A stretch of DNA of 64,000 bases from Rhizoclosmatium globosum. Taxonomy: Eukaryota; Chytridiomycota; Chytridiomycetes; Chytridiales; Chytriomycetaceae. Below are positions 1 to 64,000 of the stretch, in pieces (positions within the stretch are counted from its first letter, which is position 1; each line of letters opens with the position of its first letter). The stretch is taken from contig MCGO01000143.1 in assembly GCA_002104985.1 (NCBI GenBank), positions 1 through 64,000 on the forward strand, in the 5' to 3' direction. The notes beneath the pieces were generated by a model, which worked only from the letters and a program-made list of their open reading frames with translations, did no database searches and was not told where the DNA came from. The translations under genes and the position numbers were made by a program.

Positions 1-1662
1 CTTCTATCTGCCATGTTTAATCAAATCTTTGTCTCTGGAATTATCCCCGAACAATGGAAAGCCTTCACCACAGTCCTTATCCCGAAATCAAGCACCCCGC
101 CAGCAAACCCGTCTCCTCGACTTCCGTCCCATTGGTCTTAGTAACATCCTCCGTCTCCTCTACGAAAAACATCTTCTTGTATATCTAAAACAGTTCACTT
201 CCCTCCACCCTAGCCAACAGGGTTTCGTCAAAAATCGCTCAACTATCTGTAACCTGAATTGGGCCGCCAACACTTCCCACCAGTCCACTCGAACACTCCT
301 TCTCGACTTCCACAAAGCCTATGACACCGTTGACATCCACATCCTCCTCTTCAAACTTGAACAAAATATTCGCTCCACTGGTCACTGTCCCATTCTTCTA
401 CAACTCCTTGCAGCCATCCATCAACTCTTCTCCACCACTTTTACCAAAATCTGCATCAACTCCAAACTCTCTCGTACAATCCGCCGCAGCCGTGGCCTCC
501 CACAAGGCTCTACCTTAGCCCCACTTCTCTTCAACATCTTCATCAACGACCTTGCCCATCTCTTAGACAACACCTTCCCCCCACAGAGGCAACACTCCTA
601 CATCTCTCTTTGCCGATGATGTGGCCGTCAGAACAAACTCCAACGAAAATCTCCAAATTGCCTTTACCGAAATCTCCCGCTGGTGCCAACAGAATCGTAT
701 GTCCCTCTCTCCAACTAAGTGCTTTACTATCAACTACTCTGGTCCCGCCCTCATCTACAACAACACTCGAATTGCAAACACTAACTCTCACAAATACCTT
801 GGTATCAACATTTCTACTTCAGGCCCCTTGTTCTATCAGTACTACACTGGCAAGATTCACCAAGCTCGTCAAACCTTCCAGAAACTCTCGAACTCGCCTT
901 TCGCTCGCTTTTGGCATCCCCACCACCGCCGAAACATATTCTTCTCACTTATCCGTTCACGATGGGAATATGCCACTCCTCTCGCAATGGCTGTACTTAC
1001 CCAACAGCAGCTCTCTTCTCTAGACTATCTTGGTACTACACTCATCAACTCTGTCTGCCAGTGGATCTTCAAGCCATTTCAACAACACCTGCCTCTACCT
1101 GTGCCATCTCCACAAGTTCGCTACCTACTTGGAATCCAGACGTACCGCGATCGTGCCAACTACCTTGTCGCCCTTCTAGCCGCAAAGCCTCCAACACTCA
1201 TCCCTACACTTTCACCCGATGCTTGTACTCTCACAACCTTTCTTCGACACTTGCCTCTTGTCAACCAAATTCGTACGTACTTCCATCAATCCGACGAACT
1301 TGACTTGAAAACCGCATCAAACGATACTTCCGCGACCAAGAAATCCACTCGAACCAGCAACTTAAGCACATTATCTTCAAACCTTTTCAGGAATGGCAAA
1401 CGTTCTCAAACACTCTCAACTCACAGCTTCACAACAGTCTGCCCTTGTTCGTCACAACTTGTCTCTAGCCCACCGGCCAGACCCTCTTGTCACCAAAGCC
1501 CTAGCCAAGAACGATCTTGTATTTGCTTACCGCCGACTTGTATTTCTTCGCCAACTCTGAATACTCTTGAAACTCTAACTTCTTTCGACTCTTGCTTTTC
1601 AATCTTATTCTAACCTAAACTCTGTTGGTATCCACGGAATAAAGAATGTTCAAAAAAAAAAA
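1..1662 (+). mobile_element. LINE (non-LTR retrotransposon) 3' part, decayed, with poly(A) tail
   Basis: This is the 3' part of a non-LTR retrotransposon that enters from the left edge. Reverse transcriptase motifs are readable but lie in three frames: WKAFTTVLIPKS near 55-90, DFRPIGLSN from about 118, the AYDTVD block near 318, GLPQGSTLAPLLFNIFIND near 495-550, and the catalytic FADDVAV near 607-630. At least two frameshifts (about 90-118 and about 600-620) break the ORF, so the copy is dead. After the RT come a thumb-like part and a degraded tail. An AATAAA signal at 1638-1643 is followed by 11 A residues at 1652-1662. The poly(A) abuts telomere repeats with no other host DNA between, so the element was primed on a telomere. 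The clade (Tad, CR1-like or other) cannot be set from this fragment. Confidence 0.85.
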
Positions 1663-1676
1663 TAACCCTAACCCTA
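1663..1676 (+). repeat. Telomere repeat tract between LINE and truncated PLE
   Basis: The tract reads TAACCCTAACCCTA, the C-rich strand of TTAGGG telomere repeats. It sits exactly between the LINE poly(A) and the 5' truncation point of the first PLE copy. The last bases (CTA) are also present in the PLE, so the join shows microhomology. Confidence 0.9.
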
Positions 1677-2381
1677 CACACCCGCTGCTACCAAAAGTCC
1701 CTCAACACATACACATACATAACCAACCAATCCAAACACCCAGCCTCACTCAAACGAGGCTTCATCAAGGGCGAACTCATACGCTACGCCCGAGCCAGCT
1801 CCAACGAAACCGACTACATCCATCTACGCAATCTCTTTCGCGCCCGACTATCAAACGAGGATACACTCGATCTTTCATTAACCTAGTATTCGCATCAGTC
1901 CACTACAACAAACGACAAACATACCTGACTCCCACAACACCACCAATAACCACCGCCGACCCAACCCCTAACATCGCACCCTTCGTCATCCGATACAACA
2001 ACCGCATCCACACACTGCAACTAGGACGACTACTACACTCCTTCAACTCAGCACTCGCGACTGACGACTCATGGCCCAACCCGCCTCGAACACTACTCTC
2101 GCTACGCTCCAACCCTAACCTAGCCACTATCAGTACAGACACCCGCTACCCAAAGATCAACACGAAACGACTCACATGAAACAGATCCGAAACCACACCC
2201 CCCGAACACCTTCACATTTGTCAGAAGATTGACCCTTTCCTTCAAGAAAAAATTGCCACGTGTTTCAGATTTACTTGTTTCATCCATTTTTTTACTCCTT
2301 GATGTTTCATGCATTATTCCGTTGAAAAGTCCTTAAAAGGACGAAACGTACACTTTAGTATCAATAAAAACGAACTACGTA
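1674..2381 (+). mobile_element. 5'-truncated Penelope-like element, unit 1
   Basis: The sequence matches 5293-6001 of the next unit almost perfectly. It keeps only the last part of the RT ORF (C-terminal end at about 2179), the 3' untranslated stretch and the hammerhead motif. One C is missing near 1853 relative to the other two copies, which shifts the frame of the RT remnant. Its left end is capped by telomere repeats, as expected when reverse transcription from the 3' end stops early and telomerase then heals the end. Confidence 0.9.
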
Positions 2382-2389
2382 CGGGAATA
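2315..2389 (+). ncRNA. Type I hammerhead ribozyme motif, copy 1
   Basis: Read from the sequence: stem I strands TATTCCG (2315-2321) and CGGGAATA (2382-2389, one bulged G); core TTGAAAA at 2322-2328; stem II GTCC/GGAC with loop TTAAAA; the GAAA core; stem III ACGTA/TACGT closing a large loop; cleavage triplet GTA ending at 2381. The expected core is CTGANGA. Here positions 3 and 8 are T and A, which keeps the known 3-8 base pair as U-A in place of C-G. Hammerheads in the pseudo-LTRs of PLEs are established. Activity of this variant is inferred. Confidence 0.75.
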
Positions 2390-2783
2390 CAGCTATTCAA
2401 GAAACATCAAGACTCATAACTGCTTAACCACATTCAATCGATCGAACCCTCCTTGCCTAACAACAAGAAAACAAACTACTTAACCACAATCGATTGAACT
2501 CTAACCTAGCCGCAAGTTTATTCGAACCCTAAACCAGCCGCAAGACACATCTCTCCAAGCCACTAAACCAGTCTCCAAGCCACTAAACAAGCCACTAAAC
2601 CAGCCACTAAAAACCGTACCGCACGCACTAAAAACCCTACCGCACCCATTTCACTACAAGCTCTTCTCTGCCGCCGCCACAACCAAGCCGCATCGAGATT
2701 AATCAGATAACTTTTGACCAAACACGCTCATCCAAACCCTAACCCATCGGTCAATTCTGAAGCCACCCCTGCTACTTAAACAG

Positions 2784-3893
2784 ATGCAAAACCCTAGCTT
2801 TCAAATGGAACATCCTATCCCATTAGTCATCAACCCCTTCAAATCCCTATCCCGGCTACCACCAAATACAACATCTTACGACTCAGACAGACAACCAATC
2901 TCTAACCAGGAATTGTCAATCATCAACAACCACGCCCTAAAATGGGCCCGATTAGTCAGTAAAGCCCGAAACCTACACGAAGAACTTACAACTCTCTACA
3001 ACGACCACTCTAATGGCATCACGCCAACCTTTATCAAAATCTCACTTCCACCGACACTCACAAAAAACGAAGACCTCGACGCTTTTACTACAGCCGCCAA
3101 ACTAGGCCTATTTGAACACCACCTGAAACTCAAAATAGCCAAACTCAACCAAATCAACACGGCCCTCTCAGAAGCACCTCAATTATTCTCAGACGAAATC
3201 CAACAAACCCAAATCATACATGACCCATTCACTGCAGATTTAACTATCACGAAACCTTCAGTCAGACACATCTTTTTCCCTACAAACCCACTTTACATCC
3301 ACCTCGCGACCAGCTTTACAAACCACCTAGCAACTTTCGCAACTACAATTAAACAACAAAAAATTAAACAACAAAAAGAAACCGAACGAATCACCTCAAA
3401 ATTAGCCTCTAAAAAGGACACTACTACTTCTAAAATCTTTAAAAACAAGAACCCTACTACTGCCGACGAAAAAATCGACTTATTAGTACAAGCTATCAAC
3501 GATCTATCCCTCCAAAAGAACAGTACTCGCTCTCGATCAAGATCAAGAACCACTCCCAACCCTAACCGTCGCAGATCTCGAACGGCCACCCCATCTCCGG
3601 TCAGACGATCTAATACATATAAAAACACTCAACGAAACTCTCGTTCACGATCACACTCCCGCTCCAACCGCATAAAAGACAACCGCTCCAGATCCAACTC
3701 AAGAACCAGATATAACAACAGAGCCCTTTCCAAACCACGCAATAACAATAGACGATCCAGATCAACCTCCAAAAACAACACCCGCCGAGTACGATTCACA
3801 CCTCCCCAAATTTTTACAAGAGCCGCAACAACAACCCACCAGACAGAAGAAACGGAAGACAAGGACGCAACTAAAAAAACAACAAAAAACTAA
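2784..3893 (+). CDS. PLE ORF1, SR-rich structural protein, 369 aa
   Basis: The N-terminal two thirds are predicted helical and not recognisable by family. The segment around residues 60-130 looks suited to coiled-coil or gag-like packing. From about residue 245 the protein is dense in Arg-Ser dipeptides (SRSRSRT and similar) with Asn and Pro, ending in a basic acidic-mixed tail. SR domains in fungi usually mark nuclear RNA-binding proteins, so a role in packaging the element RNA in the nucleus is inferred. The C-terminus differs from the copy in unit 3 because of a one-base indel at about 3801. The ORF overlaps the RT frame by about 218 nt. Confidence 0.8.
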   Translation: MQNPSFQMEHPIPLVINPFKSLSRLPPNTTSYDSDRQPISNQELSIINNHALKWARLVSKARNLHEELTTLYNDHSNGITPTFIKISLPPTLTKNEDLDAFTTAAKLGLFEHHLKLKIAKLNQINTALSEAPQLFSDEIQQTQIIHDPFTADLTITKPSVRHIFFPTNPLYIHLATSFTNHLATFATTIKQQKIKQQKETERITSKLASKKDTTTSKIFKNKNPTTADEKIDLLVQAINDLSLQKNSTRSRSRSRTTPNPNRRRSRTATPSPVRRSNTYKNTQRNSRSRSHSRSNRIKDNRSRSNSRTRYNNRALSKPRNNNRRSRSTSKNNTRRVRFTPPQIFTRAATTTHQTEETEDKDATKKTTKN

Positions 3894-5799
3894 AAATTAC
3901 TTTAACAGATTCAACTTTATTAAACTTACTTGTCCCTCACTACGCCAACTACCAACCACCTATTCACCCCAAACCGTCTTCAACTTCTCACTCACCAACC
4001 TTACACCTTCTACTCTCAACATACTCGCTCTCGGCACCAAACACATCTTCAACCCCAAACCACTATACACAACCGAAATCCATAACGCCTTCAACTCCTT
4101 CACTAGACGAATTCGCACCCAATTCCAATTTAAAGACGCACCAGTCAATCCACTTGAACCACCCTTCAACCCAAAACTCTGGATCCCCTCAACTACTTTC
4201 GAACCCTACCCTGCCTCAGAATCGATAGAAACACTACTACAAAAGTTCAAAACTTCGCTCGACACTCAAATAACTCAAACACACTTCCGAAACTCCAAAC
4301 CCAATCCCACCATAAACTATATTCGAACCCTCTGCGACCAAAACGACCTCATCATAGTCCAAGCCGACAAAAACCTAGGACTAGCAGTCCTCGATTATGA
4401 ACACTATCAACGCCTAACCAAACTACACCTCAACAATCGCACGTCTTACACCCCAATCACACTAGACGACGAATTTGCCCTTACAATCCAAGAAATCTAC
4501 GATAACTACGCCCAAATCCTAACAACAATCCCCCGACGCTTTACCGGAAAAAACGCCCTCCGATTCCTACACAACACCCTAACTACTACTCACCAACTAC
4601 CTAAATTTCGAACCATTCCTAAACTCCACAAGAACATTCCAACTGGAAAACACCCTAACTTAAACATTCGACCCATCGTAGGCGCAACCAACTGGATCAC
4701 AACCAACGCCAGCATCTACATCACCGAAATTCTCAAACCCTTTTTTGCAAACGACCCCCTACGACCAACCAACTCAACTCAAATCATCAACAACCTCTCA
4801 ACTATCAACACCCCTATCCCGCAAAACTCAATACTATTCTCCTTCGACGTCGTCAACCTCTATGGATCCATGGACATCAACCTAACTACAAACGCCGTCC
4901 ACAAATTCTGCTTACAACACAACCTTCCACCATTCATCCCCAACCTAGTCCACTGGATCCTCGCCAACAACTATTTTACTTTTGAAGACCAAATCTACCA
5001 CCAAAACTACGGAATGGCCATGGGAACCAACATGGCTGTCCTAATCGCCAACGTCTTCCTAACAATCCACTTCGAAGACCACCCACACGTCAAATCCACC
5101 ATAGCCAATTCAACCCACTTTTACGCTCGCTACGTAGACGACATTTTCGGCATCTGGACCGACTCACTCCACAACCTAACCACCTTCTTCAACGACTGCC
5201 AAACCATCGTCCCAGGAATTACATTTACCCTCGTACACTCAAATACCTCCATCGAATTCCTAGACCTCACGATAACACTCAGCAACAACTCACTACACAC
5301 CCGCTGCTACCAAAAGTCCCTCAACACATACACATACATAACCAACCAATCCAAACACCCAGCCTCACTCAAACGAGGCTTCATCAAGGGCGAACTCATA
5401 CGCTACGCCCGAGCCAGCTCCAACGAAACCGACTACATCCATCTACGCAATCTCTTTCGCGCCCGACTATCCAAACGAGGATACACTCGATCTTTCATTA
5501 ACCTAGTATTCGCATCAGTCCACTACAACAAACGACAAACATACCTGACTCCCACAACACCACCAATAACCACCGCCGACCCAACCCCTAACATCGCACC
5601 CTTCGTCATCCGATACAACAACCGCATCCACACACTGCAACTAGGACGACTACTACACTCCTTCAACTCAGCACTCGCGACTGACGACTCATGGCCCAAC
5701 CCGCCTCGAACACTACTCTCGCTACGCTCCAACCCTAACCTAGCCACTATCAGTACAGACACCCGCTACCCAAAGATCAACACGAAACGACTCACATGA
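3676..5799 (+). CDS. PLE reverse transcriptase ORF2, endonuclease-deficient
   Basis: The frame is open from 3676 to the stop at 5797-5799. It has no in-frame ATG before 4870, although the conserved RT begins much earlier: LNILALGTKH near 4018, ADKNLGLAVLD near 4366, KLHK near 4622, RPIV near 4670, FDVVNLYGSM near 4843, GMAMGTN near 5011 and the catalytic YVDD at 5131-5142. The motif pattern is that of Penelope-like RTs (related to telomerase reverse transcriptase). The protein ends after the connector region, with no GIY-YIG domain. Translation probably needs frameshifting from ORF1 (+1 in this copy) or a non-ATG start. I cannot tell which. Confidence 0.85.
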   Translation, partial: KTTAPDPTQEPDITTEPFPNHAITIDDPDQPPKTTPAEYDSHLPKFLQEPQQQPTRQKKRKTRTQLKKQQKTKNYFNRFNFIKLTCPSLRQLPTTYSPQTVFNFSLTNLTPSTLNILALGTKHIFNPKPLYTTEIHNAFNSFTRRIRTQFQFKDAPVNPLEPPFNPKLWIPSTTFEPYPASESIETLLQKFKTSLDTQITQTHFRNSKPNPTINYIRTLCDQNDLIIVQADKNLGLAVLDYEHYQRLTKLHLNNRTSYTPITLDDEFALTIQEIYDNYAQILTTIPRRFTGKNALRFLHNTLTTTHQLPKFRTIPKLHKNIPTGKHPNLNIRPIVGATNWITTNASIYITEILKPFFANDPLRPTNSTQIINNLSTINTPIPQNSILFSFDVVNLYGSMDINLTTNAVHKFCLQHNLPPFIPNLVHWILANNYFTFEDQIYHQNYGMAMGTNMAVLIANVFLTIHFEDHPHVKSTIANSTHFYARYVDDIFGIWTDSLHNLTTFFNDCQTIVPGITFTLVHSNTSIEFLDLTITLSNNSLHTRCYQKSLNTYTYITNQSKHPASLKRGFIKGELIRYARASSNETDYIHLRNLFRARLSKRGYTRSFINLVFASVHYNKRQTYLTPTTPPITTADPTPNIAPFVIRYNNRIHTLQLGRLLHSFNSALATDDSWPNPPRTLLSLRSNPNLATISTDTRYPKINTKRLT

Positions 5800-5934
5800 A
5801 ACAGATCCGAAACCACACCCCCCGAACACCTTCACATTTGTCAGAAGATTGACCCTTTCCTTCAAGAAAAAATTGCCACGTGTTTCAGATTTACTTGTTT
5901 CATCCATTTTTTTACTCCTTGATGTTTCATGCAT

Positions 5935-6009
5935 TATTCCGTTGAAAAGTCCTTAAAAGGACGAAACGTACACTTTAGTATCAATAAAAACGAACTACGT
6001 ACGGGAATA
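5935..6009 (+). ncRNA. Type I hammerhead ribozyme motif, copy 2
   Basis: Identical in sequence to copy 1. Predicted cleavage is between 6001 and 6002. It sits at the head-to-tail junction of units 2 and 3. A transcript through both units would be cut here into unit-length RNA. Confidence 0.75.
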
Positions 6010-6404
6010 CAGCTATTCAAGAAACATCAAGACTCATAACTGCTTAACCACATTCAATCGATCGAACCCTCCTTGCCTAACAACAAGAAAACAAACTACT
6101 TAACCACAATCGATTGAACTCTAACCTAGCCGCAAGTTTATTCGAACCCTAAACCAGCCGCAAGACACATCTCTCCAAGCCACTAAACCAGTCTCCAAGC
6201 CACTAAACAAGCCACTAAACCAGCCACTAAAAACCGTACCGCACGCACTAAAAACCCTACCGCACCCATTTCACTACAAGCTCTTCTCTGCCGCCGCCAC
6301 AACCAAGCCGCATCGAGATTAATCAGATAACTTTTGACCAAACACGCTCATCCAAACCCTAACCCATCGGTCAATTCTGAAGCCACCCCCTGCTACTTAA
6401 ACAG

Positions 6405-7496
6405 ATGCAAAACCCTAGCTTTCAAATGGAACATCCTATCCCATTAGTCATCAACCCCTTCAAATCCCTATCCCGGCTACCACCAAATACAACATCTTAC
6501 GACTCAGACAGACAACCAATCTCTAACCAGGAATTGTCAATCATCAACAACCACGCCCTAAAATGGGCCCGATTAGTCAGTAAAGCCCGAAACCTACACG
6601 AAGAACTTACAACTCTCTACAACGACCACTCTAATGGCATCACGCCAACCTTTATCAAAATCTCACTTCCACCGACACTCACAAAAAACGAAGACCTCGA
6701 CGCTTTTACTACAGCCGCCAAACTAGGCCTATTTGAACACCACCTGAAACTCAAAATAGCCAAACTCAACCAAATCAACACGGCCCTCTCAGAAGCACCT
6801 CAATTATTCTCAGACGAAATCCAACAAACCCAAATCATACATGACCCATTCACTGCAGATTTAACTATCACGAAACCTTCAGTCAGACACATCTTTTTCC
6901 CTACAAACCCACTTTACATCCACCTCGCGACCAGCTTTACAAACCACCTAGCAACTTTCGCAACTACAATTAAACAACAAAAAATTAAACAACAAAAAGA
7001 AACCGAACGAATCACCTCAAAATTAGCCTCTAAAAAGGACACTACTACTTCTAAAATCTTTAAAAACAAGAACCCTACTACTGCCGACGAAAAAATCGAC
7101 TTATTAGTACAAGCTATCAACGATCTATCCCTCCAAAAGAACAGTACTCGCTCTCGATCAAGATCAAGAACCACTCCCAACCCTAACCGTCGCAGATCTC
7201 GAACGGCCACCCCATCTCCGGTCAGACGATCTAATACATATAAAAACACTCAACGAAACTCTCGTTCACGATCACACTCCCGCTCCAACCGCATAAAAGA
7301 CAACCGCTCCAGATCCAACTCAAGAACCAGATATAACAACAGAGCCCTTTCCAAACCACGCAATAACAATAGACGATCCAGATCAACCTCCAAAAACAAC
7401 ACCCGCCGAGTACGATTCACACCCTCCCCAAATTTTTACAAGAGCCGCAACAACAACCCACCAGACAGAAGAAACGGAAGACAAGGACGCAACTAA
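6405..7496 (+). CDS. PLE ORF1, second copy, 363 aa
   Basis: Same protein as the ORF1 of unit 2 up to about residue 338. A one-base insertion near 7422 then moves the reading into another frame and gives a different, shorter C-terminus. Which of the two C-termini is ancestral cannot be decided from two copies. The SR-rich domain is intact. Confidence 0.8.
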   Translation: MQNPSFQMEHPIPLVINPFKSLSRLPPNTTSYDSDRQPISNQELSIINNHALKWARLVSKARNLHEELTTLYNDHSNGITPTFIKISLPPTLTKNEDLDAFTTAAKLGLFEHHLKLKIAKLNQINTALSEAPQLFSDEIQQTQIIHDPFTADLTITKPSVRHIFFPTNPLYIHLATSFTNHLATFATTIKQQKIKQQKETERITSKLASKKDTTTSKIFKNKNPTTADEKIDLLVQAINDLSLQKNSTRSRSRSRTTPNPNRRRSRTATPSPVRRSNTYKNTQRNSRSRSHSRSNRIKDNRSRSNSRTRYNNRALSKPRNNNRRSRSTSKNNTRRVRFTPSPNFYKSRNNNPPDRRNGRQGRN

Positions 7497-9421
7497 AAAA
7501 ACAACAAAAAACTAAAAATTACTTTAACAGATTCAACTTTATTAAACTTACTTGTCCCTCACTACGCCAACTACCAACCACCTATTCACCCCAAACCGTC
7601 TTCAACTTCTCACTCACCAACCTTACACCTTCTACTCTCAACATACTCGCTCTCGGCACCAAACACATCTTCAACCCCAAACCACTATACACAACCGAAA
7701 TCCATAACGCCTTCAACTCCTTCACTAGACGAATTCGCACCCAATTCCAATTTAAAGACGCACCAGTCAATCCACTTGAACCACCCTTCAACCCAAAACT
7801 CTGGATCCCCTCAACTACTTTCGAACCCTACCCTGCCTCAGAATCGATAGAAACGCTACTACAAAAGTTCAAAACTTCGCTCGACACTCAAATAACTCAA
7901 ACACACTTCCGAAACTCCAAACCCAATCCCACCATAAACTATATTCGAACCCTCTGCGACCAAAACGACCTCATCATAGTCCAAGCCGACAAAAACCTAG
8001 GACTAGCAGTCCTCGATTATGAACACTATCAACGCCTAACCAAACTACACCTCAACAATCGCACGTCTTACACCCCAATCACACTAGACGACGAATTTGC
8101 CCTTACAATCCAAGAAATCTACGATAACTACGCCCAAATCCTAACAACAATCCCCCGACGCTTTACCGGAAAAAACGCCCTCCGATTCCTACACAACACC
8201 CTAACTACTACTCACCAACTACCTAAATTTCGAACCATTCCTAAACTCCACAAGAACATTCCAACTGGAAAACACCCTAACTTAAACATTCGACCCATCG
8301 TAGGCGCAACCAACTGGATCACAACCAACGCCAGCATCTACATCACCGAAATTCTCAAACCCTTTTTTGCAAACGACCCCCTACGACCAACCAACTCAAC
8401 TCAAATCATCAACAACCTCTCAACTATCAACACCCCTATCCCGCAAAACTCAATACTATTCTCCTTCGACGTCGTCAACCTCTATGGATCCATGGACATC
8501 AACCTAACTACAAACGCCGTCCACAAATTCTGCTTACAACACAACCTTCCACCATTCATCCCCAACCTAGTCCACTGGATCCTCGCCAACAACTATTTTA
8601 CTTTTGAAGACCAAATCTACCACCAAAACTACGGAATGGCCATGGGAACCAACATGGCTGTCCTAATCGCCAACGTCTTCCTAACAATCCACTTCGAAGA
8701 CCACCCACACGTCAAATCCACCATAGCCAATTCAACCCACTTTTACGCTCGCTACGTAGACGACATTTTCGGCATCTGGACCGACTCACTCCACAACCTA
8801 ACCACCTTCTTCAACGACTGCCAAACCATCGTCCCAGGAATTACATTTACCCTCGTACACTCAAATACCTCCATCGAATTCCTAGACCTCACGATAACAC
8901 TCAGCAACAACTCACTACACACCCGCTGCTACCAAAAGTCCCTCAACACATACACATACATAACCAACCAATCCAAACACCCAGCCTCACTCAAACGAGG
9001 CTTCATCAAGGGCGAACTCATACGCTACGCCCGAGCCAGCTCCAACGAAACCGACTACATCCATCTACGCAATCTCTTTCGCGCCCGACTATCCAAACGA
9101 GGATACACTCGATCTTTCATTAACCTAGTATTCGCATCAGTCCACTACAACAAACGACAAACATACCTGACTCCCACAACACCACCAATAACCACCGCCG
9201 ACCCAACCCCTAACATCGCACCCTTCGTCATCCGATACAACAACCGCATCCACACACTGCAACTAGGACGACTACTACACTCCTTCAACTCAGCACTCGC
9301 GACTGACGACTCATGGCCCAACCCGCCTCGAACACTACTCTCGCTACGCTCCAACCCTAACCTAGCCACTATCAGTACAGACACCCGCTACCCAAAGATC
9401 AACACGAAACGACTCACATGA
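7373..9421 (+). CDS. PLE reverse transcriptase ORF2, second copy
   Basis: Same RT as in unit 2, with YVDD at 8753-8764 and the same C-terminal end before any endonuclease. The frame is open from about 7373 and there is no in-frame ATG before 8492. Relative to ORF1 it lies in the other alternative frame (-1) compared with unit 2 (+1), because of the single-base difference near 7422. Confidence 0.85.
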   Translation, partial: TIQINLQKQHPPSTIHTLPKFLQEPQQQPTRQKKRKTRTQLKKQQKTKNYFNRFNFIKLTCPSLRQLPTTYSPQTVFNFSLTNLTPSTLNILALGTKHIFNPKPLYTTEIHNAFNSFTRRIRTQFQFKDAPVNPLEPPFNPKLWIPSTTFEPYPASESIETLLQKFKTSLDTQITQTHFRNSKPNPTINYIRTLCDQNDLIIVQADKNLGLAVLDYEHYQRLTKLHLNNRTSYTPITLDDEFALTIQEIYDNYAQILTTIPRRFTGKNALRFLHNTLTTTHQLPKFRTIPKLHKNIPTGKHPNLNIRPIVGATNWITTNASIYITEILKPFFANDPLRPTNSTQIINNLSTINTPIPQNSILFSFDVVNLYGSMDINLTTNAVHKFCLQHNLPPFIPNLVHWILANNYFTFEDQIYHQNYGMAMGTNMAVLIANVFLTIHFEDHPHVKSTIANSTHFYARYVDDIFGIWTDSLHNLTTFFNDCQTIVPGITFTLVHSNTSIEFLDLTITLSNNSLHTRCYQKSLNTYTYITNQSKHPASLKRGFIKGELIRYARASSNETDYIHLRNLFRARLSKRGYTRSFINLVFASVHYNKRQTYLTPTTPPITTADPTPNIAPFVIRYNNRIHTLQLGRLLHSFNSALATDDSWPNPPRTLLSLRSNPNLATISTDTRYPKINTKRLT

Positions 9422-9556
9422 AACAGATCCGAAACCACACCCCCCGAACACCTTCACATTTGTCAGAAGATTGACCCTTTCCTTCAAGAAAAAATTGCCA
9501 CGTGTTTCAGATTTACTTGTTTCATCCATTTTTTTACTCCTTGATGTTTCATGCAT

Positions 9557-9631
9557 TATTCCGTTGAAAAGTCCTTAAAAGGACGAAACGTACACTTTAG
9601 TATCAATAAAAACGAACTACGTACGGGAATA
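9557..9631 (+). ncRNA. Type I hammerhead ribozyme motif, copy 3
   Basis: Identical to copies 1 and 2. Predicted cleavage is between 9623 and 9624. Confidence 0.75.
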
Positions 9632-9986
9632 CAGCTATTCAAGAAACATCAAGACTCATAACTGCTTAACCACATTCAATCGATCGAACCCTCCTTGCCT
9701 AACAACAAGAAAACAAACTACTTAACCACAATCGATTGAACTCTAACCTAGCCGCAAGTTTATTCGAACCCTAAACCAGCCGCAAGACACATCTCTCCAA
9801 GCCACTAAACCAGTCTCCAAGCCACTAAACAAGCCACTAAACCAGCCACTAAAAACCGTACCGCACGCACTAAAAACCCTACCGCACCCATTTCACTACA
9901 AGCTCTTCTCTGCCGCCGCCACAACCAAGCCGCATCGAGATTAATCAGATAACTTTTGACCAAACACGCTCATCCAAACCCTAACC
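9624..9986 (+). mobile_element. PLE leader-only segment (3' terminus of the unit 3 transcript)
   Basis: This matches the first 363-364 nt of a full unit (2382-2745). It stops at the internal CCCTAACCC motif instead of continuing into ORF1. It is read as the 3' end of the RNA that gave unit 3: the RNA ran past the hammerhead and ended in the telomere-like motif, which then served as the priming site. Confidence 0.8.
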
Positions 9987-10347
9987 CGGGAATACAGCTA
10001 TTCAAGAAACATCAAGACTCATAACTGCTTAACCACATTCAATCGATCGAACCCTCCTTGCCTAACAACAAGAAAACAAACTACTTAACCACAATCGATT
10101 GAACTCTAACCTAGCCGCAAGTTTATTCGAACCCTAAACCAGCCGCAAGACACATCTCTCCAAGCCACTAAACCAGTCTCCAAGCCACTAAACAAGCCAC
10201 TAAACCAGCCACTAAAAACCGTACCGCACGCACTAAAAACCCTACCGCACCCATTTCACTACAAGCTCTTCTCTGCCGCCGCCACAACCAAGCCGCATCG
10301 AGATTAATCAGATAACTTTTGACCAAACACGCTCATCCAAACCCTAA
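9987..10347 (+). mobile_element. Solo PLE leader unit starting at the hammerhead cleavage site
   Basis: A 361-nt unit that begins CGGGAATAC, exactly the sequence 3' of the predicted hammerhead cut (boundary uncertain by one shared C). It ends at CCAAACCCTAA, followed by degenerate telomere repeats. It looks like reverse transcription of the short 3' product of hammerhead cleavage. It is the most centromere-proximal, and so the first, insertion of the array. Confidence 0.85.
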
Positions 10348-10359
10348 TCCTAACCCTAG
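10342..10359 (+). repeat. Degenerate telomere repeats at the inner edge of the array
   Basis: CCCTAATCCTAACCCTAG, about three repeats with one variant unit. They mark an old chromosome end on which the first PLE unit was laid. Confidence 0.75.
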
Positions 10360-10370
10360 GTTGCCTGTAA

Positions 10371-10930
10371 GGAATAGGATTAATCCTATTATCCTATTAT
10401 CCTATTCCTTAATCTCAGCCATTACTTATAAGGAGGGTTGACTGTAAGGAATAGGATTAATCCTATTATCCTATTCCTTAATCTCAGCCATTACTTATAA
10501 GGAGGGCTCAGTTTAAGGAATAGGATTAATCCTATTATCCTATTATCCTATTCCTTAATCTCAGCCATTACTTATAAGGAGGGCTCAGTTTAAGGAATAG
10601 GATTAATCCTATTATCCTATTATCCTATTCCTTAATCTCAGCCATTACTTATAAGGAGGGCTCAGTTTAAGGAATAGGATTAATCCTATTATCCTATTAT
10701 CCTATTCCTTAATCTCAGCCATTACTTATAAGCCTGGTTCAGTTTAAGGAATAGGATTAATCCTATTATCCTATTATCCTATTCCTTAATCTCAGCCATT
10801 ACTTATAAGGAGGGCTCAGTTTAAGGAATAGGATTAATCCTATTATCCTATTATCCTATTCCTTAATCTCAGCCATTACTTATAAGGAGGGCTCGGTCTA
10901 AGGAATAGGATTAATCCTATTATCCTATTC
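10371..10930 (+). repeat. 77-bp palindromic subtelomeric minisatellite, 8 copies
   Basis: The motif GGAATAGGATTAATCC starts at 10371, 10448, 10517, 10594, 10671, 10748, 10825 and 10902, so the period is 77 bp except for one 69-bp copy that lacks one ATCCTATT octamer. Each unit contains GGAATAGGAT and its inverted partner ATCCTATTCC around short ATCCTATT repeats, giving a strong hairpin. The spacer contains ATCTCAGCCATTACTTATAA and a variable GGAGGGCTCAG block. The last copy is cut off after ATCCTATTC. Confidence 0.95.
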
Positions 10931-11383
10931 TCGATGACTGGGACCAAAATGAGAGAAGGGGTCAAGGATTTTCTGAGTGACAATTCTTTCATAAACAGTT
11001 GTGGGAACTACTTACAGCTTTCACCACCAAGAGAGAGTTTCAACAAGAGTTCAAGTTAAAGTACGAGAACGAGAAGATGGATCAAGAAGAAAGGTATGAA
11101 TCAAGCGAGAACAGGAGTAGTGAGGTGAAATTTCGGAGCGAGAGCGAGAGTGGGTCAATGAATATATTCCATGGTTGTATTCACTGCCTGTAAGTTATTG
11201 TTGTAAGACTTACTGGTGTCTAACACTACAAAACAAAGTACTCTCCTGTTTAAGCTTTTGTCAAATATAGAAGACAAACTGAAACTTTAATTATGAACTG
11301 AAAAGAAAATAAATTATGTGCTTCATGACTTGTCCAAGATGTCTACCATTCTTACACTACGGAGACTCATTCACATAAGTCTG
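10931..11383. other. Spacer with the left arm of the inverted repeat
   Basis: No gene that I can support. The stretch holds the left copy of a 137-bp inverted repeat (11041-11176), which copies exon 1 of the recombinase-like gene in the opposite orientation, and probably the 3' untranslated region of that gene. Confidence 0.6.
11041..11176 (+). repeat. Inverted repeat, left arm
   Basis: Almost identical to the reverse complement of 14979-15115, with a single-base gap. It contains the initiation codon and exon 1 coding sequence of the gene on the minus strand, but here reads outward on the plus strand and diverges after the ATTCCATGGTT point. It could be a terminal inverted repeat of the element or a rearranged second copy of the gene start. 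Confidence 0.85.
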
Positions 11384-14300
11384 TCACTCATCATCATCAT
11401 TGTCATAATCTGTGGCCCAAGCTTCATCCTCACTTGGTGTATTATTGTATCCAAGAACTTCAGCGTGATCATCGAGAAACTGGTAAATCATGGCGTAAAA
11501 GTTTGCCAATGCAGGATCATTAAATTCTCGGGGATAACGTGGGTGAAGGCGGGTGTCATTGGTCGATTCACTTGCAGTGCCTGCTTGGTCTGTAACATCA
11601 GTTGATTTTGCTTCTTCTGAATCAACAATAGAGTCACAGCCATCACTGATACCACCATCAAGTTGCATCTCATCATCACCAAAAGGCTTTCATCCTTGGA
11701 GTCAGCATCACTTTCTGTCTCTTGGATTTCATGGTCGTCTTCAGAAACACTGTCGCGACCCTCCTCCGAAATCTTGTCATCTGCATCTTCTTCCACAATA
11801 GTGTCCCCCACACTGTCACTACCATCTTCACTGCCCTCAGCTTCACTGTCATTACTGCCATCCAAGTCAACTTCAATCACTCTTGAATCTGAGCGAGACC
11901 CTGAACCTGAACCTACTTGCGGTCCAGCTGCATACAAAGAGGAATCACCCTCCCCCGTCAAACTGCACCACTTCCACCACTTGTCAGAGATACTCTTCAT
12001 TTTACGGATAACAGCAGCTCCATCAGTTGTCGCCCCATAATTGTTCTGATGCACTTGAGAGCTGTGTCCAAATTGACTGCTTACTGTAGTGTTCACTTCT
12101 GCCACTGCTGTCTCTTCAAAGTCAATATGATCTGCAAATGACGCCATCATTTGTCGAGTGTGGCGGATTCCCAGATTTACCCCAAAAACCTCCAGAAATT
12201 CTGAATGTACAAGCCATGCAATTTGGATACTTTGCAAGGGATTCCGTTTCTCAAAAACAGATAAGTCTTGGCTTGGATTTCATCTTCGTGGGTCAAGAAC
12301 ATAAGCTTTTTGCGGTTTCTCATGTCAGCCCAGAATGCACTTTGTCGTTTTATTAGTAGTCAACCATAACTACAAGTGCTTACATGTAGAGTGGGTAAAC
12401 AAAGACCAGATACTTTACAAGAATCTGTGCAAGCTCATCTGGAACAAACCGAAACAAGTCTTTATGAAATCCGGAGTTGGCACTCGACTTGTTGTATCTT
12501 GTTCAAACTTCAGTGCCCTAACTCAAAACAAGGACACAACTTACCTCAAGTTGATGCACAATCTGTGTTCAAGAATCATCAAATTTCTTTTGCCTAAACC
12601 CGAATTCACAATGGTGGTCATTTGGAACTCTGTTGTTCGGGGCGGCATTCCACAAAACAATGCAAGACCGAGCATCAACAGAGAAATAAAGTTGTCCACT
12701 TTAGCTAAAAGATAAAAGCTCAGATGTATGCAGCAGCCAATAAAAACTAAATACCAGTGTACGACTCCATTGCCTCAGTTTTGTAGATAAGTCTTGTGGG
12801 CTCAAAAAAGTCATCCTCAAGTTCTTGGTCTTTTTGATGTGCAATTCAAGTCTGTTCCCATTTTCTTCACTAAATGCAGAGCTGTTGGCTTGCTCTGTCA
12901 TGAAGCTGTAGCCTGGTCTTGAGTTTGCGACATTGTCAGTCAACCGTTTTGGGTCAAACGTGAAGTCAGAAACATCCATCCCAAACAGTAAATTACTGAG
13001 TTCTGTTGTGATCACTCGAAAGTAGTTTGCTCGACCTTCCCGGAACATAGTCTTTGAAACACCCAAGCGACCATCGATAACCAACTTGGGTTCATTAGGC
13101 AAACTGTAATCCCAATGTTTGCTAATAAGATTGGCTGTATTGCTGCCCATCATGATTAATCCACATGTGGACTTGAACTGCTTCATTTTGGCATAAGGGA
13201 GACTATGCTTTCCATAACTGACAAGCTCGATGACTTGATTGATTTCCCTTGTTTTTAACAGATATCAATAAAAGACTTCAATCAAACAAGTATGCCTCAC
13301 TTGTCCTTATCAGCTCTTGCCATCCATGAACCAAACGAAGCAATTTCTTGGCACCAATCCAAAACTAGGCAACGAGAAGCAAACAGGAAATGGGTACAAG
13401 GTCCAGTCATGAGTTGCTCTTTGCAAAATGTGCCATCAGGCTGTAAAAATCTGAGCAACAGGTATTCTTCAACCAAATGGATCCGACCAGTATGAGGCCT
13501 TCAAAGCCAATGTCTTCAAACAAAACAATGCGCAACAACTTGATCAGTGCTTCTTGCTGATTCTCAATGACTGCATTAGTTCTACAAAGCAGGGGAACAT
13601 CAAGTGTCTCCAACAATGCCTCAACAGCTTCGTTCACATCATCACGCAGCTTGGGCATTTTGGTGCTGTGTTGGCACCTTGCTTACGAGCAATCAACATT
13701 GTGACAAATAACCCAAGAGTTCTTGCATACGTTGGAATGGTCCCCTTCACGTCAATAGGCTTGAAAGCCTTTCCTGCATACCCAGTGTCATTGGTGGATT
13801 TGCGACCAGCATTCTTGATGGCAGTACGGGTTGGTTGGGTCCCAGGTAAAGTTGCCAACTCATTGACTTTTTCCAAGAACAAACGACACAACATAATCAC
13901 TGTCTTGGTATCCTTTGTCTCTGTCAAGATAGCAATGTACTTTGCTGGATTCTTGATGGCATCAATACCAAAAACTAACTTGTCCCATCCCATCTAATCC
14001 GAAAAAGTTAACTGGTGTTTTTTGACCCCCAAAACACTTACGTTATTCAGGAACGGTGTATTGGTTTTGCTTGATGAAGCAATCAGACCAGCAGTTTCCA
14101 ATCCAGTAGACAAGTAAGCTCTCGAACGTGATCCAGCAGTGTTCTTGATCTGTTTCTGTTTACGTGCAAGCTTTTGAGTTCCTTGGCTCTCTGGCGAGCA
14201 TCAAATCCTTCCTCTGGCTTGTACATTCCAAAGACTCGAGCATACAGTTTAACAACTTGAGTTGGCCTGTACCCCCAATACTGATTCTTTTGGTGTTCAG

Positions 14301-15079
14301 CCCTGCAATGTACCCTGATGGCACTTTGAGACACACAAACATAGTTGCAGTCCAGGCACATGAATCCAAATCTGGCAGGATGGGTCAGACCACATTTCAT
14401 TTTCTTGACATGGCTTTGGAGCTTCTCGGGAAAGTCAACAGCAAGGTTGCACTTGTTGCAGTGAAACAAATTGTCCTCAGAATCCCTCGGAATGAAAGTG
14501 AGCTCATCGTCTTCTAACAAACCAATCAAAGTTTAGTATTTAATAAGAAAAGAGATCAAAGCACTCACTTGTGTAGTCATTTATCCAATAACGAACAGAA
14601 ACAACCTTCTGGTGGACTAATCTATAATGTTTTCCCAAAGCAAATTTGTTGTTGAAGGGTGCAATGTCTTTGCACTCTGGGTTGGGGCATTCAACTTTGG
14701 ATCTGTTGTTTCATAGAGTCAGAAAATGATTTTAAAGTTCTTGTCTGAATTTCAAACAAGAATCAACACTTCAGCAATAATTGCCTCAATATAGAGAATA
14801 AACAATGAGTTTTAGGAAGGATGTGTGGAAAGAGTACTTCAAGAGCTATCATTTGATGATCCAACCACCCAACACAACCAACTACAGCTCACACAACACC
14901 ACCACCAACATTTCCAAACTTGATCTACAACCACCCACCCCTAAGTATCCCATCAACCTCAGGTCCAACACTTACAAAAACCATGGAATATCATTCATTG
15001 ACCCACTCTCGCTCTCGCTCCGAAATTTCACCTCACTACTCCTGTTCTCGCTTGATTCATACCTTTCTTCTTGATCCAT
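11384..15079 (-). pseudogene. Zinc-finger and tyrosine-recombinase-like protein gene, frameshifted
   Basis: Eight exons can be followed on the minus strand: 15079-14976, 14702-14569, 14513-14042, 13993-13301, 13247-12755, 12704-12545, 12497-12384 and 12339-11384, with GT-AG introns. The N-terminal part has C2H2-like fingers (CPNPEC with paired His; CNKC; CLDCNYVC with HCRAEH). The middle and end resemble a tyrosine recombinase core: an Arg box (GMPPRTTEF), a box-II-like GIRHT, then GHSS and a Tyr (NNYG). An acidic low-complexity tail follows. The layout recalls the zinc-finger plus recombinase-like proteins often linked to helicases in fungal mobile DNA. About six single-base losses, almost all in homopolymers (near 14171, 13657, 13497, 12790, 12190 and 11685), break the frame. 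It is a recent pseudogene or carries assembly errors. Confidence 0.6.
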
Positions 15080-15115
15080 CTTCTCGTTCTCGTACTTTAA
15101 CTTGAACTCTTGTTG
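14979..15115 (-). repeat. Inverted repeat, right arm (exon 1 of the recombinase-like gene)
   Basis: Reverse-complement partner of 11041-11176. It carries the ATG at 15079 and ends near the exon 1 donor (GTAAGT at 14975-14970). Confidence 0.85.
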
Positions 15116-15631
15116 ATCCAACAGTATAGAACATTTTTGGTAGGATGAAGGTGACTCATCCTAATCACCCTAATCCAACAGTATAGAACCCTAAGTACAT
15201 AACATCTCTCTCTGCCTTAATTTTTACCACGACAGTCCTATCCTTTTCATCATTTATGGATCCAATGAAGAAAAAGACGTTAGTGAAAAATCAAGGGTGG
15301 GAAAGCAGTGTGCAGGCGGTGACTAGATCTGATGTGCAAATAGGTGGTTGCCAAAATCTCAGCCACTTTGCTAAAATCGCAGGCCCACTCCTTATTTATA
15401 AGTGAGCAGTTAGAGAATAGGAGTCTGCATCTGCATCTGCATCTGTGATCCAACAGTATAGAACCCTAAGGATGCTTATAAAATTGACCCAGTAGTCAGG
15501 TATGGGGGTATGCAGGTATCAGGTTGTCTTTCATTTACCCTGACCTGCTTACACCTTCAAATCATCACTAAATTTTGGGGGAAAAGAGAGTTTGGAGATA
15601 ATTATTTTTTATTTAACAACCACTCTACCCC
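15116..15631. other. Spacer with three copies of an ATCCAACAGTATAGAACC repeat
   Basis: No gene seen. The short repeat ATCCAACAGTATAGAAC occurs at about 15116, 15173 and 15448. The second and third copies run on into CCCTAAG, a telomere-like end. A (GCATCT)n microsatellite lies at about 15427-15445. Several blocks look like remnants of one duplicated sequence. Confidence 0.6.
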
Positions 15632-18091
15632 TTATTTCTTCCGTTTAATGAATAATACAACACCAGCAGGATGGGTTGCAGATTCAATTCCTTGAATTGG
15701 CTTAAAAATGAAGGGTCTTTCCAATGCATTCACTTGTAGAAAGCAAAACTTTTTCTGGACATTGGCTTTCACTGAAGTTTTAAATGTTTTACGTGTTTTT
15801 TCTGAAAAATAGACTTGTTGCAGTGACCTTACTAACACAATGTGCAAAGTTGAGTCATTTGGAACACGATTCAACACATTGATCATTATGTCTAAATCAA
15901 CATTTGATGAGTAATCTTTACACTCACCACTGAGTCCAAAATTTGAAGTGATATCAACACCGTCTGCATTTTTGGCACAATCTAGCCTACCAAACACACC
16001 CATACCATTCCTCATTTGAAAAGGCCAGTCAAAGCCAATTGAAGTAAAGGGGACTACAAAGTCTTTAAGTGACTCTTCTAGCAGATCAAAAGCCCTGTCC
16101 TTCACACAGTTAATTAAGGGTCCAAATTCAATATTGTCTGATAATTGACACAGAACATTTTGAATGAAGATAACTGAGGGTACGCCATCCCCCAATCCCT
16201 TGCAATGTGAAGCAAGGCACATGCAAATTGACAACACAACTTCAAGCTCATTTCCGTCATTCCCATTTTGACCTGCGTTATGGAGATCAATCTGTTTTGA
16301 TCTTAAAGAAAAATCTTTTACCAAAGATTCATAGTAAAAGTAAAATGGAACTTCATGACCATTTAACGCAAAGGCAGGGGATTCAGGTGTTCCCATCAAA
16401 CACAAGAATAACAATACATCCTCTGTCACATTAGGAAAGATTACTTTAGGACACCATGGCAATGATGTTTCCTTCAGAGTTCCATTTGTCATAAGATGCA
16501 CAGGTGCAGGTGCTGACAATTGCGCAAAATGGGAGTGGATCAGAGCAGAGCCTCCAAGTTCTTCAAGTGATGTCCCCAAAAACATGCAAAGTTGGCCCAA
16601 TCTCCCGTTTATACCTTGAAATATATGTTTCTGAGTAATTATTGTGTCATAAATGTGAGCGATCATCTTATTGACCATAGCAGTAGAGAGTTCAGTATCA
16701 ACATTTTTCTTCAAGAACTCTGTTGCAAGAACTGCAAACCAAGGCCTGGAGTTGGCAATTATATAAGTAAGTGACTCTGATACACAATATTTCTCAAGTT
16801 CCAAGAAAGGTAGGTTGACTTTTGGAAATTGAGCAAACACTGTACACCAATTAAGTTTAGGCCCGTCACGGCTTGATTTCCCTCTAGAATCAAATAAATC
16901 AGCAGCTCGGCTGTCTGTACCAAGCAATACAAGACGGACATGAAGACAGCGAAGTGCATTTTGAACAAGCCGAAACCTTATTTGACCATCATCTCCAGAC
17001 CCAAAATTGCATTCATCAATGATAATTGTTGGAACAAATTTCATGCTGCTTATATATTCTTGAAGTTTGGATCCAAGTAATGGCACTACTTTCACCTCAA
17101 CAGGTTTTGATTCAAGTGTGTTGGTGACAAGGAACTGTGTCAACATGAGATGAACAAAGCCAAAGATATATAACTCCATTAACACAAGAGAAGAACAACT
17201 TGGAGATTGTGGCTGCCTGGGATTATCAAAGTCCTTGGACACACATTCACTGAAAAGTGCAGAGATATTCCAGAAACATTGATAAATACTTTGGGATGTT
17301 TCTGTTACTTTTGAATAGACAAAGTAAAAGCATGGTCTTGTTTCCAGTGAGAGAGCATGAATGAGAGCAAATGCTGTCTGTGTCTTTCCACTTCCAGAAG
17401 AGCCTTCCAAGAATACAAAAGGAGTTGGTTTTTGTTGCTCCTTTTCGATTCTGTCAAGTTGCTTCATTATGTTCACAACACAACTGTCTTCCACAATCAG
17501 CTTTGCCACAATTGAGAAAGTTTCCAGTGACTGTTGTACATTTTTGCTTTTGATTTCACCTATGTTTCTGGTAATAATGTCTATGTGGCACATGTTAGTT
17601 GAAAGTAAAAGGAAGGCAGGTCTCAAACCAACAGAACTTGGGACCAGAACCAGAACAAGTACATGATATTGTCTTGCGGCAAGGCAATAGAGAAAAACAT
17701 CCAAGCTCTCCATGAAACTCATAGCCTGTGTGTTGTCGTCAGCGAAAGGAAGGACGATGATCAAACCAACCTTGAAGGTAAACCGATCTTTCTTCACACA
17801 GAATCCAAGACCATCTTTGAACATTGAAACGTTTTCCTCCACATTCTCAGGATTGTATTCGTACGCCTCGGCTCGAAGCAAGTCACTGTGTTGCATCAGC
17901 TGACTCAGGGTCATCCCACCACCATCATCAGAGCAGATCCGCACAAGCAAGAGTTCCACGGTACCAGATAACCCTTTCTTTACCGCAATTGCATCTTTGA
18001 GTTGTTGCACAGTAGAATTGGCGATGTCGATCAAAACTGAAAATCCAATAGTGGTGTTGTGGCCAAACACACAAGAGATTTGCGACAGCAT
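15632..18091 (-). CDS. Crinkler-type effector protein (NTPase plus nuclease), gene A
   Basis: About 804 aa if the 45-nt in-frame intron 17726-17770 is removed. The paralogous gene B has an intron at the same site, which supports splicing. The start is set at 18091 (MLSQIS), because the N-terminus then opens with the short ubiquitin-like Crinkler header (IGFSVLIDIANSTVQQLKDA). A P-loop NTPase follows, with Walker A GSSGSGKT at about residues 215-222 after splicing and an acidic IIIDE strand. The C-terminal region has D, then GECK, matching the D...ExK signature of PD-(D/E)XK nucleases. Crinkler proteins are known in oomycetes and chytrids as effectors that may act in host nuclei or in conflict between strains. 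The target here is unknown. Confidence 0.72.
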   Translation of the reverse strand: MLSQISCVFGHNTTIGFSVLIDIANSTVQQLKDAIAVKKGLSGTVELLLVRICSDDGGGMTLSQLMQHSDLLRAEAYEYNPENVEENVSMFKDGLGFCVKKDRFTFKVGLIIVLPFADDNTQAMSFMESLDVFLYCLAARQYHVLVLVLVPSSVGLRPAFLLLSTNMCHIDIITRNIGEIKSKNVQQSLETFSIVAKLIVEDSCVVNIMKQLDRIEKEQQKPTPFVFLEGSSGSGKTQTAFALIHALSLETRPCFYFVYSKVTETSQSIYQCFWNISALFSECVSKDFDNPRQPQSPSCSSLVLMELYIFGFVHLMLTQFLVTNTLESKPVEVKVVPLLGSKLQEYISSMKFVPTIIIDECNFGSGDDGQIRFRLVQNALRCLHVRLVLLGTDSRAADLFDSRGKSSRDGPKLNWCTVFAQFPKVNLPFLELEKYCVSESLTYIIANSRPWFAVLATEFLKKNVDTELSTAMVNKMIAHIYDTIITQKHIFQGINGRLGQLCMFLGTSLEELGGSALIHSHFAQLSAPAPVHLMTNGTLKETSLPWCPKVIFPNVTEDVLLFLCLMGTPESPAFALNGHEVPFYFYYESLVKDFSLRSKQIDLHNAGQNGNDGNELEVVLSICMCLASHCKGLGDGVPSVIFIQNVLCQLSDNIEFGPLINCVKDRAFDLLEESLKDFVVPFTSIGFDWPFQMRNGMGVFGRLDCAKNADGVDITSNFGLSGECKDYSSNVDLDIMINVLNRVPNDSTLHIVLVRSLQQVYFSEKTRKTFKTSVKANVQKKFCFLQVNALERPFIFKPIQGIESATHPAGVVLFIKRKK

Positions 18092-18330
18092 TATAACAAA
18101 TTTAATAAGCGTAAATGGACACGTGTGATTCACAAATCATATATCCAACACGATCTGAAGTTTGTATTTCGTCAGCCGAAGCGAGGATGTTTGTAGCCGT
18201 CTGTGGACGACATAACAACTTGGCACAGTACCCATATCATTAAGCATTGCACGTTATTGTCGTTACTTTTGCTTTTTATTGCGTTGAGAAAGAGAATAAT
18301 TAAAGCAATCAGACGACTTTGCGAATCACC

Positions 18331-20514
18331 TTAACTCCCTGAAGACTGGTGAACCACGACATTTGAAAAATCAGAATCGTGCATTACGATCATAAGCCTT
18401 TCACTCATGTCTATATCGTCCATCTGCCAGTCTTGCCCGCTCCTTTGTTCGCGAAAATCAATCACACAGCTGTTGGCAGAGCTTTGCAATACAATTCCGC
18501 GCCTTGTTCCTACCCCCAATTTGCCCAAGCGCCTTTCCAAATCCCGTCTCTTATAACACAGCTCAATTCCCCAGAGTACGGTACTCCCATCAGCATGAAT
18601 AGTAAAATCAAACAATACAGTATCCCCGAACCATTTACCAACATCTGGTGATATGATGAACGTTGCTGGAGTAACGAGTTCAAAGGCTTTGTACAACTCC
18701 ATCTGCAAGACTCGCCTCATAACTACCTCTCTCCCCCCACTTTGCGTATAAGCGCTTCGCAGAATTTCGTAATTCACGGCACCAAGCGCAAGCTCGACCA
18801 TTTCGTTTACGTCACGAGGCTTGACCAACGAACGCATCTTGTTCAGGCCATACAGCAATTCCATGAAAAACCGGAATATAATGTTCGAGCTGAAGCCGAA
18901 TCGGTTTGAATGCTCGACAAGAACTCCCTGCCTCACGAATACAGCGAGATTCCTGTTTTCAACAAGAGCATCCCGCAGGTTCCGAATATCGCAATTCTTG
19001 AGAAAATAGACTGCTCGAGTTTCTTTGAGGATGGTGTACATATTTTCACTCCAAATAGCAGATACTAGATTGATTCCAGTCAGTTGGCTGCCACATAGAG
19101 ATGCTTGAGCTGTGTTCAATCTGTTCAGCTCTGAAACTGCAGCACATATGAGTCCAATGTGATTTCCAACGAGAATTCCGAGGTTTAATGCGACAAGGTT
19201 GGTTTCTTCTGTGTTCTGTTGATATTTTTGAGGACAAGTTTAGGACCAAGGCAAGACAGATATGAAAAATGTTACCAATGCTTGGAAACATGAATAGTTT
19301 TTCGTAAAGTACTCCTTCACTTCGTCGTCAGTCAGACCAGTAAGCATGAAAATCGCGTTTCTGGGCAACTCAACAGGAGGCACTGATTCAAGAGATTTGA
19401 ATCCATAGGCTGAAAACATTGCGATTCTGATACAGTTGTTGTAAGAGCCAATCGCCCTGATGACAGTCCAAAATTGTTGGCACGGATGAGGAGACGACCG
19501 TGGATTAACTTTTTCAGAATACATCAAATGAGCATCATCAATAACGAGAAACACTTTGACTCCAGCGAGGGCAGCATCAAGAAGGGTGGCCCAAGTAAAA
19601 TCAAACAAAGAATCAAATGATTCCTGAAATCGCCAGTTGCAGTCATTTATACAAAGTTGAGCCACAGAAAACTTGATGATGATCACATTTGTGTTGGAAT
19701 CACGAAGTTCGTTATTCAATCTGTGAGCCAAGAGTGTTGCCATTGAGGATTTACCCGTCATGGGAGTGCTTTTGAATAAGATAACCGGACTAGCATTCCA
19801 GTAGTCTTTGATAATACTTGTTGTAACAGAATCGCGTGACAAAATGAGCGGAGAACGGTAGTCAATGCCTTGGTCAGAGAGTTCCAATGAGTGCAATTGT
19901 TTGAATAAGTACGTTCGCCCAATTGATGCAACCAGAGAACGTTGAGGAGCTGCGCAAGAGATACGGGTTAGGTATCAAAACATGAGGAATAACACGCACT
20001 TGCCTTGATTGGAAGCAGAATCAACACATGGTGGCGCCTCGGTGGAAGATTCCTTGTATACATGGATACAAGTTCCGTAGAGTTCATGACCTGCAATAAT
20101 CAATAAACAATTTTCGTAAATAAGAAAACCAACCTTGAACAGCAAACCATCTCTTTTCTTCACGGCTCCACGTGCGGGAGAAAAGACAGAATCGCAGTCC
20201 ACTTTGTCCTCGGGATTCAGTCCGAATTGATCCAGAGTCAGACTGAGTCCTTCCTGCGAAGCCCCGAGTTCTTCCGCGAGTTCTTCCGCGAGTTCTTCCG
20301 GCAACAAACCACCGACACTTCCGCTGCTCATTCGGACAAGTGTGAGATCCGAAGCTCTGACGCCCGCCAGTCGCGACATTCGACTTGCGTAAACGGCCTC
20401 TTTAAACGATCCAACAGTGAACCGGTCGGTCACGTCAACATTAACTTCAACGGGGAAGGCTGTCAGGTTCGGGTCAGTGGAAAGCACGCAGAAGACTACA
20501 GTCGTTGTGGTCAT
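18331..20514 (-). CDS. Crinkler-type effector protein (NTPase plus nuclease), gene B
   Basis: Four exons: 20514-20134, 20090-20000, 19949-19276 and 19215-18331; the spliced frame gives 676 aa. The order is a header domain (residues 1 to about 125, with a duplicated EELAEELAEELG stretch), a linker (HHVLILLP, as in gene A), a P-loop NTPase with Walker A TPMTGKSS and Walker B VFLVIDDAH, and a C-terminal restriction-enzyme-like domain with ISPDVGKWFG, LFDF, WGIELC and VIDFRE. This last pattern is typical of the Crinkler REase-type toxin domain. It lies head to tail with gene A, and the two share the intron position after the header. Subtelomeric placement is usual for effector families. Confidence 0.78.
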
Positions 20515-20783
20515 CTCCTTCCCTTTCTTCCAAAGAAATAAGAGAAAAAGAAAGAGAAGAGAGAAGGAAGAAGGAAATTGAATAAGGTAATAAATAGAAT
20601 GTGGAAACGATTACTCTTACGGAACCGTACAGTTTTGCAATCTTAACGATTTAGATGAGTATGGAGGTGAAGCGATTTCCTTGAATCCAATTCAGCGAAA
20701 GTTCGCTGATATAGCCCTAGTCGGAAACTTGTCCTACAGCAAAGAGTGCCGAATTTATTTATTATTTTTAACTCGATCTACTT

Positions 20784-22107
20784 TTGATGATGAAGTATGA
20801 GGACCAATGCAGCGAGGCGATCATAGAGCAGCTAGGTCGTATTGGGGTGCATCAACGCCACTGTGAACAAACTGAAAGACGCTTCTTTCATTCATTGGAA
20901 CCAGAGGCCTTTGTTGCAACAGAGGCAGCTCTGCGTGCGTGTGGCTGGGACAAACTTCCAGGGAATCCATGCACCAACGGTACTGCGCTTGCCTCCAATC
21001 TGTTTCTTAAGCTTACCAATCACGCCTCAGTTTCCTTCTCGTTTGGTGAGATTGAAATTGACTGTCTTCTGCGTATACCTGAAAACAGACACTTGAACAT
21101 CACCAGTCCCAAAATCTCTTCTGTTTCACCTTCAAAAATATGGCTCGAGGTGTATTGTCAGCAACCTTTCTCTGATTTCGAAACAGCTCAGACCTCTGAC
21201 GATGAATTGCTCAATATGGCATATCCTGAATATGCAGTCTTCGAATTCAGTTCCGACCCGACCAAGTTTCCGTCAAAATTGGCAAATCTTGAACGGAATC
21301 TTTCTATTCTTTTGACTCGACAGAGATTATTGAATTCTGCTGCAGAAATCAGGAATATCGTGAAAGTGGTCGGTATCGCAACACCATCAGATATCAATGA
21401 GCTCATTGGTCAGTTTATTGAAGCCTATTCGGACATGCTTCCTTTGTTGTCAAGACTCTTTGCCGACAAGAAGGTGGTTGTCGTGAAAGTTGATTCCAAC
21501 CCACCCAAATTGTCCCTCTTGTCGAATTCCATCCGTGTCAGATTCTTTAAATCAAGCGACGATGGTACATTGTACCCGTTATCTAACACTCTCAACTACT
21601 CCGACGTGCATTCGTGTTTGTTTTTAATTTCGAGTGCCAGAATGCCGGTTCTGGATGTCAACTTTGCATATTGATTCTTGAAAATGGAGTCCCAGGAACT
21701 GAAGTGCCTTTAGATTCGCTGCTGTATTCGATTGCTGGATCTGGAAGCGTAGAATTACTGGTAACCAACTTTAGAGGTAACTAAACACTGCTCATATTGG
21801 TTTTTGATTAATCTCTTCTGGCAGAGCGCCCAAGTTTCAGTGATCTGGACGGATTTTTCAATTGTCTGCAAACGGAATGGTCGAGAAATGATTCTGATCT
21901 TAACCTTGTAAAGGCGGTTTTTAAGAAGGAATTGATTCAATTTATGGATTTGATGGAAGTAGGGGACTATGCCATGACTGACAGGACATTGAAAGAGGTT
22001 TGTTTCTGGAATTGTCTGTGGCTGTGTAATAATCCTGTACTTTGTAGCTTGGCGTGGAGGAAAGTGATTTGAGGACAGCCATTCTTGCCACTATAAACTT
22101 AAATTAA
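20784..22107 (+). CDS. Unrecognised subtelomeric protein with C-terminal helical (SAM-like) end
   Basis: Exons are 20784-21776, 21825-21997 and 22048-22107. The first exon needs either one lost base restored near 21605 or removal of a very short 35-nt intron (about 21611-21645) to keep the frame; both give about 396-408 aa. I do not recognise the family. A segment with EIEIDCLL followed by WLEVYC is reminiscent of a degenerate PD-(D/E)XK fold, but the lysine is missing. The last about 30 residues (LKELGVEESDLRTAIL) look like the end of a SAM domain. It is divergent from Crinkler gene B, with a 269-bp gap in between. Confidence 0.55.
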
Positions 22108-22272
22108 TGAATCCAACTATTTTTTTGAAGGTTGTGTTTTTACGCAATAATAAATCTTATTTCAGCCGAGTTTTTGCGGTATTGCGTTCTCGAATATTAA
22201 TACAATGTTGCCAGAAAAAGCGACCTCTTACTCTTATTACATCAAAAAAAAATAATTATATTCAAGCTTTTA

Positions 22273-25200
22273 TTACTTCAGGAACTGTAAACTTGCTTCC
22301 TTTGGCCTCGAAATTAATCCAAACGCAGATATACCACAAACAATTTGAGCCATTAATCGCCACACTTGAGGTATCTCGATATTGGTGATGTTGAAAACAC
22401 AAACAGGAATTAAACTGTATGGGTTCCATGTTTTTTTAGTAGAGTTACTATTCCCATCATCACTTACATGACAAAAACAATCGCGATATTTAACCAATAT
22501 ATCCTACACAAAAAGTTGTACACGTTTTTCTGTATGTTGTGTGTCCCAGATTTGACCTGATTCATAAAGTCAATACTCATACGGCAAAACAAAATTAAAG
22601 CAACTTACTCCTTTTTGGAACGAAGTTGAGTCTACAGCTGTTGATGGCGTCGAAGTGGTTGACGCTGGCGATACCGCTTGTGCAGTTGGTTGAGGATTGG
22701 TCGCAACTGACAACCCACGATGCCGTAATTCAGACTTTCGATCTGCCTCCACTTTTGAAAGCTCTGCTTCAGACTCCCTCAGCCATTTCCTCACTTCGAG
22801 TATTTCCTCTTCTCGTGTATGTACTTTTTCATTCAAATCCATGATCTGATTATCCAGATCCTTTACTTTTCGCTCCAATTCTTTCACACGTGCTTGGGAT
22901 CGACTAAGTTGCTCTTTCATTGAAGAGGAAGCTGCAGCGGCTGTTTCAGTTCGGAGTGCTTCAATTTCAGCTTCTAACTCCTGTATCCTTGCCTCCTTTT
23001 CTTTCAGCGAGTTGGAATTTGCACGGGTTGTTTTTGACATTTCATCGATTTTTGCCTTGGCTTTTTCCAATGCAGCTCTCACAGTTGCAAAGTCCTCTGA
23101 TTGACTTGTTGCAACTTCAAGGCGTGCCTTCAAATCCACAACCTCCATTTCAAGCTCGTCTATTTTCTCTTCTCTGCCTTTTAGATTCGTGGTGCGAACC
23201 ATGGACAACTTGATAAGTTCATCAATTCTCGCCTTTGCTTTCCCAAGTTCAGAAGAAGGATCTGATTTTTCAATACCAGTTGACTCTGCATCCTTGGAAG
23301 TTGAATCGCCAGAATTGTTCTTAAAGTTTTGCACTTCTGCACGTAGTCGGGCGACTTCCAATTCCAGCTCGGTAATCCACTCCTCCTTTCCTTTCAACTT
23401 TGTGGTGCGTACAACAGAGAGCTTGATGAGTTCATCAATTCGTGCTTTGGCTTTAAGTAATTGTTCCGAAGCCGTTTGCAGCTCTTTTCGAACACTACTC
23501 GCCTCATTTTGTAAAGAAACAATGTTTGACTCCAACTCCGCTATTTTTTGATCTTTAGCTTGGAGGGTGGTCTGACGAATGATTGCAATCTTGGCTTGTT
23601 CCATTACACGCAATTTAGACATTTCAAGCTCAGTTCGGAGTTCTTTCTCGTTTTCGGCAGACAGGCTTGCTCTTGAGTCTTGATTGGACTTCTCCGCAGC
23701 AAGTTCCACTTCAAGTTGATCCCGTTTACTTTCTAACTGTACGATCGTTGCTTCTAAATCCGAAATATTGCCCATTAAACTAGTTGAATGTGCGATAGTC
23801 TCACGAATTTGGTCTTTGGACCTTTCTTTTGTGGCTTCAAGCTCTGCTTTCAATTCCTGGACCAAATCTTTATGGCTCCGAATCGTTTCTTCCAACTCTG
23901 AGACTTGAGAAGTGAGTTCCATGATTTGTGAGCGAAGCGATGCAGTTGATTCGATATATTGATCAACAAGAATATCTTTGGACTCAAGCTTTGATTGTAA
24001 ATCTTCAAGAAGTTGTTGCAGATTAGTTATCGTTTCATTCTCAGAAGCCTTATTCGCAGAAGACACCTGATTAATATATAAATCCATTTCTTCTTTCGTT
24101 GATTTCAATGTGGATTCAAGTTCAATCACTTTTTGACTGAGATTTTGAATTTCTTGCTCATATGCAACTCTTTGTCGTTCAAGTGCTCCAGCTGACAGAG
24201 CAGCTTGCTCTTCTGACTCAACACGAAGCTGGTTGTAAGTATCAATTGCATGATTCATGGCTTTCTCGGCTTCCTTTCGCTCCTTTTCGAGAGAGTTAAT
24301 TCGCGATTCGGAGCTTAATTTCATCGATTCTAGCTCTGAGACTTCTGTTCGATGTTTCGATTTTAGGTCTACAATTTGGTCTTTCAGTTCAGCGGCTGTA
24401 TTGTCGGACTCTTGCTTCCATTGCTTTAGCTGCCTCATTTCGCCTTCAGCCGCTTTCAACTTCGCTTCCAGGGCATACTTTTGCCATTCAATGTTTGTGA
24501 GATCCATACTTGCTTTATCACAGCGGGACTGCCAATCGATGAGTTCCGTGTTCAATTGTTTCATTGAATTTCCAAGCTGAACACATCCTTCACATTCCTC
24601 TTCGCCGCTTCCGTTTTTGATACTTTGCCTCATCTGTTTAGCTTCCAACATTGACAGTTTAGCTTCAGCTGCAGCACATTTTTCTTGTACAGCCTGCATT
24701 TTCCACATTGTTGTATCGAGTCGGTTCGAAAGCTGAGTCTTTTCCTCAACAAGAAGGTTATACGCTTCTGATTTCGCTGTGAGTTGGTTATTTATGTCGA
24801 ATAAGTTTGACTCTGTTTGATTTGCTTGTGATTGAAGGTTATCTTTGAGTTGTGTTAGGTTCTCGATTTCGTTCTTCAGCATCGTCACTTCTGTGGCTGA
24901 TTTTTGATTTGCGATTAGACTCGAAGCATTTGAAGCGTCAAGCTGTGTTTCAAGGCGAGCCTGTTATAAATTTTAGTGGGATATTGAAAACCCTCATGTC
25001 ACTCACGACTTGATTTTTAAGCTCAGATATGGCATCAACGTTGACAGCGTCTCCGTCATTTGAACCCGTAGCATTATTAAGGCTTTTTAAACGAACTATT
25101 TCTAATTTTTGTCCATCAATCAATTTTTGCAACTCAATTATCTGTTCGTCGTTGACGTTTGAATTTTGAGCTCCGGCCTTGAGTCGATTGATTTCAGCCT

Positions 25201-28200
25201 TCTGAGAACTGATTGTTTGATGAAGATCGAGTATTTCTTTTGAGTGCAGTCACTTGTCTCAAGTCGGACTTCAGAGACTTCGCCCTCCTGCTTTGTAGCC
25301 AATGATTCAAGTTCATGCTTGACTTGAATTTGCGCTAGCTCGTTTTCCAGCTTTTCAACTTTAAGCTTGAGTTCTTCAGCCTGCTTTTCCGATTCTTTCA
25401 ATGTAACTTGTAAAGCCCGCAACTTTGATTGTTCTGCTCTCAATGCAACCAGATATGCGTCTTCCACTTTACTTCTTTCCGTCTTACTTCTTTCGAGTGT
25501 TAGCTCGTGATATGGTTTTGGCTCCATTAACTGATCAGCAAGCTCTTGGATTTGGTGTTGCAGACATTCTTCGACTTCCGCATGAGACATTTCAAGACCT
25601 TTGATGGCTTCTTCGTGTTCCCGAGTTAAAATTGCAGTTTTTTCCGCTGATGCTCGAACTTCTTGTTGGCTTTTGGCAAGCTCTTTGTTAATGTCGCTGA
25701 TTTCTTTGGTGAGTTTTGCTATTTCAGTTGATTTTTCTGTCAAGTCCCTTGCAAGCTTATCTCGCTCCTCCATTATCTTGTTTTCAATCATTCCAATGGG
25801 TGATGTTGGAGATGAAGTATCAGGACTTGCAGAAGACGCCCGACCCCGTCCAAAGAATTTACCAGTTGGTGACTGGCCTGCGGTAGAGTTCTTTGATGAC
25901 TTAAAGAATCCCCTCCTTTCAGGTACTGCTTTCAAAGTCATGAGTTCGGCCTCCATTGCGCTCTTCGCCATAATATGATCAGAAATTTCTTTTTGAAGGT
26001 ATAATAATTTGTTCGCCAAGTCAGATCGTTCTTGAGTTTGGGAAGTCAGCTGGTTACTTGTTCTTTGCTCCGAAGCCTTTAGCTCATTCGCTTCGTCTTC
26101 AGCAACCTTCAGCTTCATTTCCAGTTTACGTAGCTTCTCTTGAGCAGAGGCAGTTTCCCTTAACGAGGCTTCTAGTTGAAGTTGGATATTTGTCGTGCGA
26201 GCCAAATAAGTCGATAAAGCTTCAGTCGATGTATACACTTCTGCATTCGCCTCCTTTAAGGAACTAAGTGCATTGATAGAAGTCTCAAATGACTTGTTTG
26301 CTTCATGTCCGCCTCCTCCAGACACGATTCCAGAACCGTGCAAAGACTCAATAGCTATTGTTGGTACAGTTGAAGAAGCCAAATCGGTTGACAGTCGCAA
26401 TGGGCGATTCGACATCTCTTTGTCAATTTGAATAAGCTTCTTCATTTCGTTGTAGCTCTTGAGACGTTCTTCAGTCTGCTGCTTAACAAAATCGGTTTCA
26501 TCAAGTGCGGCGTTTAATTTCTTTTGAAGTTCGATGACTTGTTGACTAAGAGTCGATTTTTCCTGTTCACTGGAGAGTCGAGCAGACAAGGCCGTTTGAG
26601 TTTTGCTGAGCTCTAATTTAAGACGAGACATTGTGTTTTTTAGTTGCGAGGAAAGGCTCTTGCATTTTGCGCAATTTGTCTCGGACATGTCTTCAACCTG
26701 AACAGCAACGCCATCATTATTTGCTGAAGCCGTTGTATGTTGCTAGTTATAAGAGTGTAAGATTCGTTATAACAGGTCATAAGCTACTCACATTGTTCTG
26801 CAACTTCAACTTCAAATCCTCAACTTCAAGGTGCAAAGCCTCATTTTTGAACGTCAACTCTTTGATTTCAATCTGAAGCTCCGTAATCGGTCTTAGTTGA
26901 ACTTTGTTGCTCGTTTTTCGTTCAACCTGCTTGCCTTCCACTCCTTCGGCCTTATCCACATCATCAGCTCCATCTGCAGGTTCTTGCTTCCCATTCAGCA
27001 CCTCATTCAGTTCTTGCTCCAAAGCAGCAATACGCAGCGTGGCCGCCTCTTTCTCAGCTTCCTTTTGTTTTAACTTCCACTCAACTTCTCCAAGTTTCGT
27101 TGTTTGTTGCGCAAGCTGTGATCCCATATTGGAAAGAGATTCAGCCTGAACAGCAGCATTCCGCTCCGCGCGTTGGAGTTTCTCCGACAATTCAGTATTC
27201 ATTTTGCGGGCTTCAAATAACGCGACTTTCATTGTGGTTGAAGTGGAGTCAAGTTTATCGCCAGACCCGAATAGGAACTGATCCACGCTGTTACTCATTT
27301 CTTCGCGCTCTTTCGTGATTCCAAAAAGCTGAGACCGTAATATATTCGAATCTGTAGATTTCTCCATCGCATCTCGTCGGCATTGATCCAAATCATTTCG
27401 CAGCGTTTCAATCAGTTTCTCCTGGCCAGCCATTTTCAACTGCAAAGATTGAATCTCGTCAATCAGCGCAATATTCTTGATTGTATGATCTTCAGTAATT
27501 TCGTCAATTGTCTGTGTCGCCCAGTGACGTTGGTCAAGATAATTGCTGTCTTTGAACGCCTGTCTCTTGCTTTCACGAACTTGCGTTTCCAAGTCAGACA
27601 CTCTAAGTCGCAGTTTATCTCTCTCAGCACAAACATCACGCAACTCCCAAATCCCAGCTGACCGATCGCTCGCCGTTTTGGAGAGCTGTGATCCGAGTTC
27701 TAAATTTCCTTGTATCAACTTCGCGTTTTCTTTCAGTGCTCTAATAAGTTCAGTCGAAATCGCGAGAGACTCGTTCTTGAGCTTTGCATCATTCATTATC
27801 TCGTCTTTGGCCAAAATCTCGAGTTCACGTTCAGCAAGTTTAGCTGTCGTCTTCATCAACTCTTCTTTAGTTTTCACAAGACTTTGACCAAGCTCGTTCT
27901 GACTATTGATGCTTTTCTTGACTTGTTCCTCCAAATCGGCAATCACAACATCCAAAGACGCAGCTTTGAGCTGTTCCACTTGATTCTTGCTTTGATCCAA
28001 CATATCTTGTAAGTTATCGAGCTCAACTTGTTTAGACACGAGAGCCGAGTCTTTCTTTTTGATAGCTTTGGCCAGTCGTTTGTTCTCCTCTGTCGCAACT
28101 TGAAGGAACACTTCCAGTTCCTGCTGGAACCGGTCTGCGGCCTCCCTCTCCCTAATATCCACAAAAAAGACCAACAATTAGTAACCTGCAAATCATATTT

Positions 28201-30489
28201 CACCTAGCGCGCGCGAACAAACCTATCACTTCGAAGAATGGTCGTTGATTGCCGCGACATTCCGTCAACAGAAAGATCGCCATTCGCCAAAAATTGATTG
28301 TCCCGTTCCCCTTTTTTCTTGCCTTCGTCTTTCACCGGGACAACAGGCGGTTGCATCGAATTCATGTTTTCGATTTGACTGGACCTGTTGCTTGCAGTTG
28401 CCAACACAGACCCACCCGCAGGACCACGCGGCTTCACAGCAGGGATGTTTTCAACCGAAACGTATTGCGATGTTGTGTGTTGAGATGGACTGCTAACACT
28501 TTCACGAACACTATAAAATATCCGAGGTTAAAAAAGACGTTTGGTTTCAGAGGCAGGCAAATGTATATCGCTTACCTCCTATTTTCAGGCGCCGCGTCAT
28601 AAACACTAAGTTTTCTTGTAAACTTGTCCAACTCATCATCCGCCTCCAAAATCTCCTTCTCGATATTCGCAGTATGACTCTTTCCCTGCGCCAAAAAGTG
28701 AAGCATCTCGTTACTCGCGTCATCGTCGCCATCGAATCCTGCATCTAGGCGAGGAGATGGTGTTGTAGTGTAAGCGTCATGATCGCGTTTGGAATTGGAG
28801 GCTGCCAAGTTCGCGTTAGAGAGGCTGGAACGGAGTGACGAGAGGTCTTTTGTGTGGACTAAATCGCGGCTTAATGCTGTTCGGTCTTTATCGCTTAATC
28901 GCGCTTCTAGATGGATCACGTCTTCTTCCATTGCTTTGATGGTATCTTGTTGGCGCGCGATGATTTCAAGGAGTTCCTTCTTTTCGGCTTCTACGTTTTC
29001 TAGTGTGGATTGGAGCGCGATTGTGTCGGCAATGTTTTGTTGTTGGATGTGAGCAAACACGCTTGTTTGTTCTTGATTCATCACGGATTTGATTGTTGAT
29101 GTAAGGGAATCGACTTGAAAGTGGGGTTTGTTAGATCAAAGAATTCACCATAAACGAAAGAATGGGGGTTATACTTGTCGCTGAATCTTTGGACGACAGA
29201 TTCTTGATTTTCTGCATTTCTTTCGTGAGTTGCTCTGACAGATTCTTTTTCTCGAGCTGTTTGACCAATAAACTTTCAGCAACCCAATTAATGAACCCCC
29301 CACCGAGAAAACCACAAACCTGCATATCCGCAATCATACTCTTATACTCAGAAACCTGTTTCTGACAGCTCTTTTTCAGAGAATTGTTGATTTCCATAAA
29401 GTTCCCAAGTTGGTCATACAGTTCCTGAACTGTAAGCTGAAGTACATGCCGTTCCCCAACCACCGTCCGCAGCTCCTTATTCGTCATTTGCAATATTTTA
29501 TCAATTTGATTCCTCGTTGAATCCAAGTGTTCGATCCTCATTCGCAGGTTATCTGGTGATACAATTTCAACTTTCAGAACGAACAAATAATCAGGGAAAT
29601 GGACGCACCAGCTTCATTTTTTACATCTCCCACGCGTCCAACATTTTTACGTAACTCTAGAAGTTGTTCCTCTTTCCGTAACACTTCCAATCCAGCTTCG
29701 ACACGTCCAGTGTGTTCGACTTGGACAACTTTTTTAAGTTCTTCGATTTGTCTTTCGAGTGCTGCTTTCGCTTGTTGTTCAGCTAGAAGAGTTTGTTGAA
29801 GTGTGGTATTTTTTGTTAAGAGTTGTTGCCCGACAGTTGCTGCTAGTGTAAGAGATATTTGGAGAGATTCTGCTGTTGATTGATCTATTTTAATATGGTT
29901 TAATGGTTGAACGATTGAATGTTTTGATGATTGTTCGTGAGTTACTCGGTTTTGGTTACTCGATCTTAAATGCACTCTTTGTTGTTCCACACATTTTCCC
30001 AAGTTCTTCGCTTCGCTGTCTGTTTTTTTATGTTCCATCCACTCCTCATACTCTTCCATAGGGAATACGAGCTCCTGGTCATGAGCATCGCTACGCAACT
30101 TGCGTCGTGAAAGATCGTTTGCTGTTGTTCACGAATCGCTTCTGAGACGGACGATTCAATTTGCGCTCACACTTTCAACTTTCCGTGTTCACCATTTTCT
30201 CACTTATATTGACTACAGGCTCACCATTTTGCTGAGCTTTCAATACTTTTTGAAGAATAGCGGCAGCGTCAGCATCTTCATTATCAGGGGTAGTAGAAGT
30301 AGTAGGATCGAAAAAGGAATCTGAGAGAGGAGGTTTCGCGGGAGATTGAGCAGGAGATTGAGCAGGAGAAGAGTGAGTAGTCGTATTCCTGAGACGCGAA
30401 CCTATGGAAGGTTTCTTTTCTAGGAGGGAGATAGGACGGGGTAGACTTGAAGAACCGCCAGTGCCACCACCCTTTCTACTTAAAGACAT
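22273..30489 (-). CDS. Very large coiled-coil protein, about 2560 aa
   Basis: Nine or more exons on the minus strand: 30489-30193, 30098-29609, 29570-29175, 29113-28576, 28510-28223, 28151-26792, 26742-25007, 24960-22609, and a probable last exon 22503-22273. The first about 100 residues are Ser/Pro-rich and disordered. Almost all the rest is heptad-repeat coiled coil. Near the C-terminal third a motif of the form KARIDELIKLSxVRTTxLKGKEE recurs three or four times. One intron (29571-29608) is only 38 nt. A single A appears to be lost from an A-run near 25245; with it restored the total length is a multiple of three. The family is not identifiable by eye. A golgin, centrosomal or basal-body scaffold would be typical. 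The gene is divergent from ATG1 and may share its promoter region. Confidence 0.8.
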
Positions 30490-30772
30490 TGAAGTAGAGT
30501 GTTTTAAGATTGGTTTGAGATGGGGGTTGTGTGGTTTGTGGAGACTTGATGTGAGGGGGTTTTCTTTTGTTGTTTTTATGAACAAAGGAGTTAATTGTGA
30601 TTGGATGACATGAGTGTTTTTAGTAATTCTTGCTTGCTTTTTATCTTTTCTTCTACTTTCTTTTTTACTTTGTTACTTTCGTTCCTTAACAGTAAATACT
30701 TTTTCCATAATCTCTCCTTCCAACCATCCATTCTTCCACATCAACAGAAGACAAACACTATTTACTACTCTA

Positions 30773-33700
30773 ATGTCTTCAACACCAACTTCAGCCACCA
30801 AAGCACCTTCTTCTTCTTCTTCTTCTTCAACAACAACAACAACAAACAATAACAATAACCAACAACAAGTGCTTGGCTTTGTCGTTGGCGCCGAAGTTGG
30901 ACGAGGGTCCTTTGCGACGGTGTTTGTTGGAACCAAGGCCGATTCAAACGAACGAGTCGCAATCAAAACAGTCGCTCGAGACAAACTGAATCGGAAGTTG
31001 GCCGAGAACCTTGAATCGGAAATTAAGATTATGAGAGACATCAGACACGATAACATCGTAGCATTAAGGGACATAGTGGTGTGTTATCTACCTAGTTACC
31101 TACTAGTTACATCTAGATACCTACTAGTTACTAACTGACTACTACCTAATCAGAAAACTGACAAACACATCCATCTCATAATGGACTTCTGCTCTCTCGG
31201 CGATCTCAGTCAATACATCAAAAAGAAGGGGGCCGTTCTTGCCTACGCCGCCCCAAAAGACACTCCGCTTCCCACTGTCAATTTGTCGAGTCCGTGGGGC
31301 GGAATCAACGAAGCAATTGTGCGTCACTTTCTGGCTCAACTTGGTGCGTTGTTATTTATTACTAATAATGACTAATGAAAGGAATACTCAACTAAAACAG
31401 CTTCCGCTCTCGAAACCCTTCGCTCTCTTTCTCTCATTCACAGAGACTTGAAACCTCAGAATCTACTGTTGGATCCTCCTCCTCCCTCTGCCCCTCCAAT
31501 CACTATTCTCTCCCCCTTCCTCAATGCCCCTCCCTTCACTATCCCTCCTCTACCAACACTCAAACTAGCAGGTGTGCTTTATTATTATTATTATTATTAA
31601 TTCATTATTAATTCCATTCCATCGAAATTCTCAGATTTCGGTTTCGCTAGAGCCCTCCCCTCCCAATCACTCGCATCCACCCTCTGCGGCTCCCCCCTCT
31701 ACATGGCTCCTGAAATCTTGCGTGGGGATCGGTATGACGCGAAAGTAGATCTCTGGTCTCTCGGCACTATTCTGTATGAAATGATTACAGGAAGGCCGCC
31801 TTACAAGGCTCAAAATCATATTGATTTGTTACGTAAAATTGATAAAGGCGAAGGATGGATCAAGTTTCCTGGGGATGAGGAGGGTGAGTTTTGCACTTAC
31901 GAAGTGAGGTTTGACTGAAAGGTCTACTGAGTGAAGCGAATGGATGAGGGAACGTGGGAACTTGGCGAGCAGAGCAATAGCGAGCAGAGCGAGCAAAGAA
32001 AGAGTGGCGCAGCAAACGACTTTTTGTGAAGCAAACTGAGTAGTGAGGCCACGAGTGCAGCTCGTTTCCGTCACCACAAAAAAGTGAGGAATAGAATCAG
32101 GAGCAAAAAGTGTGAGCGTAGCGAACATAGAAAGTGGAAAATCCAGCGATAGGAGAATGAGTGGTGATCATGAAAAGAAACAATGTGAGTGGGTGTAGCG
32201 AACGAACCTTAAGAAGAACAAATCTCCCTCGCAACTACAAGCAATGCCGATATTAACCTATGGATAACAGTACCACCCAGTCAATCAACCAGCTCAACAA
32301 ATCCCTCTCTCCCACCTCCGTCAGCACCTGCAGCAACTGCAGGCGGCCCTCTAAATAGTCTTGGTCGTCGCGTTATGGTTCCACATTTTTCAACAGCCCA
32401 CGCCTCGTCAGCAGCAGCAGCAGCCGCTTCGCTTGGAGCATCACCAAAATTTCCTCAACCGGGACAGCCAGGAATGATTGGGGTACGACCCATCAGTGCA
32501 GATTTAAAGGACTTGACAAGACGTCTGTTGAAACGGAATCCATTTGAGCGAATGTCTTTTGAAGAATTTTTCATGCATATTGCTGTGGTGGAGGGTGCGT
32601 CCAAGATTGATGTTGGTGGTTCTGTTGTGACGGATCCTGCTGTTTCATCCTCGCATAATGCTGCGGAATCACAACAACCACATCAACAGCAACAGGAACA
32701 ACAGTCATCTCAAACTCCAAAACAAGTTGAAGCGAATGCCCCACAGTTACCGTCTACACGGTCTCGCCTTCAGCCATTAGTAAACCCTGACCCTTCATCA
32801 ACGCCATTCCCGCCGTCTTCTCCCGTCAAACCGATCTTTTCTGCATCTCTTCCTGCAAACCCCAAACCAGTACCATTATATCATTATGTACCTTCAACCA
32901 CGAAACCATCTACTCAACAGCCACAACAAGTGCTCGACCAAACAGATGCTCTCTTTGCCGACCTTGAACCACCATTTCCAGGATACGACTTGGATCCGTC
33001 TCCTCATTTCGGAGACTTGTTAGTGTCTCCCGTCTCCAAACCTTCATCAACCAAACAACAACAGCAAAATCCCCCTTCTAAACATAAATCTGCTGCGAAG
33101 CAATCACCCAAAGACGAACTTAGCAGCTCTGAAATCTCATCCCTTGGATCCCTTGAACTCAGTGACGAAATTGACCCTGACCACAACAAACATGGAAAAC
33201 AACCAGCAACAACCACCAGCAATCAAAGAAAGCAACCTACCAACTCGAAAAAATCACCCACAAGAGCCGACGCGTTCGATGACGATTTTGAAATGATCGA
33301 CAATGACACTCCAAAACCAACACAAGTAAATTGGCTCAACAATCCAGAAGGAAGTGATGGAATAATGGAAGCAATGGGTACACGTGGCGTAATCCCACCT
33401 CCAGGCTCTCTCCTCTCGAAACGCAGTGTAGGCGATAAAATCGGCGGTGGCATCTCCGCAAGTCCTCCCGCGTCACCCTTCACAAAGAAACTCACTTCCG
33501 AAAGTCTAAAAGGCTCGCGCAGCTTCGACAGAAGCAGCCCAGCTCCTATTATTGGAAGTGCAGGATCTGGAAGCGGTGTCACGGGAGTCTTGCATGAACA
33601 GCCACGTGTGTTTGGGTCGTTGAGGGATAGTGCACATACTGCGTTCTTGGCGGAGCATCATCACCATCGACCACAACCTTCCATTCCTCAGAGTACGGAA

Positions 33701-34705
33701 GACCCTGTACAGCATTTATTAACAGTGTTGAATTTAGCCACGCTGCGAGGGTGAGTTTGGTTTTCGGGGTTTGATTTGATGAACTAAACTGCTATCACTT
33801 TTAGACACGCGTTACACACATTCGCAGACGAGATGCACAAACAACTTGTCCTGTCCGCGGAAAACCGTGTCCAAGAAGTCCCTGAAGAACACCGGAACGA
33901 CCATCATCCCGCCATCCAAGAAGAAACCCCGTCACACATGACTCCATCCGCCGTAGCACGTCAAGAGACGTCCGTCCTCGCTGAAGAAACACTTTCCATC
34001 TACCTTGCCACGTTGCGGTTATACCAATACGGCCTTGAATCCGCAAAGACACTATGGACGCGCGATCAGCAGCAAACGGGGACTGTAGATGTACAGTCCT
34101 TGACAGCAAGCGTTCAATGGATGCGAGAGAAGTTTGAAGACTGTTTAGATCGCGCGCAGGAAGTCAAGGGTGTGATTGGACCTACAGGCATGGACGACCA
34201 AAACTCTCCCACAGGCGGTGGTATCACGCCTCGGTCGCTGGATAAACTCGTGTACGCACGGTCCTTGGAAGTGGTATGTAGTTTGGCTGTTTTCTTTTTG
34301 TTGCTTGCCCCCCCTCGATTTTTTTCTCCTTCTCCTATTGTGTAAATCCCGACACACACACGCACACGCACTACTCTACTCGTTTTTAATTTGGTTACGA
34401 AAAAAAACACTCACACTTGGATTTCTTTTCGTTAGTGTCGCGCGGCGTCGCAGGCTGAAGCGAGTGGATCTTTGCAGTCGGCGGAGGTAGGATACACACA
34501 CGCGATTCATCTGTTAGAAGCGATTCTGTATGCGCCGCCTGTATCGCTTTCTGGATCGTTGATGGATTCTGTGGAGACGGAGATGGGGATTTCCGAGACG
34601 GAGAGGGGTGCTTTGGAGAGGTTTTTGGTTACGATTGGGCGACAGGTTGCGAAATTGAGGGATGTTGGAACACATAGTGGTGGTGTATCTGCGGGAAGTA
34701 TGTGA
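30773..34705 (+). CDS. ATG1: Serine/threonine kinase Atg1 (autophagy initiation)
   Basis: Seven exons (30773-31078, 31154-31343, 31401-31571, 31635-31883, 32214-33750, 33805-34273, 34436-34705) give 1063 aa. The kinase domain opens with [10 protein letters not shown], has [19 protein letters not shown] and APEIL, and carries a proline-rich insert between the HRD and DFG motifs. A long disordered middle is rich in Gln, Ser and Pro, and has an Atg8-binding type motif FEMI after three acidic residues at 33287-33298. The C-terminal helical region is in the position of the MIT/EAT domain that binds Atg13. The 330-nt fourth intron is unusually long for this locus, and its acceptor could be 32213 or 32216. 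The protein acts at the phagophore assembly site. Confidence 0.9.
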
Positions 34706-35026
34706 TTTTACGAAAAGAGGGTTCAAGTTATTCTGGTATGTCGTATGATTATATATTGTTGAGTGTAGTTTGGGTTTGTAATTATTATTCTTAAGTCAGT
34801 GTATATCAAATAAAAATGAAGAATAATGTTGTGGAATCACTATAGTCTATATACGTTAAAATCAAATTTATTGCTATTTGGTTGCTTCTAACTGGTAGTG
34901 CTAAACGGAAAGTAATGAAGAGAAGAGAGAGAATATGGGAATATCATAATAGCAAAGTAACTAAATAAAAGGATTATGGTATGAGGAATTTGTAGTGTGT
35001 AATGCAATGTCCCAATAAGGTTTCGC

Positions 35027-38000
35027 TTAATGCGAGTGTTCCTCTGTTCCCACATGTTCAGCATCATGGTGCTCCCCCTCTGCATGTCCATGGTCTTTCA
35101 CATGCTCTTCGTGATGATGGGCGACATTTGCTGTGCTTCCCTTTACGCTTGCAGCAGCGACATTCGCCTTAGACCCCTTCACACTCTTTCCAGCCACAAG
35201 ATCAGCTTTACTAGCCTTCACACTTTTCGTGTGTTCCTGTGCCAAGTTTGTTTTACTCGCTTTAACGCTCTTGTTTCCGTGTTCCTCGTGAGCTGCAGCA
35301 ACGTTTGACGTTGACGCTTTCACACTTGCGGCAAGGTTATTTTTTGACGAGGATTTGAGGTTACTTGTGGACGCTTTTCCTCCTTCGGCGAGGTTGTTTT
35401 TGGAGGAGGATTTCAAGTTGGATGTGGATGCTTTCACACTTGCGGCGACTGGGGCGGGTGCGTGGTCTTCATGGGCAGCAGCGGCGGGGATGTTTGCTGC
35501 GGATCCTTTTACGCTTGCTGCAGCTGGAGCAGCGGATTCGGCGAGTAAGTTGGAAGCGGAAGGGGCTTTAGAGTGGTGTTCAGCTTGTGCAGGGGCTGCT
35601 TCTCCCAAGTTCGCGTTTGAGGGTGCTTTGGATGCGGCTTTGCTTCCAGCAGCAGGTGCTTCACCGAGTAAGTTTGCATTTGATGGGGCTTTGGATGCGG
35701 CTTTGGCGGCCTCAGATTCAGCATGTTCGGTGGCAAGAATATTGGCAGATGATCCCTTTGTACTTGCAACAGCTGCTGGGGCTGCGGATTCAGCAACCAA
35801 GTTTGCAGCGGAGGCGGCTTTAGCTGGTTCGGCGGCAGCTTCTCCAAGGTTGGCGTTGGAAGGAGCTTTTGAAGCTGCTTTGCTACCTGCAGCTGGGGCA
35901 TCACCTAATAAATTGGCATTTGATGGAGCCTTAGATGCAGCCTTGCTTGCGGCAGCATGAGCTTCAGATTCGGCGGCAACAGCTCCAGCGACAGCAGCAG
36001 CTTCTCCCAAATTGGTGGCAGAAGGAGCCTTGGATGCAGCTTTACTACCAGCGGCTGCAGCGTCACCAAGCAAGTTAGCATTAGAAGGTGCCTTTGATGC
36101 AGCTTTCGCCTCAGCAGATTCGACAAGGTTGGCGCTTGAAGCAGCTTTGGCGGCTTCTGGAGCAGCTCCAGTTTCAGCGGCATCACCAAGATTAGCATTA
36201 GAGGGCACCTTTGACGCAGCCTTACTTCCAGAAGCAGCAGCATCGCCAAGCAAGTTACCACTGGACGGAGCCTTGGAGGCAGCTTTGCTTCCAGACGCTG
36301 CAGCAGCTTCTTCAAGGTTTGCATTGGATGGAACCTTCGATGCAGCCTTGCTACCAGAAGCTTGTGCATCACCCAACAAGTTTGCCTTTGATCCCTTTTG
36401 ACTTGCGGCTACCTCAGACGCAGCAACAGCAGCGACAGCGCCAACGGCAGCAGCGGCGGCTACAGCAGTTTCATCGTCAAGAGTAGTTTCGTGGCTCAAT
36501 GGAGATTCACCATGCAGTAAATTGGCGGCAGAACCTTTCGCTCCTGAAATCAGTGGCGCGTCGCCGTGGATGAGGTTTCCGGCTGATCCTTGTTTGCTGT
36601 TCAGGATGTTGGAAGTTGAACCTTTGGTACTGAGTGGAAGAGGAGCAGCGGCAGCGGCAGCAAGGTCTACAGAACGTATCACGATTAATGACCTTTTGAC
36701 AACTCAAGGCTTATAATTACCATCGGCGTGTCCCAATTCAGCCACAGAGGCTTTTTTGCTTCCGTCAAGAATGGCTCCAGCTTGTACTGCGGTAGCCTCA
36801 ACAGTCTTATGATCCGGATTGGTTGTTCCTTCGGCCGCAGCCAAGTTTGCTTTTGATCCAATGGCTGATCCGGTACCGGAAGCAACGGCGGCAATTTGGG
36901 CAGCGAGTTCGTCACCAGTAGGTTCAGCAGATGCACCCGCCGCACCCGTGTCCGTGGCACCGGTCTCGGTATTAGCGTTATCTGCTCCCTCGGATGAGTG
37001 CTGCTTCTTTGTCTTTCGACTATTCATGATAATAGAATCCAACATACTGTCTAATTCTTGCTCCACATCAACGGCGGTAAGTCGGCGATTCAGCTCCTCT
37101 TCAGCTTGGTGTCTCTCTTTCTCTTTCTGAGCTTCCTCTTCAGCAATCTTTTTTTCAATTTCCTCAACCAAGTATTCCTTTTTGATTTCTGATGGGTCTA
37201 CTTCAGGGGGGATTTCTCCAGGTGGGAGAATAGTCCATTCCTGTGGCTCGATATCTTCATCTGCAGAGGGTCCAGAAGCATCAAACGCATCGTGACTTCC
37301 GGTTCCTTGGTAAGCCATATCTTTGTGTTCTACAGTTTCGCCTTCTGGAGTTGAAGCAGCAATGACAGGAGCGGCAATAGAGAGGTTTGACTTATGCACA
37401 GCAGCAGCTTCAGATTTAGCAGGTAAAGGAGCATCGTGTGATTGTTCGCTGTGATCATGTGCTACAGCAGCCCCAGCAACAACCGCCGCCCCCGCAACAA
37501 CTCCAACACTCTCTCCCACAGCTGCAGCCGTAGAACCAGCGGCATCAGCAACATGACCGGCTGCAGTACTCGCTGCCGCAGAAACAGCTCTAGACGCGTC
37601 TGCAGCTGCACTGTGAGCACTCGCAAGGTGTCCAGCAACATCAGCCTGGGCAGCAGCAGCCGCATCTTTTGCAACAGAAACCGCCGACGCAGCCTTTGAA
37701 ATTTCAGGAGCCGCAATAGCTGATGCCTGTTTCGCAAGATCACCCGGTGCATTAATCAACGCAGAAGCCTGCTTCGAAATATCAGCAGCTCCAGCTACAG
37801 CAACCGCAGATGCCTGTTTCGTAATATCACCAGCAATATTAGCTGCATTGGAAGCTTGTTTAGACAAATCTCCCACTGCTGCGTTTGCAGCAACAATAGC
37901 AGCAGACGCTTGCTTAGAGATATCAGCCGCAATGATGGGGACCGCAGAAACCTGTTTTGAAATATCGGCTCCAACGGCTGAGACTTGTTTCGAGATGTCA

Positions 38001-38680
38001 GGCGGTGCTACAATAGGCACTGCGGACACTTGTTTCGAAATATCTGCTGTAACAACGGGGATAGCAGAAGCCTGCTTTGAAATTTCAGGAATGGGTACAG
38101 CAGACACTTGTTTGGAGATTGCAGCAGCCGGTGCAACAGCAATAGCTGAGGCTTGTTTAGAAACTTTTTTTGAGTTTATGGAAGTGAGTTTCCAGGTTTT
38201 GCCAAGATAAAATCCTAACCTTCAGGTGCAACACTGGACACAATCGCCGGTGCAGCTACAGCTGCTCCAGCTGGAATAGGCGTAACAGGTTTAGTTGCTG
38301 CCACTGAAGCCGCCGGTTGGGCGATTGATTTCATATTGGTCGCATCTATGTATGAATAGATTATCAGCAAACAGTCCCGACTGCTCCGCGAGAAAGAAAG
38401 AGCTTCGCCGTAATTTAAAAAGATTCCAAAGCCCACGAAACTCCGTCATGAAAACGCGACCAACTTCACTGATTTACACACCTCTCCTCCATACCCTCCT
38501 TCATCTCGCCCTCCAATTCCATCGAATCAAACTTCAAGATGTCCAAAGCTACATACCAGCTTTGCTGTTTATAGCCGCAGTTTTCGCGATTTCGTTACCT
38601 TTCGTTGGACCCCCCACAGGCTTGACAGGAGTCGTAGTGGTCGTAGTCTTCGTTGTGTTCTTTGAGGCTCCACAACCCAT
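35027..38680 (-). CDS. Acylated repeat protein MGCGASK with SKQxS and KxSxANL repeats, 1096 aa
   Basis: Exons 38680-38599, 38345-38220, 38163-36721 and 36666-35027. The N-terminus MGCGASK is a site for myristoylation at Gly2 and palmitoylation at Cys3. A first repeat region carries about a dozen copies of (D/E)ISKQ(A/V)SA with Ala/Val/Pro spacers. An Ala-rich and acidic centre includes a helical EEIEKKIAEEE stretch. A second region holds many copies of a KGSxANL or KAPSNANL unit, and a His-rich end (HHEEH) follows. I do not know the family. The SKQxS units and N-terminus recur in the NDK gene at 41940-42745. Attachment to a membrane, perhaps that of the flagellum, is inferred only from the dual acylation signal. 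Confidence 0.8.
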
Positions 38681-39072
38681 TTCTTATGTTAGAATAGAAT
38701 AGATTTGATGTAAATTGGTTTCTGATTGATAGGGTCTTAGTCATTTTTTGAAATCGAAGGAAGAGGGAGATAGGTTCTCACTCAGTTATGGTTTCTAACG
38801 ATCCTCGAGATATCTAAGTGACGTGACCTGATTTGGTGATATGAGAAGAGAGAGGATTACTAAGTGGTTGGATTGGCGCGGAGTTGGACGTACAGGAGGG
38901 AGAGGAGGAGAGCTGCTACTCTGGGCCGTCAGAAAATTCCTTTGTCTATTCCGGCCTTGTAAATCCCATTGACCAATCGACAGCATATAGAAGTTTTTCA
39001 AAAGAGGGGAATATATTATATTGAGCATTCTTTAAGCAGAGGAGAAGGGAAAACGAACAGAAATAAAACTGA
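38681..39072. other. Intergenic, no gene seen
   Basis: A 392-bp gap between the 5' end of the MGCG repeat protein and the 3' end of the second alcohol dehydrogenase, both on the minus strand. It should contain the promoter of the former. I see no other feature. Confidence 0.6.
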
Positions 39073-40335
39073 TTAAACATCAACAACGGTATCTTTGCCC
39101 AAAGATCCCTTGATATCAACCACAAAACGGAACTTGACATCACTCTTGAGCATTCTCTCCCAAGCCTTTTCAGCGTATCCAGCCTTTACCAACTCAATCT
39201 CGCTGACAATACCGTTCTTTCCACAGAAGTCAAGCATTTCCTGAGTCTCCTTAATGCCTCCAACCAATGATCCTCCAATCTTGATTCTCTTTGGAATCAA
39301 AGCGAAGGCAGGAAGCTTGAATGGGTCTGGAGAACCACCAACAAGAATGTGGGTACCATCAGTTCTCAAAAGAGACAAGTAGGAAGCCAAGTCGTGTTCA
39401 GCGGAAACAGTATCAACAATGAAGTCAAAGGAACGTGCGGCAGCCTTGAACGCAGCGGCGTCAGAGGTAATCAAGACATTCTCAGCACCAAGGTCCAAAG
39501 CTTCCTTCGACTTGGATGGAGAACGAGACAGGACAGTAACATGAGCTCCAAAGGCCTTACCGAACTTGACAGCTAAGAATTAGATATTAGAACGCGTTAA
39601 ATAATTTCGAATTGGGTACTTACCCATGTGGCCCAAACCTCCAAGACCGAGAACAGCAACCTTGCTTCCGGCCTTAACACCGTAGTGCTTCATTGGAGAC
39701 CAAACAGTGATACCAGCACAGAGAAGTGGAGCAGCGGCATCCAAGCTCAAGTTGGAAGGGATGTTGAGGACGTAATTCTGGTCAACAACAATAGACTGCG
39801 AGTAACCACCAAGAGTGTGTCCAGGGGCATCAGCAGTCTTTGCTCCATACGTACCTTTTTAATTTCATAAAAGATTTGAGTCATGTGACACTAACAACCA
39901 GGGTTCACTAAAACCCACCAACAACACCGTTCGCGCAGTACTGAATCAAGTGGTCCTTGCACTCGGGACAAGTTCTGCACGAATCCACGAAACAACCGAC
40001 ACCAACCGCATCGCCAATCTTGAATTTGTTCACGCTGGAACCAACGGCTGTCACCTTTCCAACGATTTCGTGGCCTGGGACAGATGGCTTCTTTGTCTCG
40101 CCCCATTCTTGACGGCAGTGGTGGAGGTCACTGTGGTAGAAGGTAGTTTAGAGGTACTGGTTACAGGACTGGTGTACGCGGGGTAGTTGACAGGTGAAGC
40201 ATACCTGTGACACATTCCACAGTACTCAATCGCAATGTGCACATCGTTTGGTCCAACGGCGCGACGTGGAATTTGAATCAAGTGCAAGTTCTTGTTCTCT
40301 TCGGTGACTCCGATAGCGTAGACAGTGGTGGACAT
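39073..40335 (-). CDS. Zinc alcohol dehydrogenase, CAD type, copy 2
   Basis: Exons 40335-40205, 40130-39919, 39854-39624 and 39572-39073; 357 aa. It is a medium-chain dehydrogenase of the cinnamyl-alcohol-dehydrogenase (YahK/Adh6-7) group that reduces aldehydes with NAD(P)H. Catalytic zinc ligands are in CGMCHSD and GHEIVG. The structural zinc site is the [15 protein letters not shown] segment, and the nucleotide-binding loop is GLGGLGH. It is very close to the adjacent copy. The two later introns are shared, but the 74-nt intron 40131-40204 within CH^SD is absent from copy 1, so it was gained here or lost there. Confidence 0.92.
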
Positions 40336-40485
40336 TTTTGTGGATTATTTTTTCGTTGCTGATGCTGTGCACAATCCCATTCTTTGTTCCCCACCAAAAA
40401 GTATTTCAAATAATGACAAATACAAATGTTGTGTATCAAATCAAAAATAATCATTTTAAATAACAACAAATGAAAAATAACCATC

Positions 40486-41684
40486 TTAAATATCAACAAC
40501 AGTCTCCTTGTTCAATGATCCCTTGATATCCAAGACAAATCGGAACTTGACATCACTCTTAAGCATTCGCTCCCAGGCCTTCTCGGCGTATCCAGCCGTA
40601 ACGAGCTCAATTTCACTAACAATCCCGGTTTGTCCACAGAAATCAAGCATTTCCTGAGTCTCCTTGATACCTCCGACCAATGATCCTCCAACCTTAATTC
40701 TCTTCATAATGAGAGCAAATGCTGGAAGGTCAAATGGCACAGGAGATCCTCCAACAATAATGTGGGTACCATCGGTTTTCAGCAATGAGAGGTATGCAGC
40801 CAAGTCGTGTTCAGCGGAGACAGTGTCCACAATAAAGTCAAATGAGCGTGCAGCGGCCTTGAATGCAGCGTCATCAGAAGTGATCAGGACATTCTCAGCA
40901 CCAAGGTCCAAAGCCTCCTTTGACTTGGATGGGGAGCGGGAAAGAACAGTAACGTGGGCACCAAAAGCCTTAGCAAACTTGACAGCTGTTTTGTGAGATA
41001 CTCGTAAGCAAAAGTGTACCAAAGTTTTCCGACAAACACAAACTCACCCATGTGGCCCAAGCCTCCAAGACCGAGAACGGCAACCTTGCTGCCAGCCTTC
41101 ACACCGTAGTGCTTCATTGGGGACCAAACAGTGATACCAGCGCAGAGAAGTGGAGCGGCAGCAGCCAAATCCAAGTTGTCTGGAATTCTCAAAACGTAGT
41201 CCTGGTCAACAACAATGGCCTGAGAGTAACCACCAAGAGTGTGTCCAGGAGCATCAGCAGTCTTATTTCCGTAAGTGCCTAGCGTCAAATGTAAGCAACC
41301 AGTCCACAAATACTATAAAAAGCTTCAAAAAAACATACCGATAACTCCTTTTTCACAGTACTGAATCAAATCATCCTTACACTCCGCACAAGTTCTACAT
41401 GAATCCACAAAACATCCAACTCCAGCAGCATCGCCAACCTTGAACTTTGTCACAGCGCTTCCAACAGCAGTCACACGACCAACGATTTCGTGGCCAGGAA
41501 CAGAAGGCTTCTTGGTCTCTCCCCATTCTTGACGACAGTGGTGAAGGTCCGAGTGACACATTCCACAGTACTCAATGTCAATGTGGACGTCGTTTGGACC
41601 AACGGCACGACGGGGGATCTCAATTAAGTGGAGGTTTTTGTTCTCCTCAGTAACTCCGATAGCAAAGACGGTAGATGCAGACAT
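40486..41684 (-). CDS. Zinc alcohol dehydrogenase, CAD type, copy 1
   Basis: Exons 41684-41339, 41278-41048 and 40985-40486; 358 aa. The start at MSASTV is chosen because it aligns with the start of copy 2. The frame is open for 18 more codons upstream. It has the same motifs as copy 2: CGMCHSD, GHEIVG, the four-Cys structural zinc site, and GLGGLGHM split by an intron. It is a tandem duplicate in the same orientation with 150 bp between. The likely substrate is a broad range of aliphatic or aromatic aldehydes; the true one is unknown. Confidence 0.93.
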
Positions 41685-41939
41685 TTCGTGTTGGTTGATT
41701 TGTGGTTCTTCTTGAGTTGTTATGGTGAACAGTTTCAAACTTTCCTGTCGTTTTTATACGGCAAGTCACGTGACCTCGTATCAAATCAAATCCCCAGCCG
41801 AGAAAATCAAATCAAATGATTGTGGAGGAGATATCTCATTAGTGATGCATTTCAAATAACTTAAAGTGTATTTGTCATTCAACGAACCCAATACAAGTCC
41901 TAACTAAAACACCAAAATAAACTTCAATCTGAACAATTG

Positions 41940-42745
41940 CTAAGGATGGGATGAAACTTCAGATCCAAAAACAACGCCAATTTCTCTTTCCGCTGAAGCA
42001 GGTGAATCCGATCCATGAACAGCATTCAACGACCCATCCGTCCCAAACAATGCACGGATACTGTGTGGATGCTCTTCTCTTGCCTTGTTTGAGTTTGTCG
42101 GACCCGCAAGAGCCCTCCACGCCTTGATCGCACCTTCCTTCTCCAAGACAATAGCGTAAATCGGCGCACTACGTATTAGTCAAAGTCAACAACTCAATCG
42201 AAAAAACTCCAGTGAGCAACAATAAAATACCTGCTCATCCACGTAGTCAGTTCCTCGTAAAACCCTTTCCCCAGATGCTCTTTATAAAACTCGGCCGCTT
42301 TGTCTTTATCGAAATGGACTTCGCGTTCAACGACGACAGTGAAACCATCTGCACGGATCTTCTCCATGATTTCGTCTTTCTTTGCTGGATAGACGTCTGG
42401 TTTAATAAGCGCGAGGGTTCGTTCAACGTGTGGGGTTTGTTCTTCAACCACGGCAGAAGGTTGTTTGGAGATGGCAGCAGCTGGTTGCGGGATTTCTGAT
42501 GGTTGCTTTGATAATTCCGCTGGGGTTGGAGTCACGATTGGGACTGCAGATGGTTGTTTCGAGACTTCAGCAGTGTGTGGCGCAATGACTGGAACCGCGG
42601 AAGCTTGCTTTGAAAGGTCAGGGGCGTGGGCAATCGCGGGTACGGTTGAAGCTTGTTTAGCAATTTCCGCTGGCTTGGCAGCAGTTGCCGCAACAGTAGT
42701 ATTCGCGGCAGTTTGGGCAGTATTCTTGGACGGCCCACAACCCAT
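41940..42745 (-). CDS. NME5-like nucleoside diphosphate kinase with acylated SKQxS-repeat N-terminus
   Basis: Exons 42745-42231 and 42168-41940; 247 aa. It begins MGCGPSKN, so Gly2/Cys3 are sites for myristate and palmitate. Residues about 25-100 hold five or six copies of (L/I/V)SKQ(A/P)S with Pro/Val/Ala spacers, shared with the 35027-38680 gene. The NDK domain follows: TLALIKPDV, FYKEHLGK, and the active-site NAVHGSD with its phosphorylatable His. NDKs move phosphate between NTPs and NDPs. The domain is closest to the flagellar NME5/RSP23 type, but the C-terminal DPY-30 motif of that family is not present. Confidence 0.88.
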
Positions 42746-43223
42746 CTTATATTATTCTCAAGAGATATATCTTGATCGAAATCTGAAACAAAGGGAAAAC
42801 GCGTGCGGGTCCAGATTTCTGAATCTGTAAATCCTGCTCAACCAGCCAGTCACATCAAGTCAAGTCAATGATAACAATATTCCAAATAAAACCAGTCTGT
42901 CTCTTCTTCTCTCTTTCCTTTTCTCTATTATTATTTGTTCAGCCTCTATCCATCGGAGGATTCCCAATCTATTAATAGCACACTAGAATACACCTTTCCC
43001 CGTCCATCCCACCCTCCCCACGCGTTCCACACCCTCCAAACTCCTTCTAATAATACTTAACCCCCTACTTAACACTACTACAAAGTCCCAACCTCATACG
43101 ATGGCTCCAAGGGCAGTGATGGACATATTCTTTCGTGTCCTCACTCACCCAAAAAATCCCCGATCCAAACCAAAGACCATCCTCGTCCTTTCTTTTTTCT
43201 TTCACAGAAACTCCCACCTAAAA
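42746..43223. other. Intergenic between the NDK gene and RPL7
   Basis: A divergent promoter region of 478 bp. It has pyrimidine-rich stretches (CTTCTTCTCTCTTTCC, ACCCCGTCC-like runs) upstream of RPL7, as is usual for ribosomal protein genes. An ATGGCTCC at 43101 resembles the true RPL7 start but does not lead into a coding exon. Confidence 0.5.
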
Positions 43224-44888
43224 ATGGCTCCGTACGTATTACCACAACAACATCTTCACACCTCTGCTGTCCCTGTTCGTTGGTGATCAGCTCTCTTTCC
43301 TTTCTGTCTCCGGTTGCGTGCATAGTTGCCTTCCCTGATACAGTCTCGTTACTCTCTCCTTTGAGGGTAGGGGGGCTGGAAGGGGGCACTGCTGTACATT
43401 GTTGCGATGCATTGGATGATCAAGGTGGAGAGCTGATTCAACTGCGATTTGGGAACTTAAAACAGCGGGACTTGGGACGTAGGCGAAACCACAACATTCT
43501 TCTTTGCGTGATTAGTAGACTTGTTTGATGCACCTGGCACGTGCTCATTCACAGTTGAAGTTGCGAACACTGATTGGGTACTTGGATCCGGAAGTTGTGT
43601 GTTTAAGCCTTGTCCTTAAATCTGTTCATTTAATCCTGCCTTCTCTCTTCATCGCTCCTCTTTTCCCTTCCTCTCCCCCTCTTTTGTGGGAAGGTTGGGT
43701 TAAGAAGACGATGCTCGAGGACTTGTCAGCTTGTCTTTCTCTTCACTGAGAGGGACTCTGATCAAACACATCCGGCCCCTGCCTTGGCTCTACCGTCAAA
43801 AAGTATTACCTTGGCTCTTTCGTTTGTTCGATTCTATGGCAACGCCGTTAAACCCTTGAAAACTCCCGTGTTTCGTTTGGTTTTGTGGGTGGTTGTGATC
43901 GATTTACTTACCTATGGCCGGCATTGCGTTTTTTATCATTTATAGAGTTACCCGCTCCAAGAACACTGTCCCAGAGTCTATCCTCAAGAAGAGAAAGGCC
44001 GTTGAGAAGCTTAACGCTGACCGTGCCGTCAAGGCTGCTGAGACCAAGAAGGTATGTATTCTTCTCATTACCTCTCTCTTTTTTGCTGGATCCTGGAACC
44101 ACAACTACTACATGTGATGACTTTATTCTGTTGGAACTAGCTTGCACGCGATGCTGTTTCACGTTAACCATCTTTCGGGACTGATGTACTACTTCAAACT
44201 GTCCTCTCATTCTCATGCCCCACTACCATAAACAAATCTCTAACCCCCTTCATTCACTCAGGCCAACAAGGCCAAGCGTCAGGTCATCTTCAAGCGTGCC
44301 GAGCAGTACGTCAAGGAGTACCGTGCCAAGGAGCGTGACGAGATCCGTCTCAAGCGTGCCGCCAAGGCCAACAACTCCTTCTACGTCCCATCCGAGGCCA
44401 AGCTCGCCTTCGTTGTCCGTATCAAGGGTATCAACAAGCTCGCCCCAAAGCCAAGAAAGATTCTCCAGCTCCTCCGTCTCACCAAGATCAACTCTGGAAC
44501 TTTCGTGAAGCTCAACAAGGCCACCCTCCAGATGCTCCAGTGGGTTGCTCCATACATTGCCTGGGGTTACCCTAACCTCAAGACCACCCGTGAGCTCATC
44601 TACAAGCGTGCGTTCGCCAAGGTCAACCGTCAGAGAATCCCAATCCACGACAACTCTGTTATTGAGGCTGCTCTTGGAAAGTACGGAGTCATCTGTATGG
44701 AGGACGTTATCCACGAGATCTTCACTGTTGGACCAAACTTCAAGCAGGTCAACAACTTCTTGTGGCCATTCGCTCTCTCCAACCCAACTGGTGGATTCAA
44801 GGGTAAGAAGTCTACCCACTTCATTGAGGGTGGTGAGTCTGGAAACCGTGAGGACAAGATCAACGAGCTCGTCCAGAGAATGAACTAA
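43224..44888 (+). CDS. RPL7: 60S ribosomal protein L7 (uL30)
   Basis: Exon 1 is only 8 nt (43224-43231, ATGGCTCC), followed by a 714-nt intron. Exon 2 is 43946-44051 and exon 3 is 44262-44888. The product has 246 aa, the usual length. Recognisable segments are the Lys-rich N-terminal helix, [19 protein letters not shown], the [18 protein letters not shown] block, and the C-terminal end [20 protein letters not shown]. Codon use is strongly biased to C-ending codons compared with the neighbours, as expected for a highly expressed gene. A poly(A) signal AATAAA lies at 44969-44974. Intron 2 holds a snoRNA. Confidence 0.97.
44109..44188 (+). ncRNA. Box C/D snoRNA in RPL7 intron 2, snR39b-like
   Basis: Box C GTGATGA at 44114-44120 and box D CTGA at 44181-44184 are bracketed by a TACA/TGTA terminal stem (44109-44112 with 44185-44188). 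The 14 nt before box D (ACCATCTTTCGGGA) are complementary to the conserved large-subunit rRNA segment TCCCGAAAGATGGT. By the box D plus five rule the target is the G of CCCGAAAG, the site called Gm805 in yeast numbering as I recall it. In budding yeast snR39 and snR59, which guide two bases away, also sit in RPL7 introns, so the host gene seems conserved. Confidence 0.8.
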
Positions 44889-45348
44889 AGTGGTTAATCG
44901 CACCCACATTTTGTTATTTTCACCCCGTCAACCCCCAGTGATTGTTTTAGCACTATCGACTTACATCGAATAAATGTTTGTTTATTGACGTGTTACCTGA
45001 TTTAGTTCTTGGTGTGTAATGATAAAAGATGGTGTGGCTTACATTTAGAGTCGTCCCGTTCACTATTACGTGATGAAAAGTCACTTCCTGTGACGTGACG
45101 TTTAGTTTTCTAAGGATGCCGTCTCCAGTCATTCGGAAGGCCTACGACACGGTTCAGTTTAATGTCCTAACATGGAATGTACGAGACATTTCCATCAGTT
45201 TCCAACAAACTCGGGTCATTTCAGGTTTTGATGAGTATGGACCTTCTCAATTTTTCTTTTTTGGGCTACACAACTCTTCACCAAAAACGATGTTCCTTGT
45301 TACTCAATGATGCCGTACAACTCTGAACGACACCCCTAATCCACAATA
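44889..45348. other. Intergenic, no gene seen
   Basis: It holds the RPL7 3' untranslated region and the upstream region of the next gene. A short direct repeat CACTTCCTGTGACGTGACG with a CRE-like TGACG pair lies near 45080-45101. No further structure was recognised. Confidence 0.5.
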
Positions 45349-47510
45349 ATGGCATCAACCCAGACTCAGATGGTACGTGTTCCACCCCCCGCAGTCCCGT
45401 CTCTCTCTCTCTCTCTATGACAGCAGAAGAGGAGTGCGTCGATGATCACCCAAAATAGATGTGAACCAAACGTCTTAATCTCATTATGTTGAACAATAAC
45501 ATCCTGCCTTCCTACTGAGCACCCTTTCTTCCGTCTCTCTCCGTCCCTCTAGTTCATTGTAAACCTGAAAGACCTATTATCTAACCCCTTCCTTCAGCTA
45601 CACTAGACATCAGATAGCATCGCACCTGGATCAAGGGAGTAGCCAGTCTCCAACCAAACTGCAAAAGAAAGGACCATTGATCAAGGTAAACGCATCTCAA
45701 CCTCCTCCATCAAAACAAAAAGCAAAAAAAGACCGAAATTGAATATGATGAACAAACATATCCTCATTTTATCGCCGCCTTGAGTGCCTGGGACTTCGAG
45801 TCTTTATGGCAAGAAGGGAACCCACCTGGGTCTCTTGGCTTTTTTGAGGGCGAAAACATTCCTCGTTTACGGGGTTGTCTGATTCGTTTTCCTTGTTTCC
45901 TCTCTCTCTCTATCATTTCCCATGATTGAATCTCTAACTCTGTCGTTTGTGTAGGTATGTGTATGGTGTATTGGTATATGAATGTGATTACACGAATGAA
46001 AACAAAACAAAATAAACATGTTTACGAATGAATTTATGGTTTCTCTTTCCTTTCCTTATTACAACCTATTACAACTGTTCAAAGTTGTCCGAAAAGCGAG
46101 TGCATTGAAAAGCAAACAAAAGATGCTGTCCCAACCACCAATCAAACCAACGACGCTTCCTCGGGTTGCCTCGCTCATCTTTTCGAATGTGTCCGATGAT
46201 GGCGAGTGCGAATCGGTGCTTTCGTGGGCATCGAATCTGTTTTCGAATTCGGTGTGGACTCCGAACGAGTTGAGTTTGTTTCTCTTTCTAATAAGTTACC
46301 CTAACTCGAACTAAACTACCCTAACTTCAACTACTTTCCTACTTTCCTACTTTCCTACTTTCCTACTTTAGCACGGACATTGCCCTGCTGCTTTCAACGA
46401 CACTGCCCTGGTGTCTCACTCTCACTCAGACTATCACTCAGAAGAAGGAGAAGGAGAAGAAGGATAACCCTAGGGTTAACTCGGACTTGTTCCTGCACTT
46501 GGCCTCAATTCTCAATTCAATCTTGCACACACACTCGTCAACGGTCTTTCGCTCTTTCTTTCTCCAGTCGCAAAAGGACTTGTCAAATGATGTGAATAGA
46601 ACCATCCACGATCCAATGCTTCTGATGGCCCAACTGGCTACAACTGCTACTACTAGTACTACGAGTGCTACTACCACTCGGAATTCAAATAAGAGGCTTA
46701 TTCTCGCGTGGCTCATCAGTTTCCTCCAAATGGATCTGTTGAAAACACCAGACTTTTACGACTCAATCCTGTTTCACTCGCTCAAACGATGGTCATTTTC
46801 AACTTGGCTCAGGAACCACGAATACAGAATTATCGAGACTTTCCTGCATCTGATCACGAATGATGCACCCACCCCAGATTCACCTTCAAAACTGAACAAG
46901 ACTCTTGACCGCGAAGTCGGTGTTCAGCTTGTCAACCTTGTACGTAATCCCCATGACGTTATTCCCTCACTGAAAAACAACAATCCAGATCACAACATTC
47001 ATTCAAACATCCCCTCCTCAAAACACATCCCGAATCTCCCTCGAAACATTGGAAGATGAAACTTGGACACACCTACGCTCCTACTCCCTCCCATCCCGTC
47101 TCTCATTCTACCGTGCCATCCACTCTACACCCGCATTCCGCACGACCCTCCTCCTAACAGACCTAAACAACGCACCTGAATGGATCCACGAACGCCAATT
47201 CCCTCGTTCCTCGTTCTTGACCCTTTCTCAACTCCTGAATGCAGCGTTTTACGTGATCCCTGTAGACTCTACTGACGAAACCCGTGTTCAGAATGCTGCA
47301 GCGTTGATTGAGATGCTCTACATGCTTGTTCTTGATTTTCCTCAGATTCAGTCTCCTTCAAAGTCTCAGTCTCAAGTGAGTTTGATTGGGTTTAGTGAAA
47401 AGGTGGATGCGGTGGCGGTGTTGGGTCGACGCGTGGAAGTATGGGTGAATGGGGATTCTGCTATGCGGGATCGGATTATGGCTCCACTCAAGATTTGGGC
47501 ATTGTGTTGA
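45349..47510 (+). CDS. Unrecognised protein, 503 aa, helical
   Basis: Six exons fit in frame: 45349-45372, 45614-45685, 45732-45873, 46085-46268, 46372-46939 and 46989-47510. Each junction has GT-AG ends and the sum is divisible by three. The product starts MASTQTQM and is rich in Leu, Ser and Thr, with segments that look like helical repeats (LILAWLISFLQMDLLK, LIEMLYMLVLDFPQ). No catalytic motif is visible and I do not know the family. Intron 4 (46269-46371) ends in four tandem TACTTTCC copies that act as its pyrimidine tract. It is convergent with the XRRA1-like gene, with 184 bp between. Confidence 0.7.
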
Positions 47511-47694
47511 AATTTGTTGTGGGATTTGTTTCTATTGGGGGATGCTGTTTTTGCTGTTGGCATACAATCTTTACATTTCAGGGGGTACACAACCGAATAG
47601 GTACACAAACTAAAACATTATTATTATTACTTTTATTATTACTTTTTTTACTCGGTGTCAAGCGTGAATGTCAAGCATCCATCGAGAACCATTA

Positions 47695-50600
47695 CTATTT
47701 GGCTTTCATTTTACTCGCTTCAATGGCGGCCAAAGCGGATTCATTGTACATTTTCTCAATCCGTTTATATTCGGACTGTACCTCCGTTATGAGTTTACGG
47801 GACTGTGGGACGTGTTTGTGCATGATGCTACTATTCAGAATGGAGGCTGATATTCGCGCGACAACAGGAGTTACAAATCAATGTAATTCAAACAAGGAAA
47901 CTCACCCAAATTAGTTTCAATAGCCTCAAGCTTTTCATCCACAGCACTCATCATCGCCCCCATTTCCTCAAACTCATCCTTATACCTCAACTTCCTAGCC
48001 CCAAACCGTCGTTTCGCGTCGCTTACTTTCTTATTCTCCAACATCCTCCTTTTATACTCTGCAGCGCGTTTCTCCGCCAACACTGCAGCTTCATTAGGAG
48101 TCAACCTACGCTGAGGGGACGAATAATCTTCCTCCTCATCATCCTCATCCTCCGCCTCTACCCTCGCCCGTTCCGCCGCCTCTTGCACAAGCCGCTCCCG
48201 TTCCCGTTCCTCCTCCCTCTCCCGTTCAAGCCGCAACACAACAGCACTCTTCCCCGCTCCAGCAACATCAGACCCCGTCTCCTTCGTACTCCGACTCCCA
48301 TCACTCACTCCAACAACCCCAATGGAAACAAGATCATCCCCAACCCCGCCGCCGCCGCCGCCATTCGCGTCCTTATCACCACCACCAGCAGCATCGTCAT
48401 CGTTCTCTTCATTGATGCTCTTAATTTGCTTGGAGAGTTGTTCTTGCGCGAGTTGTTGGGCGAGGTGGAGGGCGTCTTCTTCGAGGAAGAGGCCTTTGAG
48501 TTTGGGGACTTGGATTTGGAGGTGGGATGTTATTGCTTTGGCTGCTTTTCCGTCGCCGGCTATTTTTTCGGGAGGCGGGGTTTAGTTTGTTTAGGAAGGG
48601 GTTGGAATGAGGGTGTGGGGGGCAAAGTACCGATTTTGGCTGTGGTGTTGACGTTTTTGGCGGCGCGGGTTGCGGCTACGATTGCGGCTTCGCGTTCTGC
48701 TTGTGTTTTGATTGCGATTGTTGTCCTGGAAAGCGCGAAATGGTTAGCCCCCCCGACATTCCGGCATAAATGTAATATCAAATAACTTACCACATGGAAT
48801 TCGCAGGTGAAACGTTTCCAGACTCCGGTCCAACCATGGCATCCGCATTCGAACTACTTTCACTCCTCCCCGTCGAACTCACAGCTCTACCAACACCCCC
48901 TTCCCCACCACCACCACCCACACCTTCCTCCCTTTTCACACCCCCAACCTTCGCCTCCATCTCAGCCTGATACTCCCTCCTCAAAACCTCCTCCCTCTCC
49001 GCAGGACTCACATAAACACCACCCCCATTCAGAACCTTCATCCTCCTCACCTCCTCCGCCTCCGCAGCCGCATCCCGCACGCGGACCGTATGTGCGAACG
49101 TCGGCTTCGCATACGAATCCTCCATCAGCCTCCAATACGAGATCGGGTTCGTGAGCGCGTGCCGGAGGGCGCGGAGGGATGCTTGGATTGTGTTTGGGAA
49201 TTGATGGATGCGTGCCATTTCGCGGCGTTGTTCGGCGGCGCGGGCGGCTGCGGGGGGTTTTTGGTGGGGTTTTGGGTTTGTGGTGTTGTGGAGGCGGCGG
49301 AGGACGTGGGGTGGGTAGAGGGGGTCGTTTGGGTTGTCAAAGGTGGAGGTTGAGAGGGATGTGGAGGTGGAGTCTAGTTGGGAGGAAGAGTCTGTTTCTG
49401 GGAGGGCGGGGTTTGTTGTTGGTGGGTCTTGGAAGGGGGCGGAGGAGTCTGTGGGGATTTCGCCGACTTGGTTGGAGTCGTCGGTTTCAGATTGGGGTTG
49501 TGGTTGGGATACAGAGTCTCCTGCACCGCCAGTGATATGGACTCCAGTCAAGAAAGTCCCGTCTTCTGCATCGGGGTCATACACCATTTCGGTTCCATCG
49601 GGATTAACCACTGTAGGAAGCATGATTGGGGCAACGTCATCAATCTCCCCTTCATCCACATTGATTTCCACTGGGTTGTTTTGGGCTGCTTCTTCCTCTT
49701 CCTCTCGCAGTTTCTCCGCCTGTAATTCCTCAATCTTTTTCCGCTCCTTCTCCAACTCTTCTTCATACATTTTCTTTTCCTCCTCCCGTTTCCGCTCCTC
49801 TGCTTTCTGCACTTCCTTTTCTTCACGTTTTCGGATCCGCTTCAATTCCTTGAGCGTCAATACTCGTCCAGCGCGGACAGTCTCTTTCACCTCCTCATCC
49901 GTCAACTTAATGTCTCTTCGACGTGTTTGTAATTCCTCCAACGTGACTTTCACGGCTTCTCCAACCGTATGCGGAAGTGCTCCTGGTTTTGCAGGCTCCG
50001 TTGCAGTTACAAGAACAGGATTCCAGTCATCATCATGAGGAGGTGGACGAACAATTCGTCGAAGCGCGACTGCGCCTGTTGCACGAACAGGCGCAAGCGC
50101 ATAATACGTGTCCTCGAGCACTGATGGAGGTGCTTGATAAATCAAGTCCAGGATTTCAATACCGTAAATCCGAGGAAAGAGTTTGAGTGGATCGCAGTGT
50201 TTGAAGTTTGTGGGCTGATCTGGAACTGTTTGAGAGAAGATGAGTTGGATGTCAATTTGTTTTCGAAAACTCTGTGTTTACCTTCAGTTCCAGCCCCAAC
50301 TGCATTCGCATGAGAAACTTGCTCTTTACCAAATCTAGCAAGGACAGGGTTTCCTTCTATCCAAATGTATTTCAAGACGGGCAAATGAATCAAAGCCAGC
50401 AGGCCCTGTGTTGAGTCAATCCGATTGAACGCAATCCGAAGTTCCTGCAACTTATGAAATCCATCATATTTGACCATCTGGAACGGAAGTGGAGGACTCT
50501 CATCTTCATCCGTTTGCTGATGCATCGCAAGGAAAAACAGCGTCCGATACTTGTTGTAATTCAAGTTGAGTTTCTTCAAACTGTTTCACACATTATTAAA

Positions 50601-52246
50601 AATAACTAAACTTGTATCAAGCCTTACTTTGGCAAGTGTCCCAAAATCCGTAACGAGTCTTCACTTGAAAGACCATTCCGCTCCAAAACCAGACTTTCAA
50701 GAACAGCAAACGCAACTAACCCTTCAACCGGCCGCGACATCATATTTAATTCCCTGTCTTCAGCAGGCGTCTGCACAATCAAAGCATGTGAACTAGCAAC
50801 TCGTGTCACAGGAGGCTCTAAAGGAAGTGCCCCCGCGTCAATTAAAGCCGCAATCGTAGGTTCAACAAGAACTTCCGACTTGATTTCATTGTTCTTGACA
50901 GTATGCACGCGTACAGCGTCTTCACTGAAAGCCATGTTGACAACTTCGTTATCATCATCGTGGATTACATCGTCAGCGTTTTTGGTGACAGGAGGAGGTA
51001 AAGCTTCCGCAGCAGGAACTTTAATCAAATCTGGATTCGCTGTGGGCGGAGGTTGTGGGGGTGGTGGGCCAGGTGTGGTTGGAGGAGGAGCAGTTGGAAC
51101 TTCAAATTCCTCTTTTGCAGTTGCTTCGAGGATAGGTTTGAAAGCATCATGAACTAATGGAGCAGATGGGGAGAGAGGTTTTGATCGTGAAAATCCGGTG
51201 GGAGGGCCAGCTGGAGGTTGAAGTGTAAAGAGTTCAGGGGGAAAGTCCATTCCTCGGCTAAACAAAGTCGCGTCGAGGAAGGCTACTTGATTTGGAAGCA
51301 ATAACTCGATAACTTTTTCTCGCCATTGAGGCATACTTGTGATGAGCTGGATGGGTAATGATGTGATATGGTTTGAAGTGAGATCAAGTGATTTCAGGGA
51401 AGGTAGCGTGGCCAGAACAATAACAGCTGCGGGGGATGTATGATTGTACGAAAGATCCAATTGCTAAAATATTCATTAATGTTACAATCGTAATAACTCT
51501 GCTAATACCTCCAACAATGGGAATAAGCCATCCACTTCCAAATCCAAATCCGAAATCTCATTAAATGGTAAGCTGAGTCTCCTCAAGCTCGGAAGAGCAC
51601 CCAACTTAGCGAACGGCAATAAATTCTCTCCTCCGTGGAAAGTGTGAACATTCTCAAAGAGTGACAGATCTTCAGGCACGACAAAACGAAGTTGACTATT
51701 AGCGACATTGAGAACATAAACATCCGCCGGGTGGATTACGTTGGCTTTAGCTAGCTATTTCACAATCAGTCAATAACAGTGATTTTTGGGCTTGATAAGG
51801 GAACAAACCATTGCCACTCCATCAAGCACATGAGGAACGACCAAGTTCTTTGATGCGCGTCTCATCAAACGTTTAACTCGCTCATCAGCTGTTGAAGACG
51901 CCTCTAACAGCGATCGTGCATTGTTTGTAGCGATCAAGTCGGATTCCCCCACATCAGATTGTTCATGTTTCGTTTTGGGTGTCCGAGCGCGTCCGTCTTT
52001 GGCTCCAAGAACAAACTCGTGTGGTCGGATTGCTTTCTTTGCCTTTGGGTTCGATACAGTTTCGACGGGTTTTGAAGTGGGATTGTTGTTGATTGGCGGG
52101 AGTTTCTTTCCAGTATGGGCTTGGCCAGGAGCAGGGAGATCTTGCTCCACGTTCTCAAGCAAGAAGGATAGGCTTTTTCGTTTGTTTGACGGTGCAGCTG
52201 GGGGAAGTGGGGACGCCTCTCGAATCGGCTCCATTTTTTTCAACAA
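47695..52246 (-). CDS. XRRA1: XRRA1-like leucine-rich repeat and coiled-coil protein, 1384 aa
   Basis: Eight exons: 52246-51809, 51754-51509, 51463-50628, 50580-50282, 50225-48791, 48725-48631, 48559-47906 and 47846-47695. The first part has leucine-rich repeats (LSLPFNEISDLDLEV, LDLSYNHTSPAAVIVLATLPSLKSLDLTSNHI split over an exon border, LNLNYNKYRTLFF). The PRIYGIEILDLIYQAP and YYALAPVRATGAVALRRI segments after them are, to my eye, the XRRA1 family signature. A long Glu/Lys coiled coil and a basic C-terminus with VPQSRKLITEVQ follow. The family occurs mainly in organisms with cilia; its biochemical role is poorly defined. A second in-frame ATG at 52234 may be the real start. Confidence 0.75.
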
Positions 52247-52250
52247 TTTA

Positions 52251-53165
52251 TTAAGCTATAAATGACGGGTCGCGTGACGAAAGAATAGATCGTTTTGCGG
52301 ATACAATCATCCCATTATCGGGTCTTTCTATTGGTTTATCAGCCGATCCATTTTTCTCAGCCATTGACTCTGGGGTTCTTTCCGTGCGTCCTCCAAGTGC
52401 GGTTGATATTCTAGACCCATGATACTGTACCATCAGGACTTCGAGATTCAAGAGCAAAAAATCCAGAAATAGACACGCATTAATGGCGAGTAACCTCACC
52501 GTTGGTAACGGACGCAATAAAATATCACAAACGGCTTTGATCACGCTAATTAGTGGCAAAACCCACAATCTCCATTTCAATAACGTCTTAAATATGCGAA
52601 CTTTTGCTGGAATCTGTGACTTGACGTCACTCGGCAGTTCTGATTCTCGTACTGAGAATATTGACAGCATAATCAAGAATCCAATGGAATAAAAACACAG
52701 TATCGCGTTTGATACATATATTCCAATCCATGATACTGTAAAATCGCACACATTAAACTCTGAAACTTGTGATTCATCGACAGATATGGTTATTTGCCAG
52801 CACCTCAATGCAGCCCCAAATACCGGAATACAAACAAGGATACCTTTCCAAACTGTATTACTCTTGTTGCCCATAATAACAAGCAACGCTGCAGCAATGT
52901 AAATATTTGAGCAAACCATTTGCAGAATTCCCCCTTCAACATTTATAATCACCATAGCCCAACATGAGATCCAATTTTGCGCAAGTGTACATTGCGCGAG
53001 AGTTACAATCATTTGCGCGATAAAGGACCAGTTATGTATGTGGATTATGTAAATCGTTGGTGTCTTTCGGTCACGTTGTTTCGACAAGACTACAATATGA
53101 ATCTGAAGGAATATCGCTATCCAAAGAAGCGATGTGTGCATGAAAACGTACAAAAATGGGTCCAT
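52251..53165 (-). CDS. Seven-helix membrane protein, paralogue A, 304 aa
   Basis: The start MDPFLYVFMHTSLL is set at 53165 by alignment with its paralogue at 54696-55538; the frame is open upstream. Seven hydrophobic segments of 18-28 residues can be counted, with the pattern of a GPCR-like receptor, and a hydrophilic C-terminal tail with Ser/Arg (SAKRSILSSRD). The conserved segment IYIIHIHNWSFIAQM lies in the second helix. I do not recognise the family. It ends only a few bases from the start of the XRRA1-like gene. Confidence 0.75.
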   Translation of the reverse strand: MDPFLYVFMHTSLLWIAIFLQIHIVVLSKQRDRKTPTIYIIHIHNWSFIAQMIVTLAQCTLAQNWISCWAMVIINVEGGILQMVCSNIYIAAALLVIMGNKSNTVWKGILVCIPVFGAALRCWQITISVDESQVSEFNVCDFTVSWIGIYVSNAILCFYSIGFLIMLSIFSVRESELPSDVKSQIPAKVRIFKTLLKWRLWVLPLISVIKAVCDILLRPLPTVRLLAINACLFLDFLLLNLEVLMVQYHGSRISTALGGRTERTPESMAEKNGSADKPIERPDNGMIVSAKRSILSSRDPSFIA

Positions 53166-53280
53166 TTTCAGCGCAAGTGTTGACGGTTGCTGTGGGACTT
53201 GTTTTCGTTGCCAAAATGAAAATCTGGTGAAGTACGTGTTATCATGAAAAAAGAAACAGGAAGAGGGATTTAATTCAAAT

Positions 53281-54601
53281 CTAATTGTAATAAACATCGC
53301 TTGCGTGATAAAACACGTTTACGTATCTCTTTACGGGATCAACACTGATGTAACAAAAGTTTTGGGGATGCTGGATTGGAAACAGTGGGGACACACTACT
53401 TTCCAAACTCTTAATTTGAAACACATGCGACGAAACCGTTAATTTTCCTGTTTCTTTGTCCTTTGTCACACTATTCCCCAAATTAAATATTTCTCATCAC
53501 ATCAAGCCAAAACAACATACCTAATCAAGTCCTTATAAATCTTCTTCGTCGCATCCAAATAGGGTCCAATTTCATCTTCATATTGACAAAGCCTTCCTCC
53601 AAGACAAACAGCTTTGAACACATGAAACACAAACTCGCGTCTATCAGTTTCGCTAAACACCGGATACGTCTCGGCTTCAGGCATCAACAAGCATTTACGA
53701 AGCTCATCAGCGACAAGAAAGCCTCCATCAGTGTACTCGTCCATGCACTTTCGGATGGATCCGTCAACTCGAATGATGTCTAGCAAATAAACGTTGTTTA
53801 CCCCACTGTTCCACCAACAAAAAATACCACTCTCACCAGCTTTCGTTGTCAAACGATCAAAGAACGTCAAACTCGTGACAGTATGCATAGTCTCCTCCTT
53901 CTCAACCTTACTCACGCGTCCCAAATTCCCCCACCGGTCCATCGTACATTGAACCTTTCATACCTCGCGTCAATATAAAATCAAGAGACCAAAAAAAAAA
54001 AAAAAGAATTCACCTTCAACTGCTTCTGAACCTCCGCATCGTTGAAAAAGTCCAACAAGAACCCATCTACTTCATACGGTCCAAGATTCCGATCAAATGT
54101 AAAGCGCTTCAAATAGCAGTGTTCTTGCATACCCCTATGATATCCATAAAAATGAGTTACAAGTGTCAGGATTGGAGGTGTTGGAACAAAACTGGAAGAA
54201 AAAACAAGAAATGTGAAAATTTCTAGTGCAAGGTTTTGGGGAAACGGCTGTAATTCAACGGCCATTCTAGGGTTGGAAATTTACCATTTGAATAAATGTG
54301 CTTGGACGTCTTTATCCTCCCACCCAGTCAATCGCGCCTTTTCCATCCAACTGAACTTAAACCTCGGTTCGTTTACATTCAAAAACTCGAACGCTGTGTG
54401 GACTTGTTCAGCAGCTGCAGCAGTGCTTTGTTTTTCGTCCTCGGCTTCTTTTGACAGGTCTATGATGAGGGGTTTGCGCGTGACATGGGGGTGAGCGAGG
54501 TGTGATGCGGCTGCAGCTTTTGAAGATTCTGTTTGGAGGAGGGTGGGAAGCTCTTCGATTTCGGGGGAAGTAGTGTCGTTGTTTGTTGTGTTGAATGCCA
54601 T
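53281..54601 (-). CDS. CFAP300: Cilia- and flagella-associated protein 300
   Basis: Exons 54601-54285, 54134-54014, 53954-53521 and 53470-53281; 353 aa. It matches the CFAP300 (C11orf70) pattern: DKDVQAHLFKWGM, a CYLKRFTFD segment, FLLDFFNDAEVQKQLK, KCMDEYTDGG, ADELRKCLLMPEAETYPVF, CLGGRLCQYEDEIGPYLDAT and KKIYKDLISVTKD. CFAP300 helps to assemble axonemal dynein arms in the cytoplasm and by transport in the flagellum. Its presence shows that the organism makes a motile flagellum. Confidence 0.93.
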
Positions 54602-54695
54602 CGTTTTTTGACAAATCTTTAATTGAATTTTGAAACCATTTATAAAAGCCGAACAAATAGAAAATTCAAGTCTTTAAAAAAATAATAATAGTGAC

Positions 54696-55538
54696 TTAGA
54701 TATTTGATTGATCTCGGGACGTCTGCATGGAACGTTTCATACTCCCGTCTTGTCTATCAATTGTTCTCGTTATGACTGTGGATATTCTGGGCCCTTGAGA
54801 CTGAACAGCCAAAATCTCAACGTTTAGCAGCAAAAAATCCAGAAAGAGACACAAATTAAGCACGAGAAGCCTGGAAGTTGGCCATCTACGCAATAGAATA
54901 TCGCACACACCTTTTACGACGCTAATCATGGGAAGAATCCATAAGCGTATCTTGATCATCAACTTGAAAATACGAACTTTGGCTGGAATCTGTGCCTTGA
55001 CTTCAGCCGACATCTCTGGTTCACGGTTAGACAAAACCGTCAAGGCAACCAGAAACGCCAACGAATAGAAACAGAGTATAGCGTCGGAGATGTAGATTCC
55101 ATTCCAAGACAAAGTAAAATCGCAAACATTGAAAACAGGCAATTGCGTTTCATCAACAGCGACATCGATATGCAAAATGCGAAGTACACATCCCATAGAC
55201 GGAATACAAACAAGTATCGCATTCCAAAGCGTGTTTCCCTTTGTCCCCATCAACATAATCAACGCAGAGGCAATATAAATATTGGAGCAAATCATTTGCA
55301 ACATGGCTCCTTCCACGTTCACAATCGACATTATCCAACACGAAATAATATCCTTTGCTGATGTACATTGAATCAGGGTCACAACCATTTGGGCAATGAA
55401 GGACCAGTTGTGGATGTGAATAATGTATATCGTTGGAGTCTTCTTATCATTTTGTTTGGAGAGCGTCAAAAACAGTTGCAAGAAGAGAGAGATCCAGAGT
55501 AGTGATGTGTGCATGACGACGTACAGGAAAGGGTCCAT
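54696..55538 (-). CDS. Seven-helix membrane protein, paralogue B, 280 aa
   Basis: A single exon, with start MDPFLYVVMHTSLLW. Seven hydrophobic helices: about residues 7-27, 37-59, 67-102 (with a break), 109-126, 148-175, 195-222 and 230-255. It shares most of its sequence with paralogue A, including PTIYIIHIHNWSFIAQM and IPAKVRIFK. The pair flanks CFAP300, so either the duplication was not tandem or CFAP300 was inserted between. The ligand, if any, is unknown. Confidence 0.8.
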   Translation of the reverse strand: MDPFLYVVMHTSLLWISLFLQLFLTLSKQNDKKTPTIYIIHIHNWSFIAQMVVTLIQCTSAKDIISCWIMSIVNVEGAMLQMICSNIYIASALIMLMGTKGNTLWNAILVCIPSMGCVLRILHIDVAVDETQLPVFNVCDFTLSWNGIYISDAILCFYSLAFLVALTVLSNREPEMSAEVKAQIPAKVRIFKLMIKIRLWILPMISVVKGVCDILLRRWPTSRLLVLNLCLFLDFLLLNVEILAVQSQGPRISTVITRTIDRQDGSMKRSMQTSRDQSNI

Positions 55539-55713
55539 ATTGTGAATGTGAATTCGTTTGAAAGAGGATTTTCCCCTTCATTGTAGGGGTACCGGACATC
55601 CCCTTCATGAAGCAGCACGTAAATCTCAGATAATGTGGAATGAAAAGCTAAAACTGCCACACTCTAAACAACTGAGATCCTTCATTTGAGAGGGTATAGT
55701 AATGACACTTTAT

Positions 55714-56691
55714 TTACAAATAGAGAAGGTGTTTAGACTTTGAGATACGAAAAGGAGGAGGTCCAAAGGTAGTGACCCTCTCAATCTGGAACAAAGCGAG
55801 TGTAAAGGTGACCTTGGCAGGTGGTTCTCTGTCAGGGTCATCAAATGGACTACCTCTGACAGTCTTGATGATAAAGTGAGCGTCACCCATGAGATTCTTT
55901 CCAACTGCTTCAAGTGCATGTGCGGGAGTCAGAATCTTGACATCCTGTCTCTCATTCATTGCAATGCACGGAACCTTGTCATAGTCAGCATTGTTTGACT
56001 GCCAGTAGAAGCCCTGGTGCAAGGTTCCAAAGCTCTTATCGTTGATGGACAACCCATGGACATGCATAATGAAGTCCCTGACCGCATTACCGATATCTTC
56101 CGGGATTCCAACGGACAGATAATCCCTGCCATAGATATTCTGATTCTCTCTGTTCTTGGGCAGCTTCCCCACACATTCCCGATACTCCATCACGGCGCCC
56201 TTGACGAGTATTCCTTCAAAGACACTGAAGTCCTCGAACATTGTTCCCGCCGTTGCCAAGCTGACGTGTCTGTGTTCTTGGTTTAATTTGTGCGTCAAAT
56301 CCGTCTCGTCGCTCAGGACAATCCACATTGGCGGCGACTGCGGCGGGTGCTTGAACTGGATCAGGCCGTCGTCGATGCCTTCGCTCAGGAGCCCGGCCTT
56401 CAACTTTGCGGCGGTTGCGTACGCCTGCGTCCCAAAGGTGACTGTTTTTGTCGATGGTTCGTACGTGAATGGCGACGTGTCTTTGGCGTGCGGGATGCAC
56501 TTGTAGCCGTCCTTTGCCACGTTGAGTTTGTACGGCAGTGCTCCGACTCCTTCTCCTTCGTTGATGTTGTACTGATACTTCTTGCTTTCGTGGATTATTA
56601 CGTTCCAAGGCGACAGTGCATCCGTGGAACTTGAAGGCGGGATTACTCCCTCAAAATAAGCCGGTACGAATACACCGTTGATCCAAGGCAT
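55714..56691 (-). CDS. Unrecognised cytosolic protein, about 325 aa
   Basis: The start is set at 56691 (MPWINGVFVPAYFEG). A longer reading frame from 56799 would add 36 basic residues that look like upstream noncoding sequence, including a K-run. The product has mixed alpha/beta composition with no membrane segment and no motif that I recognise. Codon use has many GC-ending codons in the middle part (56250-56600), in contrast to the flanks. No close paralogue is seen in the window. Confidence 0.6.
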   Translation of the reverse strand: MPWINGVFVPAYFEGVIPPSSSTDALSPWNVIIHESKKYQYNINEGEGVGALPYKLNVAKDGYKCIPHAKDTSPFTYEPSTKTVTFGTQAYATAAKLKAGLLSEGIDDGLIQFKHPPQSPPMWIVLSDETDLTHKLNQEHRHVSLATAGTMFEDFSVFEGILVKGAVMEYRECVGKLPKNRENQNIYGRDYLSVGIPEDIGNAVRDFIMHVHGLSINDKSFGTLHQGFYWQSNNADYDKVPCIAMNERQDVKILTPAHALEAVGKNLMGDAHFIIKTVRGSPFDDPDREPPAKVTFTLALFQIERVTTFGPPPFRISKSKHLLYL

Positions 56692-56806
56692 CTGTTCTTT
56701 CGAAAAGGGGTGCTTTTTTTTTTGAGCCACCCGCCCAAAAAACGACTTTGCTTCCTTCGACAATCGTTTACTGAAAAAGGAAAAGAAGTAAAGTCCCACA
56801 TTGAGA

Positions 56807-58413
56807 TCAATTGATTCTTCGCCAAAGATTATACCGCCATTTCAACTCCTCAGGCCCATGAGACTCCAAACTCGGAGACAGCTTTGCTTCTTCATACCTC
56901 TTCAACAGCGGGAAAATCATGGAATCAGCGCGTTTCTTGCTATTCCCGTACAGCATAAGCGCGACCTGTAATGCGTGGAACTGAAGTTTACTTTCTGGAT
57001 TCACGCCCTCTGGGTTGGCGGTCATGAAAATCAAGTTTCGCTTTTGCGGTTGTGGGTGTTGTATTGACGAGGGCGACAAAGTGTTGAAACAACCAGCAGG
57101 TCCACGGTGAGGCTGATCGCCCAGGAATATAATCATAGAACCAGGCTTAAGACCTGTATTCGCAATTAAGACTTTTGCAAATTGTATAGAAAACTCCTCT
57201 CACCCGTACTTTTCATCGGACGCGCCAAGTGTTCCAACGACGCATACGAAAACCGGTCTTGATCCATCAAAAGAAACTTGAATTTCGCTTCAATCTTTTC
57301 CCTCGTTTCCGGATTTCGAAGTTGCTCATCGGAGAGGTAATCCGACCTGCTCAAGTCCTGCGTGAAAGGCGGGCCGAGTACCGAGCGAGGCAGGAACTCT
57401 GTCGAGCTGCAAAGGTCTCCTACATTGAATAGTGCGCGTACACTTGTGCTGAAGAGGGCGTCACAGTGCCACGCTTGTTTCGTCTTGTCATGTGTTGGTT
57501 TCGAGAGTAATGCAGCGTCCTTGTGGACCTGCATATTCTTGTCTGGAAATGCAGATTGAGATACACGTTCCAGCACATTTTCAATGGCAGAGAAGAGCGT
57601 GCGATATCCAGCGGCTCGTTTGTTGATGGTGGATTGAGTGGTGTTGCCTTGGATCTTTTCTGCTGTTGAGCGCTTCGTTGCAGGTTGCATCATTTCTTGC
57701 AAGACAAGGCATTCTCGAGCTGTGAGAATGTTTTCAATGTACACTGCTCCGTATTCCAACAATTTTGACGCGGCTGCTTGAGTAACGTTATCGATATGAT
57801 CTTGATTCCAGTCTATACAGCATCGCCCTCCTTCGAAATCTGATTCCGAAGACTGTTGTTCATGATTGTCCTTCAATTCAACAGATCTGTTTTGAAGATG
57901 CGAATCGGAAGCAGAGCCAAAACTAGATCTGTAACTGTTATTGAACGAGGTTCCTTTTAGTGTAGTAGTTTCTTGATCGCTTTCGTAGCCATTTGAGGTT
58001 AAATGCAAACAAGTGCACCATGGATTGAGTTGATCCTTTTCGTCGTCTGAATACGAAATCGAAGCAGATCGTTGTCGCTTTCTAGTTGTTGAAGAAGGAG
58101 AAGAAGGAGAAGAAGATGACCAGAGAGTGTTTGTTGAACTTGTTTGATCAGACTGGGTCTGGCCCTCGAACGAGTGTACTTGATCACACGAACCTTCCTG
58201 AACCACTTTGTTATCAAGTCCAAGCTCATGTTCAAAGTCCGCAGGTTCAGGTGATTCAGATGCTGTGTGCCTGGTAGACAGTGCATCACCAACTGTGCTT
58301 GTATACAGTCCAAGAAGTGCTTCAATTTGCGCTTTCTGGGCCGCAATTAAATCATTCTGTTCAGCGATTTGAGACAGAAGAGACTGTGACTGGGTGTGGT
58401 TCAATCCTTGCAT
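56807..58413 (-). CDS. 2-oxoglutarate/Fe(II) dioxygenase-like protein, 518 aa
   Basis: Exons 58413-57204 and 57153-56807. The N-terminal about 190 residues are a helical start then a Ser/Thr/Asp-rich disordered part with RKRQRS. The C-terminal part contains an HxD pair (AWHCDALFS) and a distal FLGDQPHRGPAG, in the order H-x-D...H...R/G expected of the double-stranded beta-helix dioxygenases (phytanoyl-CoA hydroxylase-like). The segment CIDWNQDHIDNV before it could be the usual helix that opens the fold. The substrate is unknown. The assignment rests on motif order only. Confidence 0.5.
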
Positions 58414-58526
58414 TTCAACGTTATTTATTTATTTTCACAAGAAGATTAAAAGAAGAACTTAAAAGAAATCGTTTTAAAAATCAAAACTTTATTTTAAAAG
58501 TTTCTATGCCAATTATGGGGGGGACC

Positions 58527-61500
58527 CTATTTACGAGCCATTTCCATCAAATAATCATACTCTCCAGAATCCTTACACATGTTTTGGAAGATTCCTTCCT
58601 GTTGCATCAACTCCAGCGGTGTACCAAACTGGGCAACACGTCCCTTCTCCAACACCAAGATTTTATCATAATCACATACAGTTCTCAAACGGTGTGCAAT
58701 GACCAAGAGCGTCTTGCCAGCAAACGAAGGTCCTCGCATAGCCAACTGAATATTCGCATCAGTCTCGTTATCCACAGACGCAGTAGCTTCGTCAAAGACA
58801 GTCAAAGTACTGGACTTCAAAAGAGCACGGGCAAGACACAATAGCTGTCGTTGTCCTTGAGAAAAGTTGTTTCCTCCTTCTGCTACAGCTGCTTCCAGAG
58901 TAACTCCAGTTCTTGTAGACTCAGACATTTCAGAGGCTGTTTCGTCAAGTGTTGCCTCGCTGTTGCTCTTTTCCATCTTTCCACCACTAGTCTCCTTTGA
59001 TGATAGAGACTGCATACTCTCCAAGAAGCGAACCTGCTTCAACGATGTCCACAGTGTAGCATCATCGTACTCATTGAATGGATCAAGGTTGGATCGAATG
59101 GTTCCAGCAAAGAGGATTGGGTCTTGAGGAATCATTGTAATCTTGGACCGCAAGTCAAATAATCCCAACGTGGAAATATCAATGCCATCGATAGAAATAG
59201 TTCCCTGGCTTGGTTCGACGATACGGAACAACGACAGAGACAAAGAAGACTTTCCAGCTCCAGTACGCCCAACAATTCCAACCTTCTCTCCACCTTGAAC
59301 TTGGAACGAAACATCCGACAAAACAGCAGGCTGATCTGGCGCATACCTCATCTCCAACCCTTGTACAGACAAGCTTCCCTTTGAAGGCCAGTTTGATGGT
59401 GGCCTACTTCCTTCAATCACAGCTGGCCTCTCCTGCTCGATTTCACTATACTCCGCGACTCTCTCCACAGCATTCATGTTCATTTCAAGCTGCGCCTGGA
59501 TACGCACAATCCAGACCAAATAGTCCGTCAAACTCAACGTCCACGTCAAACTCAGCCCTGCAAGTCCAGCACCAATTACATCGCGCATAGCGACTGTACC
59601 CACAGCGGAAATCAGGATGACCAAACTTGCGATTGTGGAGATACGGGTTCCGAACCAACGGTTTGCGGCCCACATGTAGAAGAAGGCGCGGTGGTTGGTG
59701 TCGACACGGTCCAGGTTTTCAGTCATGAAGCGTTGTTCGGATCCGTAGGCACGGATGGTCGAGACACCAACAAGGGTTTCACTGAACATGGAGTAAATGG
59801 GGCTTCGGGTTGATGAATCGAGTCTCTTGATTTCTCGCTGGGTTGCGAGGAATTTGGAAGAGACTGAGTAGTAGATGAAGAGGATAGGGAAGAGGGTGAT
59901 GAGGAATGTAGGAGTGACGGCAACAACGACAGATAGGACAGCGAGTGCGTCAAAGATTGTTCCAATAAACTCTTCAAAGTTACGCATGACTCCGTTGTCA
60001 ATGACAGAGATATCCTTGGTGGCTCTGAGCGTGGAAGTTAGTTTGAAATTCGGTTGATATCTTGACAGCACATACCTGTTGAGAATACGACCAATAGGTG
60101 TAGTGTCGAAGAAACGCATTGGGGCATAAATAATTCTCTCAATCAAGACAGAGTGGAACTTCTTGGATGCGCGGTAGGATCCCCAAGATCGAACGGCGAA
60201 AGCTGTAAACCAAAGGTAAGACTTACAAAACACCTCAGAGTAGATATTCAAAACTCACCAGTTAAGAAAGCACAGACCCAAACGCAACTAATCAAAGCAT
60301 AGATGCGAATGTAATAGTCCACATCGACACCAGTTTCGCCAACATTCAAGACATTCATGGCACTAGTTTGAACAGACGCCTGCAAAACTCCAAACATACT
60401 CTTTGACGAAACCAAAGCATCAGTCCAACCAACACCCTGGTTCATAGCCAAAGAACCAAACATAGCTCCACCACCAAGAGTCGTTGTTCCATTACCCTTC
60501 ACAGATTCATATGCATCAGCCCACAACTTGAGCCAGTAATCGTTGAAAATCATGATTCCACGGTCAGAAGCGTTGAAAAGCATCAACAGTCCCAAGAAGA
60601 TAATACCACCAGCACGACCCAGGTACAAAGCATAATACTTAAGCTTCGTAGCGCCAGTAGCGTTCGCCTCTGTATCAATAAGCTTCGCACTCTCAGCAGT
60701 CTTTCCATTCGCATAATCCTTCAATGCAGCAACATCCACTTCCTCCATAACGTCACTCTCCTCTTCATCACTCGAATCAGAATCCTGTGCAAACACAGTG
60801 TTTAACGAGCTACTACTCGCCTTCTTCTCCAACTCTCCACTTCCGTCACCAGATTCAACACCAACAACAACAGCAACACCGGGAATCCGAACAACATCTC
60901 TCACAGGTCCAGCACCAAGCAACGATCCACTCGACACAGCAACCATGTACTTGACCTGCTTTCCTCTCAACACCAACCCAGTCGCATGCGTGACGAGAAC
61001 TCTCGTACGTCCCTTCAAAAGCGGTCCACAAATCGCCTTCTCAAACAACCACTTTGCAGTTGGAGCGTCAACAGCAGAAAGTGGGTCATCCAACAGAATA
61101 ACACTGGCTGAGGAATAAACAGCACGAGCAAGACTGACACGTTGCTTCTGTCCTCCAGAGAGGTTAATTCCCTTCTCTCCAATCTCAGTCAAATCTCCGG
61201 CTTCAAGCGTCTCCAAGTCCTTAACGAGAGCACATGCTTTGATGACTTGGTCGTATCGAACAGCGTCGTATGGTTCGCCAAAGAGGATATTGTTTCGGAT
61301 GGTTTCGTTTTGGAGCCATGAGGTTTGGGCAACGTAGGCGACACTTGCAGGAAGGTGTGAGGATCCTTGGAGACGTTTCATTTCACCGAGAAGGGCTTGG
61401 AGGAGAGACGATTTTCCAGATCCTATATATCTTGTAAGTAAAGAAAGTGGAGAAAGACTTGTAAAGCAGAGTTCTCACCAGTTGGGCCTACAATGACACT

Positions 61501-63473
61501 CAAAGCGCCAACAGGGAAGTTCACATTCAAATCCCGAAGCGTGAAAGCAGTGTTGACAGCAGAAACAGTTGCATTCATAGTCGACAAGGAAGTGCTCGAA
61601 GCACTCGCAGCCAGCAAAGGAGTCCGTTCGGTAGCTTCTTCCACCTTGACAGCCTTTTCATCTCCAGAATACCACTTATACCAACCCGCCTTAAACCCAA
61701 TCGCAACGTCACCCTCCGAATCCGCCTGCTTCTTTCCTTCAACATCAACATACTTTTCCAATTCTTCCTGATCCAAAAACTTTGTAATACGGCGGAACGC
61801 AACCTTCAACTGGAACACGTCGCTGATGATGTATGGCAACACCATAAGTGGGATACGTAAACTGTTGAAGAGGGAGAGACATGTGAAAGCAAGTTGGGCG
61901 TCGAGTTCTTTTCCCGCGACTTTCGTGAGGGTTGTTAGGGTGACGAAGGAGACAATGAGAGGAGTCATGAGCCAGATGAATGTGTTTGCTGCACCGTTGA
62001 GGTACATTTCAATCAAGGTACGCATTTCCTTGTCTCGTGCTTGATTGATTTTCTCGAGGAACTTCTTTTCCCAAGCAAAGTACTACAAAGGATATTAGGA
62101 AAACAAAGAAAGTGGAAAGAGGAGTGAATAATTACCTTGATGATACGAATTCCTTGCAACACTTCATTCACAACATTGGTACGTCCATCTTTAGCAGCCA
62201 TCAACTTTTCATAGACTCGAATATTCCATTTCGAATTCCAGTAAGTCAATGGCAACGAAAACACCATGACAGCTAATCCAGCAAGTGCAGGCCAGCCAAC
62301 AACATACAACAATCCAGCAACAGCCGACGCAATATGAAGCGGCATCAACACAATATCATACAACTCAGGCAACGAGTCACGAATCGTTTCCGCATCTGTA
62401 CTCATCAACGAAACAATCTTTCCAACGCTCGCATCATCTTCTTCGTCTTCCCCTTCCTTTCCTTCATTCTCCTTTTTCTCCCCAGAATCCGCACCGCCAC
62501 TCGGAATTCGCTTCAAAGATTTACAATAAATCTCATTCACAAGGACAGCCTTGATTCTAATCGACATCTTTCGGGCCATGTGCCATGCATGGTTATCACA
62601 TAACGCTCTCAGTCCCGTAACCGCACCAAACGCAATAGCAAACAGAAAGACAGGCACGCCAGGAACAGGATCCTGGATATACCCCGTGATTCTGTATAAA
62701 AAGTACGGCCCGGCAAGACCAAACAGCGTTGACGCCGTAGCAATCACAAACTGAACAGAAAAAGCACTGGACTCCGAGGCAAGAAGTGCAAGCCACAGTT
62801 TCGAGTACCGTTGTTTAAACTCCTTAAACCGGTGCACGGCAGTGCTAGCGCGTTCCGGGTCCGGCAGTGCAGGCAGGTCTTCAAGCTTCAACGGCCGTCT
62901 GGAACCTTCGCGCATAAGCGGATTCATCCACGTGAAATACAGGACTTCAAAGAACTTCCCGCCCTTGAATGCGGATTCTGGTTCTGGGGGAGGAATCATG
63001 GCTCCGCGGGTGCGTGTTGCGTCGTTTGTGGATTGGATTGACACGTCGAGGAAAGTGAAGTGGGAGTAGAAAAGGGTTGAGAGGAGGGCGAGGGATGCGA
63101 GGAGGGACAGGGCACGTGTTGGTGTGATGGGCATTGTGGCTGACACAATCAAGTCAACTGGGACAAGGAAACAACCAAAAATAAGTGGCACTTTGGGGGC
63201 TAGTAGGGCTCCGAAGAGTGCTACTAGCTCAAATATGATTGGTAGAAGGTCCAAGAGGGGGGTCTTGGAGGTTGTTGACAGCGCTATCAGTTGGCCTGCT
63301 TGCACTGCACAGGCAAGTCCAAGCAGACTGTAGGTAAGCCAAGGATTGGTAACAGTAATAGCCTCAGTTTCAGTAGGTTCATTAGTCTCGGTTGAAGGAA
63401 GAAGGGGCGAGGTTTCGTCTAACAGAATGGTCAGCGGTTGATTGGTAATGCTGTCAAACAAGCACTCTACCAT
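58527..63473 (-). CDS. ABC transporter, ABCC (MRP) subfamily, full-length
   Basis: Exons 63473-62136, 62082-61479, 61422-60259, 60202-60076 and 60024-58527; 1576 aa. Order: an N-terminal hydrophobic region with four or five helices (short TMD0), the ABCC linker with FFEVLYFTWMNPLM, TMD1, NBD1 with Walker A GPTGSGKSS (split by an intron), signature LSGGQKQR and VILLDD, an acidic linker (DSSDEEES), TMD2, and NBD2 with GRTGAGKSS, FSQGQRQ and VFDEAT. The usual catalytic Glu after Walker B in NBD1 is Asp, as in many ABCC proteins, so NBD1 may bind but not hydrolyse ATP well. An open frame (63642-63454) lies just upstream in another frame and could be a missed N-terminal part. Export of glutathione conjugates or toxins is typical of the family. 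Confidence 0.93.
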
Positions 63474-63939
63474 TTCGTGCAGTACTCCTTCTCGATGATT
63501 TGCCCTTCAATAATAGACTCAATACAAATGCAGACAGACACGCTGCCAGCACAGTAGCAGTAACCCGAACGTCCATTCCACGTTTCAGAAGATCTTTTTC
63601 AGATTTTCCCCAAAAACAAAGAGAAAGTGATATCGCCACCATTTTGGGCTTGGCTCAACTTGACCACACTCTCCCAGAAACTTGACCTCTCCTTTGTGAT
63701 TTGCAGCATGCATGAGGATTTCCAATAATCAGCAAAGCAGGTTTGTAACAGCTTGGAAAGAAAAAACAGGGGTGGAAGTTATGCACTGCAATTCAAATCA
63801 CGATAATTATTAGTTTCAATAAAAAAGGATAGAAAAAGAGAAGACATCTTTCTCTTTCTCGTTCATTGAGAAGAGTGGGATAAGCCCCTTGTACTTTTTT
63901 GCATCTATTTTTAGACCAGTTTCTCCGTTGAATTGAGCG
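63474..63939. other. Divergent intergenic region, right edge
   Basis: The upstream region between the ABCC transporter (minus) and the gene starting at 63940 (plus). It contains a short ORF on the minus strand (63642-63454) with a hydrophobic stretch that could belong to the transporter N-terminus. Otherwise nothing was recognised. Confidence 0.5.
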
Positions 63940-64000
63940 ATGAATCCAACGAACCAACGCACATTTCAGATTGTAGTCGCAGTGACAATTCTGGCACTTT
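63940..64000 (+). CDS. Start of a gene cut by the right edge
   Basis: An ATG at 63940 opens a frame MNPTNQRTFQIVVAVTILAL that runs off the window. The sequence looks like a short cytosolic end followed by a membrane anchor or signal peptide. Nothing more can be said. Confidence 0.4.
   Translation, partial: MNPTNQRTFQIVVAVTILAL

Follow-up and report, generated by a model that had tools for sequence, protein, structure and literature searches.

How did a fragment of a Penelope-like element (PLE) that consists of the leader only come to begin at the base where a hammerhead ribozyme is predicted to cut the element's RNA? The fragment, here called D or the stub, lies in the window, i.e., bases 1 to 64000 of contig C50 (MCGO01000143.1; base 1 is the contig start) from a 56.9-Mb assembly in 420 contigs. 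The answer we favor is that D is the reverse transcript of a cut RNA, started within the leader on a telomeric primer. The evidence comes from the array layout, the position of the hammerheads, the two ends of D, and an internal block complementary to the telomere.

Organization of the PLE array

The elements of the array and the reading frames considered are as follows.

1674..2381, plus strand: 5′-truncated copy; homology begins at 1674, after TAACCCTAACC, with CTA possibly common to both
2382..6001, plus strand: full unit 1, 3,620 bp
6002..9623, plus strand: full unit 2, 3,622 bp; two 1-bp indels and one substitution relative to unit 1
2382..2744, plus strand: leader A
6002..6364, plus strand: leader B
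9624..9986, plus strand: leader C, the 3′-terminal leader of the array, directly abutting D
9987..10347, plus strand: leader-only unit D, beginning at the predicted hammerhead cut and ending in telomere-like DNA
2784..3893, plus strand: ORF1 of unit 1, from the first ATG; SR-rich, no Pfam match
3895..5799, plus strand: ORF2 of unit 1, PLE-type reverse transcriptase (RT); the frame is open from 3676, the stretch from 3895 was taken
7517..9421, plus strand: ORF2 of unit 2, 634 aa, 100% identical to that of unit 1

Both ORF2 copies are open. The 1-bp indels between the two units sit in short C runs, and the differences may reflect reverse transcription, mutation, or sequencing. Owing to a 1-bp difference in a C run, the ends of ORF1 (window 3800 to 3893 and 7420 to 7496) are in different frames in the two units.

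The ORF2 product has 70 protein relatives (best identity, 57%), including P0040, a protein with RVT_1 and GIY-YIG domains that matches it at 30% identity over 85% of the query (E value, 3.2e-41); D318 and D415-D416 are invariant among 15 aligned sequences. The RT is thus homologous to those of PLEs, whose canonical members carry GIY-YIG, and the arrangement of two full units, a truncated copy, and a repeated leader is the tandem/partial-tandem structure with a repeated flank (pLTR) of this class. No endonuclease domain was detected in ORF1 or ORF2 with Pfam at an E value of 0.01, a weak negative given that the same scan also missed RVT_1 in ORF2, and none of the 15 aligned members gave a GIY-YIG match. 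For ORF1, a protein of Obelidium mucronatum (Chytridiomycota; 45% identity over 48% of ORF1) was the sole relative found among 8,000 candidates scored, which makes a chytrid fungus the probable host.

PLE loci in the assembly comprise that of C50, one at the start of contig C263, where the contig boundary removes its 5′ part, and, in contig C279, a decayed fragment; the family is small and young within this assembly. A search for a more distant PLE family with P0041 matched only the C50 and C263 loci. Likewise, tblastn over roughly 10 kb of every (CCCTAA)4 contig (16 contigs) and over the C279 end returned no PLE except one RT fragment in C279 (stretch L029, positions 4772 to 4961; 72% identical over 201 aligned bases), which has neither a hammerhead nor a leader nearby. 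The same stretch carries at about 8100 to 9290, just inside the telomeric end, a frame which, judged by eye, may be a D5-like primase/helicase, perhaps a viral remnant. Neither the viral contig collection (42 pattern stretches) nor the genome contig collection (7) yielded an RT relative.

Chromosomal setting

The host telomere repeat is TTAGGG: across the assembly, (CCCTAA)4 had 90 overlapping matches on 16 contigs, at the right contig end in 15 of the 16, compared with a single match for the backwards pattern. From the C50 start inward, the order is a LINE fragment with poly(A) plus telomeric repeats (1 to 1673), the truncated PLE (1674 to 2381), the two full units, leader C (9624 to 9986), D (9987 to 10347), degenerate telomeric DNA, and a 77-bp array. 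At both C50 and C263, the PLE lies at the contig start and its 3′ end is in CCCTAA-type DNA, with the 3′ side toward the chromosome interior. A terminal telomere array is absent from both contig starts; from the orientation and the telomeric junctions, we infer that each start corresponds to a chromosome end. With its attachment at telomeric repeats, as in endonuclease-deficient telomeric PLEs, the C50 array is a telomere-attached PLE, apparently lacking an endonuclease.

Two other repeats flank the array. Positions 1 to 1655 hold the 3′ part of a LINE (RVT_1 match) whose poly(A) is joined to TAACCCTAACCC. This LINE has 15 matches on 12 contigs including the window copy, 14 of them at ≥96% identity and several within 20 kb of a contig start, and is a young, probably telomere-targeted LINE. 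On the other side, the 77-bp tandem array (10368 to 10929; 7.4 copies, with palindromic TAAGGAATAGGATTAATCCTA units) adjoins the telomeric junction; its matches to Rfam miRNA families were far under the gathering scores.

Predicted hammerhead cuts at the unit junctions

Hammerheads have been published for PLEs, as the sequence-only reading of this DNA noted. The motif was located by a core scan (N3 UGAN N8 A, Watson-Crick 3-8 pair, stem II, GAAA, stem III, U16.1-H17, stem I) that was designed after the motif was known and allows 3-8 variants, and hence is not blind; D was not used in it. On both strands of the window, the scan found three hammerheads only, all at unit junctions.

2315..2389, plus strand: type I hammerhead motif 1, U3-A8 variant; predicted cut 2381/2382
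5935..6009, plus strand: hammerhead motif 2; predicted cut 6001/6002
9557..9631, plus strand: hammerhead motif 3; predicted cut 9623/9624

The predicted cuts fall before 2382, 6002, and 9624, in the register, with the cut before CGGGAATAC, and at the coordinates that the sequence-only reading had proposed. The scan had no hit on the other strand of the window, in 168,730 bases (both strands) drawn from other contigs as 17 stretches, or in 10 shuffled windows. Within the window, CGGGAATAC occurs solely at 2382, 6002, 9624, and 9987, with no occurrence on the minus strand. At the first three positions it is preceded by an identical 75 bases ending in CTACGTA, and at 9987 by ...CCAAACCCTAACC. A 30-mer of the hammerhead had four genome matches, including one in C263, and none further with up to 3 mismatches.

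The sole AATAAA of the unit (unit position 3604; window 2363 to 2368) falls within loop III of the hammerhead, shortly before the cut, where it could act as a polyadenylation signal in competition with self-cleavage.

The 5′ end of D

D is 100% identical to the other leaders over query positions 1 to 361. Walked leftward, its homology to the full unit stops exactly at 9987, which is unit position 1; the other end is at 10347, and past one mismatch the alignment extends to 10350. Homology of the leader C 3′ end also reaches 9987, with one C common to C and D, so the breakpoint is known to 1 nt. The C/D junction reads CCCTAACCCGGGAATAC, and CCCTAACCCGGG, at position 9979, is unique in the window. 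These alignments confirm that, within the 1-nt ambiguity, D starts at the predicted hammerhead cut with the sequence of the predicted cleavage product. If the D end were placed uniformly, the chance of its falling within 1 nt of the cut would by simple arithmetic be about 3/3,622 if the whole unit is considered and 3/363 if only the leader is.

A search with the first 20 bases of the leader gave 5 exact genome matches and 12 more with 3 mismatches (control, 0), a search with the leader end gave 9 matches with 3 mismatches (control, 14), and a DNA search of the assembly with the whole leader listed just the five leaders. A hammerhead precedes four of these five, D being the exception; in C263, the leader is preceded by 75 bases identical to those in the window. 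The cut site is accordingly joined to an upstream copy in 4/5 cases (2382, 6002, 9624, and C263:643). The tally of genomic leader-only units that the sequence-only reading had called for comes to one: no second leader-only unit was found in the assembly, and the single stub has its 5′ end at the cut.

An internal telomere-complementary block at the 3′ ends

The block CCCUAACCC, 9 bases at unit positions 356 to 364, is complementary to the TTAGGG overhang and lies 355 nt downstream of the cut. Its copies in the array are as follows.

2737..2745, plus strand: telomere-complementary block CCCTAACCC in unit 1, the proposed internal RT initiation site
6357..6365, plus strand: CCCTAACCC block in unit 2
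9979..9987, plus strand: CCCTAACCC block at the 3′ end of leader C, the last C being common with D
10342..10360, plus strand: block at the 3′ end of D, on its telomeric side, continuing into degenerate telomeric DNA CCCTAATCCTAACCCTAGG

Where a full unit continues from the leader toward ORF1, the sequence is CCAAACCCTAACCC followed by ATCGG. Leader C exits with CCCTAACC(C) into GGG, D exits with CCCTAA into TCC (or with CCCTAATCC if the T is a later change), and the C263 copy exits with CCCTAACCC into TAACCCC. All three terminal 3′ ends (C/D, D/telomere, and C263) are therefore in or right after the block. CCCTAACC occurs three times per unit, at positions 356, 1180, and 3354, and it is the block at 356 that holds the terminal 3′ ends. 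This pattern fits priming by the telomere at an internal site. The presence of the block inside the unit, at the 3′ end of each terminal leader, would also explain why the stub consists of the leader only.

The telomere-like CCCTAACC to the left of D, pointed out in the sequence-only reading, is no telomeric sequence of its own; it proved to be the 3′ end of leader C itself, identical to the block in full units.

Is the hammerhead active?

The motif has the conserved core and the three stems, with stem I open, of a type I hammerhead. One core pair has covaried, U3-A8 replacing C3-G8, a change that retains the pair. According to Perreault et al. 2011 (PMC3088659), U3/A8 is present in several natural hammerheads and covarying 3-8 pairs have already been proven active in vitro. 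We infer self-cleavage of the element RNA at the base equivalent to 2382.

The covariance models were less receptive. On a short stretch, Rfam HH9 gave the best of four matches at 15.0 bits (E value, 0.25) against a curated cutoff of 52; a window-wide Rfam scan gave no hammerhead at an E value of 1; and RF00163 had no match at an E value of 10, with 73 of 10,089 candidates scored. At the usual thresholds, Rfam would miss the motif. The hammerhead-competent fold (−10.6 kcal/mol) is 5 kcal/mol less stable than the predicted minimum (−15.6 kcal/mol), which is in another register and pairs across the cut; of 200 shuffles, 5 folded no worse than the actual sequence. Around the motif, the copies show no differences and so offer no covariation among themselves. 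For the hammerhead of the Anolis PLE PAc, PMC11167929 describes no cleavage without protein, so a hammerhead here that does not cut on its own would have a precedent in PAc.

A model for the origin of D, and alternatives

From what is read directly in the DNA, namely an array of tandem units, conformity to the rules of the hammerhead fold, a block internal to the unit in which the terminal 3′ ends fall, and the end of D at the cut, a model can be proposed for the cleavage, the priming, the run-off, and the order of events. The G-rich overhang of the telomere would anneal to the internal block and prime reverse transcription there. If the upstream hammerhead had cut, the 5′ end of the template would be CGGGAAUAC and the cDNA would run off at CGGG, leaving a 361- to 363-bp stub such as D. 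If the hammerhead remained uncut, or the RNA were circular or multimeric, the RT would proceed into the upstream copy and generate tandem units, e.g., 1674 to 9986. The next template would be joined to the stub end by a template jump or after the addition of a few bases by telomerase. C and D are separated by no telomeric repeat other than the block of C itself, consistent with a template jump or with telomerase having added very few bases. We consider this scheme, in which the start is internal and telomere primed and the state of the hammerhead decides between run-off stub and tandem read-through, to be probably correct. It retains the proposal of the sequence-only reading that a 3′ cleavage product was reverse transcribed onto the chromosome end, which is the most economical reading, with ribozyme activity and an RNA end at this base entering as predictions.

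Under the scheme, the stretch from 1674 to 9986 has the appearance of a single product copied from a multimer or circle. Three separate insertions (truncated copy, unit 1, and unit 2) are less likely, as the junctions at 2381/2382 and 6001/6002 are free of telomeric repeats and each contain a complete hammerhead. With four of five cut sites continuous upstream, uncut RNA would be the commoner template.

The best-surviving alternative, which we nevertheless regard as unlikely, is that transcription starts at CGGGAATAC, giving the template its 5′ end there, and that the match to the hammerhead cut came about by accident or by selection. Run-off would occur equally at a capped 5′ end, and DNA would look the same in either case. 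The start would have to lie exactly at the predicted cut, and the promoter-like signals of the unit are poorly placed for it: TATAAA occurs only at unit position 1238, and the lone AATAAA, at 3604, is 14 to 19 nt before the cut, too near for the usual TATA spacing.

Somewhat less probable still is a tandem duplication of the 363-bp leader at the DNA level, by slippage or unequal exchange, in place of reverse transcription of cut RNA. C and D do form a perfect period-363 pair with 100% matches, and the 1-nt junction overlap is compatible with end joining. Against this, the two breakpoints would have to hit the cut base and the telomere-complementary block by chance, and an exchange would have been guided by merely 1 nt of homology.

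An assembly artefact or an RT stopped by the folded hammerhead is very unlikely: this is a repeat array with inter-unit 1-bp indels in short C runs, where long-read errors often fall, but the C/D junction is new sequence found once in the window rather than a collapsed copy, and an RT halted by the fold would be expected to end on the near (3′) side of stem I (the equivalent of about 2387 to 2390), not at the cut.

Beyond the telomere-primed model itself, we offer as a speculation with a slim chance of being right that the hammerhead is a length switch. A cut template would add a 0.36-kb stub that caps or lengthens the chromosome end, and an uncut one would add a coding tandem; the more stable rival fold would keep most RNA uncut until flipped by the protein or by telomere binding; and the cut leader would be a minimal noncoding telomere-adding RNA derived from an autonomous element.

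Comparison with known systems

Several components of the model are already known. PLEs that carry hammerheads and PLEs at telomeres have been described, as have truncated copies capped by short telomeric stretches, initiation at internal sites, and 5′ ends marked by a ribozyme cut. The last of these bears on the view of the sequence-only reading that a telomeric copy whose 5′ end marks the cut is rarely if ever shown: for R2, PMC3774820 describes an HDV-like ribozyme whose cut marks the genomic 5′ end of the retroelement, so a ribozyme-marked 5′ end has a precedent and the novelty lies in the PLE/hammerhead/telomere setting. R2 shares with the present element that the ribozyme cut is the genomic 5′ end, and differs in ribozyme fold, RT class, and rDNA target.

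Retrozymes (LTR and non-LTR) also have hammerheads in tandem or terminal repeats, and self-cleaved RNA is their proposed intermediate, according to PMC7229834 and PMC7761336. They are described there as nonautonomous, with circular RNA proposed. A retrozyme reading of the C-D pair is ruled out by the lack of a hammerhead between C and D.

Canonical Penelope/Poseidon elements, represented by PAc (Frangieh et al. 2024; PMC11167929), resemble the C50 element in their tandem pLTR units, hammerhead, and internal RT initiation, which in vitro occurs downstream of the hammerhead. They differ in that no GIY-YIG was found here and in that the PAc initiation site is not homologous to the target, whereas the block described here complements the telomere. 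In the same study, hammerhead mutants of PAc had no effect on in vitro insertion, and none of the RNA-seq reads had its start or end at the cut. D, in contrast, suggests that cut RNA is used, which that account does not report for PAc.

Further counterparts are the Terminon/Athena elements, endonuclease-deficient telomeric PLEs of bdelloid rotifers. As described in PMC6431247, these share with the C50 array the PLE RT, the chromosome-end site, the tandem arrays, the 5′ truncation by short telomeric repeats, and a hammerhead near a telomere-complementary stretch, and priming by the telomere is proposed there via a C-rich complement beside the hammerhead. Terminons as described in that source have their telomere-complementary repeats immediately downstream of the 3′ hammerhead; here, the block is inside the unit, 355 nt downstream of the cut. 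The 3.6-kb unit with two ORFs and the leader-only stub starting at the cut are further differences.

A literature search found no leader-only PLE unit spanning the hammerhead cut to a telomere-priming block, a weak negative. A stub with its 5′ end at the cut base and its 3′ end at the priming block would constitute in vivo evidence of a cut PLE RNA as template, and the interval from cut base to priming block is a simple signature whose occurrences can be tallied wherever a genome contains telomeric PLEs.
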